Assembly (NCBI GenBank): GCA_013214025.1
Contig: JABSRN010000145.1
Location: 1-51,603 of the forward strand
Direction: 5' to 3'
From: Polyangiaceae bacterium
Lineage (GTDB): Bacteria; Myxococcota_A; Polyangia; Polyangiales; Polyangiaceae
Length of the DNA: 51,603 nucleotides
The position numbers and the translations under genes are program-made. The notes under the pieces were generated by a model. The model had not been told where the DNA came from and searched no databases. It worked only from the letters and a program-made list of their open reading frames with translations. This document shows positions 1-51,603 of this stretch, one piece after another; position 1 is the stretch's first letter; the number at the start of each line of letters is the position of its first letter.

Positions 1-30
1 AAGCCCCGGAACATCTTCATGTTCCGGGGC
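1..30 (-). terminator. Intrinsic terminator of tRNA-Glu
   Basis: Perfect 10-bp inverted repeat (GCCCCGGAAC / GTTCCGGGGC) with an 8-nt loop, starting 3 nt beyond the tRNA 3' end on the minus strand. The T-tract expected next begins with TT and is then cut by the window edge. Confidence 0.8.
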
Positions 31-33
31 CAG

Positions 34-107
34 CGTCCCCAACGGGATTTGAACCCGTGTTACAGCCTTGAAAGGGCCGCGTCCTGGGCCAGCTAGACGA
101 TAGGGAC
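34..107 (-). tRNA. tRNA-Glu (anticodon UUC)
   Basis: Read on the minus strand this folds as a full cloverleaf. The 7-bp acceptor stem is GTCCCTA/TGGGGAC (one G-T pair), and the T-arm contains GGTTCAAATCC. The anticodon loop is CTTTCAA, giving anticodon TTC, which reads GAA/GAG (Glu). The sequence closely resembles bacterial tRNA-Glu. CCA is not encoded: CTG follows the discriminator G. It has its own promoter just upstream and a terminator just downstream, so it is probably a single-gene unit. Confidence 0.95.
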
Positions 108-118
108 TTGTGGCGGAC

Positions 119-147
119 TCTATAGTGTGAACGGCCGCGTCCCGCAA
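119..147 (-). promoter_or_regulatory. Sigma-70-type promoter of tRNA-Glu
   Basis: On the minus strand TTGCGG (142-147), a 17-nt spacer and TATAGA (119-124) lie 12 nt before the first base of the tRNA. The boxes overlap the most upstream possible start (GTG 127) of the plus-strand gene, which argues that this gene starts further in. Confidence 0.6.
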
Positions 148-195
148 AGTACTCTTTTCCGGCGGCTGACCCGGCAGATTCGTGCTCCCTGGTCT

Positions 196-2739
196 ATGCG
201 AGCGCTCCCGGCCTGGCCTATGGTCCGCCCCGTGAGTACCGCAGCGATACACCCCGGAAACCCCGAACAAACCGCGGATTTTTCCGTTTCTGGCACCGAC
301 CGACTACTCGATTCGAAACGCTTCGGCATCGTGGTCGGGCTGTTTTGCGCCTCTGGGGCCGCCGGCCTGATCGATCAAGTTTGTTTCTCTAAGTACCTTT
401 CTTACGTCGTCGGCGCGACCGCCTATGCCGTCAGCGCGGTGCTCGCCGCGTTCATGACGGGCCTCAGTGTCGGCTCGTTTTTCGGCGGAGTGATCTCCAC
501 TCGGGTGCGCCGTCCCCTGGTCGCCTACGCCGTGGTCGAGATTGTAGTCGGCGTAACCGTCGCCTTCGCCCCCGCTGCCTTCGACGCCCTCACTCCCCTT
601 TACGTCTCCTGGGTTCAAGGCGCGTCCGACTCCCTGCTCAGCCTCAGTCTGCTGCGTTGGTCCGTGGCGATGATGCTCATCGTCCTGCCCACCACGGCAA
701 TGGGCATGACCCTCCCCCTACTCGCCCCGGCCCTCGGCGCCCTCAAAGGTGACGGCGACTCCACTCTGCGCGAACGACGCCTCAGCGTGCTCTACGCCGC
801 CAACACTTTCGGTGGCGCCATGGGAGCCATCGGCGCTGCCTACTTCATCCTGCCCGCCCTCGGCATCAAGGGCACGCTCTGGTTCGCCGCCGCACTCAGT
901 TGTGGAGCGGGCGTGCTAGCGCTCATCATCAATCGCGGCGTGCCCGCGCTGAACGATCCTTCTCGTGTTGATGACGCCCCCAACCCAGAAGCTTCTACGG
1001 AGTCGGAAGCATCCACTAAGCCCTCCGCCAACGCGCCGTCTCTCGGTCAGCCCACATTACTCACTGTCGCGTTCCTATCGGGCTGCCTCGTGTTCATTGC
1101 CGAGGTCGTTTGCACCCATTTGCTGGCGGTAGTGGTCGGCAACAGTGCCTACGCGTTTGGCCTCATCCTGGCGGTCTTTCTTTTGTGTCTTTTTGTTGGT
1201 GCCACGTCATCAACACGCCTTCACCGACGCCTGGGTGCGGCAGCGTTGCCCATCAGCTTGTCGGTCGCGGCTTTCGCGTTGCTCATCACGATCCCGGCGT
1301 GGGATTACCTGCCGTTCATATTCAGCGTGCTGGGCGACCACGTCACCAGTTTCGAAGGTCGCGAATTGGTGCGGGCGGGCGTCGCGTTCATCATCCTGTT
1401 CATCCCCACCACGCTCATAGGCCTCACCTTCCCGCTATTGCTACAAAGCGTGGCCTCCGCGCCCGATGTCGGCAAAGTGGTCGGTCGGCTAACGGCCATC
1501 AATACGGTGGGCGCTGTCTTTGGCGCGCTGTTCGGCGGTTACGTGTTGCTGCCGTGGTTGGGCTCTCAGTCCACACTCATCACGGTGGGTCTCGTGTTTG
1601 CGGCAGCCGCGGTCACGGTTGCCCAAAACGGCAAGACCACATCCAAGGCGCAGCGTCGTTACCTAAAGCTCAGCGCCAGCATCGCGTTGTGTGCCCTGGT
1701 GGTGGGTATCGGGCAGCCCAAGTGGGATCTGGCGCGACTCACAGCGGGCACCAACGTCTACTTTGACGGCTACGTGGCGCCCAAGAGCATCCTCGACGTG
1801 CGCGAAGACGTGCACGGCGGCGTCACCTCCGTCACCGTCAACAAGAAGAACGTGCACACGCTGTACACGAACGGCAAATTCCAAGGCAACAACGGCTGGG
1901 AGATGAACGCCCAGCGCTACTTCGCCCACTACCCCAGCCTGTTCGTGAAAAACTTCGACCGCGCTTTGGTCATCGGCCTCGGCACGGGCACGACCCTCGG
2001 TACTTACACGGCGTATCCGTGGAACCACATCGATGTCGTGGAAATCTCGCCGTCGATTGTGCTCGCGGCGGGCAAGTACTTCAGTGGGCCCAACCGAAAA
2101 TCATTGGACGATCCGCGAGTGACGCTTCACCAGGACGACGGGCGCAATCACCTCTTGCTCGATCCCACGCGCTACGATCTCATCGGCATGGAGCTATCCA
2201 GCGTCTGGTTCGCCGGGGCCTCGGCCCTGTACAGCCAAGAGTATTACCAGATGGTTCGTGAACACCTCACGGAGGGCGGCATCTTCCAGCAATGGGTGCA
2301 GCTGCATCATGTAACGCGCCCCGTGTTCGCGACCTTGCTCAATAGCTTGCGCCAGGAGTTCCCCCACGTGGCGCTGTTTTACGGCGGCGGTCAGGGAATT
2401 TTGGTGGCGTCGCTGTCCCCGCTCAAGTCCTCTCGCGCCAGTGTCGATAAACTCGGCGCTATCGCCGACGTGCGCTCGACGCTGATCGAAGATCGCGGAC
2501 TGCCCACGCTGTTCGGGGACGTTCTGCTGAGCGGCAGCGGACTCGATCGATTCCTCAGCGAGTCGGCCCAGCAAATGGGAGCCGATCTCCCCACGATGGT
2601 ATCCAGCGACGATAATTTGTTCCTGGAATACGAAACTCCCCGCGGAAACGTCCTCCCCTGGATCCACCGCGAGGAGCTCGTCGCAATGCTCACGAGCTAT
2701 CAAGCGCCAGAAGCGGTAGCTGAGATGCGGATCCCGTGA
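196..2739 (+). CDS. Membrane protein fused to spermidine-synthase-like domain
   Basis: An 847-aa fusion. The first ~520 residues form many hydrophobic helices in two MFS-like halves, separated by a polar loop around residues 255-285. The last ~290 residues are a Rossmann domain like spermidine synthase: VIGLGTGTT (about 592-600) is the nucleotide/decarboxy-SAM-type glycine loop and DVVEISPSI follows. In true spermidine synthases the next strand ends in a catalytic Asp (YDxIxxD); here it reads YDLIGMELSS (660-669), so classical aminopropyl transfer is doubtful. Such fusions are common in Myxococcota and related phyla and their substrate is generally unknown. The frame is open from GTG 127, but that start overlaps the tRNA promoter. 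ATG 196, ATG 220 and GTG 232 are alternatives, none with a clear ribosome site. The end overlaps by 4 nt the longest form of the next frame. Confidence 0.85.
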   Translation: MRALPAWPMVRPVSTAAIHPGNPEQTADFSVSGTDRLLDSKRFGIVVGLFCASGAAGLIDQVCFSKYLSYVVGATAYAVSAVLAAFMTGLSVGSFFGGVISTRVRRPLVAYAVVEIVVGVTVAFAPAAFDALTPLYVSWVQGASDSLLSLSLLRWSVAMMLIVLPTTAMGMTLPLLAPALGALKGDGDSTLRERRLSVLYAANTFGGAMGAIGAAYFILPALGIKGTLWFAAALSCGAGVLALIINRGVPALNDPSRVDDAPNPEASTESEASTKPSANAPSLGQPTLLTVAFLSGCLVFIAEVVCTHLLAVVVGNSAYAFGLILAVFLLCLFVGATSSTRLHRRLGAAALPISLSVAAFALLITIPAWDYLPFIFSVLGDHVTSFEGRELVRAGVAFIILFIPTTLIGLTFPLLLQSVASAPDVGKVVGRLTAINTVGAVFGALFGGYVLLPWLGSQSTLITVGLVFAAAAVTVAQNGKTTSKAQRRYLKLSASIALCALVVGIGQPKWDLARLTAGTNVYFDGYVAPKSILDVREDVHGGVTSVTVNKKNVHTLYTNGKFQGNNGWEMNAQRYFAHYPSLFVKNFDRALVIGLGTGTTLGTYTAYPWNHIDVVEISPSIVLAAGKYFSGPNRKSLDDPRVTLHQDDGRNHLLLDPTRYDLIGMELSSVWFAGASALYSQEYYQMVREHLTEGGIFQQWVQLHHVTRPVFATLLNSLRQEFPHVALFYGGGQGILVASLSPLKSSRASVDKLGAIADVRSTLIEDRGLPTLFGDVLLSGSGLDRFLSESAQQMGADLPTMVSSDDNLFLEYETPRGNVLPWIHREELVAMLTSYQAPEAVAEMRIP

Positions 2740-2777
2740 CTCGAGACGTAGCAGAACCGCCATGGTATTCGGGGACC

Positions 2778-3590
2778 ATGCTTAAAACGGCAGCTGCGAT
2801 CGCGGGCATTTTGTTGACTGCGGGCTGCGCTCGCACGGTTCATCGGCTGCCTCGTGCACCGATTCTGCCGGCGCGGTCCACGCTGACAGCGTGCGAGCAA
2901 AAAAACTGGATCGTCTTGGCCCCCACCAGGGCTAGCGTGGTCCACGAAAAGACCGGCCGCACGCGTTTGCAAGACGGCGCCGGCGTCTATGCCATCGGCA
3001 GCGACACACCGCTCGATATCACCGACTTACCCAAGCACAACGAGCCCAGCCCGATCATCGAGCGCAAGCAGGAAGAAGTCGCCTCCCACGATACCCGTGG
3101 GCACGTTGCTATGGGCCTAGGAGGCGTGGGTCTCATCGCCATGGGCATGGGGGCCTACTACTTCCTAGACGCCTTCGAGACCGCCCCTGGCGGCGAACAA
3201 GTGACAAACGAAGCCCAGAGGAACTTCGGTGCTCTGTTGGGAGCCGGTGGCTTCCTGGTGGGCATCAGCGGCGTCATCGTTCAGCCCAGTCACACCGATC
3301 GAACCGAGGCCAATCGAAGCCGGTTCGCCTTCCTCACCTCTGATGACGATCCGGATAAGGTCGTCGCCCTGGTAAAAAAGCACAACAGCTCCGTGCGAGA
3401 CGCCTGCGAGGCCCGGGGACAGACCACCAGCAAGGGTCATAGCAAGCAAGACGGCGAGTTCCCCTCAGCGGACTCGGCGGACTTGCCCTCACAGAACACC
3501 AAGAGCGCCCCTTCGCGGGAGCCATCCACCACAAACGAAGACGAGGACGAGGCTGCCCCCGAAGCCGACAGCTGGGAGCGCGACTACTAG
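2778..3590 (+). CDS. Putative lipoprotein with membrane segment pair
   Basis: A 270-aa protein of unknown function. From ATG 2778 the N-terminus is a lipoprotein signal with lipobox LTAGC (Cys17); a longer frame from 2736 would bury this signal, so the inner start is chosen. Two Gly-rich hydrophobic stretches follow (HVAMGLGGVGLIAMGMGAYY and the FGALLGAGGFLVGISGVIV region), a layout frequent in myxobacterial envelope proteins. The last ~70 residues are polar, Ser/Glu/Asp-rich and probably disordered. It lies 38 nt after the spermidine-synthase-like fusion and may be co-transcribed with it. No enzyme motif is visible. Confidence 0.75.
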   Translation: MLKTAAAIAGILLTAGCARTVHRLPRAPILPARSTLTACEQKNWIVLAPTRASVVHEKTGRTRLQDGAGVYAIGSDTPLDITDLPKHNEPSPIIERKQEEVASHDTRGHVAMGLGGVGLIAMGMGAYYFLDAFETAPGGEQVTNEAQRNFGALLGAGGFLVGISGVIVQPSHTDRTEANRSRFAFLTSDDDPDKVVALVKKHNSSVRDACEARGQTTSKGHSKQDGEFPSADSADLPSQNTKSAPSREPSTTNEDEDEAAPEADSWERDY

Positions 3591-3691
3591 TCCGCAGCGA
3601 CTCGTTCGAAGCGTTGAGCTGAGGCTACACGAGAGCGTCCCCGCCCTAGCGGAGTCGACTTCAGGCTGATTCTAACCCGTGTGCGCAGTGT

Positions 3692-4714
3692 CTAGACGGC
3701 GAGGCGCAGGCTGGCTTTGGGCACCACGGCACTCTCCTCCAGCTCCTCTTCAGCTGCCGCCACTTGGGGCTTCGGCTGAGAGATGTGCAGTCGGCCGAGC
3801 TCGGTGATAGCGACACACAAATCAGAGAAACTGTAACCCGCGGCCTTAGCGATCTTGGGTAGCAGGCTGGTTTCCGTCATGCCCGGTAAGGTGTTCACCT
3901 CAAGCACGTATTCGTTTTGTCCCTCGGTCACCAGAAGGTCGACCCGGACAGCACCGGAGCAATCAAGGGACGCTGCCGCCCGCTCCGCTAGGTTCAACAC
4001 TCCGCGGTATCGAGTCGCCGGCAGTCGTGCGGGCAAGAAGTACTCGGTCATGCCCGGGGTGTACTTCGCCTCGTAGTCGTAGATGCCACTCTTGGGCGCA
4101 ATCTCGATAGCACCGAGCACCCGACCGTCGAGGATGCCGACGGCGACCTCCTTGGCTTTGACGAAACGCTCGACCAACACACTGTCGTCGAACTCCAAAG
4201 CACGCGCGGCGGCTTCTTTCAGTTCGTCGAGGTTGTTCGCCTTGGCGATGCCAAAGCTGGAGCCTTCGCGGCGCGGCTTGACGATGACCGGAAAGCCAAA
4301 GGAGCCGTGGGCCTCGTCAATGCTCACGCTCGAGTGGGAGTCGTAAACGTAGTACGGAGGGGTCGGCACGTTGTGCAGCCGAAACAGCTCCTTGCTCTTG
4401 AGCTTGTCCATCGCCAGAGCTGAGCTCAGTACGCTGGAACCCGTGTAAGGGATCTGCAGAGTCTCGAGCAGTCCCTGTACACAGCCGTCCTCACCGAAGC
4501 GACCGTGCAGCGCTAGGAACGCCATGTCGATGCCGGAATTGGCGATGGCGGCGATGGCATCAATGCCCGCGCCTAGCTCGATGGGCACCACATCTTGACC
4601 CGCTGTTTCGAGGGCGGCCACAACAGCCTTTCCACTCGACAGCGAAACGTCCCGTTCCGCTGATGTTCCCCCCATCAAGACCCCGACCCGTCCGAACGCT
4701 CTCGATTGGCTCAT
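3692..4714 (-). CDS. ddl: D-alanine--D-alanine ligase
   Basis: A 340-aa ATP-grasp enzyme that joins two D-Ala for peptidoglycan precursor synthesis in the cytosol. Family motifs are all present: the N-terminal substrate loop GGTSAERDVSLSSG, ALHGRFGEDGCVQG, YTGSSVLSSALAMDK, the ATP-grasp strand PVIVKPRREGSSFGI, YDYEAKYTPG, and the C-terminal metal/phosphate loop LEVNTLPGMTETSL. ATG 4714 is chosen because it begins just before the first strand (MSQSRAFGRVGVLMGG); the frame extends to 4765 without homology. About 20 low-complexity residues follow the fold at the C-terminus. There is no mur/fts cluster nearby, so it is a stand-alone ligase gene. It lies downstream of the PP2C gene start on the same strand, with about 245 nt between them. 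Confidence 0.95.
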   Translation of the reverse strand: MSQSRAFGRVGVLMGGTSAERDVSLSSGKAVVAALETAGQDVVPIELGAGIDAIAAIANSGIDMAFLALHGRFGEDGCVQGLLETLQIPYTGSSVLSSALAMDKLKSKELFRLHNVPTPPYYVYDSHSSVSIDEAHGSFGFPVIVKPRREGSSFGIAKANNLDELKEAAARALEFDDSVLVERFVKAKEVAVGILDGRVLGAIEIAPKSGIYDYEAKYTPGMTEYFLPARLPATRYRGVLNLAERAAASLDCSGAVRVDLLVTEGQNEYVLEVNTLPGMTETSLLPKIAKAAGYSFSDLCVAITELGRLHISQPKPQVAAAEEELEESAVVPKASLRLAV

Positions 4715-4959
4715 GGTTAGTTGGCTAACGGTTCTCGCCGGGTGCGGGCAAGTTCGTAACATCAAAGAAACAACGCGACGCCACTCTGGCCTATTCGTTT
4801 ATCCGGGAGTTTCCCCGAAAAACGTACCGGTAGCGGAGACCGCACAGGTCCTTGCCGCTGTGCCCGAGTAATTCAGTAACCCAACAAATTAGGCCTCGGT
4901 CGTCCAGCCGGAGCTACCGTGACCGGCGGCGTCGGCGGAAGACCGGGATCTCGGCGCCC

Positions 4960-5754
4960 TCAATCGATTTCGACGACTAGAGCGGTGATGTTGTCTTTTC
5001 CGCCCCGCTCGTTGGCCAAATTGATGAACTCGGCCACGGCGTCCTCGCCGCCCTTGTCCGTGATGGGGGGGATCTCTTCGGTCTTCAAGTAGCCGTGCAG
5101 ACCGTCTGAGCAGAGCAGCAACTTGTCGCCGCGCTCGAGGGGAACCACTGCGGTATCCACCTGCACGTAGTCGCGGTTGCCGACGGCTCGCGTGATCACA
5201 TTCTTGTGCCGGCTCACCTTAGCTTCTTCCGGGGTGATGAGTCCCTGCTTGAGCTGCCAGTTGATGAGCGTGTGGTCTTCGGTGAGCTGGTATGCCTCGC
5301 CGTTGCGGATCTGATAAATGCGGCTATCCCCTACCTGAGCAGTGATAGCGTCGTCCCCGAGCAGCAGCATGGCGCTCATGGTGGTGCCCATACCGGCCTT
5401 GTTGGAGTCCAGCTCGGCGATGGCGAACACCAGGTAGGTGGCAGCTTGAATCGCCCCCTCCATCATTCGGCACGCTGCTCGGGCGCCGTCCTCGCTCAGG
5501 GGCAGCGGAATGGGGAGGGTCTCCCGGCCGCGCTTGACCATGCCAAACACGGTGTCGATTGCCTCCTGGCTAGCCACTTCTCCGGCGGCATGCCCGCCCA
5601 TGCCGTCCGCCACGACGTAAAGGCCCAGCTCGTCGTGCATGAGGTAGGAGTCTTGGTTGGCCTTGCGACGTCGTCCAACGTCGGTGGCGCCTGTGGACCG
5701 GATCTCCATGGTTTTCGATGGCCGGGCGCCCAAAGACCCCGTGCGATGACTCAT
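4960..5754 (-). CDS. PP2C-family Ser/Thr protein phosphatase
   Basis: A 264-aa cytosolic metal-dependent phosphatase (PPM family, Stp/PrpC-like) that would reverse Hanks-type kinase phosphorylation. Motifs in order: RRRKANQDSYL (metal Asp), VVADGMGGHAAGE, GTTMSAMLL, AQVGDSRIYQ, LTEDHTL, HKNVITRAVG, LLLCSDGLHGYL and the closing GGKDNITALVVEID. All metal-binding aspartates of the family appear present. ATG 5754 (MSHRTGSLG) or ATG 5709 (MEIRSTGATDVG) are the plausible starts; the frame runs upstream to 5835 but would then overlap the divergent FIST gene promoter region. A Ser/Thr kinase is encoded in this window at 34.2 kb, but nothing ties the two together directly. Confidence 0.92.
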   Translation of the reverse strand: MSHRTGSLGARPSKTMEIRSTGATDVGRRRKANQDSYLMHDELGLYVVADGMGGHAAGEVASQEAIDTVFGMVKRGRETLPIPLPLSEDGARAACRMMEGAIQAATYLVFAIAELDSNKAGMGTTMSAMLLLGDDAITAQVGDSRIYQIRNGEAYQLTEDHTLINWQLKQGLITPEEAKVSRHKNVITRAVGNRDYVQVDTAVVPLERGDKLLLCSDGLHGYLKTEEIPPITDKGGEDAVAEFINLANERGGKDNITALVVEID

Positions 5755-5852
5755 GGTATCCGAACCGCATCGCCGAAATAGACAAATCGCCCCCAAAACG
5801 TGACAATCCCCTCTTGAAGCGCTGCCAAGGGCCAAATACCGTCTCGGTCGGG

Positions 5853-6992
5853 ATGAAAACCACCGCCGTCAGCTTCGAAGTGCGCGATTCGTCTACGTCG
5901 GCGATCGCATCGGAATACGCCGCAGCCGTCCGCCAGCTCGCCAGGCCCGCAGGCGGAACAGTATATGCCTGCGGTTCTCACCTCGAAGCTCTGCCCGCGC
6001 TCTGCCGCGCCATCCTCGAACTGAAGTTCGATTTTCCCACAATCGTCGTCGGCGGCGCGGGAGTTCTGACCGAGCGCGGGGAGTTATCGGATGTATCGGC
6101 CGCCACCGGGCTCGTCTGGGAGGGTGGCAAGCTGGAGTGCTACCCCCTGCACGGCAATTCCGAAGAGGCGCTCACGGAAGCCATCCGAAATACCCTCACC
6201 GACCAGACCGGCAAGACACGCCCCCCGACGCTATTATTCGTCCGCCCCGAGCTGTTCTCCCCGGACTCCTTGGTGGCCCTGCAAAACTCACGACAGAGTG
6301 GCTGCGTGTTCGGCGGCGGTGTGGTGGGACCCGATGGCCCCTTCATCGTGCATCAAGGATCCATTGTAGAAGCGTCCGGCGTCTGCGCCATCATGCGCGG
6401 GCTCAGCGCTCCGAAGATCGGCCTCACCCATAGCTGCCGATTGCTCAGCGAGCTGCACGAGATCACGGAAATCCGCGGCTCCATGGTCACCGAAATCGAC
6501 GGCCGCCCGGCGTTGGAAATGCTCACCGACAGCGCCGATGAACTCTCAGACGAACTCGTACTGCTCGTGCTCAGCGAAACCCCCTTCGTGCCACCTGGAG
6601 GCGGCCGCCCGAAGCTACTCATTCGAGGACTGCAAGGGGTCGATCCCGACCGCAGCGGGCTGATCGTCAGCGACGAAATTCGCGAAGGCATGGGCATCGC
6701 CTTCGCCGTCCGCGACCCCGCCACCTCCCGGGAAGATCTCGAGACCCTCACCCGCGAACTAGAGCGGGAAATCGCCGGAGCCGCCCCGCGTTTTGGCTTC
6801 TATATTAACTGCGCCAGCCGAGGCGAAGACTTCTACGGCTCGGCAAACGTCGATACCAAGATCCTGACGAACCGCTTCGGTAAGATCCCGATGGCCGGAT
6901 TTGCGTCAGCCTTCGAGATCGCGCCCCACCACGGCGTGCCGGCGCTGCAACTGTACAGCGGAGTGTTCGCGCTGTTCACTTGGCTCAGCTAG
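5853..6992 (+). CDS. FIST-domain sensory protein
   Basis: A 379-aa soluble protein with the two-part FIST fold. The N-terminal FIST domain (about 1-190) carries FPTIVVGGAGVLTERGE and CVFGGGVVGPDG. The C-terminal FIST_C domain (about 200-379) carries IRGSMVTEIDGRPALEMLTD and ends GVFALFTWLS. FIST domains are thought to sense small molecules such as amino acids and are usually linked to signal transduction; the ligand here is unknown. ATG 5853 is chosen because homology starts there (MKTTAVSFEV) and it leaves about 100 nt for divergent promoters with the phosphatase gene; the frame is open from 5718. The stop is 29 nt before the FlhA/SctV-like gene, so the two are probably co-transcribed. Confidence 0.85.
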   Translation: MKTTAVSFEVRDSSTSAIASEYAAAVRQLARPAGGTVYACGSHLEALPALCRAILELKFDFPTIVVGGAGVLTERGELSDVSAATGLVWEGGKLECYPLHGNSEEALTEAIRNTLTDQTGKTRPPTLLFVRPELFSPDSLVALQNSRQSGCVFGGGVVGPDGPFIVHQGSIVEASGVCAIMRGLSAPKIGLTHSCRLLSELHEITEIRGSMVTEIDGRPALEMLTDSADELSDELVLLVLSETPFVPPGGGRPKLLIRGLQGVDPDRSGLIVSDEIREGMGIAFAVRDPATSREDLETLTRELEREIAGAAPRFGFYINCASRGEDFYGSANVDTKILTNRFGKIPMAGFASAFEIAPHHGVPALQLYSGVFALFTWLS

Positions 6993-7021
6993 GCGCAGCC
7001 CCTCCCTCAGAAAGCCTCCGC

Positions 7022-8935
7022 ATGTCGTCCAAGCCCGGCCTACTTTCCCAATCCCGCGGGGATCTAGCCCTCGCCCTGGTGGTGTTGTCCGTCGTGGCCC
7101 TGATGGTCGTGCCGCTGCCGACCTTCGTGCTGGACATACTTCTCGCCGCTAACTTCGCCGCCTCCATCGCGATCCTGCTCATCACCGTCTACGTACAGAA
7201 CGGGCTCAGCATCTCGTCCTTCCCGACGATCATTTTGATCGCGACCTTGGTGAGGTTAGCGCTCAACGTATCTTCCACTCGCCTGATATTGCTGCAGGCC
7301 GATGCGGGCGACGTCATCCGATCCTTCGGGGAGTTTGTCGTCCGCGGCGACTATGTCGTGGGCGCGATCCTATTCGCCATTCTGGTCATCATCCAATTCG
7401 TCGTGATCGCCAAGGGCAGCGAACGAGTCGCCGAAGTCGCCGCACGTTTCACCTTGGACGCCTTGCCCGGCAAACAAATGGCCATCGACGCCGAGCTTCG
7501 CTCCGGATTGATCGCAGCGGAAGACGCAGAAAAACGCCGTCGCACCCTGGAGCGCGAGAGCCAGTTCTACGGAGCGATGGACGGCGCGATGAAGTTCGTG
7601 AAGGGCGACGTGATTGCGTCCGTCATCATCACGTTCATCAATATTGGCGGCGGTCTCGCTATCGGCATCGGCATGCACGATATGGCCGCCACCGATGCCC
7701 TCCAGCTTTACGGTCTGCTCACCATCGGTGACGGTCTGGTCAGCCAACTGCCTGCCCTCTTGCTCGCCAGCAGCGCCGGACTCCTGGTCACCCGCGTGTC
7801 CAGCGAATCCTCCGAGGGCGGCTTGGGGGACGAACTCTCCGCTCAAATATTCGGGGTCCCTAAGGCGACACTCACTGCCGGCGTGTTTGTCGGACTGCTC
7901 GGTTTTATTCCTGGTTTGCCCGCTGTTCCCTTTCTTTTGGTCGGTACATCTTTGGCCCTCGCGGGGTGGCGCTCCTCAAAGAGCCAGGAGGCCGCCCTCC
8001 CCCTCGAAACGGACGAGCTAGAGGCGGCTGTTGCGCCGTGGACCCTTGAATTTGGAACCGCGGTCCGGCCCCTGGTCGAGGGCGATCTGGATTCCAGCTT
8101 GAACAGCGTGATTCAACAGGTGCGTTCCAAGGTACAAAAGAGCTTGGGCATTCACATCCCTCCCTGCGTGGTGGAGCTCTGTCGAGATCTCCCGGAGGCG
8201 GACATCCAGCTCTCCTTACGCGAGATCCCGAGCGGCAAGCTGTCACTCTATCTGGACGATTCCCGGGACGAGCAGCTGACGCAGATTCAAATCGCGCTCA
8301 CCGAGCTGTTGACCCAGCGAGCCGGTGAGTTTCTGACCATTAGCGAAACCCAGCGAATGCTCGATCGCTTGGAGCGCACGTCTCGCGCCACGGTCCGGCA
8401 CGTCGTGCCCAAGCCCCTGACGGTGGTAAAGCTCAAGAGCATTCTCAACGCGCTGATAGACGAGGGGATATCCATCCGAGATCTGGAAGCGGTACTCGAA
8501 ACCCTGGCGGAGCTCGAAATCGCCGGACGCCCCGCCGGAGCGATCGCCGAGGAGGTGCGCCAGGGGCTCAAACGGCCCATCAGCTATGCGCTGACACAAG
8601 ACCGAGAATCGCTCCAAGTACTGCTACTCGACCCGATGATCGAGGAGACCATTGCGTCGGCCCAGAGCCGTGATCTAGACGATCCCGTGCTCACCCTCGC
8701 CCCGGCGGCCACCCGCGATATCGTGGAAGCTGTCCGCAACAGCTTCCAGCAGTGGTCCGCTAGCGATCAGCAACCGGTGCTTATCACCCGGCCCGACATT
8801 CGCCGCAGCGTCAGGGCCCTGCTGGCCTCCGCCCTGCCTTCTCTGCGCGTTATTGCCCCCACCGAACTCGTGCCGAGTCTGCAATTACAGACTGTTGCCA
8901 CCGCCGCGATCGGCGCGACCGACTCCCAATACTAA
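7022..8935 (+). CDS. FlhA/SctV-family type III export gate protein
   Basis: A 637-aa inner-membrane protein of the FHIPEP family, the export-gate subunit of flagellar and injectisome type III secretion. The N-terminal half has about 7-8 transmembrane helices with family signatures LVRLALNVSSTRLIL, VIAKGSERVAEVAARFTLDA, PGKQMAIDAELR, LERESQFYGAMDGAMKFVKG and the later helices GDGLVSQLPALLLASSAG. The C-terminal ~300 residues form the cytosolic domain (LGIHIPPCVVELC, REIPSGKLSLYLDD, RPDIRRSVRALL). It is shorter than typical FlhA (about 690 aa) and lacks a long linker, closer to SctV types. ATG 7022 is preferred over TTG 6980, which overlaps the FIST stop. No other secretion gene (fliP/Q/R, flhB, ATPase, C-ring) occurs in this window, so it is an orphan here. 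Confidence 0.9.
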   Translation: MSSKPGLLSQSRGDLALALVVLSVVALMVVPLPTFVLDILLAANFAASIAILLITVYVQNGLSISSFPTIILIATLVRLALNVSSTRLILLQADAGDVIRSFGEFVVRGDYVVGAILFAILVIIQFVVIAKGSERVAEVAARFTLDALPGKQMAIDAELRSGLIAAEDAEKRRRTLERESQFYGAMDGAMKFVKGDVIASVIITFINIGGGLAIGIGMHDMAATDALQLYGLLTIGDGLVSQLPALLLASSAGLLVTRVSSESSEGGLGDELSAQIFGVPKATLTAGVFVGLLGFIPGLPAVPFLLVGTSLALAGWRSSKSQEAALPLETDELEAAVAPWTLEFGTAVRPLVEGDLDSSLNSVIQQVRSKVQKSLGIHIPPCVVELCRDLPEADIQLSLREIPSGKLSLYLDDSRDEQLTQIQIALTELLTQRAGEFLTISETQRMLDRLERTSRATVRHVVPKPLTVVKLKSILNALIDEGISIRDLEAVLETLAELEIAGRPAGAIAEEVRQGLKRPISYALTQDRESLQVLLLDPMIEETIASAQSRDLDDPVLTLAPAATRDIVEAVRNSFQQWSASDQQPVLITRPDIRRSVRALLASALPSLRVIAPTELVPSLQLQTVATAAIGATDSQY

Positions 8936-9293
8936 CGACCGGTCTCGCAGCGACGCACCTGAGGACGCGTGCGGCGACCCTGCGCGCTGCGACCGGGCTG
9001 TTGGAACCCATGACAGCCCTGGCCCCTAGTCTCAGCGCATTGATTCTCGGCCATCAAAACTGGGGGGGCGGGGGGGCGCGGCTTTCCCCGAGAGTCCAAG
9101 TCGAGGCCTGCACCAACGCCCAACTCGCGCTCACCAAGGCCCAATTAGGAAGCCTCACTTGCGAGCGGCGCGTTTTGCGTTTGTAGCGGACACTCAGTGG
9201 TGGCACGCGATAGGCGGGGTCAATGGCGACCGACACGAGCCCGATGCGACAAGCGCGCTTGTCTGCTCCTGCGGGCGACTACTAGGCGGACGA
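8936..9293. other. Intergenic region between convergent genes
   Basis: A 358-nt gap between the stops of the export-gate gene and the TPR-like gene. It holds two runs of seven G (9062-9068 and 9070-9076) separated by one C. I see no convincing hairpin terminator, RNA gene or coding frame; short open frames here lack starts with ribosome sites and recognisable protein sequence. Confidence 0.5.
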
Positions 9294-10247
9294 CTACTTA
9301 CGCTGACGCTGCATCTGCCGGGGCATCTGCCCCGACTGCTCCAACATCTTCTTCGCTTCTTTTTGCAGCATAGGGTGCGTCTTCTTTCCCATGAAGCCGC
9401 CGAGCAAACGGGCATCAAAGGCCACGAGCTTCTTCAAGGAGCGACGCATGCCCTTCGTGTCGTTGGTGTAGGCGCAGGCGTAGGCTTGGGCGCGGTACAG
9501 TTGGGGTTGCAGCTGAGCTAGCTGCTCGTCCTCGATGTCGAACTTATTCAAAGTACTGATGGCCTTTTTGCCCTGGCCGCTTCTGGCCCAGGACTCGGCA
9601 ATCACTGACGCCAGCATGGCTCGAGACTTGACGTCCTGGTGACGACCCAACTCAATGCCATCGGCCAAATCTCTAGCCGCCGATACCTGGCCTTGCATCA
9701 AGTGAATCATCGCGCGCTGGCCTCGTGCCTCATCCGCGATCGGCGCCATCACCTTCTTTAGATCGATCTGCTCCAACAGCGTCAACGCCTTGGTCGGGTC
9801 GTCCTGCATGTGCAGCTGAGCCTTGGCGAAAATCGCCGTCGGGTCGTTCGACTTGTAGGAGCTGTCCAACTGGGCGAGAGCCTTCTCGCGGTCCCCATCG
9901 GACTGGGCACCCGCCAAAATGCCGGCAACGCCCTTGGCCTTCTTCGCCTGACGTAATCCCCAGAGAGCCACGCCCAACAAGCCGACCGTGACAACCGCCG
10001 GGAGCCCGAGGGCAATCGACTGGGTCGTGGAAGATTGACTGACGCCAGCAATCAACACGCCGATGAGCCAAACGCCGACGACCGGCACGCCGAGGCGTAG
10101 GGCCATGCTTTTCAGGTTGGCTGAGCTCATCGGATCCGCCGGAGCTTGGGCGCCCCCTACGGAAATCGGCCCGCTCTTGGGTTTCCCTGTCTTCTCAGCG
10201 GAGTCGCGCTCGGCGTTGCGCTTTAGCTTTCGTCCTTGTTTGGCCAC
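9294..10247 (-). CDS. TPR-like membrane-anchored protein
   Basis: A 317-aa protein. After a basic, Lys-rich N-terminal tail (about 45 aa) come two hydrophobic helices (LGVPVVGVWLIGVLIAGV and LPAVVTVGLLGVALWGL, about residues 60-110). The rest is an alpha-helical repeat region (EKALAQLDSSYKSNDPTA, AIFAKAQLHMQDDPTKALTL, GQRAMIHLMQGQVSAARDLA) of tetratricopeptide type. The C-terminus is strongly basic and Gln/Met-rich. The function is not recognisable; TPR helices suggest a protein-binding role at the cytosolic face. GTG 10247 is chosen because upstream residues look unstructured. It is followed after a gap by no same-strand partner; the upstream gene is the AI-2E-type permease, about 175 nt away. 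Confidence 0.65.
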   Translation of the reverse strand: MAKQGRKLKRNAERDSAEKTGKPKSGPISVGGAQAPADPMSSANLKSMALRLGVPVVGVWLIGVLIAGVSQSSTTQSIALGLPAVVTVGLLGVALWGLRQAKKAKGVAGILAGAQSDGDREKALAQLDSSYKSNDPTAIFAKAQLHMQDDPTKALTLLEQIDLKKVMAPIADEARGQRAMIHLMQGQVSAARDLADGIELGRHQDVKSRAMLASVIAESWARSGQGKKAISTLNKFDIEDEQLAQLQPQLYRAQAYACAYTNDTKGMRRSLKKLVAFDARLLGGFMGKKTHPMLQKEAKKMLEQSGQMPRQMQRQRK

Positions 10248-10422
10248 GGCCGGGCTATAGCGCTCGGATCTGGCAGCGCCAAGCCCAGCGGCCCATCCCG
10301 TGAGAGATAGCCGCCTCACCCCACGGGAGTTAGCCGCTTTGGCGCAAAGCAGTGGAAGGGTCTGCGCCCTTTGGAACCGGCGAACGCCCCTCAGCAAACC
10401 CCGTTAGGAGCGGCTCTAGACC

Positions 10423-11763
10423 TCAGCCAGGCTTCAAGGAGGTTTTGCCCGGACTGGGAGTCTGGAGGGCCGCGGTCGCGCTTCTGAGCGCTATGGTGTC
10501 CGGGGCGATGTCCGGCATGGACTCGAGGCGAAAGTGGTTAAAGAAGCTCTGGGCGATGGACAGCATGGGGACAGCAAACAGCGCCCCCCACAGCCCAAAG
10601 TAGTGTTCCCCGAGGATCAGGACAAAAACCACCAGCACCGGGTGCAGCTTGGCCGCTACACCGATAATTTTGGGGTTGAGCAGATTCGCTTCCACCTGAT
10701 GAATCATCAGGATCCAGACCAGGACCCAGAGAGCCGTCCAAAAGTCCTGGGTGAGCCCGACCAGCACCGCCGGAATCGTGCTCAGGATCGATCCGAAGAT
10801 GGGAATGATGCTCATGACCCCCGCCATCAGCGCCAAAATGGGCCAGTACTTCAAACCGAAGAGCGCAAAACCGATGGCGGACAACACGCCGTTAACGGCA
10901 CAAATCAAAAGCTGCCCTCGAACGACGCCGCTCAGCCCGCGATCCAAGCGGTGCACCAAACGGTCAAAACTCGGGCGCGACTTCGGCGGAGGCAAGCTCC
11001 TCAGAAAGCCGAGAATGTCGTCCCGGGTATGCATTAGATAGGCCGCGACCATCAGAGTCATGACAAACAGGAATATCGCCTTGGATGTCTTGGCCACCAC
11101 GAGCTGACCGAGAGCCAGCAGCTCCACGACATTGCGCTTGAGATAACCGATGGTGTGCTCGATGCCATCGCTGAGCAGAAGCGAGACGCTGAATACACGA
11201 GGAGTGTCCCCGCGGGCGCGCAGCACCCAGTGTTTGGCGTCCTCACGGGAGAACTCGACGCCGGAGCCCAGCTCGATGGCGTAGCTTCCGTCGGAGTGAG
11301 GAATCACCTCAAAGGCGGGCTGGCGCTCAGAAGGTGATGGGGCGTCAGTGGACTGTCCCAGGAACCCCTGAACACGCTTTTCCACGATGGGTCCCCATTT
11401 GCGGGCGACCTTGCGAGCGCCGTCTGGCGCCTCCCGGCTGAGGCCAACGGCCTCTTCGTAGATGCGCGGCGCGAGGGCTGCGACGGAGTAATAGATGGAG
11501 CTTAGGGTGACGGCGTACACCAACAGGATGGCCACGGAACGCGGCATCTTGGACCGTTCACAGATCGCCACCAACGGGGTGAGCACGTAGGCGACCAGCG
11601 TCGCCAGCACGAAGGGCAGCAGGACAGGAGAGCTCCACCACAACAGCGCGACGAGTAGCGTCCCGCTGATCGAGAGAAACACGATGCGTGCACGAGTCCA
11701 CCCCGGACCAGCCCCAGAGAGTGGGGCTGATTCGATGGGTGTCTCGCTGCTGGAGTTGCTCAA
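10423..11763 (-). CDS. AI-2E/PerM-family transporter
   Basis: A 446-aa inner-membrane protein of the AI-2E transporter (PerM/UPF0118) family, a group that includes autoinducer exporters and Na+/H+ antiporters; the substrate here is unknown. It has the typical order: an N-terminal helix pair (VLLPFVLATLVAYVLTPLV), a long periplasmic-type domain (about 80-215), then conserved helices with GVVRGQLLICAVNGVLSAIG, YWPILALMAGVMSIIPIFGS and LNPKIIGVAAKLHPVLVVF. The start is TTG 11763: an AAGAGG ribosome site lies 7 nt upstream and no better start exists. It sits 78 nt downstream of the rpsA stop on the same strand and may be read through from the rpsA operon. Confidence 0.9.
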   Translation of the reverse strand: MSNSSSETPIESAPLSGAGPGWTRARIVFLSISGTLLVALLWWSSPVLLPFVLATLVAYVLTPLVAICERSKMPRSVAILLVYAVTLSSIYYSVAALAPRIYEEAVGLSREAPDGARKVARKWGPIVEKRVQGFLGQSTDAPSPSERQPAFEVIPHSDGSYAIELGSGVEFSREDAKHWVLRARGDTPRVFSVSLLLSDGIEHTIGYLKRNVVELLALGQLVVAKTSKAIFLFVMTLMVAAYLMHTRDDILGFLRSLPPPKSRPSFDRLVHRLDRGLSGVVRGQLLICAVNGVLSAIGFALFGLKYWPILALMAGVMSIIPIFGSILSTIPAVLVGLTQDFWTALWVLVWILMIHQVEANLLNPKIIGVAAKLHPVLVVFVLILGEHYFGLWGALFAVPMLSIAQSFFNHFRLESMPDIAPDTIALRSATAALQTPSPGKTSLKPG

Positions 11764-11815
11764 TTGCGACCTCTTACGCCGCGATCAGCATACGCCGCTA
11801 CACGATTCTTTGCTC

Positions 11816-11841
11816 GACGAATTACCGAGAAAGAATTCGTC
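11816..11841 (-). terminator. Hairpin directly after rpsA stop
   Basis: An 8-bp perfect inverted repeat (GACGAATT/AATTCGTC, 10-nt loop) immediately follows the rpsA stop codon. No T-run follows, so it could be an attenuating or RNA-stabilising hairpin rather than a full terminator; the AI-2E gene starts 52 nt later. Confidence 0.3.
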
Positions 11842-13728
11842 TCAGGAACCCTCGGTCTCGTCAGCCTTAGGTGCCTCAGCCTCAGCCTCAGCCTTAGGTG
11901 CCTCAGCCTCAGCCTTAGGTGCCTCAGCCTCAGCCTTAGGTGCCTCAGCCTCAGCCTTAGATGCCTCAGCCTCAGATGCTTCGGGCTCGGCTGCCGGAGG
12001 AGCTTCGCTGGTCATCGACTGCAGCTTGTCACCAAGCTGTTCTTTAAGCAGATCACCAAGTGTGCCGCTCGAGTTCTCCGTGGAGCGCTTTACCGCAGTC
12101 AAACGGTCCGCCTGGGGGCTGGCACCCACCTCGCGAAGACTCAAGCTCATTCGGCGATCGATGGCGTCAATGCTGGAGACTTCGGCCTTCACATCCGCCC
12201 CCACCTCGAACGCCATGCCCTGGGGCATGTCGGTGTTCTGGATGATGCCCTCGACGCCATTCTCGACACGAACGAAAAGGCCGTAATCGGCAACGCTGAT
12301 GATCTTGCACTTTTCGATCACGGTGCCGGCCGGGTAGCGATCCATCAGATCGCCCCAGGGGTCGTCGTGAATCTGCTTCACGCCCAGGCTGACCTTCTTT
12401 TCGTCATGGTTGATCGAAAGGATGATGGCCTCGACGTCGTCGCCCTTCTCGTAGAAATCGCCGGGGTTGTTTACCCGAACGGTCCAGGAAAGGTCGGTCT
12501 TGTGAACCATGCCGTCCACGCCGTCTTCTATTCCGACGAATACGCCGTACTCGGTCAGGCTGCGGACCTTGCCGTCGATCTTGTCGCCGGGGGTGTACTT
12601 GTCGGCGAAGACGGTCCAGGGATCCGGCTCCAACTGCTTGAGGCCAAGACTGATGCGCTTGCTCCGAGGATCGACCTCAAGAACCTGACACTCCACCTCC
12701 TGGGCGGGCTCAAGCACCTTCGACGGGTGCTTGATCTTCTTGGTCCAGCTCATCTCGGAAACGTGGATGAGGCCTTCGACGCCCGGCTCCAGCTCGACGA
12801 ATGCGCCGTAGTCCGTGATGCTCATGACCTTGCCGCTGACCTTCTTGCCGAGGGGGTAAGCTTCGGCAGCGTGGTTCCACGGATCTTCCTGGGTCTGCTT
12901 CATGCCCAGGCTGACGCGCTCGCTCTCGGCGTTGTACTTGAGCACCTTGACGGTAACCGTGTCGCCGACCTTGAACACCTCGCTGGGGTGGTTGACCCGG
13001 CCCCAGGACATGTCCGTGATGTGCAGCAAGCCGTCGATCCCTCCGAGGTCGACGAATGCGCCGTACTCGGTGAGGTTCTTGATGGTGCCGTCCAGAACCA
13101 TGCCTTCGGCTAGGGTCTGCAGGGTCTTCTGCTTCATCTCGTCCCGCTCGCGCTCGAGCAGTACACGACGAGAGAGCACGATGTTGCCGCGCTTCTTGTT
13201 GAACTTGATGACCTTAAACTCGTAGGTCTGGCCGATCAGCTTGTCCAGGTTCCGTACGGGACGGAGATCCACCTGGGAGCCGGGCAGGAATGCTTTGACG
13301 CCACCGCGGATGGTGACCGACAGGCCGCCCTTTACACGCTGGGTGATGGTGCCTTCGATGATCTCGTCGCGCTCGCAGGCGCCAGCGATCTCGTCCCACA
13401 CCTTCATGCGATCGGCCTTCTCTTTGGAAAGCTTGATCAGGCCGTCGTCGGTCTCGCGACTCTCAACGAAGACGTCGATGCGATCGCCCGCGGCGACGGT
13501 GGTCTGGCCCTGGGGATCCGTAAACTCGCTCTTGGAGATGAGCCCTTCGCTCTTACCGCCGATATCGACAATGACCGCGTCTCGCGAGACGTGGACAACC
13601 AGGCCTGAGATGATCTGGCCTTCTCCTCCCTTTTTGATTTCGGTGTCAGCATCTTTAACGATCTGAGCTTCGAACATTGCGGCAAAGCCGCCGTCGTCAG
13701 TGGTGGGAGAGGTTTGAAGTTCGGTCAT
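11842..13728 (-). CDS. rpsA: 30S ribosomal protein S1
   Basis: A 628-aa protein with six S1 OB-fold domains, the number found in E. coli S1. Starts of the domains are recognisable as GQIISGLVVHVSRDAVIVDI, GTITQRVKGGLSVTI, GTIKNLTEYGAFVDLGGIDG, GKVMSITDYGAFVELEPGVE, GKVRSLTEYGVFVGIEDGVD and CKIISVADYGLFVRVENGVE. Domains 3-6 have the RNA-binding YGAFV-type strand. S1 helps mRNA bind the 30S subunit. The C-terminal ~70 residues are a repetitive Ala/Glu/Lys/Pro tail (EAPKAEAEAPKAEAEAPKAE) not part of the family fold. It is the last core gene of the hisC-aroA-cmk-rpsA block. ATG 13728 starts 13 residues before the first recognisable family sequence. Confidence 0.96.
   Translation of the reverse strand: MTELQTSPTTDDGGFAAMFEAQIVKDADTEIKKGGEGQIISGLVVHVSRDAVIVDIGGKSEGLISKSEFTDPQGQTTVAAGDRIDVFVESRETDDGLIKLSKEKADRMKVWDEIAGACERDEIIEGTITQRVKGGLSVTIRGGVKAFLPGSQVDLRPVRNLDKLIGQTYEFKVIKFNKKRGNIVLSRRVLLERERDEMKQKTLQTLAEGMVLDGTIKNLTEYGAFVDLGGIDGLLHITDMSWGRVNHPSEVFKVGDTVTVKVLKYNAESERVSLGMKQTQEDPWNHAAEAYPLGKKVSGKVMSITDYGAFVELEPGVEGLIHVSEMSWTKKIKHPSKVLEPAQEVECQVLEVDPRSKRISLGLKQLEPDPWTVFADKYTPGDKIDGKVRSLTEYGVFVGIEDGVDGMVHKTDLSWTVRVNNPGDFYEKGDDVEAIILSINHDEKKVSLGVKQIHDDPWGDLMDRYPAGTVIEKCKIISVADYGLFVRVENGVEGIIQNTDMPQGMAFEVGADVKAEVSSIDAIDRRMSLSLREVGASPQADRLTAVKRSTENSSGTLGDLLKEQLGDKLQSMTSEAPPAAEPEASEAEASKAEAEAPKAEAEAPKAEAEAPKAEAEAEAPKADETEGS
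11862..11978 (-). repeat. 21-27-bp tandem repeats in the rpsA 3' end
   Basis: Plus-strand unit GTGCCTCAGCCTCAGCCTTAG occurs three times in a row (11898-11918, 11919-11939, 11940-11960), preceded by a 27-nt variant (11871-11897) and followed by a diverged copy. It encodes the APKAEAE heptad repeats of the S1 tail. Copy number is likely to vary between strains. Confidence 0.85.
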
Positions 13729-13861
13729 GTATGGGTCAACGCTCCAATGGGGTTGAGTTTGAGATGGCTAGTTATTCAGTCGAAGACGCCGAATTGCGTC
13801 TGCGAGAAAATAGGAACGATCCAAAAATCGCATCGCCAGAATCCCCAAATCGGGGAGCGCT

Positions 13862-13890
13862 CAGGTAACTCACGGCACCTGTCGCGTCAA
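13862..13890 (-). promoter_or_regulatory. Candidate sigma-70 promoter of rpsA
   Basis: On the minus strand TTGACG (13885-13890), a 17-nt spacer and TACCTG (13862-13867), about 130 nt before the rpsA start. The -35 box is good and the -10 box is weak. It would allow rpsA expression separately from the upstream operon. Confidence 0.35.
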
Positions 13891-13969
13891 GATCCACGAA
13901 AGTTTCGGAAATTCCGCTACTTGGGAGCCCGGATCCTAGGCACCGAGCACAAAATATAGCGGGTGATTT

Positions 13970-14956
13970 CTAGCGCGCCAGGCGAACCATATCGGCCAGA
14001 CTTCTAGCCCCGCGGTCAATCTCCGTAGCCTCTAGAAACGTAGTAATTTTAACCACTTGCTCGTCTTTCGCGCTGAGCTGCGCGCGAGTCAGCATGGACC
14101 GCTCCCCCGCCACGTCGTCCCCTGGGAGGAAGCCTGCGGCAAGCCGGAGCGGCGCCAACAGGGTCTCAAGCCGACTTTTCAGGTCGGCGGCGGACACGCC
14201 ATCCCGCAACTCCAGCGAGGCCTGAAGGATCGCGTTTTCCTCGAAACGAACTGACCCGACGACACGTTTTACATCGCTCAGCTGAGTCAGTCGGGCGAGC
14301 ATTCCTCGGGCCGGACCCGAGCTGCCGTCGAATAGCGACCCGCTGAGAGCGAATCCGCCGGCGCCCTTCATCGGCAGGCCCATGTTTTCAGCAACGTCGT
14401 TGGCCGGCAATGACGCTCGAACCACCGCTTCACTAAGCCCGATGATCAACACGCCGTCATCCGCTTGGGCGAGGTGAAGGCCAAACTTCCCCGCCCCGAA
14501 ACTGAGAATTTCAGAGTCGTCCGCCAACTCGGTGGGGTGCCCTTCGGTTTCGAACATCTCGTCGATTTTCCGCACGACGTTCACGCTCGAGAATTTTCCG
14601 CCGAGGATCATCACGAAGTCGGTGCTGCCCTGTCCGTTGGCCACCACGACCTCTCGTATATCTCGGGCCACATCGATCCCCGTCGCTTCACGTATCCGTT
14701 CGCGGCGCCCTTTCGGGTCCGGCGTCCCGCCTAGATCGAGCAACGGCAAGAGATGTTTTCGGACGGGACCGTAGAGCAGAACTCGTTCGGTATCGAGACG
14801 AGCCGCCATGGTCGCGCCGGGAGGAACATGCTGCCACGCCGATCGGCTGTAGTGAAAGAAATGGAAGTAGGCGAAGACGCCCGCACACAATAATCCGCCC
14901 AACAGCGTCACACCCCAAATAAGGCCGTTCAATTTCGCTCCCTTTCCGCGCGCCAT
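13970..14956 (-). CDS. Membrane-anchored protein, envelope family copy 1
   Basis: A 328-aa protein of unknown function. A basic N-terminus is followed by one transmembrane helix (GLIWGVTLLGGLLCAGVFAY, about 10-32), so the bulk lies outside the cytosol. The exported part begins VPPGATMAARLDTERVL, then REATGIDVARDIREVVVA, a FVMILGGKFSS strand, a DGVLIIGLSEAVVRASL segment and VRFEENAILQASLELRDG. The same order of elements is seen in the genes at 15131-16081 and 18297-19457, so I regard the three as diverged relatives. ATG 14956 is chosen over 15004 because it places the helix near the N-terminus. It lies between copy 2 and rpsA on the same strand. Confidence 0.75.
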   Translation of the reverse strand: MARGKGAKLNGLIWGVTLLGGLLCAGVFAYFHFFHYSRSAWQHVPPGATMAARLDTERVLLYGPVRKHLLPLLDLGGTPDPKGRRERIREATGIDVARDIREVVVANGQGSTDFVMILGGKFSSVNVVRKIDEMFETEGHPTELADDSEILSFGAGKFGLHLAQADDGVLIIGLSEAVVRASLPANDVAENMGLPMKGAGGFALSGSLFDGSSGPARGMLARLTQLSDVKRVVGSVRFEENAILQASLELRDGVSAADLKSRLETLLAPLRLAAGFLPGDDVAGERSMLTRAQLSAKDEQVVKITTFLEATEIDRGARSLADMVRLAR

Positions 14957-15130
14957 GGCCCGATCATAGAGTGTCAGGCTCTCTGCAGCTAGTGCGCGAT
15001 TCACTAAGGAACCGCGACCATAAAGATCCTGCGGCAGATATGAGCTTGTGCTTACACCTTCAAGTCACTCTCACCCAAGTGAGCCAATGACTCGATTGCC
15101 CTTCAGTGTATCTGAATCCCGCACTAGCCG

Positions 15131-16081
15131 CTAAAAACCGCAGCGCCCGAAAGCGCACGCGAGCAAGGCGGCCCCCTGGGCGTCGCTGACCGCCACCTCG
15201 GCTAACACGTCGGTCTCGGCGGCTTTCACGTCCACCGCTTTCAATAGAGGCCCGAAGCTACCGGCACGTTGCCCCAACAGTAGCAACGCGAGGCTCAGTT
15301 GATCGGCTGCCGAATGGGCGGACTCCTTGTCAGCATAGTTCAGCTCCAGATACATCCGGTAGCCCTCGCCCTCTGCGACAATTCGTGAGCGGGCGGAAGT
15401 CGCGCTCTCCAGCCAACGCAGCGGAACCCCCGCCTCGTCCAGGGCATTGCCCCACGCCGCCGACCGCAGCGCAATGGACGCCATGCCCCGGGCGGGCGGA
15501 CGCAATCCCTCAGTACTGAGCCGTCCTCTCAGCAACGCGTCCATCGAGTCAATCTCAGCGCGAGATAGCAGCACACGCAGGTGATCGCCGTAGGCGTAGA
15601 GTCGCTCGGGCCCACCCCGTCCGAGGGCCACCCGGCTATAGCGCCGCCAGTCACCACCGAGATCTACTGGCGCTTGCCAGACGTTCTCTCCTGCGAAATC
15701 CCGAGGGTTGACCTCTCGATAGTTTCCTCGCAACACGAGCACGTTATCCAGCGCATCAGGCCCGCGTGCGCTGTCGCCCGGCGGACGAATAGCGAACCAC
15801 AGGGCGGAGGATTGGCGAAGCAAGCTCGTGACCAATGCGCGCGCTGGCGGATCGTCTTCGGCTACCGCGGGAAGCTCCAGCGCCGCTACAAAGTCGCTCC
15901 CAAAACGACCCCGGAGCTCGTCGAGATCAAGACGGATCGCCAAATCGAGATCGGGCGGAAGCAAGTGCGCCGGCTGTTGCACTGGCGCGGGAGCCGCCGG
16001 GGGCGGTCCGATGGGCTGGGGACCGCACGCGATGAGGACTACAAACCCAAGCCAGATCGCAACCAGGTAGCGACGCCCCAT
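15131..16081 (-). CDS. Lipoprotein, envelope family copy 2
   Basis: A 316-aa predicted lipoprotein: signal with lipobox VVLIAC (Cys19), then a Pro/Ala/Gln linker. The body begins LLPPDLDLAIRLDLDELRG, with SALWFAIRPPGD, NVLVLRGNYREVNPRDF, GDHLRVLLSRAEIDSMDALL, MASIALRSAAWG and YRMYLELNYADKESAHSAA in the same order as the matching elements in copies 1 and 3. Function unknown. It starts only 3 nt after the cmk stop, and its GGGGAG ribosome site lies inside the end of cmk, so translation is probably coupled to cmk. No catalytic motif is visible. Confidence 0.78.
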   Translation of the reverse strand: MGRRYLVAIWLGFVVLIACGPQPIGPPPAAPAPVQQPAHLLPPDLDLAIRLDLDELRGRFGSDFVAALELPAVAEDDPPARALVTSLLRQSSALWFAIRPPGDSARGPDALDNVLVLRGNYREVNPRDFAGENVWQAPVDLGGDWRRYSRVALGRGGPERLYAYGDHLRVLLSRAEIDSMDALLRGRLSTEGLRPPARGMASIALRSAAWGNALDEAGVPLRWLESATSARSRIVAEGEGYRMYLELNYADKESAHSAADQLSLALLLLGQRAGSFGPLLKAVDVKAAETDVLAEVAVSDAQGAALLACAFGRCGF

Positions 16082-16084
16082 GAC

Positions 16085-16777
16085 TCACTCCCCTTCGATA
16101 CGCCGAACCGCTTCCGCCATGAGCTGCACCACTTCGTCGATGGTCTGCTCCGTGCTGTCCACTAGAACGGCATCGTCCGCTTGCTTGAGCGGCGCCACCG
16201 GACGTGTCGAATCGCGCCGGTCCCGTTCCTTCACGTCGGCGGCCACTTCTTCCAAGCTGGTCGTATCGCCGCGCGCCAACAATTCTTTGTGACGACGCGC
16301 CGATCGGGTGTTGACTGACGCCGTTAGAAAAAACTTGGCTGGAGCCTGGGGGAAAACCACGGTTCCAATGTCTCGGCCTTCAACGACCACGCCGCCTTTG
16401 TCGCCAACGCTGCGCTGTAGATCCATCAGGGCCGCGCGCACTTCGGGGATCGCGGAGACACGGCTGGCCGCTTGGCTATTTTCAGGGGTACGGATTGCCA
16501 CGCTGACGTCTTCGCCGTCGAGCCAAACGCTTTGGCTGCCATCTTCGTTACGACGAAATTCGATGGAAGAATTCGCTGCTAGCTGCTGGGCTACTTCAGC
16601 GACCTTCGCCGGCTCCGCCTCTACACCCGCGCGGGTCGCGGCCAAGCCAACACACCGATAGAGAGCGCCTGTGTCGAGGAGTAGGTAGTTCAGCTCTTGG
16701 GCTAGAAGTTTGGAGACTGTGCTCTTGCCCGCGCCGGCGGGTCCGTCGATGGCGACGACTACTCGTGATTTACTCAT
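16085..16777 (-). CDS. cmk: Cytidylate kinase
   Basis: A 230-aa cytosolic kinase that converts CMP/dCMP to the diphosphates with ATP. It shows the N-terminal P-loop VVAIDGPAGAGKSTVSK, the substrate segment LLDTGALYRCVGLAA, VWLDGEDVSVAIRTPE, the conserved VVEGRDIGTVVFPQAPAKFF and the LID region RDRRDSTRPVAPLKQADDAV followed by DSTEQTIDEVV. The length matches the family (about 225 aa). ATG 16777 is chosen since the P-loop strand begins 4 residues later; the longer frame to 16831 has no homology. The position after the aroA homologue and before rpsA is the classical arrangement in Proteobacteria. Confidence 0.96.
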   Translation of the reverse strand: MSKSRVVVAIDGPAGAGKSTVSKLLAQELNYLLLDTGALYRCVGLAATRAGVEAEPAKVAEVAQQLAANSSIEFRRNEDGSQSVWLDGEDVSVAIRTPENSQAASRVSAIPEVRAALMDLQRSVGDKGGVVVEGRDIGTVVFPQAPAKFFLTASVNTRSARRHKELLARGDTTSLEEVAADVKERDRRDSTRPVAPLKQADDAVLVDSTEQTIDEVVQLMAEAVRRIEGE

Positions 16778-16917
16778 GGTTGCCTGGGGATGATGAGGGG
16801 ATCGAGGGCGTTTGACTAGCGAGCAATTCACTTCTCTTGATGGGAATCGCTACCATAATACTTTTCGTCAGAGACAGAACCGAAGCCATCTTTTCGATCG
16901 TGTTTCCGAATCGCGCA

Positions 16918-18291
16918 CTAGCTTCCATTTGTCGCGTCCTCGCTTTCGACGCTCAAGTTGGCACCTAGCGCCTTAAAAGTGCCGACCATTCGTGGGAATA
17001 CGTTGGCGATTCCGTCGATGCCCGAGATCACGCTCTCGCCGTCGGCCAGCAGGGCCAAGGATAAGGCCAGCAGAATCAACTGCGGATCGTCAGCCGCATC
17101 TACTGTCGCTGCCCGAAGCTGAGCATTGGGATCGCCGTCTATCTGCAGGACGCCATCGGAGAGCCCGGCGCGCACTCCAAAACGAAGAAGCAACTCCGCG
17201 GTGCGTCCCGCGATCTCAGGATTGTCCGTCGTCTCCAGCTGCTCAAGGGACAGTTCGCTTCGGCCTTGGGCTCTGACACTCAGCAGCGCCAATATTGGAA
17301 ATTCGTTCACCGTGCGACAGCTGAGCTCCCCTTCTAGATTCAGTGCTCGCAGCCCGGCGCCCAGCATCGTCAGCTCCCCGACTGGCTCGCCCCCTCGATG
17401 ACCTTCAGCGCGTACGTTGAGCCCGGCCCCCATCGCCTTGAAGACGTCCAACACCCCCGCCCTACTGGGATTGATGCCGGTGCGGCGTATGACGACATGA
17501 CTGTCCGGCACCACCGCAGCTGACGCCAATAGCCAGGAAGCCAACGTGATGTCCCCCGGCAACTCCATCTCGAAGGGCGCAATGTCGGCGTTCGGCTCTG
17601 GCGGCTCCAGACATAACAGGCTGGCCGCGCGACTCAGCCGAAAGCCGACGGTATCCAACAAGCGCTCCGTGTGATCTCTGGTGACGACAGATTCCACCAC
17701 CTGGGTCGGGCCGCTGGCGAACAATCCGGCAAACAGCAAGGCGCTCTTGATGCCCGGCTGACAAACATCGAGTTGATAATCGCCGCCCGGCGCCAGTGCA
17801 TTCCCAGTGGCACCGTTAAACTGCACCGGTGGGAACAGCTCTCCAGTAGAGAAGGTTCCCATGGTGCCGGTCGCCGGAGTGCCAAAGGTGCGCAGGCTCG
17901 CCACCAGAGCATTGCACGGTCGATCCAACAGACGGCCGCTAGCCTTCAGGCGCGTCTTGAACGGCTGCGGCGCGACCAGGCCGCTCAGCAGTTCGAATAC
18001 CTCACGAGAATCTCCGCAGTCGATCTCCGCGCCACTGGGTCGCAGGCCGCGGATCCCCACGCCCTCAATACGGAGAGTGGTGCCGTCGCGTTCGCTAAGC
18101 GCGCCTAGCTGGGCGAGGCCCTGCCGCATCAACTCGTTGTGGCCCGCCCCGCTATAGCCCGAGAGCGTACTGGTGCCATCGCCGAGGGCCGCAAATATCA
18201 GCGCCCGGTTCGCGATGGATACATCGGAGGCGATGGGGACACTACCGTGCAGCGGCGCCTTTTGGGGGCACACCCGAAGTCTGGCCGTCAT
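16918..18291 (-). CDS. EPSP-synthase-like protein with degenerate active site
   Basis: A 457-aa protein with the two-domain AroA (EPSP synthase) fold, in the normal aroA position between hisC and cmk. Fold motifs are kept: SIANRALIFAAL, KSALLFAGLFASGPTQVV, VTRDHTERLL, LPGDITLASWLLASAA, RTGINPSRAGVLDVFKAMGA and VFPRMVGTFKALGA. Catalytic positions are not. The N-terminal PGDKS motif reads ASDVS (Lys to Val), GNSGTTMR reads GDSREVFE, the catalytic Asp of DEFP is Asn (VNEFP), RVKESDR reads ETTDNPE, and the DHR motif reads DDP. I therefore expect no shikimate-pathway activity of the classical kind. The frame is intact and ordinary in codon use, so it is not simply a decaying gene. It starts 5 nt after the stop of the lipoprotein gene. 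An active aroA would have to lie elsewhere. Confidence 0.85.
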   Translation of the reverse strand: MTARLRVCPQKAPLHGSVPIASDVSIANRALIFAALGDGTSTLSGYSGAGHNELMRQGLAQLGALSERDGTTLRIEGVGIRGLRPSGAEIDCGDSREVFELLSGLVAPQPFKTRLKASGRLLDRPCNALVASLRTFGTPATGTMGTFSTGELFPPVQFNGATGNALAPGGDYQLDVCQPGIKSALLFAGLFASGPTQVVESVVTRDHTERLLDTVGFRLSRAASLLCLEPPEPNADIAPFEMELPGDITLASWLLASAAVVPDSHVVIRRTGINPSRAGVLDVFKAMGAGLNVRAEGHRGGEPVGELTMLGAGLRALNLEGELSCRTVNEFPILALLSVRAQGRSELSLEQLETTDNPEIAGRTAELLLRFGVRAGLSDGVLQIDGDPNAQLRAATVDAADDPQLILLALSLALLADGESVISGIDGIANVFPRMVGTFKALGANLSVESEDATNGS

Positions 18292-18296
18292 CGAAA

Positions 18297-19457
18297 CTAT
18301 CGCGGCGCCGGAGCCGGGGTCGGGGAACCTGCGGAGCTCGGGGGGGCAGAACCAGGAGCGGGAGCAACAGGCGCAGATGGACCGGGAGCCGGGGACCCAG
18401 CACCTACGCCAGGAGTAGCATTGGCGCGGACCGGAGCCGTGCCAACACCCACACTGCGGGCGAGATAGTCGATGCCTTTCCGTAAGGTGGTCCCTTCGAG
18501 GCCGAGTACGAATTTCACGTCCGGACCTTCGCTCTCCAGCTGCAAATGTTTGAGCGGTCGACCAAAACCCATGAGGGCTGTCGCCCAGCCCAGGGAGGCC
18601 ATGGACGCCTGCAGCGCTTCTAAACCTTGCTTGCCACTAGCAGCTTGGGGTTCATCGCTGTAGGTGAGCGTCCCCGCGAAGTTCATGCCCGGTGCTTTGA
18701 AATTGCCGAGCAGACGCAAAGACTTCAGACCCGTTAGGAAGGGAAACCGTTTCGCCGCGCTGGCAAGCTCGGGGTGCTCCGACACATCGATACCGCCCAC
18801 GATGGCTGCGTTGTCGTCCGCGATGGCGTCTTCCAGCCACGGGTCGAGCTCACGTTTGTTGATGCCCCGCTGCACGCGATCGAGCGCCCGCCGCATGCCC
18901 GTGACGTTGCCAAAGAGGGCGGTCTTTTCTGTGAGGATAACGAAACCTATGTCTTGGGTCGTGAACAGCCAGCGCCCCGCATATTGACTCTTACTGAGCG
19001 GAGTCCCGAGCGGGGTGATGGTGACGCCATCTGCCGCCACCTCGATAGCCTCAGCGTTGAAGGTACCCGTCGCCACAGCGGCGACGTCGGCTCCTTGCAA
19101 GGAATAAACGCCGATGTGCAATCGGTCTAGATCTCGGCCGGGCTCGAAACCAGCGGACGCAGGAATGGGCAATCGGGCTTCCGCTATCCGCCGGAGCTGC
19201 TCGCCCACCGCCGACGCAAACATCGCCTTGGCGTCCAGGTTGAGCGCGCCAATCGCGCCGCCGGGAAGCAGGGCCAAGGGATCCGCGTCGATTTCCCGTT
19301 CGCCCAGCTCGTCCCCCTCCGCCGTCTTGACAACTACATCGCCTTCTTTGGAGCAGCCCATGGCGGGCAGAAGCGCCAGGCTGAGCATGGCTGCTGTGAG
19401 AAGTGACAGGCGACGGCGCCTTCTGTTCGAATCGTTGTGGAGCATTTGTAGTTTCAC
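18297..19457 (-). CDS. Lipoprotein, envelope family copy 3
   Basis: A 386-aa predicted lipoprotein with an Arg-rich n-region, hydrophobic core and lipobox LPAMGC (Cys35). The exported body begins LALLPGGAIGALNLDAKAMF, followed by LDRLHIGVYSLQGADVAAVA, TEKTALFGNVTGMRRALDRV, NAAIVGGIDVSEHPELA and FAGTLTYSDEPQAASG, the same layout as copies 1 and 2. The last ~45 residues are a Pro/Ala/Gly/Ser tail. The start is GTG 19457: its first bases overlap the hisC stop (GTGA), and a strong GGGGAGGTG ribosome site lies 6 nt upstream inside hisC, so it is translationally coupled to hisC. Function unknown. Confidence 0.8.
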   Translation of the reverse strand: MKLQMLHNDSNRRRRRLSLLTAAMLSLALLPAMGCSKEGDVVVKTAEGDELGEREIDADPLALLPGGAIGALNLDAKAMFASAVGEQLRRIAEARLPIPASAGFEPGRDLDRLHIGVYSLQGADVAAVATGTFNAEAIEVAADGVTITPLGTPLSKSQYAGRWLFTTQDIGFVILTEKTALFGNVTGMRRALDRVQRGINKRELDPWLEDAIADDNAAIVGGIDVSEHPELASAAKRFPFLTGLKSLRLLGNFKAPGMNFAGTLTYSDEPQAASGKQGLEALQASMASLGWATALMGFGRPLKHLQLESEGPDVKFVLGLEGTTLRKGIDYLARSVGVGTAPVRANATPGVGAGSPAPGPSAPVAPAPGSAPPSSAGSPTPAPAPR

Positions 19458-20530
19458 GCGAGCACCTCCCCGAGGGCTGTAAGAAAGCGCTGGTTCTCTG
19501 CCGGCAAGCCTACCGTGACGCGAATCTGCGCGCCGGCGAAGGCGCGAACAATCACGCCTTTTTGTAGAAGGGCGTCATACAGGGAAGCGGCTGAAATAGG
19601 CGCTTCGAAAAACAGGAAATTGCCTTGGCTCGGTACCGGCTCGATTCCCAGATTTTGGAGACCAGCGGCCAGCCGGCTTCGCTCGCTTTCGTTCAGCTCG
19701 CGGCTCCGACTCACGTGGTCGGTATCGGCCAAGGCTGCCAGGGCCGCGACTTGACCAACAATGCCGACGTTGAAGGGCGCACGAACCCGATGCATGTAGC
19801 CGACGAGCTCGGCGTCGCCGATGGCGTAACCGACTCGGAAGGCCGCGAGTCCGTGGATCTTGGAGAAAGTGCGTAGAACAACGAGCTTCTTGTGTAGGCC
19901 GCGGTTTTTCAATCCGTCGGGGTAGTCGGCCGCCGTAGCGTATTCGAAATAGGCCTCGTCCAGGGCGACGATCACGTGGTCGGGTACTGCAGTGAGGAAT
20001 CGCCCTAGAGCCCCCTGCCCGACGTGAGTGCCTGTGGGGTTGTTGGGGTTAGCTATGAACACGAGCCGCGTCTTGTCGGTGATGGCCGCCAGCATGGCAT
20101 CGAGATCGTGCACCTGATTCCGCAGGGGCACGGCCGTGAACGGCACCCCGTGAGCGAGGGCCGCCATGCGATACACAACGAAAGACGGCTCCGCGAATAC
20201 GATATGCTGCTCCGGCGTCGTGAAGGTCCGAACGAGAAGTTCGAGAATCTCGTTGGAGCCGTTGCCTTGAATCAGCTCGTCCATCGAGACGCCGTGCTGC
20301 CGAGCCAGCTCTGTGCGCAGCGCATGGGCAGAAGCGTCCGGGTAACGATGGGCTCCCGACAATGCCGCCGCGGCGGCCTCAAGAGCTTTCGGACTCGGGC
20401 CAAGCGGGTTCTCGTTGGACGCCAGCTTGATAACGTCGGCGATGCCGAGCTCGCGGGTCACCTCTTCGATCGGTTTGCCCGCGGCGTAAGGGCGAAGAGT
20501 CTCTATTCCCGGGGATACCAACGACGACAT
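19454..20530 (-). CDS. hisC: Histidinol-phosphate/aromatic aminotransferase
   Basis: A 358-aa fold-type I PLP enzyme that interconverts imidazole-acetol phosphate and histidinol phosphate; in this operon position such enzymes often also act on prephenate or aromatic keto acids. Motifs: IKLASNENPLGPSPKAL, QGNGSNEILELLVRTF, VFIANPNNPTGTH, ALDEAYFEYA, and the PLP lysine in VVLRTFSKIHGLAAFRVGYA (Lys224), followed by RAPFNVGIVGQ and a C-terminal VIVRAFAGAQIRVTVGLPAEN. Length and motifs are complete. It is the first gene of the minus-strand block hisC, lipoprotein, aroA-like, cmk, lipoprotein, membrane protein, rpsA. No other his gene is nearby, which favours a broad or aromatic role (inference). 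Confidence 0.9.
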   Translation of the reverse strand: MSSLVSPGIETLRPYAAGKPIEEVTRELGIADVIKLASNENPLGPSPKALEAAAAALSGAHRYPDASAHALRTELARQHGVSMDELIQGNGSNEILELLVRTFTTPEQHIVFAEPSFVVYRMAALAHGVPFTAVPLRNQVHDLDAMLAAITDKTRLVFIANPNNPTGTHVGQGALGRFLTAVPDHVIVALDEAYFEYATAADYPDGLKNRGLHKKLVVLRTFSKIHGLAAFRVGYAIGDAELVGYMHRVRAPFNVGIVGQVAALAALADTDHVSRSRELNESERSRLAAGLQNLGIEPVPSQGNFLFFEAPISAASLYDALLQKGVIVRAFAGAQIRVTVGLPAENQRFLTALGEVLA

Positions 20531-20589
20531 AAGCGCGGTTGCGATCTACCCCGAATGATTCGTGAAGGCACGCCCCCTCGGACGCGCTC

Positions 20590-20943
20590 TCAGGCCGCGG
20601 TGCTGCCCGTTTTCTTCGACTCGCTCTTGCTCGACTTCGACGGCTTCGACGGCTTCGACGACTTATCGGATTTGTCGGTCTTGGAATCCGATTTGCTCGA
20701 ACTGGAGTCGTCAGAGCTGCCGGATGACGAACTATCCGAGTCTCCAGACTTGGATAGAGGGGACGAGCCGTAGCCATCCGCGTACCAGCCGCCGCCCTTG
20801 AGCAAGAACCCGGTGCCACCCGAGATCTGCCGCTTGGCCTTCAGCTTTTTGCACTTCGGGCACTTCTTCAGCGGATCTTCGGTGATTCTCTGATCCGCCT
20901 CCCACTCGTGGGCACAGGCGTGGCACAGGTATTCGTATGTCAT
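20590..20943 (-). CDS. FmdB-type zinc-ribbon protein with Ser/Lys/Asp tail
   Basis: A 117-aa protein. The first ~50 residues are a FmdB/CxxC_CXXC_SSSS zinc ribbon: MTYEYLCHACAHEWE with one CxxC pair and KCPKCKKLKAKRQISGG with the second, enough to bind one zinc. The remaining ~65 residues are almost only Ser, Asp and Lys (SDSSSSGSSDDSSSSKSD, then KPSKPSKSSKSE), a longer tail than usual. FmdB-like proteins are proposed regulatory or ribosome-associated factors; the role is unproven. ATG 20943 begins exactly at the ribbon. It is 59 nt upstream of hisC on the same strand. A TTGACA box on the minus strand at 20978-20983 could serve as its -35. Confidence 0.85.
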   Translation of the reverse strand: MTYEYLCHACAHEWEADQRITEDPLKKCPKCKKLKAKRQISGGTGFLLKGGGWYADGYGSSPLSKSGDSDSSSSGSSDDSSSSKSDSKTDKSDKSSKPSKPSKSSKSESKKTGSTAA

Positions 20944-21365
20944 CGGCGACACCGCAAATGGGACACTGGCCGATGCCTGTCAAGGTCGAGCCGCTAGATC
21001 AGCTGAATATGCCGCGGATCTGAGGGTTTCCCGGTGGGCCGCTGGCGCGGTTGACCGGCTACCGGGTGCCACCCGCTGGCCGTACTGTACAGGCGGGCCC
21101 TGCTCAAACTGTCACATGAACGCTTGAAAGGTGTAGATACCGCGAGTACGCTCAGACGTACCCTATCTGGCATGACCATACATGGCATTAGGTGACACTC
21201 TCTTCCTAGAAGAAGTCCTTCGTAGAAGAAATTGAACAAGGAACAGTCACGGAGTTTAGTCCTTGGCGTCGCACCACTGGAAGTTGTCCGACAGTTCTTA
21301 CATAGTTCGGCCGGGCAGCCCCCCGGCGATATCGAATCCACCATAACGGGATCCCAAACGTAACG
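20944..21365. other. Divergent intergenic region, FmdB-like gene/smc
   Basis: A 422-nt region between the diverging FmdB-like gene and smc. It carries the candidate smc promoter (21232-21260) and a TTGACA box for the minus-strand gene (20978-20983), with a poor -10. I see no RNA gene or coding frame; the minus-strand open frames that cross it run antisense into smc and have no recognisable protein sequence. Confidence 0.5.
21232..21260 (+). promoter_or_regulatory. Candidate sigma-70 promoter of smc
   Basis: TTGAAC (21232-21237), a 17-nt spacer and TTTAGT (21255-21260). The start codon of smc is 105 nt further on, leaving a leader of about 100 nt. Confidence 0.35.
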
Positions 21366-24300
21366 ATGCATATCAAAAAGCTCGAAATCGCTGGTTTCAA
21401 GTCCTTCGTCGACCGGACGGTCATCCACTTTGACCACGACGTCGTGGGCATCGTCGGACCGAACGGTTGCGGCAAGTCCAACATCGTCGACGCCTTCCGT
21501 TGGTGCATGGGCGAACAGAGCGCCAAGCACCTGCGTGGCAAATCGATGGACGACGTGATCTTTAATGGATCCGAGTCCCGCGCGGCCCACGGTCTGGCGG
21601 AAGTTACGATGACCTTCGAGAACTCCGACCCGGAGTATCGAAAAGAACTGCCCATCGAGTATCGGGACTACGAAGAGATCGCGATCACGCGACGTCTGTT
21701 CCGAGACGGCACAAGCGAATACTTAATCAACCGCGCTCAGGTGCGGCTGCGAGACATCACGGAGTTGTTCCTCGGAACCGGTGTCGGCACCAAGGCCTAC
21801 TCTATCGTCGAACAGGGTCGCATCGGACAAATCGTCAGTGCGCGCGCCTCCGACCGCCGGGTCTTCATCGAAGAGGCCGCCGGCATCACGAAGTACAAAC
21901 AGCGTAAGAAGCAGGCCGAACGCAAGATGGATCAGACGCGGCAGAACCTGCTGCGTGTGACCGACATCGTTGCCGAGATCGAGCGCACCCGTTCCTCGCT
22001 CAAACGACAAGCCGCCAAGGCGGAACGTTTCGTTCGGTACCGTGAGGAGCTCGAAGACCTCTTCCTTCACGACGCGTCCCATCGCCTACTGGAATTCACC
22101 GTAGTCGAGCGAGTGGAACGCACCGCGCTAACGGTCGCCTCCGAGTCCTCGGTCGACCAACGGACCACTCTTGAATCCGAAGACAGCTCCCTGCGAGCCG
22201 CTCGCGACGAGGCTGCCAAGATCGAAGAGAAGGCGGAGACCGCCTCCACCGAGGCTTTCGACGCCGACAACCGCGTCAGCACTCTGCAGTCTGAATTTGA
22301 GCGCGCCCGGGACCGGCTGTCCCATTTGAAGGAGCGCGAGCGCACCGGCAAACAAGAGGAAGAAGAGATCGCACTTCGCCTCGAAAGCTTGCTGAAAGAA
22401 GCCAAGGAGCTCGACGACCGCATCACCGAGCTGCACGCGGACGAAACCGCTCGGGGGGAAGACACCGCGCGTGAAGACGCCCTGCTCGCCAGCCTCCGCA
22501 AGGAAGAAGGAGACGCCGGTCGGAGCGTGGGAGATCTGCGGGGGAACCTCGCGTCCACCACGACCGCAGTCGCCAAGGTCGGTGCTCAGCTGGACGCCGT
22601 CATTCAGCGCCTCACGGAGGCCAGGACACGCAAGGACTCCCTAGCCTCTGACCGCCAGGATGTGGAAAGCGAAGTTCAGGCGACGGAGGCAAAGATCTCC
22701 GCCCTGAAACGCACCGTGGAAGAGCTGGCCGAGGGCAAACGCTTGAGCGACGTCGAGTTCGAAGAACTCAAGGCAGAGCTCTCGACCCTGCGACCCAAGG
22801 TCACTGAAACCGAGAAAGAAGTCGATACCGCCAAGAACGAACTCGGCTTCAAACGCAACCGACTGCGCGTGCTCGAAGACTTGCATCGCCGTTTAGAAGG
22901 CGTCGGCAACGGTGCTCGCGCGCTGCTCAGCGGCGACGAAGCGACCGTCAACGGCATGGTCGCTGACCGACTCGACGTGCCCGAGGAGCTCACTGCAGCC
23001 CTGGCTGGTTTGCTCGGCGATCGCCTGCAGTGTGTCATCGTCTCAGACCCCGAGCGGGGCTTGGAGCTTCTCGATGAGCTACGAACTGGGAACCGCGGCC
23101 GCGCCACCATCGCTCCCCAGCGACCGCGCTACACCGCCGGCGCGAGCCGACCGGAAGTCGATGACGATCCGATGGTGCTCGGGCTGTTAGCAGACCGTAT
23201 CGGACACGCCTCAGACGACGAAGCGCTCGTTCGCACCCTCGTGGGCGACACCATCATCGTGCGCAGTGCCTCGGATGCCATGAAGGCCGTGCATCGATAC
23301 AACGTAACAGCGGTGGCCCTCGACGGCACCGTGGTTCACGAAGATGGCTTCGTCAGCGGCGGCAGCGGCGACGACGCAGCGTCTGCCATGGTCGAACAGA
23401 AGCGCGAGATGCGGCACCTCACGGTAGAGGTCGCCGAGCTCGACGAGAAATTGAAAGAGGTCAACGAGCGCTACAACACGCAGCGCGCTCGCATGACCGA
23501 GGTCGGCACCTCCCTCGACCAGGCTCGTCAGGGCGTTCACGAAAGTGAAATGGCCCACGTCACGACCACGAAGGATCTCGCCAACGCGCAAAACAACGCC
23601 GATCGGCTCCAGCGTCGTATGGGCTCCCTCGACAACGAAGGCGGCCAACTGGACGAACGCATCGAGCAAAGCACGAACTCCGAGAAGCAATTTCGAGAGA
23701 CCCTCGACACCGACAAGGTCCGCCTCGCCGAATTCGAGGTTCAGCTCCGGAAGGCCCTAGAGAACCTGCACGAGCACCGAGAGAAGACCGCGGCCCAAGC
23801 GGCGATGGTCACCGAGCGCAAAGTGCGCCTCGCTCAGGTACGCGAACAGGTCGAAGCGGCTCGCTCCGCTCGGCAACGAGTGGCGTCGTCCACCAAAGAT
23901 CTTGATTGGCGTTCAGAGCGCCTGAACAAGGAACTCCTCGAGAACGCTGCCAACTACGGCGAGACCGCTGCCTTGATGGTCGTCAATCAAGAGCAACGAG
24001 CCGACGCGAACGTGAAAGCCCGGGAGTCGCACGGCGCTCTGGCTGACGTCCGAGAACTGCTCGAACAGATCCGCGGCGCCGTCGCCACCCAAGACACCGC
24101 TCTCACCGCCCTTCGCGCGGATTTGCAAGCAGTCGAAGAAGAGGTGCGGACCCGCCAGATGGAGCTGCAGCGCATCGAAATGGAGCGCGACCACCTGCTC
24201 GAAGGAGTCAGGGAACGCTTCCGTGGTCTGGATCTACGCCGCGTCGTTGGCGACTACCACCTGCGCGCCGCCCCCGACGCCGAACATCGCCGTCGCATCG

Positions 24301-25046
24301 ACGAACTGACGAAGCTCATCGACCGGATGGGTCCCGTCAACCTCGACGCCGCCGCCGAGTTCCAAGAGGCCGAGACCCGGTACACGGAACTCACCTCTCA
24401 GCGAGACGACATCGAGGAGGCACTGACGGAACTCGAGCGCGCCATCAAGCAGATGAACCGCGAGTCCCGCAAGCGTTTCAAGGAAACCTTCGAGGCCGTC
24501 AACGAACTGTTCAAGGCCTCTTTCCAGAAGCTGTTCAAGGGCGGACACGGCGAGCTAAAACTCAGCGACCCCGAGAACCTGCTCGAGACCGGCATCGACA
24601 TTATCGCGCAGCCCCCCGGCAAGAAGCTCGCGAACATCGAGCTGATGAGTGGTGGCGAGAAGGCCCTGACGGCGACCGCGCTCATCTTCGCCATCTTCCA
24701 GTACAAACCCTCACCGTTCTGCATCCTCGACGAAGTCGATGCGCCGCTCGATGAAGCCAACGTCAAGCGTTACAACGAGGCCATTCGGTCCATGACCGAC
24801 CGGTCTCAATTCATCCTCATCACGCATATCCGCCAGACCATGCAGTCTGTGGACGTCTTGTACGGCGTGACCATGGGCGAACCTGGCGTGTCCCGCTTGG
24901 TCAGCGTAAAGGTCAACGACGAGGCCGAACCCCGCAAGCAGCGCCGCCTACCCGCTCGCGAGGCCGAGTTCCCTGCGGGCACATCGGCTGCAGTAGAAGA
25001 GTTGAGCGACGCCGCTGCGGATGACGGACAACAAGTCGTCGCCTAA
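21366..25046 (+). CDS. smc: Chromosome segregation ATPase SMC
   Basis: A 1226-aa SMC protein, which dimerises and with ScpA/ScpB organises and resolves the chromosome. The N-terminal head carries the Walker A loop GPNGCGKSN (31-39). Two long coiled coils (about 170-510 and 680-1015) flank a hinge (about 520-670) that includes LAGLLGDRLQCVIVSD and FVSGGSGDDAAS. The C-terminal head has the signature LMSGGEKALTATAL (about 1093) and the Walker B sequence CILDEVDAPLDE (Asp1122, Glu1123), then FILITHIRQTMQSVDVLYGV. All ATPase residues are intact. The last ~50 residues, basic then acidic, go beyond the usual end. ATG 21366 fits the family start MHIKKLEIAGFKSF. A strong terminator follows. No scpA/scpB is in the window. 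Confidence 0.98.
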   Translation: MHIKKLEIAGFKSFVDRTVIHFDHDVVGIVGPNGCGKSNIVDAFRWCMGEQSAKHLRGKSMDDVIFNGSESRAAHGLAEVTMTFENSDPEYRKELPIEYRDYEEIAITRRLFRDGTSEYLINRAQVRLRDITELFLGTGVGTKAYSIVEQGRIGQIVSARASDRRVFIEEAAGITKYKQRKKQAERKMDQTRQNLLRVTDIVAEIERTRSSLKRQAAKAERFVRYREELEDLFLHDASHRLLEFTVVERVERTALTVASESSVDQRTTLESEDSSLRAARDEAAKIEEKAETASTEAFDADNRVSTLQSEFERARDRLSHLKERERTGKQEEEEIALRLESLLKEAKELDDRITELHADETARGEDTAREDALLASLRKEEGDAGRSVGDLRGNLASTTTAVAKVGAQLDAVIQRLTEARTRKDSLASDRQDVESEVQATEAKISALKRTVEELAEGKRLSDVEFEELKAELSTLRPKVTETEKEVDTAKNELGFKRNRLRVLEDLHRRLEGVGNGARALLSGDEATVNGMVADRLDVPEELTAALAGLLGDRLQCVIVSDPERGLELLDELRTGNRGRATIAPQRPRYTAGASRPEVDDDPMVLGLLADRIGHASDDEALVRTLVGDTIIVRSASDAMKAVHRYNVTAVALDGTVVHEDGFVSGGSGDDAASAMVEQKREMRHLTVEVAELDEKLKEVNERYNTQRARMTEVGTSLDQARQGVHESEMAHVTTTKDLANAQNNADRLQRRMGSLDNEGGQLDERIEQSTNSEKQFRETLDTDKVRLAEFEVQLRKALENLHEHREKTAAQAAMVTERKVRLAQVREQVEAARSARQRVASSTKDLDWRSERLNKELLENAANYGETAALMVVNQEQRADANVKARESHGALADVRELLEQIRGAVATQDTALTALRADLQAVEEEVRTRQMELQRIEMERDHLLEGVRERFRGLDLRRVVGDYHLRAAPDAEHRRRIDELTKLIDRMGPVNLDAAAEFQEAETRYTELTSQRDDIEEALTELERAIKQMNRESRKRFKETFEAVNELFKASFQKLFKGGHGELKLSDPENLLETGIDIIAQPPGKKLANIELMSGGEKALTATALIFAIFQYKPSPFCILDEVDAPLDEANVKRYNEAIRSMTDRSQFILITHIRQTMQSVDVLYGVTMGEPGVSRLVSVKVNDEAEPRKQRRLPAREAEFPAGTSAAVEELSDAAADDGQQVVA

Positions 25047-25077
25047 CGCCTCCGTCAATCGAATCTACGTCAAATAG

Positions 25078-25120
25078 CGAAACGCGCCGGTGCAATCTGC
25101 ACGCGGCGCGTTTTCGTTTT
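25078..25120 (+). terminator. Intrinsic terminator of smc
   Basis: GC-rich hairpin with arms AAACGCGCCG and CGGCGCGTTT plus an inner TGCA/TGCA pair, followed by TTTTCGTTTTGTT. It starts about 30 nt after the smc stop. The A-run on the left arm may let it also work for the minus strand. Confidence 0.8.
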
Positions 25121-25155
25121 GTTCGTGCAGTCTCAGCTACACTGGCGACGCCGGC

Positions 25156-26205
25156 TCAGCCACACTGTCGACGCCGACGCATGAGCGCTAGCGCGAACAG
25201 AGCACTGAAACCGAGGCTCACCGGACTCGACCGGGGCGCGACGGATGCGACCATACAACCGCTGGATTCCGATCCCGACGACGCCGCGACGTTGTCTCCG
25301 CCATCCTGACTCGAAGCATCCGCGGCTTCGGACCCCGAAGTATCGGTCGGCTCCGATGGCGCCGGCGACTCGTCTGTCGATCCGGCATGCACGTCGTCGT
25401 ATTCGACGTTGGGCGCACCGCCATCTTCGGGGGTCATCGCCACACTGGGCTCGTCTGAGACTTCGCAGCTACCGCCGGCGCAAGGATCCGGATCTATCCT
25501 ATCGGGCGGGGCTGTTCCCGCATCCCCACGGGGGCTCCCGGAATCGGGCCAGTCGATGGTGTCCTCGAGCGGGCACACGGGATCGCTTTCGAGGTCGATA
25601 TCGATCAACGGCTTTAGCTGAGCGCCGTGTTCGCACAACACGTTTGCCCAATCCCCATCGGCCGCTGTGGTCTCCTTAATGACCGGGAAAAATTCGTCAA
25701 AACAGAGCTCGGCTCCCGGATACCCTAGCGTCTGTACGCTCTGGGCCTCGTCGTAGAGCACGACGCCGTCAGCCGGACCATTTTGGATCCAGTTATTGGG
25801 TAAAGCATCGTAGTCACAGCCGTAACGCTCATTGAGCTCGGAATCCCCACTGCAAATCAGCACGCGTCCGCTCGCCGGAATCAGAACGTCGGCAATGTCG
25901 ATCGTACGATAAACAGGACATTCGTTGTTGCCTCCGTTCACCAGCTCAATGCTCGCAGCTCCGCATTCTCCGAGGGTCAATCCGCCATCTGAATTCTCAG
26001 CGCCTGTTACCCTCAGCTGTATGAATTCTGCAGTGTCGGTACCGGGCCCTTCGTAGTTCAAGCGCGAGATGGTCGCGCTGCAGTCGATCAACGCCTGACG
26101 GTGCGTCTCCATGCTTCGAGTTTCGGATTCTGGGGAGCCGCAGGCGGTGGTCCCCGCCATGGCAAAAACAATCGCTATTGGACGAATTCGAGTTACTAGA
26201 CGCAT
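25156..26205 (-). CDS. Secreted protein with MYXO-CTERM-like sorting tail
   Basis: A 349-aa exported protein. The signal sequence ends near GTTACGS (Cys22, a borderline lipobox). Residues about 40-190 are Cys-containing and resemble a lamin-tail-type beta fold (RLNYEGPGTDTAEFIQLRV, TLGECGAASIELVNGG). A long Pro/Ser/Asp/Glu/Thr linker follows (about 200-310). The C-terminus has the tripartite form of myxobacterial MYXO-CTERM tails: SSGCMVASVA, a hydrophobic helix (SLGFSALFALAL) and the basic end MRRRRQCG. Such tails are cut and the protein surface-anchored through the Cys, by family knowledge. ATG 26205 has an AGGAGAG ribosome site. It lies 120 nt downstream of dnaE2 on the same strand but is not obviously related to it. 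Confidence 0.75.
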   Translation of the reverse strand: MRLVTRIRPIAIVFAMAGTTACGSPESETRSMETHRQALIDCSATISRLNYEGPGTDTAEFIQLRVTGAENSDGGLTLGECGAASIELVNGGNNECPVYRTIDIADVLIPASGRVLICSGDSELNERYGCDYDALPNNWIQNGPADGVVLYDEAQSVQTLGYPGAELCFDEFFPVIKETTAADGDWANVLCEHGAQLKPLIDIDLESDPVCPLEDTIDWPDSGSPRGDAGTAPPDRIDPDPCAGGSCEVSDEPSVAMTPEDGGAPNVEYDDVHAGSTDESPAPSEPTDTSGSEAADASSQDGGDNVAASSGSESSGCMVASVAPRSSPVSLGFSALFALALMRRRRQCG

Positions 26206-26325
26206 CGCGCTCTCCTATGGAGGTTTTGGGACGCGACCCGCTAGAGACTTCTCCGCAAGCGTCACGTCTGGGTAATGCCCGGAGTTCGGTCAGTACTCAG
26301 CGCAGTTGCGTAGTTTCTTCTCCCT

Positions 26326-29640
<3,315 letters not shown>

Positions 29641-29757
29641 CGACTCGACCTAGCTAAAGAACCGCAAGCCCGCAGCCCGCCGGAAATATAGAGCCTCCGG
29701 AAAATGCTGCGGTGCCGGGAAACGCTGTCTGAGCGACTTCAGTCGCCGCTCTCGTTT

Positions 29758-31869
29758 TCAATCGCATAACGCGTGCAGATAGCGGGCGCCGGTTTCTCGA
29801 TCGACAAACACCAAGGCCTCTACGATGCCACTCGGACCTTTGAGCCACAGGCGTAAATAGTCCCGGGACACTTGCGAGCCCTTCCACCACTCTACGCCAT
29901 GTAAACGCTGCTCAAATTCAATCCGCTCAATGGTGTAGAGCTCCCGACCAATCGCCATCATGCCCCCCAGGCGCAAGGCCGCGTCCAAAGGCAAGGGGCG
30001 GTTGAGCAAACGCGTGGGCAAAGAGGCCCCCGAACGCACCCCCACCGAACGCCCCGAGGACTCCGCTGCGGTCTTGCCCCAGCCGTGTAATCCCGACGGG
30101 GGAATGGTGCCCACGGTGTTTTCCCCAGTCACGGCGCTGTCTGTAGTCATCGCGCTATCCTTACTGAGCCCCTTGGCGCGTCGGCCCCGCTTGGGCACAC
30201 GAACTTTACGGGTCTTGGGTCGTTTGCCCGAGACGGCGCTGGCGGGCACCGGCGATAGACTCGCGCTCATCTCCGGACGATGACTGTCGTGCATCTCGAA
30301 CACCCCAAAGTTCTTGGCGCCAATGTCCGCTGCTAATTCAGCGAGCAGCACCGGTAACATCTCAGGCCCCGTTGAAAAGCTTCCGCCCAGGCCCGTGGCC
30401 ACCCGCGAGAGATCGAGCTGCAAACTTTGGGCGACCGTTACCTGTTGGGCAATCAACCTCATGCCCACCGCCGGCGAGGCCAAACGGCAACGCTCCAGCC
30501 GCGAACTCAGGACTCTCCGGATCTCTTCGGAACGCCACAGGGGTGCCGACAAGTCAAAGTCCAACGTCAGCTCCACCGGTTGGTTACGAAGCCGAGCGAT
30601 ACTGCGATCGTGCTCGATCACGATCTGAAGTTTTTGCGCCGCCTCCCCTCGCCCTTCGAGCCGCGCGCTCAAACGAGACACCAAACCTCTGAGCACAAAC
30701 AATAGCGGCTCGGTCCCAGTTACTGCGTCTTCCCAGCGGCGCGTTTCCGTGGGCGTAATTTGGCGCTCGTAAGCTTTTATGGGAGCCCTGTCGTACCCCG
30801 CGGCAAAGTCCAACAGAGCCGTCGCCCCTTCCCCCAGACGACTGGCCGCCGCCTTTCGAGGCAGCTTGGCCAAGTCCGCTACCTGAAATATGCCGAGCCG
30901 GGTCAGCCATTCAATGAGATCGTTATTCTCAAGAGCGCCGCGATCCATAGCGGCAGACGGCTCGATGCCCAGCGCCAACTCCATCGGCAAAGCGGCAATC
31001 GGCAATTTGCCTAGCTCCGATTGGGTCTGACTGCTCGGCACCACCACAATGCCAAACCGAAGCTGACCCCAGCGAGCAAAGGATTGCGCCAACCACGGCC
31101 CCGCCGACACACTGCCGCGAACCCAGTGCCCGACCTCCCTGACCCGATCACAGAGAGCACTGATTAGGTTCTCTTCCCCATTGTGTAGGTGAGCGGCCCC
31201 CGTAATGTCGACCCATACCGTATCGGGCAAACGTACGGCCACCGTGCTGCCAAAAGCGAGCCCGAGATCGGCAACCTGTTGCAGAGCCTCTGTCACGCTT
31301 GAAGGATGCAGTTGCCGCACCACCAAGTGACTGACCAACGCACACGCCTCCGCCACTGTTTGCCCCGGACGCACCCCATACCGACGCGCCTCTTCGTTGA
31401 CCGCACTCAATACATCGGTAGCGCACAACTCTCCGGTCCCCGCCGCCCCCAGCGTTGTTTCTTCTACAGCCTGCTGTCCCGATGCCGCGCTGCCCTTAGA
31501 TGCTGATCTGCCCTTAGAGACCGCGCTTGTCTTAGACGCCGCGCTGGCTTGATATACCGCGCGGCGCCCCGACTCAGCCGCCCTTCCAGTAGAGCCCTGC
31601 TCAGCTGGGTCATCGCTTTCTTTCAGTACAACCCCCAAGGGCGGCTCCCGACGTTGCCTTTCGCTCTTGTCATGGCCCTTGTCGACTGGCCCCCTGTTGG
31701 AGCGCTCACTGTCATCTCGGCCCTTCTGTTGGTCACGCCTTTTTATCGCCTCGCGATGGGGCTCCCTCATCACCGCAAAACCTTCCGGCATATCCCAACT
31801 GGCCAGTACCAGTTCACACAATAGATTCGGCAATACCAATGCCGCTATTCTTCGTTCTTGCTCGCTCAT
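29758..31869 (-). CDS. imuB: ImuB, Y-family-polymerase-like mutasome hub
   Basis: A 703-aa inactive Y-family polymerase homologue that links the mutasome parts. N-terminal strand IAALVLPNLLCELVLASW, then about 100 residues of Lys/Ser/Ala/Gly-rich low-complexity insert (about 45-140), then the ImuB core LCATDVLSAVNEEARRYGVRPGQTVAEACAL, AFGSTVAVRLPDTVWVDITG, SVSAGPWLAQSFARW, FQVADLAKLPRKAAASRLGE and a little-finger-like region. At the usual clamp-binding site the sequence is QLDLS (484-488), lacking the final Phe of QL[S/D]LF. A second insert with KTRKVRVPKRGRRAKG precedes the C-terminal part, which ends with DYLRLWLKGPSGIVEALVFV and RETGARYLHALCD. It is longer than usual (about 500-550 aa) because of the inserts. 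ATG 31869 is chosen as it starts just before the first strand. Confidence 0.92.
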   Translation of the reverse strand: MSEQERRIAALVLPNLLCELVLASWDMPEGFAVMREPHREAIKRRDQQKGRDDSERSNRGPVDKGHDKSERQRREPPLGVVLKESDDPAEQGSTGRAAESGRRAVYQASAASKTSAVSKGRSASKGSAASGQQAVEETTLGAAGTGELCATDVLSAVNEEARRYGVRPGQTVAEACALVSHLVVRQLHPSSVTEALQQVADLGLAFGSTVAVRLPDTVWVDITGAAHLHNGEENLISALCDRVREVGHWVRGSVSAGPWLAQSFARWGQLRFGIVVVPSSQTQSELGKLPIAALPMELALGIEPSAAMDRGALENNDLIEWLTRLGIFQVADLAKLPRKAAASRLGEGATALLDFAAGYDRAPIKAYERQITPTETRRWEDAVTGTEPLLFVLRGLVSRLSARLEGRGEAAQKLQIVIEHDRSIARLRNQPVELTLDFDLSAPLWRSEEIRRVLSSRLERCRLASPAVGMRLIAQQVTVAQSLQLDLSRVATGLGGSFSTGPEMLPVLLAELAADIGAKNFGVFEMHDSHRPEMSASLSPVPASAVSGKRPKTRKVRVPKRGRRAKGLSKDSAMTTDSAVTGENTVGTIPPSGLHGWGKTAAESSGRSVGVRSGASLPTRLLNRPLPLDAALRLGGMMAIGRELYTIERIEFEQRLHGVEWWKGSQVSRDYLRLWLKGPSGIVEALVFVDRETGARYLHALCD

Positions 31870-32010
31870 TGAAGCCCTATCTTGTGCTGCATTATCCGCC
31901 CCCCAACCGTTTTGACGACTCACCAAACCAAACCCAGATCAAACCCAGATCAACTAACCAATCTACAAAGGCACGACTCCCCACGGCATGGGCAAACCCC
32001 ACCGCAAGAA

Positions 32011-33237
32011 CTAAGAGAACAAACTCAGCACACCCTGATGGGGGTGCTGAGTCGAAGGCGGAATAGAACCAGGCGGAGCCGAACCAGGAATGCCAGAAGG
32101 CTCCACCGAATCAAGTGCTGCTACTGGTTCGGCAATTTCTTTATTTGTTTGGGGCGGCGTCAAAGGCGTCTCTTTAGCCCCTGGATTCAAGAACAACAGC
32201 TGAGCGGCGCCTCCAAAGGCGGAACGCTCCCCGAGGACGGCTTCAGAATTCGACGGCACGGCGCTGACTGACGGCACGGCGCTGACTGACGGCACGGCGC
32301 TGACTGACGGCACGGCGCTGACTGACGGCACGGCGCTGACTGACGGCACGGCGCTGACTGACGGCACGGCGCTGACTAACTGCGGCAGAGCGATAGTGCG
32401 GGGGGAGCTGACACGACCCCTCTTGTCTTTGGCAATTTTTACGGACAGCTCGTCGGCGGAAACCCGCTGTATCTCGATCCGAGTAGCCACCGGCAGAGGC
32501 AAAGGGCGACGTGCCTCTTTGTCCGTTAACAGTACAACACTGGTCTCTGTGCCTTGCAGAGCCATGCTCAACCGACGAATCACCGCAGGCCAGGCCCCCA
32601 AGCTATTCTGGTTACGCCTGTTCTGATTGAAACCGTCGCTCGGGCTGCCCTGCCTACTGCGATGACTGCGATGACCCCCAACCGAATGGGCCCGAACCGG
32701 AGAGGACGGCCCTCCCCAGAGCCACGAACCGAGGGTCCCGAATAGATCCACCACCACCACGGCAAAGGCGCGGGACTCCACTAGGCGTAAAACGACTCGA
32801 CACAGAGCTTCCGGCGAGGGGCGAAGAACGAGCAAACGTGAGGTGTCGATGCCCGCTTGCACAAGCCCGGGGCCGTACAGGGTGCCCGTTGGATCGAGAA
32901 AGGCACACCAAGGCACGTCCCCTCCGTGTTCGGTCCCTAGCTGTTGTGCGCTCCGACAAGCGCCCAAACCAATGCTGGTACTGAACGAGCCCGCCTGAAC
33001 CGCAAACTCCGTCACCGCTCCGCGGAGGAGCCCACCGTCCGGCAAAGCCGCATCCAGGCTGGACAGACCGAGAGGTAATGCGCGGCGCCTCTCCCCTGCG
33101 CCGCCAACAGTTCCTGCGCCGCCAACAGTTCCTGCGCCGCCAACAGCTCCCGTCTCGTTCGCAGATTCCGCGACCGAGGCTCCCCCCCAGTAAACACCGG
33201 GGGGGAGGGATTGAAGGAGTTTGGCAGGAAGAGCCAC
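32011..33237 (-). CDS. imuA: ImuA, RecA-like mutasome protein
   Basis: A 408-aa RecA/SulA-like protein, first gene of the imuA-imuB-dnaE2 mutasome cassette. The core (about 55-290) carries LPLGLSSLDAALPDGGLLRG, TEFAVQAGSFSTSIGLGA, CAFLDPTGTLYGPGL, LVLRPSPEALCRVVLRLVES and AFAVVVVDLFGTLG. Two low-complexity blocks come from 18-bp DNA repeats: GAGTVG repeats near residues 33-47 and seven VSAVPS repeats near 285-330. The protein ends in a Pro-rich linker and QGVLSLFS (401-408), which fits the beta-clamp motif QxxLxLF. The start GTG 33237 has no clear ribosome site and lies just downstream of a possible LexA site. ImuA is needed for damage-induced mutagenesis in bacteria that have this cassette. 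Confidence 0.9.
   Translation of the reverse strand: MALPAKLLQSLPPGVYWGGASVAESANETGAVGGAGTVGGAGTVGGAGERRRALPLGLSSLDAALPDGGLLRGAVTEFAVQAGSFSTSIGLGACRSAQQLGTEHGGDVPWCAFLDPTGTLYGPGLVQAGIDTSRLLVLRPSPEALCRVVLRLVESRAFAVVVVDLFGTLGSWLWGGPSSPVRAHSVGGHRSHRSRQGSPSDGFNQNRRNQNSLGAWPAVIRRLSMALQGTETSVVLLTDKEARRPLPLPVATRIEIQRVSADELSVKIAKDKRGRVSSPRTIALPQLVSAVPSVSAVPSVSAVPSVSAVPSVSAVPSVSAVPSVSAVPSNSEAVLGERSAFGGAAQLLFLNPGAKETPLTPPQTNKEIAEPVAALDSVEPSGIPGSAPPGSIPPSTQHPHQGVLSLFS
32252..32377 (-). repeat. Seven perfect 18-bp tandem repeats in imuA
   Basis: Plus-strand unit GACGGCACGGCGCTGACT occurs seven times without change (7 x 18 = 126 bp). It keeps the reading frame and encodes VSAVPS. Perfect identity of all copies suggests recent expansion or contraction. 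Confidence 0.97.
33096..33149 (-). repeat. Three 18-bp tandem repeats near imuA start
   Basis: Plus-strand unit CTGCGCCGCCAACAGTTC, three copies; the third has one T-to-C change. It encodes the Gly/Ala/Thr/Val repeats at residues ~33-47 and is unrelated in sequence to the other 18-bp array of the same gene. Confidence 0.9.
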
Positions 33238-33645
33238 GCACTGAACGTACCAGCAGTGAACAAAAGATCAAGTCCCTGGTGTGACAGATAATGTCCGATT
33301 TGAAACGATGGCGCCCGCTGTTCCACGCCAACTGATGGAAAGCTCACCGCTTTCGGAACCGGCGCCGGGAACTTATGAAAATGGATCTGAGGCGGACGAA
33401 AGTGCTCCAGCCGCGATAGCCGGGCTGCTCTTAGCCGTGTCGGGAGCCATCGGCCCAGTGCCGCGCAGCGCGACGGCTGACGGGCTAAGCCGCCACCGAG
33501 CCGCGCACCCGGCCTGCTAAGATGGAGGCTCGCGCGACCTCGGGCAAGCCACGAACCGCATCGGGTATCGAAGCAGTTCAATTCGGTTTCTCTAGTATTT
33601 TCGATTGCCTAGACCGAAGGCGCTCCTGCTACCCTGAAATCTAAT
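33238..33645. other. Divergent intergenic region, imuA/lipoprotein
   Basis: A 408-nt gap between diverging imuA and the lipoprotein gene. It carries the possible SOS operator at 33240-33261. I see no other convincing promoter, RNA gene or coding frame. Short open frames cross it on both strands but contain no recognisable protein sequence. Confidence 0.45.
33240..33261 (-). promoter_or_regulatory. Candidate LexA (SOS) operator of imuA
   Basis: On the minus strand the sequence is GTTCACTGCTGGTACGTTCAG, with GTTCA twice at a 15-nt offset. The second half, CTGCTGGTACGTTCAGT (33240-33256), matches 13 of 17 positions of the Myxococcus LexA consensus as I recall it (CTRHAMRYBYGTTCAGS). It lies just upstream of the imuA start, where a repressor would block the cassette. 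Confidence 0.35.
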
Positions 33646-34191
33646 ATGCGCCCCTTATTCTTGACGCTATCCACCATGGCCGTAGCCCTCGCAACCAACG
33701 CCTGTGGGATCCAACAAGCCCAGCCGAAACGCACGCTCAGCTTCGATAACTCCGCCCCTGCCGAGGAAACGGCGGAGCTCAAACCACCGTGGATGACCTG
33801 CTACGACAACTTCACTCCCATCGGCGACGCCCAGCAGGATCTCGCTCGACTGACCGCCGCCTGCGGTCCCGGGGGAGGCATGCAAGCCATCGGCCCCGTC
33901 CAACAGGGCAAACAAGACCAAGCGCAGCCGGTGGATCGCTACCGTTTCTACGTATCCAAAGCCGACCGCTGCTACCGAGTGTATGGCGCGGCCGGGCAAA
34001 GCGTCAGCGATCTCGATCTCACCCTGCTCGGTCCAGACGGCAAGGTGCTGAGTTCGGATGCCAGCCACAACAGCTTCCCCGTATTGCCCATGGATGCGCC
34101 TATCTGTTTTAAAGAGCCCGGGCTCTACACAGTAGAGGTCAGCGTGAGCCAAGGAGCCGGCCCCTACGCGCTCCAAATTTGGGGCATCTGA
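33646..34191 (+). CDS. Putative lipoprotein with PPC-like beta domain
   Basis: A 181-aa predicted lipoprotein with lipobox ATNAC (Cys20). After a short polar linker the body (about 95-181) resembles a bacterial pre-peptidase C-terminal (PPC) beta sandwich: VDRYRFYVSKADRCYRVYGA, SDLDLTLLGPDGKVLSSD, PVLPMDAPICFKEPGLYTVE and SQGAGPYALQIWGI. These domains usually aid stability or binding of secreted proteins. Six Cys in the exported part may form disulfides. No enzymatic domain is attached. It lies 45 nt before the Ser/Thr kinase gene on the same strand and may be co-transcribed with it. Function unknown. Confidence 0.75.
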   Translation: MRPLFLTLSTMAVALATNACGIQQAQPKRTLSFDNSAPAEETAELKPPWMTCYDNFTPIGDAQQDLARLTAACGPGGGMQAIGPVQQGKQDQAQPVDRYRFYVSKADRCYRVYGAAGQSVSDLDLTLLGPDGKVLSSDASHNSFPVLPMDAPICFKEPGLYTVEVSVSQGAGPYALQIWGI

Positions 34192-34236
34192 CACGTTCCA
34201 CCGACGCAACCGACGACGCCACGGACACCACCCAGC

Positions 34237-35727
34237 ATGAGCCTCCCCCCGCCCGGTGCGCGCGACAAGCGAATGGAATTCGCGCGGAAGATGGTGGGGA
34301 CCGTCTTGAGTGAAAAATGGACGTTGGACCACTTGCTCGGCGTAGGCGGGATGGCGGCGGTCTATTCCGCCACTCACCGTAACGGCGCCCGCGCCGCCAT
34401 CAAGTTCATCCAGTTCTCCGTAACCGACGGCAGCGAGCTCGCGCGGCGTGTCCTACAAGAGGGGCAGCTCGCCAACCGCGTCCGCCACCCTGGCATCTGC
34501 AAGGTATTGGACGACCACATCGACGAAAAAAATAACCACGCCTATATCGTGATGGAACTGCTCGAAGGGCGTACCGCAAGAGAAGCTGTCGAAGTGGAAG
34601 GCCCCCTACCGCCGCTGGATGCCCTGGAGCTATTGATACGCCTCTGCTCCTGCCTGCAAGCCGCCCACGATCACGGGGTCGTGCACCGAGACATCAAACC
34701 GGAGAATATCTTCCTGACGGGTAGCTCGGTCAAAGTGCTCGACTTTGGCGTGGCACGCGCTCTGGACGGCGCCACCTCAACCCTCACGCGGACGGGAGCC
34801 ACCCTGGGCACGCCGGCGTATATGTCGCCGGAACAAGCCCGCGGGCGTACCCGGGAAATCAGCGCACGGACGGACATCTTTTCCGCCGGCGCCACCCTGT
34901 TGTTCCTATTGTCTGGCATGACCCTGCATGAAGGCGAGAGCGCCCAGGAGGTGATGGTCACCGCCGCCTGGGCGCCGGCTCGCAAAGCCCGACAGATCTG
35001 TTCGGGCATTCCGCGAGCCATCGCCGATATCATCGATCGCGCCTGTGAATTCGACGCCGCGGATCGCTACGACTCCGCCCAACAGATGCGCGAAGACCTC
35101 CTGAAGGTTCGTATCACCCTCTCGAAAAACCCTCTGCCCCCCATCTCGTCTCATCCACCCGGACCCGTCGTCAGCACACGCCCCCAGACGCCCATTGCGC
35201 GGTCACTGCAGGAGATGACACCGACCCTCGCGGAAACCGACGGGGCCACCGGCGGCTTTCAGATCCCTACCGGGCAGGCGCCCCAACGCCTGTTCGCGGC
35301 CCTTGCGGTTGGTGGTCTGGCAGTTCTGTTCGGCATGAGCCTACCCAGTCAAGATGAGGACAGTGCTGTGTCAGCGGAGCCGAGCTCAGCGCGCATGAAA
35401 GCTCATCCCAGCCCGGTACCGCAGCCTGCGCTCAGCTCCGTCGCTCCCCCTCCCCCAGCACCCGCCAGCGCCGCCAACTCCGAGCCACCGCCCCAGGAGT
35501 CGGCAGCCACCGAAACGCCACCGAAGCCCCCGAACCGGGCCCCTCCTGTCACTGTGAAAACCACTCAGCCGCGGAAGCCGACCGCGTCCCCGAAGCGCGC
35601 GACCCGACCCCCCACCCGCGTTTTCGCGACCCCAGCGCCGAAACCGACACCGCGCCCAGCGCCGACTTCCGTCGCGCCTACCGCACCAGCCAAGACGATA
35701 AAAGCAGAACGAGACATCGGCTACTGA
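34237..35727 (+). CDS. Hanks-type Ser/Thr protein kinase, membrane-anchored
   Basis: A 496-aa kinase. The kinase domain (about 28-290) has the Gly loop GVGGMAAVY (35-43), the ATP lysine in AAIKF (Lys56), catalytic loop VVHRDIKPEN (Asp152), DFGVAR (Asp169) and GTPAYMSPEQARG; every key residue is present. After a polar linker a single transmembrane helix (about 352-369, LFAALAVGGLAVLFGM) anchors it, and the outer ~125 residues are Pro/Ala/Ser/Thr-rich with no recognisable sensor fold. So it could read an envelope signal and phosphorylate cytosolic targets. The next gene follows the stop by 3 nt. ATG 34237 is used; ATG 34273 is also possible. Confidence 0.93.
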   Translation: MSLPPPGARDKRMEFARKMVGTVLSEKWTLDHLLGVGGMAAVYSATHRNGARAAIKFIQFSVTDGSELARRVLQEGQLANRVRHPGICKVLDDHIDEKNNHAYIVMELLEGRTAREAVEVEGPLPPLDALELLIRLCSCLQAAHDHGVVHRDIKPENIFLTGSSVKVLDFGVARALDGATSTLTRTGATLGTPAYMSPEQARGRTREISARTDIFSAGATLLFLLSGMTLHEGESAQEVMVTAAWAPARKARQICSGIPRAIADIIDRACEFDAADRYDSAQQMREDLLKVRITLSKNPLPPISSHPPGPVVSTRPQTPIARSLQEMTPTLAETDGATGGFQIPTGQAPQRLFAALAVGGLAVLFGMSLPSQDEDSAVSAEPSSARMKAHPSPVPQPALSSVAPPPPAPASAANSEPPPQESAATETPPKPPNRAPPVTVKTTQPRKPTASPKRATRPPTRVFATPAPKPTPRPAPTSVAPTAPAKTIKAERDIGY

Positions 35728-35730
35728 AAC

Positions 35731-36750
35731 ATGCCGTACGCTTGCCCACTCTCAGCCGCGCTAGCGATAGCGACTCTCAGCTTGGCTTTGCCCGCGTCCG
35801 CAGAACAACCGCTTCAGTTACGCAAGGCCAACGCCCGCCAGCTCGCGCACACAGGCATCGATGCAATCGATACCGGCGACTGCAACACGGGGCTTCAATC
35901 CTTGGAGCAAGCCGAAGCGCTTTACCACTCTCTGGTGCACCAGCGATACATCGCCTTCTGTAAGGCGCAAGCTGGCGAGTACATCGCCGCCACCGAAGTG
36001 TGGCGTGAAATGCTTCGCGAAGGAGCCCCCGCCAACGCGAGCGCTGGCATTCAACTCGCCCTGGAGTCAGCCGAAACCGGACTGGCCCAAACCCTCCCGA
36101 AGCTGGCTGAAACGGTGCTGCGGCTCCACAAGCCCTACCCCGATCTAAAGGTGCAGTTCGATGGCTCGGACCTCGACAGCAGCATGATCGGCAGCGCCAT
36201 CATCCTCGACCCCGGGGAGCACAAGCTCATCGCTACCGCTACCGGCTACGAATTGTCCACCTACACGTGGAATCTAGAGAGCGGCACCCGCCACAAGCTT
36301 GAGATCGAGCTCAGTCGCAAAGTCGACAAGCCCGCCGCAACCGAGCCGGCTCCCGACACGGCGTTGAGCGATCCCGTATTCGAAGAGAGCAGCAGCTCGC
36401 CTTCCTGGCTGAGCCTGAGTTTGATGATTGGCGGAGGTGTCGCCCTCGCCGGAGGTAGCGTCGCCTGGTACGTGTCCGAAACCAAACTCGACGATCTACA
36501 CTCAGCGTGCGGTGGCGATGATTTTTGCGACGGCAACCAGTACAGCGGTGGCCAGAGCGCCTTCGACGACGAAAGCGACAGTATCGAAATCTACAACACC
36601 GCCGCTAACGTGCTGTTCATCGGCGGCGGCGTGCTCGCGCTGACGGGATTGAGCTTGTATCTGTTCGGCGACGGCGACGACACCGCACCCCAGGTGGGGG
36701 CGCTCTGGGTGCCCGGACACGGCGCTTTTCACGTAAAAACGGCATTCTAG
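35731..36750 (+). CDS. Envelope protein with PEGA-like domain, kinase partner
   Basis: A 339-aa exported protein of a kind often found next to myxobacterial Ser/Thr kinases. It has a signal peptide cleaved near ALPASAEQ (about 25), a TPR-like helical part (about 30-125: GIDAIDTGDCNTGLQSLEQA), a beta domain resembling PEGA (about 135-195: IILDPGEHKLIATATGYE) and two hydrophobic helices (LSLMIGGGVALAGGSVAWYV and NVLFIGGGVLALTGLSLYLF) around a Cys-containing loop (SACGGDDFCDGNQ). It starts 3 nt after the kinase stop, so they are almost surely one transcript. A role in sensing or scaffolding for the kinase is inferred from position only. Confidence 0.78.
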   Translation: MPYACPLSAALAIATLSLALPASAEQPLQLRKANARQLAHTGIDAIDTGDCNTGLQSLEQAEALYHSLVHQRYIAFCKAQAGEYIAATEVWREMLREGAPANASAGIQLALESAETGLAQTLPKLAETVLRLHKPYPDLKVQFDGSDLDSSMIGSAIILDPGEHKLIATATGYELSTYTWNLESGTRHKLEIELSRKVDKPAATEPAPDTALSDPVFEESSSSPSWLSLSLMIGGGVALAGGSVAWYVSETKLDDLHSACGGDDFCDGNQYSGGQSAFDDESDSIEIYNTAANVLFIGGGVLALTGLSLYLFGDGDDTAPQVGALWVPGHGAFHVKTAF

Positions 36751-36786
36751 CTCCTCCGCGGGCGGCTCGTGCTAAGCCGACGGCCT

Positions 36787-37620
36787 GTGACCACCGCCGC
36801 CGAAAAACTTGAGAAGCTTCGCGCCCATGTGCGTGAGCTCGGCTCCGTGCTGGTGTGTTACTCGGGTGGCGTCGACAGCGCCTTGGTGCTCGCCATCGCC
36901 CATGAGCAGTTATCTGACCAGGCCATCGGAATGACCGCGGTCAGCCCAAGCCTGCCCCAACGCGAAAAGGACGAAGCCGAGCGGATCGCGAAATCCCTCG
37001 GCGCCCGTCACGAGCTGGTGCGCACTGACGAGATGGCCCGCCCCGGCTACGTCGCCAACGGCCCCGACCGCTGCTTCCATTGCAAGAGCGAGCTGTACGA
37101 TATCGCCACCGTCAAACAAGCCGAGTGGAAGCTCACGCATGTTCTCAACGGCACCAACACCGACGACCTCGGCGACTACCGCCCGGGTCTGAGCGCCGCC
37201 GAAAACGCCGGGGTCAAGAGTCCCCTTCTCGCTGTCGGCCTCAACAAATCTGACGTACGCGCCATCGCCAAGCTCATCAGCCTGGAGATCTGGGACAAAC
37301 CTGCGGCAGCGTGCCTGTCCAGTCGTATCCCCTACGGCACTAGCGTCACCCCCGAACGGCTCGCGCAGATCGCCCAACTAGAAGGCGCGCTGCAAGATCT
37401 CGGTTTCCGACAAGTTCGCGTTCGTTACCACGACAAGGTCGCCCGCATCGAAGTCGGACAAGACGAACTGGCCCGCACCGTTGAGCCCAACGTTCGTGAG
37501 GCACTGGTGGCCGCCGGTAAAGACGCAGGTTTCGCGTACATCACCGTAGATCTCGCCGGGTATCGCTTGGGCTCGCACAACGAAGTGCTCAAGGGGCGTT
37601 CGTTGCCGCTGGTTAATTAG
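36787..37620 (+). CDS. larE: LarE-type sacrificial sulfur transferase
   Basis: A 277-aa PP-loop ATPase like LarE, which adenylates a substrate carboxylate (pyridinium dicarboxylate mononucleotide) and donates sulfur from its own Cys during nickel-pincer cofactor synthesis. It has the PP-loop VCYSGGVDSALVLAIA, RCFHCKSELYDIA, VLNGTNTDDLGDYRPGL and KPAAACLSSRIPYGTSVTPERL. With GTG 36787 as start, the Cys of ACLSSR is residue 176, the number of the sulfur-donating Cys in the Lactobacillus enzyme. The frame also opens at GTG 36769. No larB, larC or lactate racemase gene is nearby, so in this organism the acceptor could be different (inference). Confidence 0.88.
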   Translation: MTTAAEKLEKLRAHVRELGSVLVCYSGGVDSALVLAIAHEQLSDQAIGMTAVSPSLPQREKDEAERIAKSLGARHELVRTDEMARPGYVANGPDRCFHCKSELYDIATVKQAEWKLTHVLNGTNTDDLGDYRPGLSAAENAGVKSPLLAVGLNKSDVRAIAKLISLEIWDKPAAACLSSRIPYGTSVTPERLAQIAQLEGALQDLGFRQVRVRYHDKVARIEVGQDELARTVEPNVREALVAAGKDAGFAYITVDLAGYRLGSHNEVLKGRSLPLVN

Positions 37621-37681
37621 CCGCTGGTCAACTCCTTCCGCGCCATTCAGCGCGGAGGCCCGGCTAGTGGCGCCGGCCGAT

Positions 37682-38302
37682 CTAGACGTCCAGCTCCGCA
37701 TAGTGGCCCGCCTCGATTCCGAACGAGTCAGTGACGCCGCGGACCTGTTCACGTCGCGATTCAGTTGACATGCCCCTGACGTCTAGCAACCGTCGGGTCA
37801 GCTCTTCGATACCGGTAATAGTTGCCGGATCCGTGAATTGCCCCGCCTCATTGGACTTCGTTTTCGGGGCGACAATGCCAAGCTCGGCGAGTACGTGCGC
37901 GCCCTGCCAGGTCAGGGTCTGGACCAGTTGTGCGCGGGCGTAGGCGCCGCCTCCGGTGCCCGCGGAAATTATCGCGACAGGTTTGCGATACAACTCTCCG
38001 GAACCGACTATCCAATCAAGAGCGTTTTTTAGCCCCCCCGCAATGGCACCAGCGTATTCGGGACACGCGATCAGGACGGCGTCGCTGTGTTCGATTTGCC
38101 GACGGAACCCAAAAACGGCATCCAACTTTTCATCGCCGAGATCCATGTTCAGCGCTGGAATATCGCCCAGCCCCTTTGCGTCTTCATCGCCAACATGCGC
38201 CGCGCGCTCAATGTACGAACTCGCCACGTCCAGCGCCGCCCGATTCGCCGAGCGCGCTTGAAAGCTACCGCACACCAGAAGAACACGAAAATCCCGAGAC
38301 AT
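37682..38302 (-). CDS. NADPH-dependent FMN reductase family protein
   Basis: A 206-aa flavodoxin-fold protein. It starts with the FMN phosphate loop VLLVCGSFQARSANRAAL, then SDAVLIACPEYAGAIAGGLKNALDWIVG (the conserved PEYxxxxxxxLKNaLDW segment that binds FMN) and KPVAIISAGTGGGAYARAQL. Members reduce FMN, quinones, azo dyes or chromate with NAD(P)H; the substrate cannot be told. ATG 38302 (MSRDFRVLLV) is chosen since the first strand begins there; the frame runs upstream to 38407 with no homology. It is convergent with larE, with about 60 nt between stops, and lies downstream of the FKBP gene. Confidence 0.9.
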   Translation of the reverse strand: MSRDFRVLLVCGSFQARSANRAALDVASSYIERAAHVGDEDAKGLGDIPALNMDLGDEKLDAVFGFRRQIEHSDAVLIACPEYAGAIAGGLKNALDWIVGSGELYRKPVAIISAGTGGGAYARAQLVQTLTWQGAHVLAELGIVAPKTKSNEAGQFTDPATITGIEELTRRLLDVRGMSTESRREQVRGVTDSFGIEAGHYAELDV

Positions 38303-38456
38303 CGAAACCGAGCGTACACCGAAAGCGCTGAACGTGGACTCGCCATAGGGCGAGCTTCCCGCTGAGTTCCGTCCCATGGCACTAGGGGCACTTCCGACGA
38401 AGAGCACGGGGTCGGGCGCTACTCTACGCCGTACACTCCGCGCCGTCGGCGCGCCG

Positions 38457-38849
38457 TTATTCGATCGAGAACAGCTCGATATCGAACACTAGCGTCGCGT
38501 TGGGGGGAAAGCGGCCGAGCTTGCCCTGTTTGCCAAAGGCCAGCTCCGGCGGGATCGTGAGGCGACGTTTGCCCCCCACCTTCATGCCGACGAGCCCGAT
38601 GCGCCAACCTTCAATCAAGGTCTTGCCACTCATCGAATATCGACTCGGTTTTTTGTTTTTACGGCTGCTGTCAAACACACCGCCACCCTTGAGTCGCCCC
38701 GTGTAGTGCACGGTGATCGAATCCCAAGCGCCCACCTCGGCGCCGTTCCCGCGTTTGATGTCGCGGATGATGAGATCCGGGTAATCCTTGGGATCGCGAG
38801 TGCAAGCCAGCAACAGCGTACCGAGGGCGATAGCGAGGAATCGATACAC
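38457..38849 (-). CDS. FKBP-type peptidyl-prolyl isomerase, lipoprotein
   Basis: A 130-aa protein: lipoprotein signal (FLAIALGTLLLAC, Cys16) followed by one FKBP domain, ITVHYTGRLKGGGVFDSSRK, LIEGWRIGLVGMKVGGKRRL, TIPPELAFGKQG, FPPNATLVFDIELFSIE. The active-site pocket residues of FKBP (Tyr, Phe, Asp, Trp, Phe) are visible. It would speed proline isomerisation during folding of envelope proteins. GTG 38849 is chosen because it makes the lipoprotein signal start at the N-terminus; the frame is open to 38927 through a 15-bp duplication. No dimerisation domain as in FkpA is present. Confidence 0.88.
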   Translation of the reverse strand: MYRFLAIALGTLLLACTRDPKDYPDLIIRDIKRGNGAEVGAWDSITVHYTGRLKGGGVFDSSRKNKKPSRYSMSGKTLIEGWRIGLVGMKVGGKRRLTIPPELAFGKQGKLGRFPPNATLVFDIELFSIE

Positions 38850-38885
38850 AGGCGGCACTGGACGTAGAAACGACCAACGCAGGTC

Positions 38886-38915
38886 CGCGCTAAACCCCGC
38901 CGCGCTAAACCCCGC
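38886..38915. repeat. 15-bp tandem duplication upstream of FKBP gene
   Basis: CGCGCTAAACCCCGC is present twice in a row (38886-38900, 38901-38915), 37 nt before the FKBP start and next to the pnp terminator. It is in frame with the upstream extension of the FKBP frame (repeat AGFSA). Confidence 0.85.
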
Positions 38916-38933
38916 CGCGCCCCACAAACGGCG

Positions 38934-38965
38934 AAAGCCGACCTGTCGAAAGACAGACCGGCTTT
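38934..38965 (-). terminator. Intrinsic terminator of rpsO-pnp
   Basis: Hairpin with arms AAAGCCG/CGGCTTT and CTGTC/GACAG around a GAAA loop (read on plus), with a 2-nt internal mismatch, 34 nt beyond the pnp stop on the minus strand. The minus transcript continues with TTTCGCCGTTTG. Confidence 0.65.
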
Positions 38966-38998
38966 GCGCGGAAGTTCCGAAGAACTCAGTCGCGACTA

Positions 38999-41203
38999 TC
39001 AGTCCCGACGGCGGGGGCGATCCCGACTACCACCGTCGCGTCCACGGCCACCGCCACCGTCACGACGGGGGCCACGGTCTTCGCGGCTGCGGGGCGGAGG
39101 CTCGACCCAGCCTTCGGGCTTCTCCATCAGAGCCTTGCGGCTGAGGCGGATTTTGCCGTCACGCTCGACACTGAGCACCTTGACGTCGATCTCGTCGCCT
39201 TCGCTGAATGCGTCGCCGACGTTCTCGGTGCGCTCGTAGGCGATCTCAGAGACGTGAAGCAGAGCTTCGGTGTTCGGTAGGATTTCGACGAAGGCGCCGA
39301 AGTCAACGATGCGCTTGACGGTGCCCTTGTAGGTCTTGCCGACCTCGGGCTCCTCGAGCAAACCTTCGATGATCTTGACTGCCCGACCCACAGCTTCCGA
39401 GTCAGCGGAGGCGATGGAGACGGTGCCGTCATCGTCGATGTTGATGGCAGCGCCGGTCTGCTCGGTGATGCCCTTGATGGTCTTGCCACCGGAGCCGATG
39501 ATGACGCGGATCTGGTCGGGCTTGACCTTGATGGTCGTGATACGCGGGGCGTAACGGCTGAGCTCCTCACGGGTTGCGGGCAGGCACTCGGCCATCTTGT
39601 CCAAGATGTGAATGCGTCCGTCTTTGGCCTGCTCCAGAGCGGACTCCATGATCGAGCGCTCGAGGCCCTTGATCTTGATGTCCATCTGAATGGCCGTGAT
39701 GCCCTTCTCGGTGCCGCAGACCTTGAAGTCCATGTCTCCGAGATGGTCCTCGTCACCGAGGATGTCGCTGAGGATTGCTGTGCGGTCGCCATCTTTGATC
39801 AGACCCATGGCGATGCCCGCCACCGGTGATTTGATGGGCACACCACAGTCCATCATGCTCAAGGTGCCGCCACAGACGGCTGCCATTGAACTGCTGCCAT
39901 TGGACTCGAGAGTCTCGCTCACGATTCGAATCGTGTACGGGAACTCGTCGTGGTCCGGGAGCATGCGGGCGATAGCGCGCTCGGCCAGGGCTCCGTGGCC
40001 GATCTCGCGGCGTGCGGGGCCACGCATGGGCTTGGTCTCTCCCGTACAGAAGGGAGGGAAGTTGTAGTGAAGCATGAAACGCTTCCAGCCTTCGGCGACA
40101 AGGCCGTCGACGCGCTGCTCGTCGGTCTTGGTGCCGAGGGTCGTGGTGACGAGCGCCTGGGTCTCGCCACGCTGAAACAGCGCCGAGCCGTGGGTGCGTC
40201 CGAGCAAACCGGCCTCGCAGGCGATCGCGCGGATCTTGTCGTAGGCACGACCGTCGATGCGCTTCTTGGTTTCGAGAACCATGTTGCGAATGACGAAGGC
40301 CTTACGAGCGTCCAGCTCGCCCTTGATGAGCTTCTCGTTGGCGGCGAAATCGTCGCCCAACTCTTCGCTCATGGTGGAGAGCAGCTTCTTCTTGATCTCG
40401 TCGTAGCCGGCGTAACGCGCGGCCTTCTCTTTGATCACGCAGGCGACGGCGATGTCCGCGTCCACCAGCTCGGCGACGCGCTTGGCGTGGCCGGCATCGA
40501 TCACGGGAACGTCGAACTTGCGCTTCTCTTTGCCGACGGCTTCCCGCAGCTTGTTGATCAGGCCGATGACCTTCTTGCCCTCTTCATGGGCGTATTGCAG
40601 AGCGTCGATGAGATCGCCTTCGCTCACTTCGTCAGCTCCGCCTTCGACCATCATGATGGCGTTTTCGCTAACGGCAACGATGACATCGATATCCGCTTCG
40701 GCCTGCTGCTCGAAGGTCGGGTACGCGATGAATTCGCCCTCGACTCGACAGACGCGAACGCCAGCGATGGGTCCCGCCCAGGGGATGTCAGAAATATGTA
40801 CGGAGGCGCTGGCGCCGCAGAGGGCGAGCATGTCCGTGGGGTGGATGCGGTCGGCGCTGACTACGGTCGCGATGACCTGGGTGTCCTTCTTGTATCCCTT
40901 GGGGAACAAGGGACGCAGCGGACGGTCCATGATGCGCGCGGTGAGCACCTCGGTGTCCTTGAGGCGGCCTTCGCGCTTGAAGAAACCACCCGGGATTTTG
41001 CCGGCGGCGTAGGTCTTTTCCACGTACTCACAGGTGAGCGGGAAGAAGTCCAAGTGGGGTCGCTCCGAGGTGGAGACGGCGGTGACGAGGACTGTGCTCT
41101 CGCCCATGGTGACGAGTGCAGAGCCGTGGGCCTGCTTGGCCAGACGACCTGTCTCGATGGTGAGTTCTTTGCCGCCAACCATGACGGATTCTCTTACGAA
41201 CAT
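38999..41203 (-). CDS. pnp: Polyribonucleotide nucleotidyltransferase (PNPase)
   Basis: A 734-aa phosphorolytic 3'-5' exoribonuclease, a trimer in the cytosol and core of the RNA degradosome. It has two RNase PH domains: the first with IETGRLAKQAHGSALVTMGE and GKIPGGFFKREGR; the second with LLGRTHGSALFQRGETQALVT, PPFCTGETKPMRGPARREIGHG and SMAAVCGGTLSMMDCGVPI with the DILGDEDHLGDMDFKVCG metal site. Then a KH domain (IRVIIGSGGKTIKGITEQTG), an S1 domain (GTVKRIVDFGAFVEILPNTE) and an Arg/Gly/Asp-rich tail (about 705-734). ATG 41203 is used as family homology starts there; an AGGAG lies 12 nt upstream. It follows rpsO as in most bacteria. Confidence 0.97.
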   Translation of the reverse strand: MFVRESVMVGGKELTIETGRLAKQAHGSALVTMGESTVLVTAVSTSERPHLDFFPLTCEYVEKTYAAGKIPGGFFKREGRLKDTEVLTARIMDRPLRPLFPKGYKKDTQVIATVVSADRIHPTDMLALCGASASVHISDIPWAGPIAGVRVCRVEGEFIAYPTFEQQAEADIDVIVAVSENAIMMVEGGADEVSEGDLIDALQYAHEEGKKVIGLINKLREAVGKEKRKFDVPVIDAGHAKRVAELVDADIAVACVIKEKAARYAGYDEIKKKLLSTMSEELGDDFAANEKLIKGELDARKAFVIRNMVLETKKRIDGRAYDKIRAIACEAGLLGRTHGSALFQRGETQALVTTTLGTKTDEQRVDGLVAEGWKRFMLHYNFPPFCTGETKPMRGPARREIGHGALAERAIARMLPDHDEFPYTIRIVSETLESNGSSSMAAVCGGTLSMMDCGVPIKSPVAGIAMGLIKDGDRTAILSDILGDEDHLGDMDFKVCGTEKGITAIQMDIKIKGLERSIMESALEQAKDGRIHILDKMAECLPATREELSRYAPRITTIKVKPDQIRVIIGSGGKTIKGITEQTGAAINIDDDGTVSIASADSEAVGRAVKIIEGLLEEPEVGKTYKGTVKRIVDFGAFVEILPNTEALLHVSEIAYERTENVGDAFSEGDEIDVKVLSVERDGKIRLSRKALMEKPEGWVEPPPRSREDRGPRRDGGGGRGRDGGSRDRPRRRD

Positions 41204-41477
41204 ATACGGTTTGCGCTCCTGCGCGGTGTCGCTGCGTGCGACGTAACGCCAAGCACAAGGAGTGGAACGTTCAGCCCCGGTTCCTAGCTGCGATGAGCTC
41301 GCAGACACGAATCGAAGTTGAAGGGTTCCTCTGATGTGCTTGGATTGGCTCTAGTTGTTTGTGTCTCTATCTACTAATCGAAATCTAAATACGCCAAAAC
41401 GGCGCCAATCCGTTGGCACGTGCAAGCAACCGAATCAGTTTGATCCGGTCGACGATGCTCTGCCCCCCGGCAACAAT

Positions 41478-41747
41478 CTACTTACGTAGCTTGAGAGTGG
41501 TGACGATGCCGCGGTAGCGGTCGACGCTCTTGCCCTTAACGTAGTTAAGGAGCCGTCGGCGTTGGCTGACGAGCTTGAGCAGACCACGACGGGAGTGGTG
41601 GTCCTTTTTGTGGGTCTTGAAGTGCTCCGTGAGGTGCGTGATCCGTTGCGTAAGCAGCGCGATCTGTACTTCGGGGGAACCGGTGTCTGTGTCGTGGAGG
41701 CGATGCGCAGCGATCATGTTCTGCGTGGCTCCGGGAGGTAGCGGCAT
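41478..41747 (-). CDS. rpsO: 30S ribosomal protein S15
   Basis: An 89-aa ribosomal protein that binds 16S rRNA early in 30S assembly. Characteristic sequence: [40 protein letters not shown] and [16 protein letters not shown]; length is exactly that of the family. ATG 41747 has an AAAGGAAAG ribosome site about 12 nt upstream. It is the first gene of the rpsO-pnp operon, with pnp starting about 275 nt later. A strong promoter is visible 38 nt upstream of the start. Confidence 0.98.
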
Positions 41748-41784
41748 TTATACTTGGGCTTTCCTTTAAGTCTTTCGGGCCGGG

Positions 41785-41812
41785 AGTATACGCAGACGCC
41801 CCCTTCCGTCAA
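41785..41812 (-). promoter_or_regulatory. Sigma-70 promoter of rpsO-pnp
   Basis: On the minus strand TTGACG (41807-41812), a 16-nt spacer and TATACT (41785-41790). Both boxes are close to consensus, 38 nt before the rpsO start codon. It is the best promoter match I found in the window. Confidence 0.7.
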
Positions 41813-41815
41813 CTC

Positions 41816-41836
41816 GCTATCGACGTCTGCGATAGC
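41816..41836. promoter_or_regulatory. Palindrome abutting the rpsO promoter
   Basis: Perfect 7-bp inverted repeat GCTATCG-ACGTCTG-CGATAGC, ending 3 bp upstream of the -35 box of the rpsO promoter. Size and position fit an operator or activator site; the protein is unknown. It could also be a remnant stem of the upstream operon's transcript. Confidence 0.35.
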
Positions 41837-42012
41837 CTAACTGTGCGATTTTACGGCACCAGTCCGGAACAGGACCGAGGACCGGGGGCTACCACGATGG
41901 GCCGTATCAGGCGCGATGTCCGTGCTGACGATGCGACAAACCACCTTAACGGATATCGCCTAAGATCTGGTAATGACACATGTATACGAATTCTCTCTAC
42001 TCCTGCGACCGC

Positions 42013-43821
42013 TCAGAGGTAGGCCTCTAGGAGGTCGCTGAACACCTCGCGGAAGGCGTCGCTCACCACCCTCTCGCTGCCCGCTGCGGTCCCCTGCTCC
42101 AGCGCCTCTCGGGTGGTTCGTTCCAGATCTGCCAGCGTCACGCGGGCGATGGCCTCACGGATTTCAGGGATGGCGGACGCCTCCATGGACAGGTCCCGGA
42201 TGCCAAATCCGAGCAGGACGGCCGCGCCCAACGGATGACTCGCCATCGCTCCACATACTGAAACGGGACAGGCATGCTCCACTCCAGCTTTTGAGACGAT
42301 ATCAATCAGTCTCAAAATAGCGGGATCAAAATACGATGCGAGCCCGGCCAACGCACGACTGGTCCGATCCACCGCTAGTGAATACTGAACTAGATCGTTA
42401 GTGCCGATGCTGAGGAAGTCCGCTTCCTGGGCAAGCAGATCCGCCATGATCGCGGCCGACGGTACCTCCACCATCGCGCCGAGCGGGATGGTCTCGGAAT
42501 AGGCATGGCCCGCGTCACTCACCTGGCGAATGGCGCGATCGAATAAAGCCCTCACCTCACGCAGCTCTTGGATTCCGCTGATCATCGGAATCATGATGCG
42601 CAGGGTGCCGTGAGCAGACGCCCGCACCATGGCGCGTAGTTGCGCGAGGAATAACTCCGGACGAGCTAGAGCCAAACGAACCGCACGTAAGCCCAGGGCC
42701 GGGTTCATGTCGGCGGGCGCGCGAAATTGGCTAACGAATTTATCGCCGCCGATGTCAAAGGTGCGAAGGGTGACCGGGTGCTCGCCCATGGCCTCGACCA
42801 CCGATCGATACACGGCGTATTGCTCGTCTTCGGTCGGCGGCGTGATCCGGTCAATGAATAGAAACTCCGTACGATAGAGACCCACGCCTTGGGCGCCTTC
42901 GTAGCACGCCACTTCGGTTTCTGCCGGCAGCTCAATGTTGGCGCGAATCGATAACGCCTCGCCACACTTGGTCTGGGGCACCCGATCGCGGTGTTCACGC
43001 AGATTCGCCGCCAGTTTCCGGTGGCGCTCGGCGCGAGCCTGGGCGTTCGCGACTTGGTCGATGGTCGGCGAAAGGATCACCTCGCCGCTCACTCCGTCCA
43101 CGATGATCGTATCGTGGTCGCCGAGTAGGCTCGTGATGTTACTGAGGCCCACCACCACAGGCAGTTCAAGAGCGCGAGCGAGAATCGCCGTATGGGATGT
43201 GCGGGTGCCTATCTCGGTGACGAAGCCAAGCACGACGCTCTTGTCGAGGGCGGCGGTGTCGGCGGGGGACAAATCCCTCGCCACGATGATGGACGGCTCA
43301 CGGGGCGCGGGGGACCGTGTACTGCGGCCCTGAAAGCTGCGCTGTACCATCGCGCCGACAAATTCGAAGTCATCGCTACGGGCCGCGATATAGGGATCGG
43401 GAGAATCCCGAAGCTGAGCGCCGAGATCGGCGATCGCCCCCTCTACTGCCCATTCGGCGCACTGGCGATCGATCAGGATGCGTCGTTCGACATCTTCATG
43501 CAGCATGTCGTCCTCCAGCATCAAGACGTACGCCTCCAGAATCGCGACTTCGGCTTTGGCGATGTGATGCTGGGCCCTATCCGCGGCTTGATTCAGCTCC
43601 TCCACCGAGGCGGTCACGGCCGCTTCGTAGCGATCCACCTCGCCCTGGAGCGCGCGCCGACTGACGTGCCGATGAACCACACCGGGGCCCCCCGTGTCCA
43701 TCAGCATGAGCTTGCCGATAGCAACCCCCGACGAGCCACCAATGCCGCGAAAGACTAGCGGCTCCAGTGCAGCGGGGTTGCCTACTGTTGAGTCCTCTTC
43801 ACGATCCGGGGGCAGACTCAC
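42013..43821 (-). CDS. ptsI: PTS enzyme I (phosphoenolpyruvate-protein phosphotransferase)
   Basis: A 602-aa enzyme that takes phosphate from PEP onto a His and passes it to HPr. Start region FRGIGGSSGVAIGKLML; phospho-His in GTRTSHTAILARALELPVVV (His210 from this start); PEP-binding part with GVGLYRTEFLFIDR, RTFDIGGDKFV, NPALGLRAVRLAL, LRIMIPMISGIQELRE, SIGTNDLVQYSLAVDR and VSVCGAMASHPLGAAVLLG, keeping the catalytic Cys though the usual Glu-Leu after Gly is Ala-Met. No GAF domain, so it is a PtsI rather than PtsP form. GTG 43821 is chosen: it overlaps the HPr stop (GTGA) and has GGAGAGG upstream. No sugar permease (EIIBC) occurs here, so the chain is regulatory. Confidence 0.95.
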   Translation of the reverse strand: MSLPPDREEDSTVGNPAALEPLVFRGIGGSSGVAIGKLMLMDTGGPGVVHRHVSRRALQGEVDRYEAAVTASVEELNQAADRAQHHIAKAEVAILEAYVLMLEDDMLHEDVERRILIDRQCAEWAVEGAIADLGAQLRDSPDPYIAARSDDFEFVGAMVQRSFQGRSTRSPAPREPSIIVARDLSPADTAALDKSVVLGFVTEIGTRTSHTAILARALELPVVVGLSNITSLLGDHDTIIVDGVSGEVILSPTIDQVANAQARAERHRKLAANLREHRDRVPQTKCGEALSIRANIELPAETEVACYEGAQGVGLYRTEFLFIDRITPPTEDEQYAVYRSVVEAMGEHPVTLRTFDIGGDKFVSQFRAPADMNPALGLRAVRLALARPELFLAQLRAMVRASAHGTLRIMIPMISGIQELREVRALFDRAIRQVSDAGHAYSETIPLGAMVEVPSAAIMADLLAQEADFLSIGTNDLVQYSLAVDRTSRALAGLASYFDPAILRLIDIVSKAGVEHACPVSVCGAMASHPLGAAVLLGFGIRDLSMEASAIPEIREAIARVTLADLERTTREALEQGTAAGSERVVSDAFREVFSDLLEAYL

Positions 43822-44093
43822 TCGGCCTCTCCGAAGCGATCGTTGATCAATTCGCCGATCTGTCGAACGGCATCCTCCGACCCCTCGCCGGTAGCCCGAA
43901 CTTGAATGGTCGTGCCGCGAGAGCCGCACAGCAGCAGAACGCCCATGACGCTCTTGGCATTGGAGTACTGGTCGTCACGACCCACCTCCACCTCGCAGGG
44001 GAAGCGGCTCGCCAGCCTGACCAATCTGGCCGCAGCCCGCGCATGCAGGCCCAGCTTGTTGGTCACGACAAATTCCGCCTCGGTAGCTGCCAT
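43818..44093 (-). CDS. ptsH: HPr phosphocarrier protein
   Basis: A 91-aa phosphocarrier. The His accepting phosphate from enzyme I is His17 in KLGLHARAAARLV, and the regulatory serine for HPr kinase is Ser48 in NAKSVMGVLLL, so both PEP- and kinase-dependent phosphorylation are possible. The start ATG 44093 overlaps the rapZ stop by one base (TGATG) and the stop overlaps the ptsI start, so expression is tightly coupled. With ptsN upstream it likely works as an NPr-like regulator rather than in sugar uptake. Confidence 0.96.
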   Translation of the reverse strand: MAATEAEFVVTNKLGLHARAAARLVRLASRFPCEVEVGRDDQYSNAKSVMGVLLLCGSRGTTIQVRATGEGSEDAVRQIGELINDRFGEAE

Positions 44094-45058
44094 CAGCGGA
44101 TCCTCCGGGAGCTGGGCGGTCCCATCGCAGGGCCAACGGCATTCTTCGGATCGCGGGAGAGATCTCGATGCACCACATCGATATCCATACCGGTTTCTTC
44201 GGCGAGGTCAGCGGCCAGACGTTCCGACAGAGCCACCGATCGGTGACGCCCGCCGGTACAACCAATGCCCACCGTCAGGTAGCTCTTGCCCTCTTTTTCA
44301 AAGCGCGGCAGGCAGTAGCCGAGCAAGGAGTGGGCGTGAGCGCGAAAGCCCTCGCCATCCGGCGACCCGAGCACATAGTCCCGAACCCCAGCGTCCAATC
44401 CCGAGAGCTGACGCAGCTCTTCCACGAAGTACGGGTTGGCCAAGAAGCGCACGTCGAGCAGGACGTCCGCATCCACTGGCGGTCCGTATTTGAACCCGAA
44501 GGAGACAAAACGTACACGAAGGCCCTGCTGCCCGTCTTGACCCGGTCCGAAGATACCGAGCACGCGCCCGCGCAACTCATGCACATTGAGCGAACTCGTG
44601 TCCACCACGTGGGTCGCCCGGGCCTTCAACTCCACAAGTCGTTCCCGCTCCGTGCGGATACCGTTCAGGACAGCGTTGCTTGAGCTCGCCCCGCCCGCTT
44701 CGGTGGCCTTGCCGAGGGGGTGCGGACGACGGGTGCTGCTGAAACGGCGCAACAAGGACTCGTCTGACGCATCCAAAAACAGAATGGACAACGCGTGCTC
44801 TCTGTCCCGAGCAGAGGCGTCGATGACGGGGATGGCAGACTCCAGGAAACTGCCGACTCGAACGTCGATACCGAGAGCGACACGTTTGACGCCCTCGGCC
44901 CAGCACGCCTTGAGCGTCGAATCGATGACCGAGCTAGGCAGGTTATCGACACAGTAAAAGCCCACATCCTCGAGGGCGTTCAGCACCGTGCTCTTGCCGG
45001 CACCGCTGAGGCCCGTCACCACGACCACCGACGAATTGTTAGCCCCCGCAACCTTCAC
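44093..45058 (-). CDS. rapZ: RapZ-family nucleotide-binding RNase adapter
   Basis: A 321-aa P-loop protein of the RapZ/YvcJ family. It carries the Walker A loop VVVTGLSGAGKSTVLNALED, GFYCVDNLPSSVID, SILFLDASDESLLRRFSSTRRPHPL, SFGFKYGPPVDADVLLDVRFLANP in two parts, and the C-terminal signature VGIGCTGGRHRSVALSERLA. In E. coli RapZ guides RNase E to GlmZ and senses glucosamine-6-P; in other phyla the target is unknown. GTG 45058 is chosen as it overlaps the hprK stop (GTGA); the frame extends to GTG 45112 with non-homologous residues. Gene order hprK-rapZ-ptsH is common in Proteobacteria. Confidence 0.92.
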   Translation of the reverse strand: MKVAGANNSSVVVVTGLSGAGKSTVLNALEDVGFYCVDNLPSSVIDSTLKACWAEGVKRVALGIDVRVGSFLESAIPVIDASARDREHALSILFLDASDESLLRRFSSTRRPHPLGKATEAGGASSSNAVLNGIRTERERLVELKARATHVVDTSSLNVHELRGRVLGIFGPGQDGQQGLRVRFVSFGFKYGPPVDADVLLDVRFLANPYFVEELRQLSGLDAGVRDYVLGSPDGEGFRAHAHSLLGYCLPRFEKEGKSYLTVGIGCTGGRHRSVALSERLAADLAEETGMDIDVVHRDLSRDPKNAVGPAMGPPSSRRIR

Positions 45059-46131
45059 TTCTTTGGCTCCCGCTTCTTCACTGGGGGCGGCACGCTGCTC
45101 TCTTGCCCCCACGGCTTGGACCGCGGCATCGCGACGGCGACGCTGGGTATATGAGACGAGCTCTCCCCAGTACCAGCGCTCAATTCCGCGTCGATACGTT
45201 CGATAAACGATTTACTACTATCGTGGCCCGACTGGCGGAGTAGCTCATGCCGGGCCGCGATCTCGATGATCGCGCTGGTGTTTCGACCCGGCTTGACCGG
45301 TATCAGCACCTCGCGAATGGGCACGCCAAGGATTTCGTGAGTGCGTTCCTCAAGGCCCGTGCGATCGATGAGGGGGTCCTCGAGTTGTTCTTCCAGGTGA
45401 ACGACCAAGTCCACTCGTTTGCGATCGCGGATGGAGGTGACACCGTACAAATCCATGATGTCGAGAATACCCAAGCCGCGCACCTCGATATGGTGCCGCA
45501 ACAAGTCGGCCGGCTCGCCAAATACCATTCCCGGGGGACGATAATCGCAATCGACGACGTCGTCGGCCACCAAACGATGTCCCCGCATGACCAGCTCGAG
45601 GGCACACTCGCTCTTGCCGATACCGCTCCTACCGAGCAGCAATACACCGACTTCAAACACGTCGATCAACACACCGTGAATCCGCATGCGAGGCGCCAAG
45701 CGGTCGTCCAATAAGCTGTGCAGAGCGGCTATCACAGCCGACGATCGCTCAGCGGAAACCAACAGCGGACTGCTGGTGTCATTGCAGGCGGCCATCAAAT
45801 GAGGTGGCGGCACCGCTCCCCGGGAGATGAGCAAACAGGACGGGTGTATTGAACACAGATCGACCGCTGCGCGACGCTGGTCCGCGTCCTTGAGGGAGTC
45901 GAAATAACTGAGCTCGGTCGCGCCCAATATTTGTACACGGGTCGGGACGATGCCGTGCATATGCCCGACCAGGGCCAGCCCGGATTTCTGAATGCGACGA
46001 TGAGTGATGACCCGCTGCAAGCCATCGCTGCCCGCGACGACCCGGAGCTCAAGCTCCGGCTGGCTCTCGTTGATTAGCGCCGCCACAGAGATGCGCCGGT
46101 TTCCGGAATCCGGCGGTGAGTGCACGGTCAT
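45055..46131 (-). CDS. hprK: HPr kinase/phosphorylase
   Basis: A 358-aa bifunctional enzyme that phosphorylates or dephosphorylates the regulatory Ser of HPr. An N-terminal domain (about 1-135, LQRVITHRRIQKSGLALVGH) is followed by the catalytic P-loop domain: MRIHGVLIDVFEVGVLLLG, Walker A GRSGIGKSECALEL (Lys173), RLVADDVVDC, the family signature IEVRGLGILDIMDLYG and VVHLEEQ. The C-terminal K3 loop ILIPVKPGRNTSAIIEIAAR is present. A Ser/Pro-rich tail adds about 30 residues. The start ATG overlaps the ptsN stop by 4 nt. The presence of hprK with ptsN and rapZ indicates a regulatory PTS that responds to metabolic state. Confidence 0.96.
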   Translation of the reverse strand: MTVHSPPDSGNRRISVAALINESQPELELRVVAGSDGLQRVITHRRIQKSGLALVGHMHGIVPTRVQILGATELSYFDSLKDADQRRAAVDLCSIHPSCLLISRGAVPPPHLMAACNDTSSPLLVSAERSSAVIAALHSLLDDRLAPRMRIHGVLIDVFEVGVLLLGRSGIGKSECALELVMRGHRLVADDVVDCDYRPPGMVFGEPADLLRHHIEVRGLGILDIMDLYGVTSIRDRKRVDLVVHLEEQLEDPLIDRTGLEERTHEILGVPIREVLIPVKPGRNTSAIIEIAARHELLRQSGHDSSKSFIERIDAELSAGTGESSSHIPSVAVAMPRSKPWGQESSVPPPVKKREPKK

Positions 46132-46610
46132 CGGTCGTCTCCCCCAATCTCAGCGTCCATGCGTTCTAGACAATCGTAAACCAGCTCTGGCGTGGTGCAC
46201 GCCATCAACTGGTCTCGGCGCCCTTCGTCTCGCAGCAGCCGAGAGATGCGGGCCAAGGCACGAAGATGAGCCGCTGCTGCGCTCTTGGGGCCTACCAGCC
46301 CCATCAGAATGCGGCTCGGTTCGCCGTCGATAGAATCGAATTCGACCCCCGTGGGGACTATCAACAACGACAGTTGGTGGGTCGGAGCGTCCGCCAGATA
46401 GGCATGAGGTATGGCCACCCCCCCACCGACGCCAGTACTTCCAAGCTCCTCTCGCAACTGTAGCGCCTCTTCCACCAGCTCGGCTGGCTGCCCCACGCCG
46501 GATGCCAAGGAGTCCGCCAAGATGTGGATGGCAGACGACTTGTCTTTCGCTTGGGTGCCATCGGGATCGACTACAATTCGATCCAGACTCAGCAACTCGA
46601 TAATCAACAT
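46128..46610 (-). CDS. ptsN: PTS EIIA-Ntr-like regulatory protein
   Basis: A 160-aa mannitol/fructose-type EIIA domain of the nitrogen-PTS type. The phosphorylatable His is His69 in GVGGGVAIPHAYLADAP, matching His73 of E. coli PtsN. Other motifs: LADSLASGVGQPAELVEEAL and RILMGLVGPKSAAAAHLRAL. It receives phosphate from HPr and regulates targets such as K+ transport or sigma-54-dependent functions in other bacteria. ATG 46610 is chosen as the fold starts at MLIIELLSLDRIVVD; the frame extends to 46730 through a repeat that is probably untranslated. The stop overlaps the hprK start (ATGA). Confidence 0.93.
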   Translation of the reverse strand: MLIIELLSLDRIVVDPDGTQAKDKSSAIHILADSLASGVGQPAELVEEALQLREELGSTGVGGGVAIPHAYLADAPTHQLSLLIVPTGVEFDSIDGEPSRILMGLVGPKSAAAAHLRALARISRLLRDEGRRDQLMACTTPELVYDCLERMDAEIGGDDR

Positions 46611-46646
46611 GGCAGTGGGCGGAGCCGAAGGCAGTACGACGAATGT

Positions 46647-46706
46647 GGCGGATAGGTGCGTTGGGCGGATAGGTGCGTTGGCGCGAATAGGAGCGCTGGC
46701 GCGAAA
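46647..46706. repeat. 17-bp direct repeats upstream of ptsN
   Basis: GGCGGATAGGTGCGTTG at 46647-46663 and again at 46664-46680, followed by a diverged third copy (46681-46698) and part of a fourth. They lie 37-96 nt before the ptsN start, in the leader or promoter zone between hpf and ptsN. Confidence 0.8.
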
Positions 46707-46810
46707 AATAACGACCCTACTGGAATACACCAGAATGGTACAACGTTGCTCTTAGCGAGCGTCCCCGGCAAGCCTTTCTCAGCCTGACAGGAACGCTATG
46801 GCCCGGTTGG

Positions 46811-47155
46811 CTACCGAGGCTCTTCCGGCTGGCTGAAGTCACCGCCGCGAATGCTAGCTCCCCCGCGACGCTTGGACTGAGCCGACCCCTTCGAATCCCG
46901 AATTTGTCGCTCGATCTTGTCGATCATCCGATCGATGGACATATACATGTCTTCGCTGATCTCGCTCGCTTCGAAATGCTCGGACCCGCTGGAAACGCGC
47001 ACTTCAGCGCGATGCTCTAGGTTATCGAGGGACACGGTCACTTGCGCCGTCATCGGTTTACGGAGGAACTTCTGGAGTTTTTCTACCTTCTCCTGGGCAT
47101 GCCGCCTGATGGCGTCGCTCGCGTCAATGTGACGAAAAGTAATGCTAATGTTCAT
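46811..47155 (-). CDS. hpf: Ribosome hibernation-promoting factor
   Basis: A 114-aa protein of the HPF/YfiA family that binds the 30S decoding region and helps inactivate ribosomes in slow growth. Sequence: MNISITFRHIDASDAIRRHA, KVEKLQKFLRKPMTAQVTVS, SEISEDMYMSIDRMIDKIERQIR; the short form without the C-terminal dimerisation domain, plus an Arg/Gly-rich end. ATG 47155 has a strong GGAGGA ribosome site 4 nt upstream, which settles the start. It sits between rpoN and ptsN, the usual proteobacterial order (rpoN-hpf-ptsN). Confidence 0.95.
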   Translation of the reverse strand: MNISITFRHIDASDAIRRHAQEKVEKLQKFLRKPMTAQVTVSLDNLEHRAEVRVSSGSEHFEASEISEDMYMSIDRMIDKIERQIRDSKGSAQSKRRGGASIRGGDFSQPEEPR

Positions 47156-47341
47156 TAGTCCTCCGCTTGGCCGTGATCGGCCGGATGGGCGTCCCCATTC
47201 GTGCGACATACATACAGCCCCGCCCAGGAACGATTGATTCCCGAGAATGGCGGATACGTAGTGTCGAGTGAAATGTGATTGCCGTGTTGTCGTGGTCTAT
47301 GCTGACTGAGGAGAATTTCGTCCGAGAGGATTTCGTCCGCC

Positions 47342-48820
47342 CTAGAACAGCCGTTTGCGCTTGGATGAAGCTAAGAGCCCTAACATCTCCCGGTACTTGG
47401 CTACTGTGCGCCGGGCGATCTTGATGCCGTGTTGTTCGGCTAAGCATTTTACGATCGACTGATCACTGAGGGGAGACTTTTTGTCCTCCGCCTCAATCAT
47501 TTTCTTGATCGCCTGTTTGACACTCTCGCTCGCGATGTCGTCCTTGGACTCGCGGCGAATGCTCGAATTAAAAAAGTATTTCAACTCAAACAGCCCCTGG
47601 GGGGTGTGAATGTACTTCGCAGTCGTTACCCGAGAAATCGTCGACTCGTGCATGCCGACGGTTTCGGCGACATCCCGTAAAATCATCGGCTTGAGGTGGG
47701 CGACGCCCTTCTCGAGAAAATCCCGCTGCTTTTCTACGATGCACTCAGCGACGCGGATGATGGTCTTGCGCCTCTGCTCGATGGCTCGGATCAGCCACTG
47801 AGCGTTGCGCAGCTTTTCGCCGGCGAATTCTTTCGCCTTCGGATCCGCCAGCAGCTGACGCATCAACGATTCGTTGATGTGCAGCCGCTGTACGCCGCGA
47901 TCGTTGTCCAACACGATATACTCTTCACCGTCTTTGACTACAAACACATCGGGGGTAATGCCAATGGTGCGTTCGTCTTGATCGAAGAAGTTCCGGGCTG
48001 GACGGCTCTCAAGGTTCTGGACCTCTTTGGCCGCGTCGTAAACCTGCTCAAGGGGGATCTTCATATCCCGAGCGATAGCCTGGTAGTTGTGCTTCTCCAG
48101 GTTGCGCATATGACGCTCGATGATCTCGATTTCGAAATCCTCGTAGCCGAAGCTCTTCGCCTGAATCAGCAAACATTCCTGCAAACCTCGAGCGGCGACT
48201 CCAATAGGGTCTAGATTCTGAATCATCTCAAGAACCAACGGTGCGTCGTCCAGATGTAACCCGGCTTCTTCCGCTAGATCATCAATGGTGAGATCCGGGG
48301 TACGAGTCCCGTCCGGGCGATCCACCCCGGCGAGATCTAGATAACCCTTTTCATTCAGGTTGCCGATCACCAACGCCGCGAAGTGCAACTCGACGTCCGT
48401 AAAATCACTCATCTGGAGCTGCCAGGTGAGATGGTCGTTTAGGCTCTTGGGCTTAGTGAGGTTCTGCTCGATGGGGGGCAGGTCGTCATAGCCGCCACCT
48501 TTGACACCGCCGGAGGACTGCTGCTGGCTCCGGTTTTCGAGGAACTTCTCCCAGTCGACTTCCTTGGTCGCCTTCTCAGTTTCCCGACTTTCTTCGGTCC
48601 GGTACTCGGGCTCTGCGATGGTCTCTTCAGCTTTCTTCGCCTTCGCTTCTTCAGCGCCTTGGGGCGGCTCCTCCTCACTTAAGAGGGGGTTGCCGTCCAT
48701 CTCCTTGCGCACCTCATCGACAAGCTCAAGCCGCGAGAGCTGAAGCAGCCGGATGGCCTGCTGCAGCTGGGGTGTCATCACCAGACTCTGGGACAGGCGC
48801 AGGCTTTGCTTCAGTTCCAT
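47342..48820 (-). CDS. rpoN: RNA polymerase sigma-54 factor
   Basis: A 492-aa sigma-54, which directs polymerase to -24/-12 promoters under control of AAA+ activators. The N-terminal Gln/Leu-rich activator region I (LKQSLRLSQSLVMTPQLQQA) is followed by an acidic, Lys/Glu-rich region II (about 45-110), the core-binding region (SLNDHLTWQLQMSDF, GYLDLAG, QNLDPIGVAARGLQECLLIQ), a helix-turn-helix (LRDVAETVGMHESTISRVTT) and the RpoN box ARRTVAKYRE near the C-terminus. All parts are intact. It is the first gene of the block leading to hpf and the PTS genes; 186 nt separate it from hpf. Usually lptB precedes rpoN, but not here. Confidence 0.97.
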   Translation of the reverse strand: MELKQSLRLSQSLVMTPQLQQAIRLLQLSRLELVDEVRKEMDGNPLLSEEEPPQGAEEAKAKKAEETIAEPEYRTEESRETEKATKEVDWEKFLENRSQQQSSGGVKGGGYDDLPPIEQNLTKPKSLNDHLTWQLQMSDFTDVELHFAALVIGNLNEKGYLDLAGVDRPDGTRTPDLTIDDLAEEAGLHLDDAPLVLEMIQNLDPIGVAARGLQECLLIQAKSFGYEDFEIEIIERHMRNLEKHNYQAIARDMKIPLEQVYDAAKEVQNLESRPARNFFDQDERTIGITPDVFVVKDGEEYIVLDNDRGVQRLHINESLMRQLLADPKAKEFAGEKLRNAQWLIRAIEQRRKTIIRVAECIVEKQRDFLEKGVAHLKPMILRDVAETVGMHESTISRVTTAKYIHTPQGLFELKYFFNSSIRRESKDDIASESVKQAIKKMIEAEDKKSPLSDQSIVKCLAEQHGIKIARRTVAKYREMLGLLASSKRKRLF

Positions 48821-49109
48821 CAGAATCGCTTCGCCAGAATGGGTCGCTCGCTTTACGCAAGGATCGAGCCACCGGACGTCAGTACTCTAGCACCAGAAAC
48901 GAGCTCGCACAGCTCCGGCTTTCCAGAGACTTCCTGGTGACTGGGCCGGACCGGCCACCTTCCCACAACCACCCACCCAGGCAGCCAACAATCTTCACTA
49001 ACCGGCCCGCGACAGGGCCCTAGCGCGGCTTTACGCACATTGTCCACTCCCTGGCGATCACGACCGAAAAGTTCAATTTACTGCCCGACACTCATAGAAT
49101 TTCGATCCT

Positions 49110-51377
49110 ATGTCGGCCCTTCACGTGGTGGTTCAGACCCGCCCTGACTCGAACTCCTCCAATCACAGCAATGCCCTCACCGGATTGCTCGATCTCATCG
49201 TCGATGGAGTCAATATTACCGCGCGTTTGCGCGACGGACAGTCCCTAGCGACGCTCGCCGAATTGGCGCGTGCCGTGGCGGCTCTGAATCTGGGGCGCCG
49301 CGAGCGGGCTGTGCTGCAGCTCTACACCGCCGACGACGTGTGGGAGCTGGGATTCGAGCCTGACGGCGACCAAACACGCCTCAGCCTGTTCCGTTGTGGG
49401 AGCGTGCCTGACGTGGCCGTGTTCGAACGATGCGTTGCGTCAGTCGACCTGCATTCCGGCATCCTGGCGGCCCTAGATGACGCGCTGCAGAGCGAGGCGG
49501 TGAAAGGTTCTACCCGCCGCGCCTTGGCCAGCGCCCGCATTACACTCGCCGGCGCGCCGGCCATCAGCCACCCCAAACGACGAAGTGTCGCCCTCCAGGC
49601 TGACGGCAGTGCCGGATCTTTCCGTATTCGCGCCAATGCCGAATTCCGAAAAAGCGAGCTCAGCTTCGGTTCCACCCAGGTCGAGCGCTCGGATCTGCAC
49701 TCTTTGCTTATCGAAGGCACCCTCACCCTCGGCAATGAACACCCCCTCCGCTTAGAGCGCACCCAACTGTTCTTGCTGGCGGAGCGACTCCTAGACCTCA
49801 CCCGCGAGGTTCTGGACTCCTGGCAAGCCGCCCGTCCGCTATTTCGCCGCGTGACGACTCCCAACGCTCGATTCGCCCTGCGCTTTACCGCCGCGGACAA
49901 CCAAATCGAACTCAAGGTAGCCAACCTGAACACCTACCCTAAGCAGCCGCTGTTCTTTCTCGAACTCAGCTGCCCTGACTTCGTTGGCGCCGTCGTCGAT
50001 TTCGTCGAAACCCTCGCTGATGCTTACGTAAAGGCGGATCCGAGCCAAATCCAGAACCTGCGCCTGCGGGGCCTCGTCAACGAAGCCCAATTCGTAAAGG
50101 CTCAACGACAACAGACCGCCACCGACGACTCAGTGACCAATCCCGAACCGGAGAGTTACCGCGAGTTCTTCCCGCCCCGCGGGCGACGCAAAGAAGGCGC
50201 TTGGTCCCAAGGTGGCAGTATGCGTTTTACCCCCCGCTGGGTTGCCACCATCCCCGGTCTCGATCTGAAAGCGACCTTCCTTTGCGGCGATCGCTTGGTA
50301 GTCGGCAGCAGCCGCGAGACGGCATGCATCGACCGAGACTCTGGCGCCGTGTTGTGGCGCAACCGCTGCGCCCCCGCCGGCTGCGTCGTAACCCCCGCCG
50401 GCCTGGTGCGCATTCATGCCGACGGTCAGTTGATCTCCCACGATCTGGACACTGGAGAGCCTCGATTCACCCTCGGACTGACTCCCTGTATGGCCGGGGG
50501 CACAACAGGGGCTGTAGTTCATTCACCGGGACTACCCCGCTTGCTCATTGTGACCGAGGGCGATCGCCGCATCACGGCCGTCGATCTCGTCAGTGGTGAC
50601 GTCCGTTGGCGCTACACAGGAAACGTGCCCACCGCCTACCGCGTGAAACGAGCCGGCAAATTGCTTCTCGTATCCAGCGGCGACTCGGCGTTGCTTGCCC
50701 TAGACGTGTGCACGGGAGAAATCGTTTGGCGACTGCGAGCTCGCCTGCCCTTCACCGGCGATATCAGCGTCGAACACGACTCTGCCTTCGCCCTGAGCGG
50801 CGCCAACGGTGGCAACTGGACGCTTCATCATCTCGATCCTTGGACCGGCAAACAACGCTGGGAGGTTGCCCTTGAAGAGCGCGCCGTACCGGGACAAAGC
50901 CCCGTCGTCACCCCAGAAGCCGTCGTGATCCCCACCTGCGACACCAGCGGAGTCGGCGCGCGTGCCTACGATCGAGTAACCGGCAAGTTGCTCTGGGAGC
51001 ACGTACCCGGCCTCGCCTCCACCACAGCTTCCTGGTTAGCCGTTGATGATGTGATCGTCATCAACACGGATGCTGGTCTCCTACTCGCTCTCGACGCCAA
51101 GACCGGACAGTTTCGCTTCAATCACGTCTTCAGCCGCAACCGCGAAGCCGATCAACCCCGCCGTTTGGCGCCCGTGCTGCGTAACGGAGCGCTGTTCGTG
51201 CCCCAGCACGAAGTACACGTCGTTCGGCCTCGTGACGGCGAACTACTCGGCACCGTGCCGACGGACTTGATTCCCGATCTGCTTCGGGTGGACGAACGCT
51301 GCAGCGTCTATGTAGCCGAAGAAAGCGGGCACTTGGCTGCGTTCGCTGTCGCTCCTAAACTTTCACTCGTTCTTTGA
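49110..51377 (+). CDS. PQQ-type beta-propeller protein with novel N-terminal half
   Basis: A 755-aa protein. Residues about 370-755 are repeats of the PQQ/WD-like type, each with a blade such as RLVVGSSRETACIDRDSGAV followed by LWRNR, KLLLVSSGDSALLALDVCTG then EIVWRL, and DVIVINTDAGLLLALDAKTG, fitting a BamB-like propeller. The N-terminal ~330 residues are a soluble alpha/beta region I do not recognise (GLLDLIVDGVNITARLRDGQ). There is no signal peptide or membrane helix, so unlike BamB it is probably cytosolic. No PQQ-dependent dehydrogenase residues are evident. It diverges from rpoN across 289 nt. Its stop codon lies inside a large inverted repeat. Confidence 0.82.
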   Translation: MSALHVVVQTRPDSNSSNHSNALTGLLDLIVDGVNITARLRDGQSLATLAELARAVAALNLGRRERAVLQLYTADDVWELGFEPDGDQTRLSLFRCGSVPDVAVFERCVASVDLHSGILAALDDALQSEAVKGSTRRALASARITLAGAPAISHPKRRSVALQADGSAGSFRIRANAEFRKSELSFGSTQVERSDLHSLLIEGTLTLGNEHPLRLERTQLFLLAERLLDLTREVLDSWQAARPLFRRVTTPNARFALRFTAADNQIELKVANLNTYPKQPLFFLELSCPDFVGAVVDFVETLADAYVKADPSQIQNLRLRGLVNEAQFVKAQRQQTATDDSVTNPEPESYREFFPPRGRRKEGAWSQGGSMRFTPRWVATIPGLDLKATFLCGDRLVVGSSRETACIDRDSGAVLWRNRCAPAGCVVTPAGLVRIHADGQLISHDLDTGEPRFTLGLTPCMAGGTTGAVVHSPGLPRLLIVTEGDRRITAVDLVSGDVRWRYTGNVPTAYRVKRAGKLLLVSSGDSALLALDVCTGEIVWRLRARLPFTGDISVEHDSAFALSGANGGNWTLHHLDPWTGKQRWEVALEERAVPGQSPVVTPEAVVIPTCDTSGVGARAYDRVTGKLLWEHVPGLASTTASWLAVDDVIVINTDAGLLLALDAKTGQFRFNHVFSRNREADQPRRLAPVLRNGALFVPQHEVHVVRPRDGELLGTVPTDLIPDLLRVDERCSVYVAEESGHLAAFAVAPKLSLVL

Positions 51378-51392
51378 ACGATTGAAAGTTTA
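51356..51392. terminator. 37-nt inverted repeat over the propeller-gene stop
   Basis: Arms TAAACTTTCA (51356-51365) and TGAAAGTTTA (51383-51392) are perfect; an inner CGTTC/GAACG stem and a TTT loop complete the hairpin, with a 2x2 internal bulge. The TGA stop (51375-51377) is in its loop and inner arm. No long T-run follows, so it may act as a weak bidirectional terminator. Confidence 0.5.
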
Positions 51393-51494
51393 GTCCGGTG
51401 GGCTAGCCGTGATCGACGCTACGCCGCCCCCCCCAAGGGGCTCATGATCATACAGAAGTAGTAATTGCCGATCAGGCATGATCTACCGTTGTTC

Positions 51495-51603
51495 ATGAAT
51501 TCCGGGGAGTGGTTGGCGGGGGATGTGGCGACTGAGTTTGACGGTTCTGAGCTCGGCGATCCGCGGCGAGAGCGTCGGCTGAAAAAGATCGCGTCAAAGT
51601 TGG
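51495..51603 (+). mobile_element. Tn5/IS4-family transposase, 5' part
   Basis: Open frame from ATG 51495 to the window end (36 codons). MNSGEWLAGDVATEF then LGDPRRERRLKKIASKL matches the N-terminal DNA-binding segment of Tn5/IS50-type IS4 transposases (W...F...LGDPRR..RL...A..L). The gene runs past the window edge, so catalytic residues cannot be judged. The left inverted repeat should lie between 51393 and 51494, but I could not define it. The element sits about 100 nt after the propeller gene, next to the 37-nt inverted repeat. Confidence 0.7.

Follow-up and report, generated by a model that had tools for sequence, protein, structure and literature searches.

A degenerate EPSP-synthase homologue kept ahead of cmk in Polyangiaceae, with a second AroA elsewhere in the genome

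Introduction

EPSP synthase (AroA) is among the most studied enzymes and is the target of glyphosate. Pseudoenzymes in general are proteins in which catalytic residues have been lost while the fold, and selection on it, have been kept. The 51,603-nucleotide stretch of DNA analysed here (the window; contig JABSRN010000145.1 of the Polyangiaceae bacterium assembly GCA_013214025.1, genome G000) carries an open reading frame of the EPSP-synthase family in the place that aroA normally occupies ahead of cmk, and the motifs of its active site appear to have been replaced. An earlier note, made from the letters of the window, had proposed an EPSP-synthase pseudoenzyme with a new, perhaps regulatory or structural, role. 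The locus raises two questions: whether the gene still specifies an EPSP synthase and, if it does not, why it has been kept.

Materials and Methods

Eighteen sites were tabulated: 17 that bind shikimate-3-phosphate or PEP or take part in catalysis, assigned by motif, and the Lys of the VKS motif; their numbering and roles are those of the E. coli enzyme. The references were 29 operonic AroAs of the same order (L005 to L033), the best other matches returned as loci. They form the upper part of a set of matches spanning 55 of 57 genomes, 9 of the 29 come from the window's family, and one (L018) has a TGA inside its match. The Ser169 column was unstable in the alignment of second AroAs and was left out for those proteins. 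The structure predictor was given an alignment of the window protein with 19 AroA relatives.

The census covered 108 genomes of the window's family, with PF00275 matches listed down to ∼324 bits. Full match lists were obtained for 83 of the 108 (60 plus 25, two shared), including every genome with at least three matches; low-scoring copies are possible in the other 25, and counts of degenerate copies are therefore lower bounds. Two genomes with fragments (G083 and G102), G138 (first 460 residues, with a broken alignment), and G146 (contig end) were not counted among the full-length copies, and a partial second match in one genome (G137b) was left out of the site table.

Omega was estimated by a purpose-written pairwise codon likelihood, above all for pairs of degenerate copies; G097-G148, G060-G097, and G126-G127, which gave meaningless lengths in at least one gene, were left out. 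In the neutral simulation, decay of the window protein proceeded to its own number of kept invariant columns outside the active site (49 of 84), and base composition was partly assumed for lineages other than G000. The tree was built from cmk, rpsA, and hisC of 58 genomes (58, 37, and 17 with each gene, respectively) and rooted at the midpoint; G146 and G147 were not included.

Results and Discussion

Loss of the active site

The gene is read from the minus strand, starts with ATG, and runs for 457 codons with no internal stop. Its product matches PF00275 with 128 bits (cut-off, 22.8) over residues 11 to 436 and profile positions 4 to 414 of 417, and it thus exceeds the gathering score of the family across its whole length. 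The earlier claim of an EPSP-synthase homologue with an intact frame agrees with both results, the strand being an addition to it. Against TIGR01356, the aroA equivalog model, the protein reaches 149.9 bits, below the cut-off of 287.25 that marks membership of AroA. An AlphaFold model (mean pLDDT, 90.9; pTM, 0.90) has the two-domain EPSP-synthase fold, with the EPSP synthase 3slh as its top structural match (Z, 52.0; rmsd, 1.7 Å; 431 residues) and with a similar fit to the CP4 enzyme 2gg6 (Z, 50.2; rmsd, 1.8 Å; 433 residues). Because the predictor worked from an alignment of AroA relatives, the model indicates a sequence compatible with the fold and is not stand-alone proof of it.

The window protein keeps 4 of the 17 active-site residues, or 5 of 18 when the VKS Lys is counted, whereas all 29 references keep 18 of 18. 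In 21 family genomes, of which 13 contribute none of the 29 references, the operonic AroA likewise has all 18 sites. Among 80 AroA relatives from named genomes that served as a control, 64 had 18 sites, 12 had 17, and 2 had 16, the last sites not being covered in the remaining two; in this set, which came from an alignment-based scan, every AroA with all sites covered thus has at least 16 of 18, the Sorangium copy standing at 16. Every substitution that the earlier note had read by eye (ASDVS, GDSREVFE, VNEFP, ETTDNPE, and DDP) is present in the translation, and its statement that the catalytic residues are lost withstands the comparison with the references. Catalytic residues in shifted positions were ruled out: the phmmer alignment with the solved AroA 3roi is in register at each motif.

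By every sequence test applied, the window protein is an EPSP-synthase pseudoenzyme. It is an enzyme homologue that has lost its catalytic residues, and it is kept by selection rather than decaying, as judged by omega in its relatives and by a neutral simulation and an invariant-column contrast for the window protein itself (see below). That part of the earlier reading stands; the new role that it proposed is one possibility, and an old second role of AroA fits equally well. We infer that the window protein no longer makes EPSP and that its retained function is non-catalytic.

The gene row

The gene lies in a row of genes on the same strand, in the order hisC, DUFa, aroA, cmk, DUFb, DUFc, rpsA (Table 1). 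The start of cmk is GTG at 16831 or, by reading of the sequence, ATG at 16777. The name rpsA was assigned from the sequence and is presumptive, as are the labels FmdB and permease for neighbouring genes.

Table 1. Genes of the row that contains the pseudo-AroA gene, in window coordinates (DUFa, DUFb, and DUFc are our own labels)
Feature	Position	Strand	Remarks
rpsA-like (ribosomal protein S1)	11842..13728	-	End of the conserved aroA-cmk-rpsA group
DUFc, uncharacterised	13970..15004	-	No Pfam match
DUFb, uncharacterised	15131..16081	-	Downstream of cmk; no Pfam match
cmk, (d)CMP kinase	16085..16831	-	Next downstream; TIGR00017, 228.4 bits (cut-off, 135.55)
Pseudo-AroA, EPSP-synthase fold	16918..18291	-	4/17 active-site residues kept
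DUFa, uncharacterised	18297..19457	-	Directly upstream; no Pfam or NCBIfam match
hisC, histidinol-phosphate transaminase	19454..20530	-	Upstream; TIGR01141, 345.7 bits (cut-off, 276.55)

The same degenerate form occurs beside cmk in the operons of related genomes, as the earlier note had suggested might be found. With the window included, 33 operonic copies (degenerate, near intact, or fragmentary) were tested, and cmk follows on the same strand in 31. The offset between aroA and cmk is −9 to 141 bases in 29 of these 31, the exceptions being G126 (1,212 bases) and G138 (broken frame). For the two copies without cmk, the contig ends in G146, and a search of the 2.3 kb that follow the gene in G147 gave none.

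The three uncharacterised proteins DUFa, DUFb, and DUFc are interleaved with aroA, cmk, and rpsA, and their relatives recur in related genomes. There, DUFa lies upstream of operonic aroA or of cmk.

A second AroA

Three PF00275 genes are present in G000: a MurA-like gene (C152), the window gene, and a second aroA (C136), so that absence of any other aroA from the genome is ruled out. The product of the last scores 382.8 bits against TIGR01356, above the cut-off of 287.25, and is the canonical AroA whose search the earlier note had recommended. It carries K22, S23, R27, G96, T97, R100, R124, Q171, D313, E341, R344, H385, and R386, and it departs from the catalytic set by a Thr at Asn94 and a His at Lys340. 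Both positions also vary in working AroAs, with His in place of Lys340 and a residue other than Asn at 94, as in mycobacterial AroA. Chorismate synthase is also present in the genome. Contamination by the contig that bears the second aroA was considered and rejected on matching composition: its GC content is 0.618 (window, 0.611), and its tetranucleotide correlation with the window is 0.966 over 13.8 kb, within the 0.951 to 0.968 obtained for chunks of the window against another contig of the genome.

Of the 24 census genomes with a full-length degenerate copy, 23 had their second AroA examined, and all 23 proteins carry the 13 catalytic or ligand residues listed above; the 24th genome (G135) has a match of 377.5 bits. 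Among 21 genomes with an intact operonic copy, 20 have exactly two PF00275 matches among the matches listed, and the exception (G128) has an additional fragment of 60 positions. In a tree, the second AroAs form three or more groups (supports, 100, 99, and 96) and therefore seem to have arrived more than once.

Two further observations concern these proteins. The second aroA of the Sorangium genus (L081 and L082) is sister, with a support of 100, to copies of genus g56 (L080 and L117 to L122) and does not follow the species, which suggests transfer of the gene inside the family. In G098, where operonic aroA is also missing, the second AroA-like protein (L074, G098:C115) reads GQSAVSTR where the GNSGT motif would be expected.

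Recurrence of the degenerate state

The census of 108 genomes yielded at least 24, from 10 genera, whose full-length operonic AroA keeps no more than 13 of the 18 sites. The deepest copies, with 1 to 5 sites, occur in genera g1, g71, g41, g75, g72, and g43; two genomes of g4, one of g63, and one of the Sorangium genus (G150) keep 6 or 7. All eight genomes of g56 are intermediate (10 to 13 of 18), and the other five genomes of the Sorangium genus keep 14 to 16. In a second family, the operonic copies of G016 and G029 keep 3 of 18 sites ahead of cmk and rpsA, and the other AroA keeps 16. A single-sequence search of named genomes, in which the records nearest to G000 may have been excluded, returned no close relative of the window protein.

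In six genomes (G063, G098, G067, G074, G066, and G096), operonic aroA was not found and DUFa adjoins cmk, so the gene is dispensable there, or its job has been replaced. In G075 and G119, neither aroA nor DUFa was found upstream of cmk.

Three genomes or groups of genomes stand apart. G066 (L165), rated 96% complete and without operonic aroA, has a single PF00275 match among the matches listed, and no AroA was found in it. In the nearly complete 13.3-Mb genome G102, operonic aroA was matched in two separate pieces (L069, G102:C1:2726000-2740000), which are the only AroA besides MurA; a sequencing error and a real break are both possible. Low-scoring PF00275 copies of G009 and G035 (L268 and L272; family f10) were examined as candidate AroAs and rejected as divergent and MurA-like; G035 has a normal-scoring PF00275 gene in addition to its AroA.

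In the tree of the linked genes, intact copies are interspersed among dead ones. G126 and G127 group with the intact G122 and G128 (support, 99), the Sorangium genus is sister to the intact G081 (support, 98), and g41, g71, and g56 fall inside a clade of 18 that includes six intact genomes (support, 97). G000 pairs with G063, which lacks the gene (support, 86), and joins that clade from outside (support, 81). G139 pairs with the intact G032 (support, 73), and the copies of g43, g72, and g75 lie elsewhere in the tree, in which G092 stands apart from G118 and G119 despite the same genus label for all three. If loss is irreversible, we estimate from this tree that catalysis was lost about six times in the family and about seven times with the second family included, a count that is soft because several deep nodes have supports below 70 (values at the nodes that matter include 39, 55, 62, 69, and 73).

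Proposed explanation

We consider it probable that the window gene encodes a pseudo-EPSP synthase that was freed by a second AroA and has been kept for a non-catalytic job. The ancestor would have carried a normal aroA in the row hisC-aroA-cmk-rpsA and would then have had a second aroA, of another lineage and elsewhere in the genome, that took over chorismate synthesis. Relieved of catalysis, the operonic copy could then have lost the residues for substrate binding and catalysis; the loss itself is seen in the protein, and the order of events is our reconstruction. Its fold positions would have been held by purifying selection rather than decaying to noise, presumably because operonic AroA also has a non-catalytic job, which several lineages kept after catalysis was lost. 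That job would probably be partner binding or the part of a scaffold or regulator. Since the pseudo-aroA stays directly ahead of cmk, Cmk or another product of the row is the first candidate partner, which is a guess. The six genomes without the gene limit how essential its function can be.

A wider proposal, which we put forward tentatively and with less confidence, is that the operonic AroA of the whole order has an old non-catalytic function and that the two functions of AroA were separated about seven times, each time after a second AroA had been gained.

Selection on the degenerate copies, and alternative explanations

A less likely explanation, though one to be taken seriously, is slow decay: the operonic copy would have become useless once the second AroA was present and would be heading for deletion, its frame surviving only because breaks would cut the expression of cmk and rpsA. 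The series from intact through intermediate and deep copies to absence within one family would be expected under such decay, and the six genomes without the gene would be its end point. In several relatives, moreover, the stop of aroA overlaps or touches the start of cmk (offsets of −9, −3, and 0). In the window, however, the stop lies 86 or ∼141 bases ahead of the two possible cmk starts, and coupling by overlap is therefore absent there.

A frame kept only for polarity also predicts an omega near 1, and the degenerate pairs gave values of 0.03 to 0.13, near those of cmk and the second aroA. For pairs of deep copies, omega was 0.115 (G089-G109), 0.059 (G060-G148), and 0.133 (G147-G146, with G146 over 345 codons), and for pairs within g56 it was 0.027 (G131-G136) and 0.030 (G133-G134), with likelihood-ratio values against an omega of 1 of 118 to 454 across the five. 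In the same pairs, controls gave 0.019 to 0.075 for cmk (four comparable pairs) and 0.025 to 0.095 for the second aroA (all five); the dead copy was faster than the controls in two of the five (0.115 versus 0.067 and 0.095; 0.133 versus 0.075). The pair G149-G150 of the Sorangium genus, of which G150 alone is deep, gave 0.107 (cmk, 0.123), and four intact operonic pairs gave 0.024 to 0.121, G072-G106 being near saturation. NG86 ratios were higher, at 0.07 to 0.71 over 57 pairs; none reached 1, and the highest occurred where synonymous sites were saturated.

As the window gene has no close relative, it was tested by an invariant-column contrast and a neutral simulation instead of an omega of its own. 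In 101 columns that are invariant in the references, the window protein keeps 4 of 17 at the active site versus 49 of 84 elsewhere (Fisher P = 0.0087). With polar residues only, P was 0.14 for the window protein alone and 9e-13 when eight lineages, which are not fully independent, were pooled. The contrast was not significant in two of eight g56 copies and four of six copies of the Sorangium genus. Of 109 hydrophobic columns, 7 are broken in the window protein, far fewer than the neutral mean of 23.5, and none of 300 simulations was as low. Among other lineages, the test was also strong in G089, G088, G058, and G127 (0, 1, 1, and 4 simulations of 300 as low), weaker in G139, G147, G092, and G060 (14, 16, 18, and 26), and without signal in G118 (62); G150 gave 208. 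Slow decay draws some support here, as the number of broken hydrophobic columns in G118 and in some g43 copies comes close to the neutral prediction.

Omega in the relatives and simulation for the window protein show the fold-determining positions to be under purifying selection, and this evidence speaks for a continuing use of the protein in several lineages. The impression recorded in the earlier note, that the frame looks kept under selection, is upheld on both counts. We accordingly prefer retention for a non-catalytic job over decay.

Retention could also have another cause, which we regard as improbable: a cleft rebuilt for a new ligand or new chemistry, making the protein a sensor or a different enzyme. 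Genus g56 speaks for it, as all eight copies carry identical replacements (K to R, A to D, Q to H, and T to V at positions 24, 179, 180, and 430 of the window protein) and keep 9 to 12 of the 17 active-site residues, and as two pairs of them give omegas of 0.027 and 0.030. His385, which corresponds to Pro403 of the window protein, has likewise become Pro in 9 of 16 deep copies; every one of their nine genera is represented, and G016 of the second family shows the same change. The change from His to Pro takes a single base (CAY to CCY), however, and its recurrence may be mutational chance or the easiest way to lose the His. Across the columns that once formed the active site, no replacement residue reaches 60% among the 16 deep copies, Pro for His385 coming nearest, which argues against a rebuilt cleft.

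Two further explanations are scarcely credible. That the protein is still an EPSP synthase using different residues would suit its fold and gene neighbourhood, but the Lys, Asp, Glu, Arg, and His positions have been lost together, the score lies below the AroA cut-off, and another AroA exists elsewhere in the genome. An artefact of assembly or binning might be suspected of a genome in 184 contigs for which a close relative was not found, but the reading frame is unbroken, the gene stands among its usual neighbours, and the single-contig genome G150 shows the same state.

Comparison with known systems

With AroA, the nearest solved structures being those of Coxiella burnetii (3slh) and the CP4 enzyme (2gg6), the window protein shares a full-length two-domain fold, as predicted here, the place before cmk, and the Lys of the VKS motif; it differs in that 13 of 17 active-site residues are replaced and its score is under the equivalog cut-off. 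Like pseudoenzymes in general, it combines lost catalytic residues with a retained fold and selection; here, the loss is parallel and recurrent inside one order.

In one study (PMC1173090), the gene order tyrA-aroF-cmk-rpsA, in which aroF encodes EPSP synthase, is described as old, and Pseudomonas syringae is described as having a tyrA-aroF fusion with a damaged EPSP-synthase domain together with a free-standing aroF, probably gained laterally. The two cases are alike in a damaged EPSP-synthase copy in the old gene row and a second copy elsewhere, probably acquired by lateral transfer. They differ in that deletion or truncation of the domain is reported in that study, whereas here the whole open reading frame and the fold persist, the active site is lost, and many lineages are affected. 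An EPSP-synthase pseudoenzyme was not found in the literature searched, which most subscription journals lie outside, nor was any work on EPSP synthase with Sorangium and glyphosate in that same literature.

Dead but conserved AroAs that arose repeatedly in one order, to which the genus of Sorangium cellulosum belongs, would suggest that AroA has a second role, and the series of intact, intermediate, dead, and absent copies is a ready comparative set for finding it. Pseudo-AroA genes would be labelled aroA if annotated from Pfam matches or gene neighbourhood, which would mislead metabolic models and surveys of glyphosate sensitivity.

The Lys of the VKS motif (Lys182 of the window protein) is missing from all 26 tabulated second AroAs. 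Among the tabulated sites, it alone is never replaced in an operonic copy that extends over it (31 copies), and 29 of 29 references have it as well; it may be a structural or partner contact.
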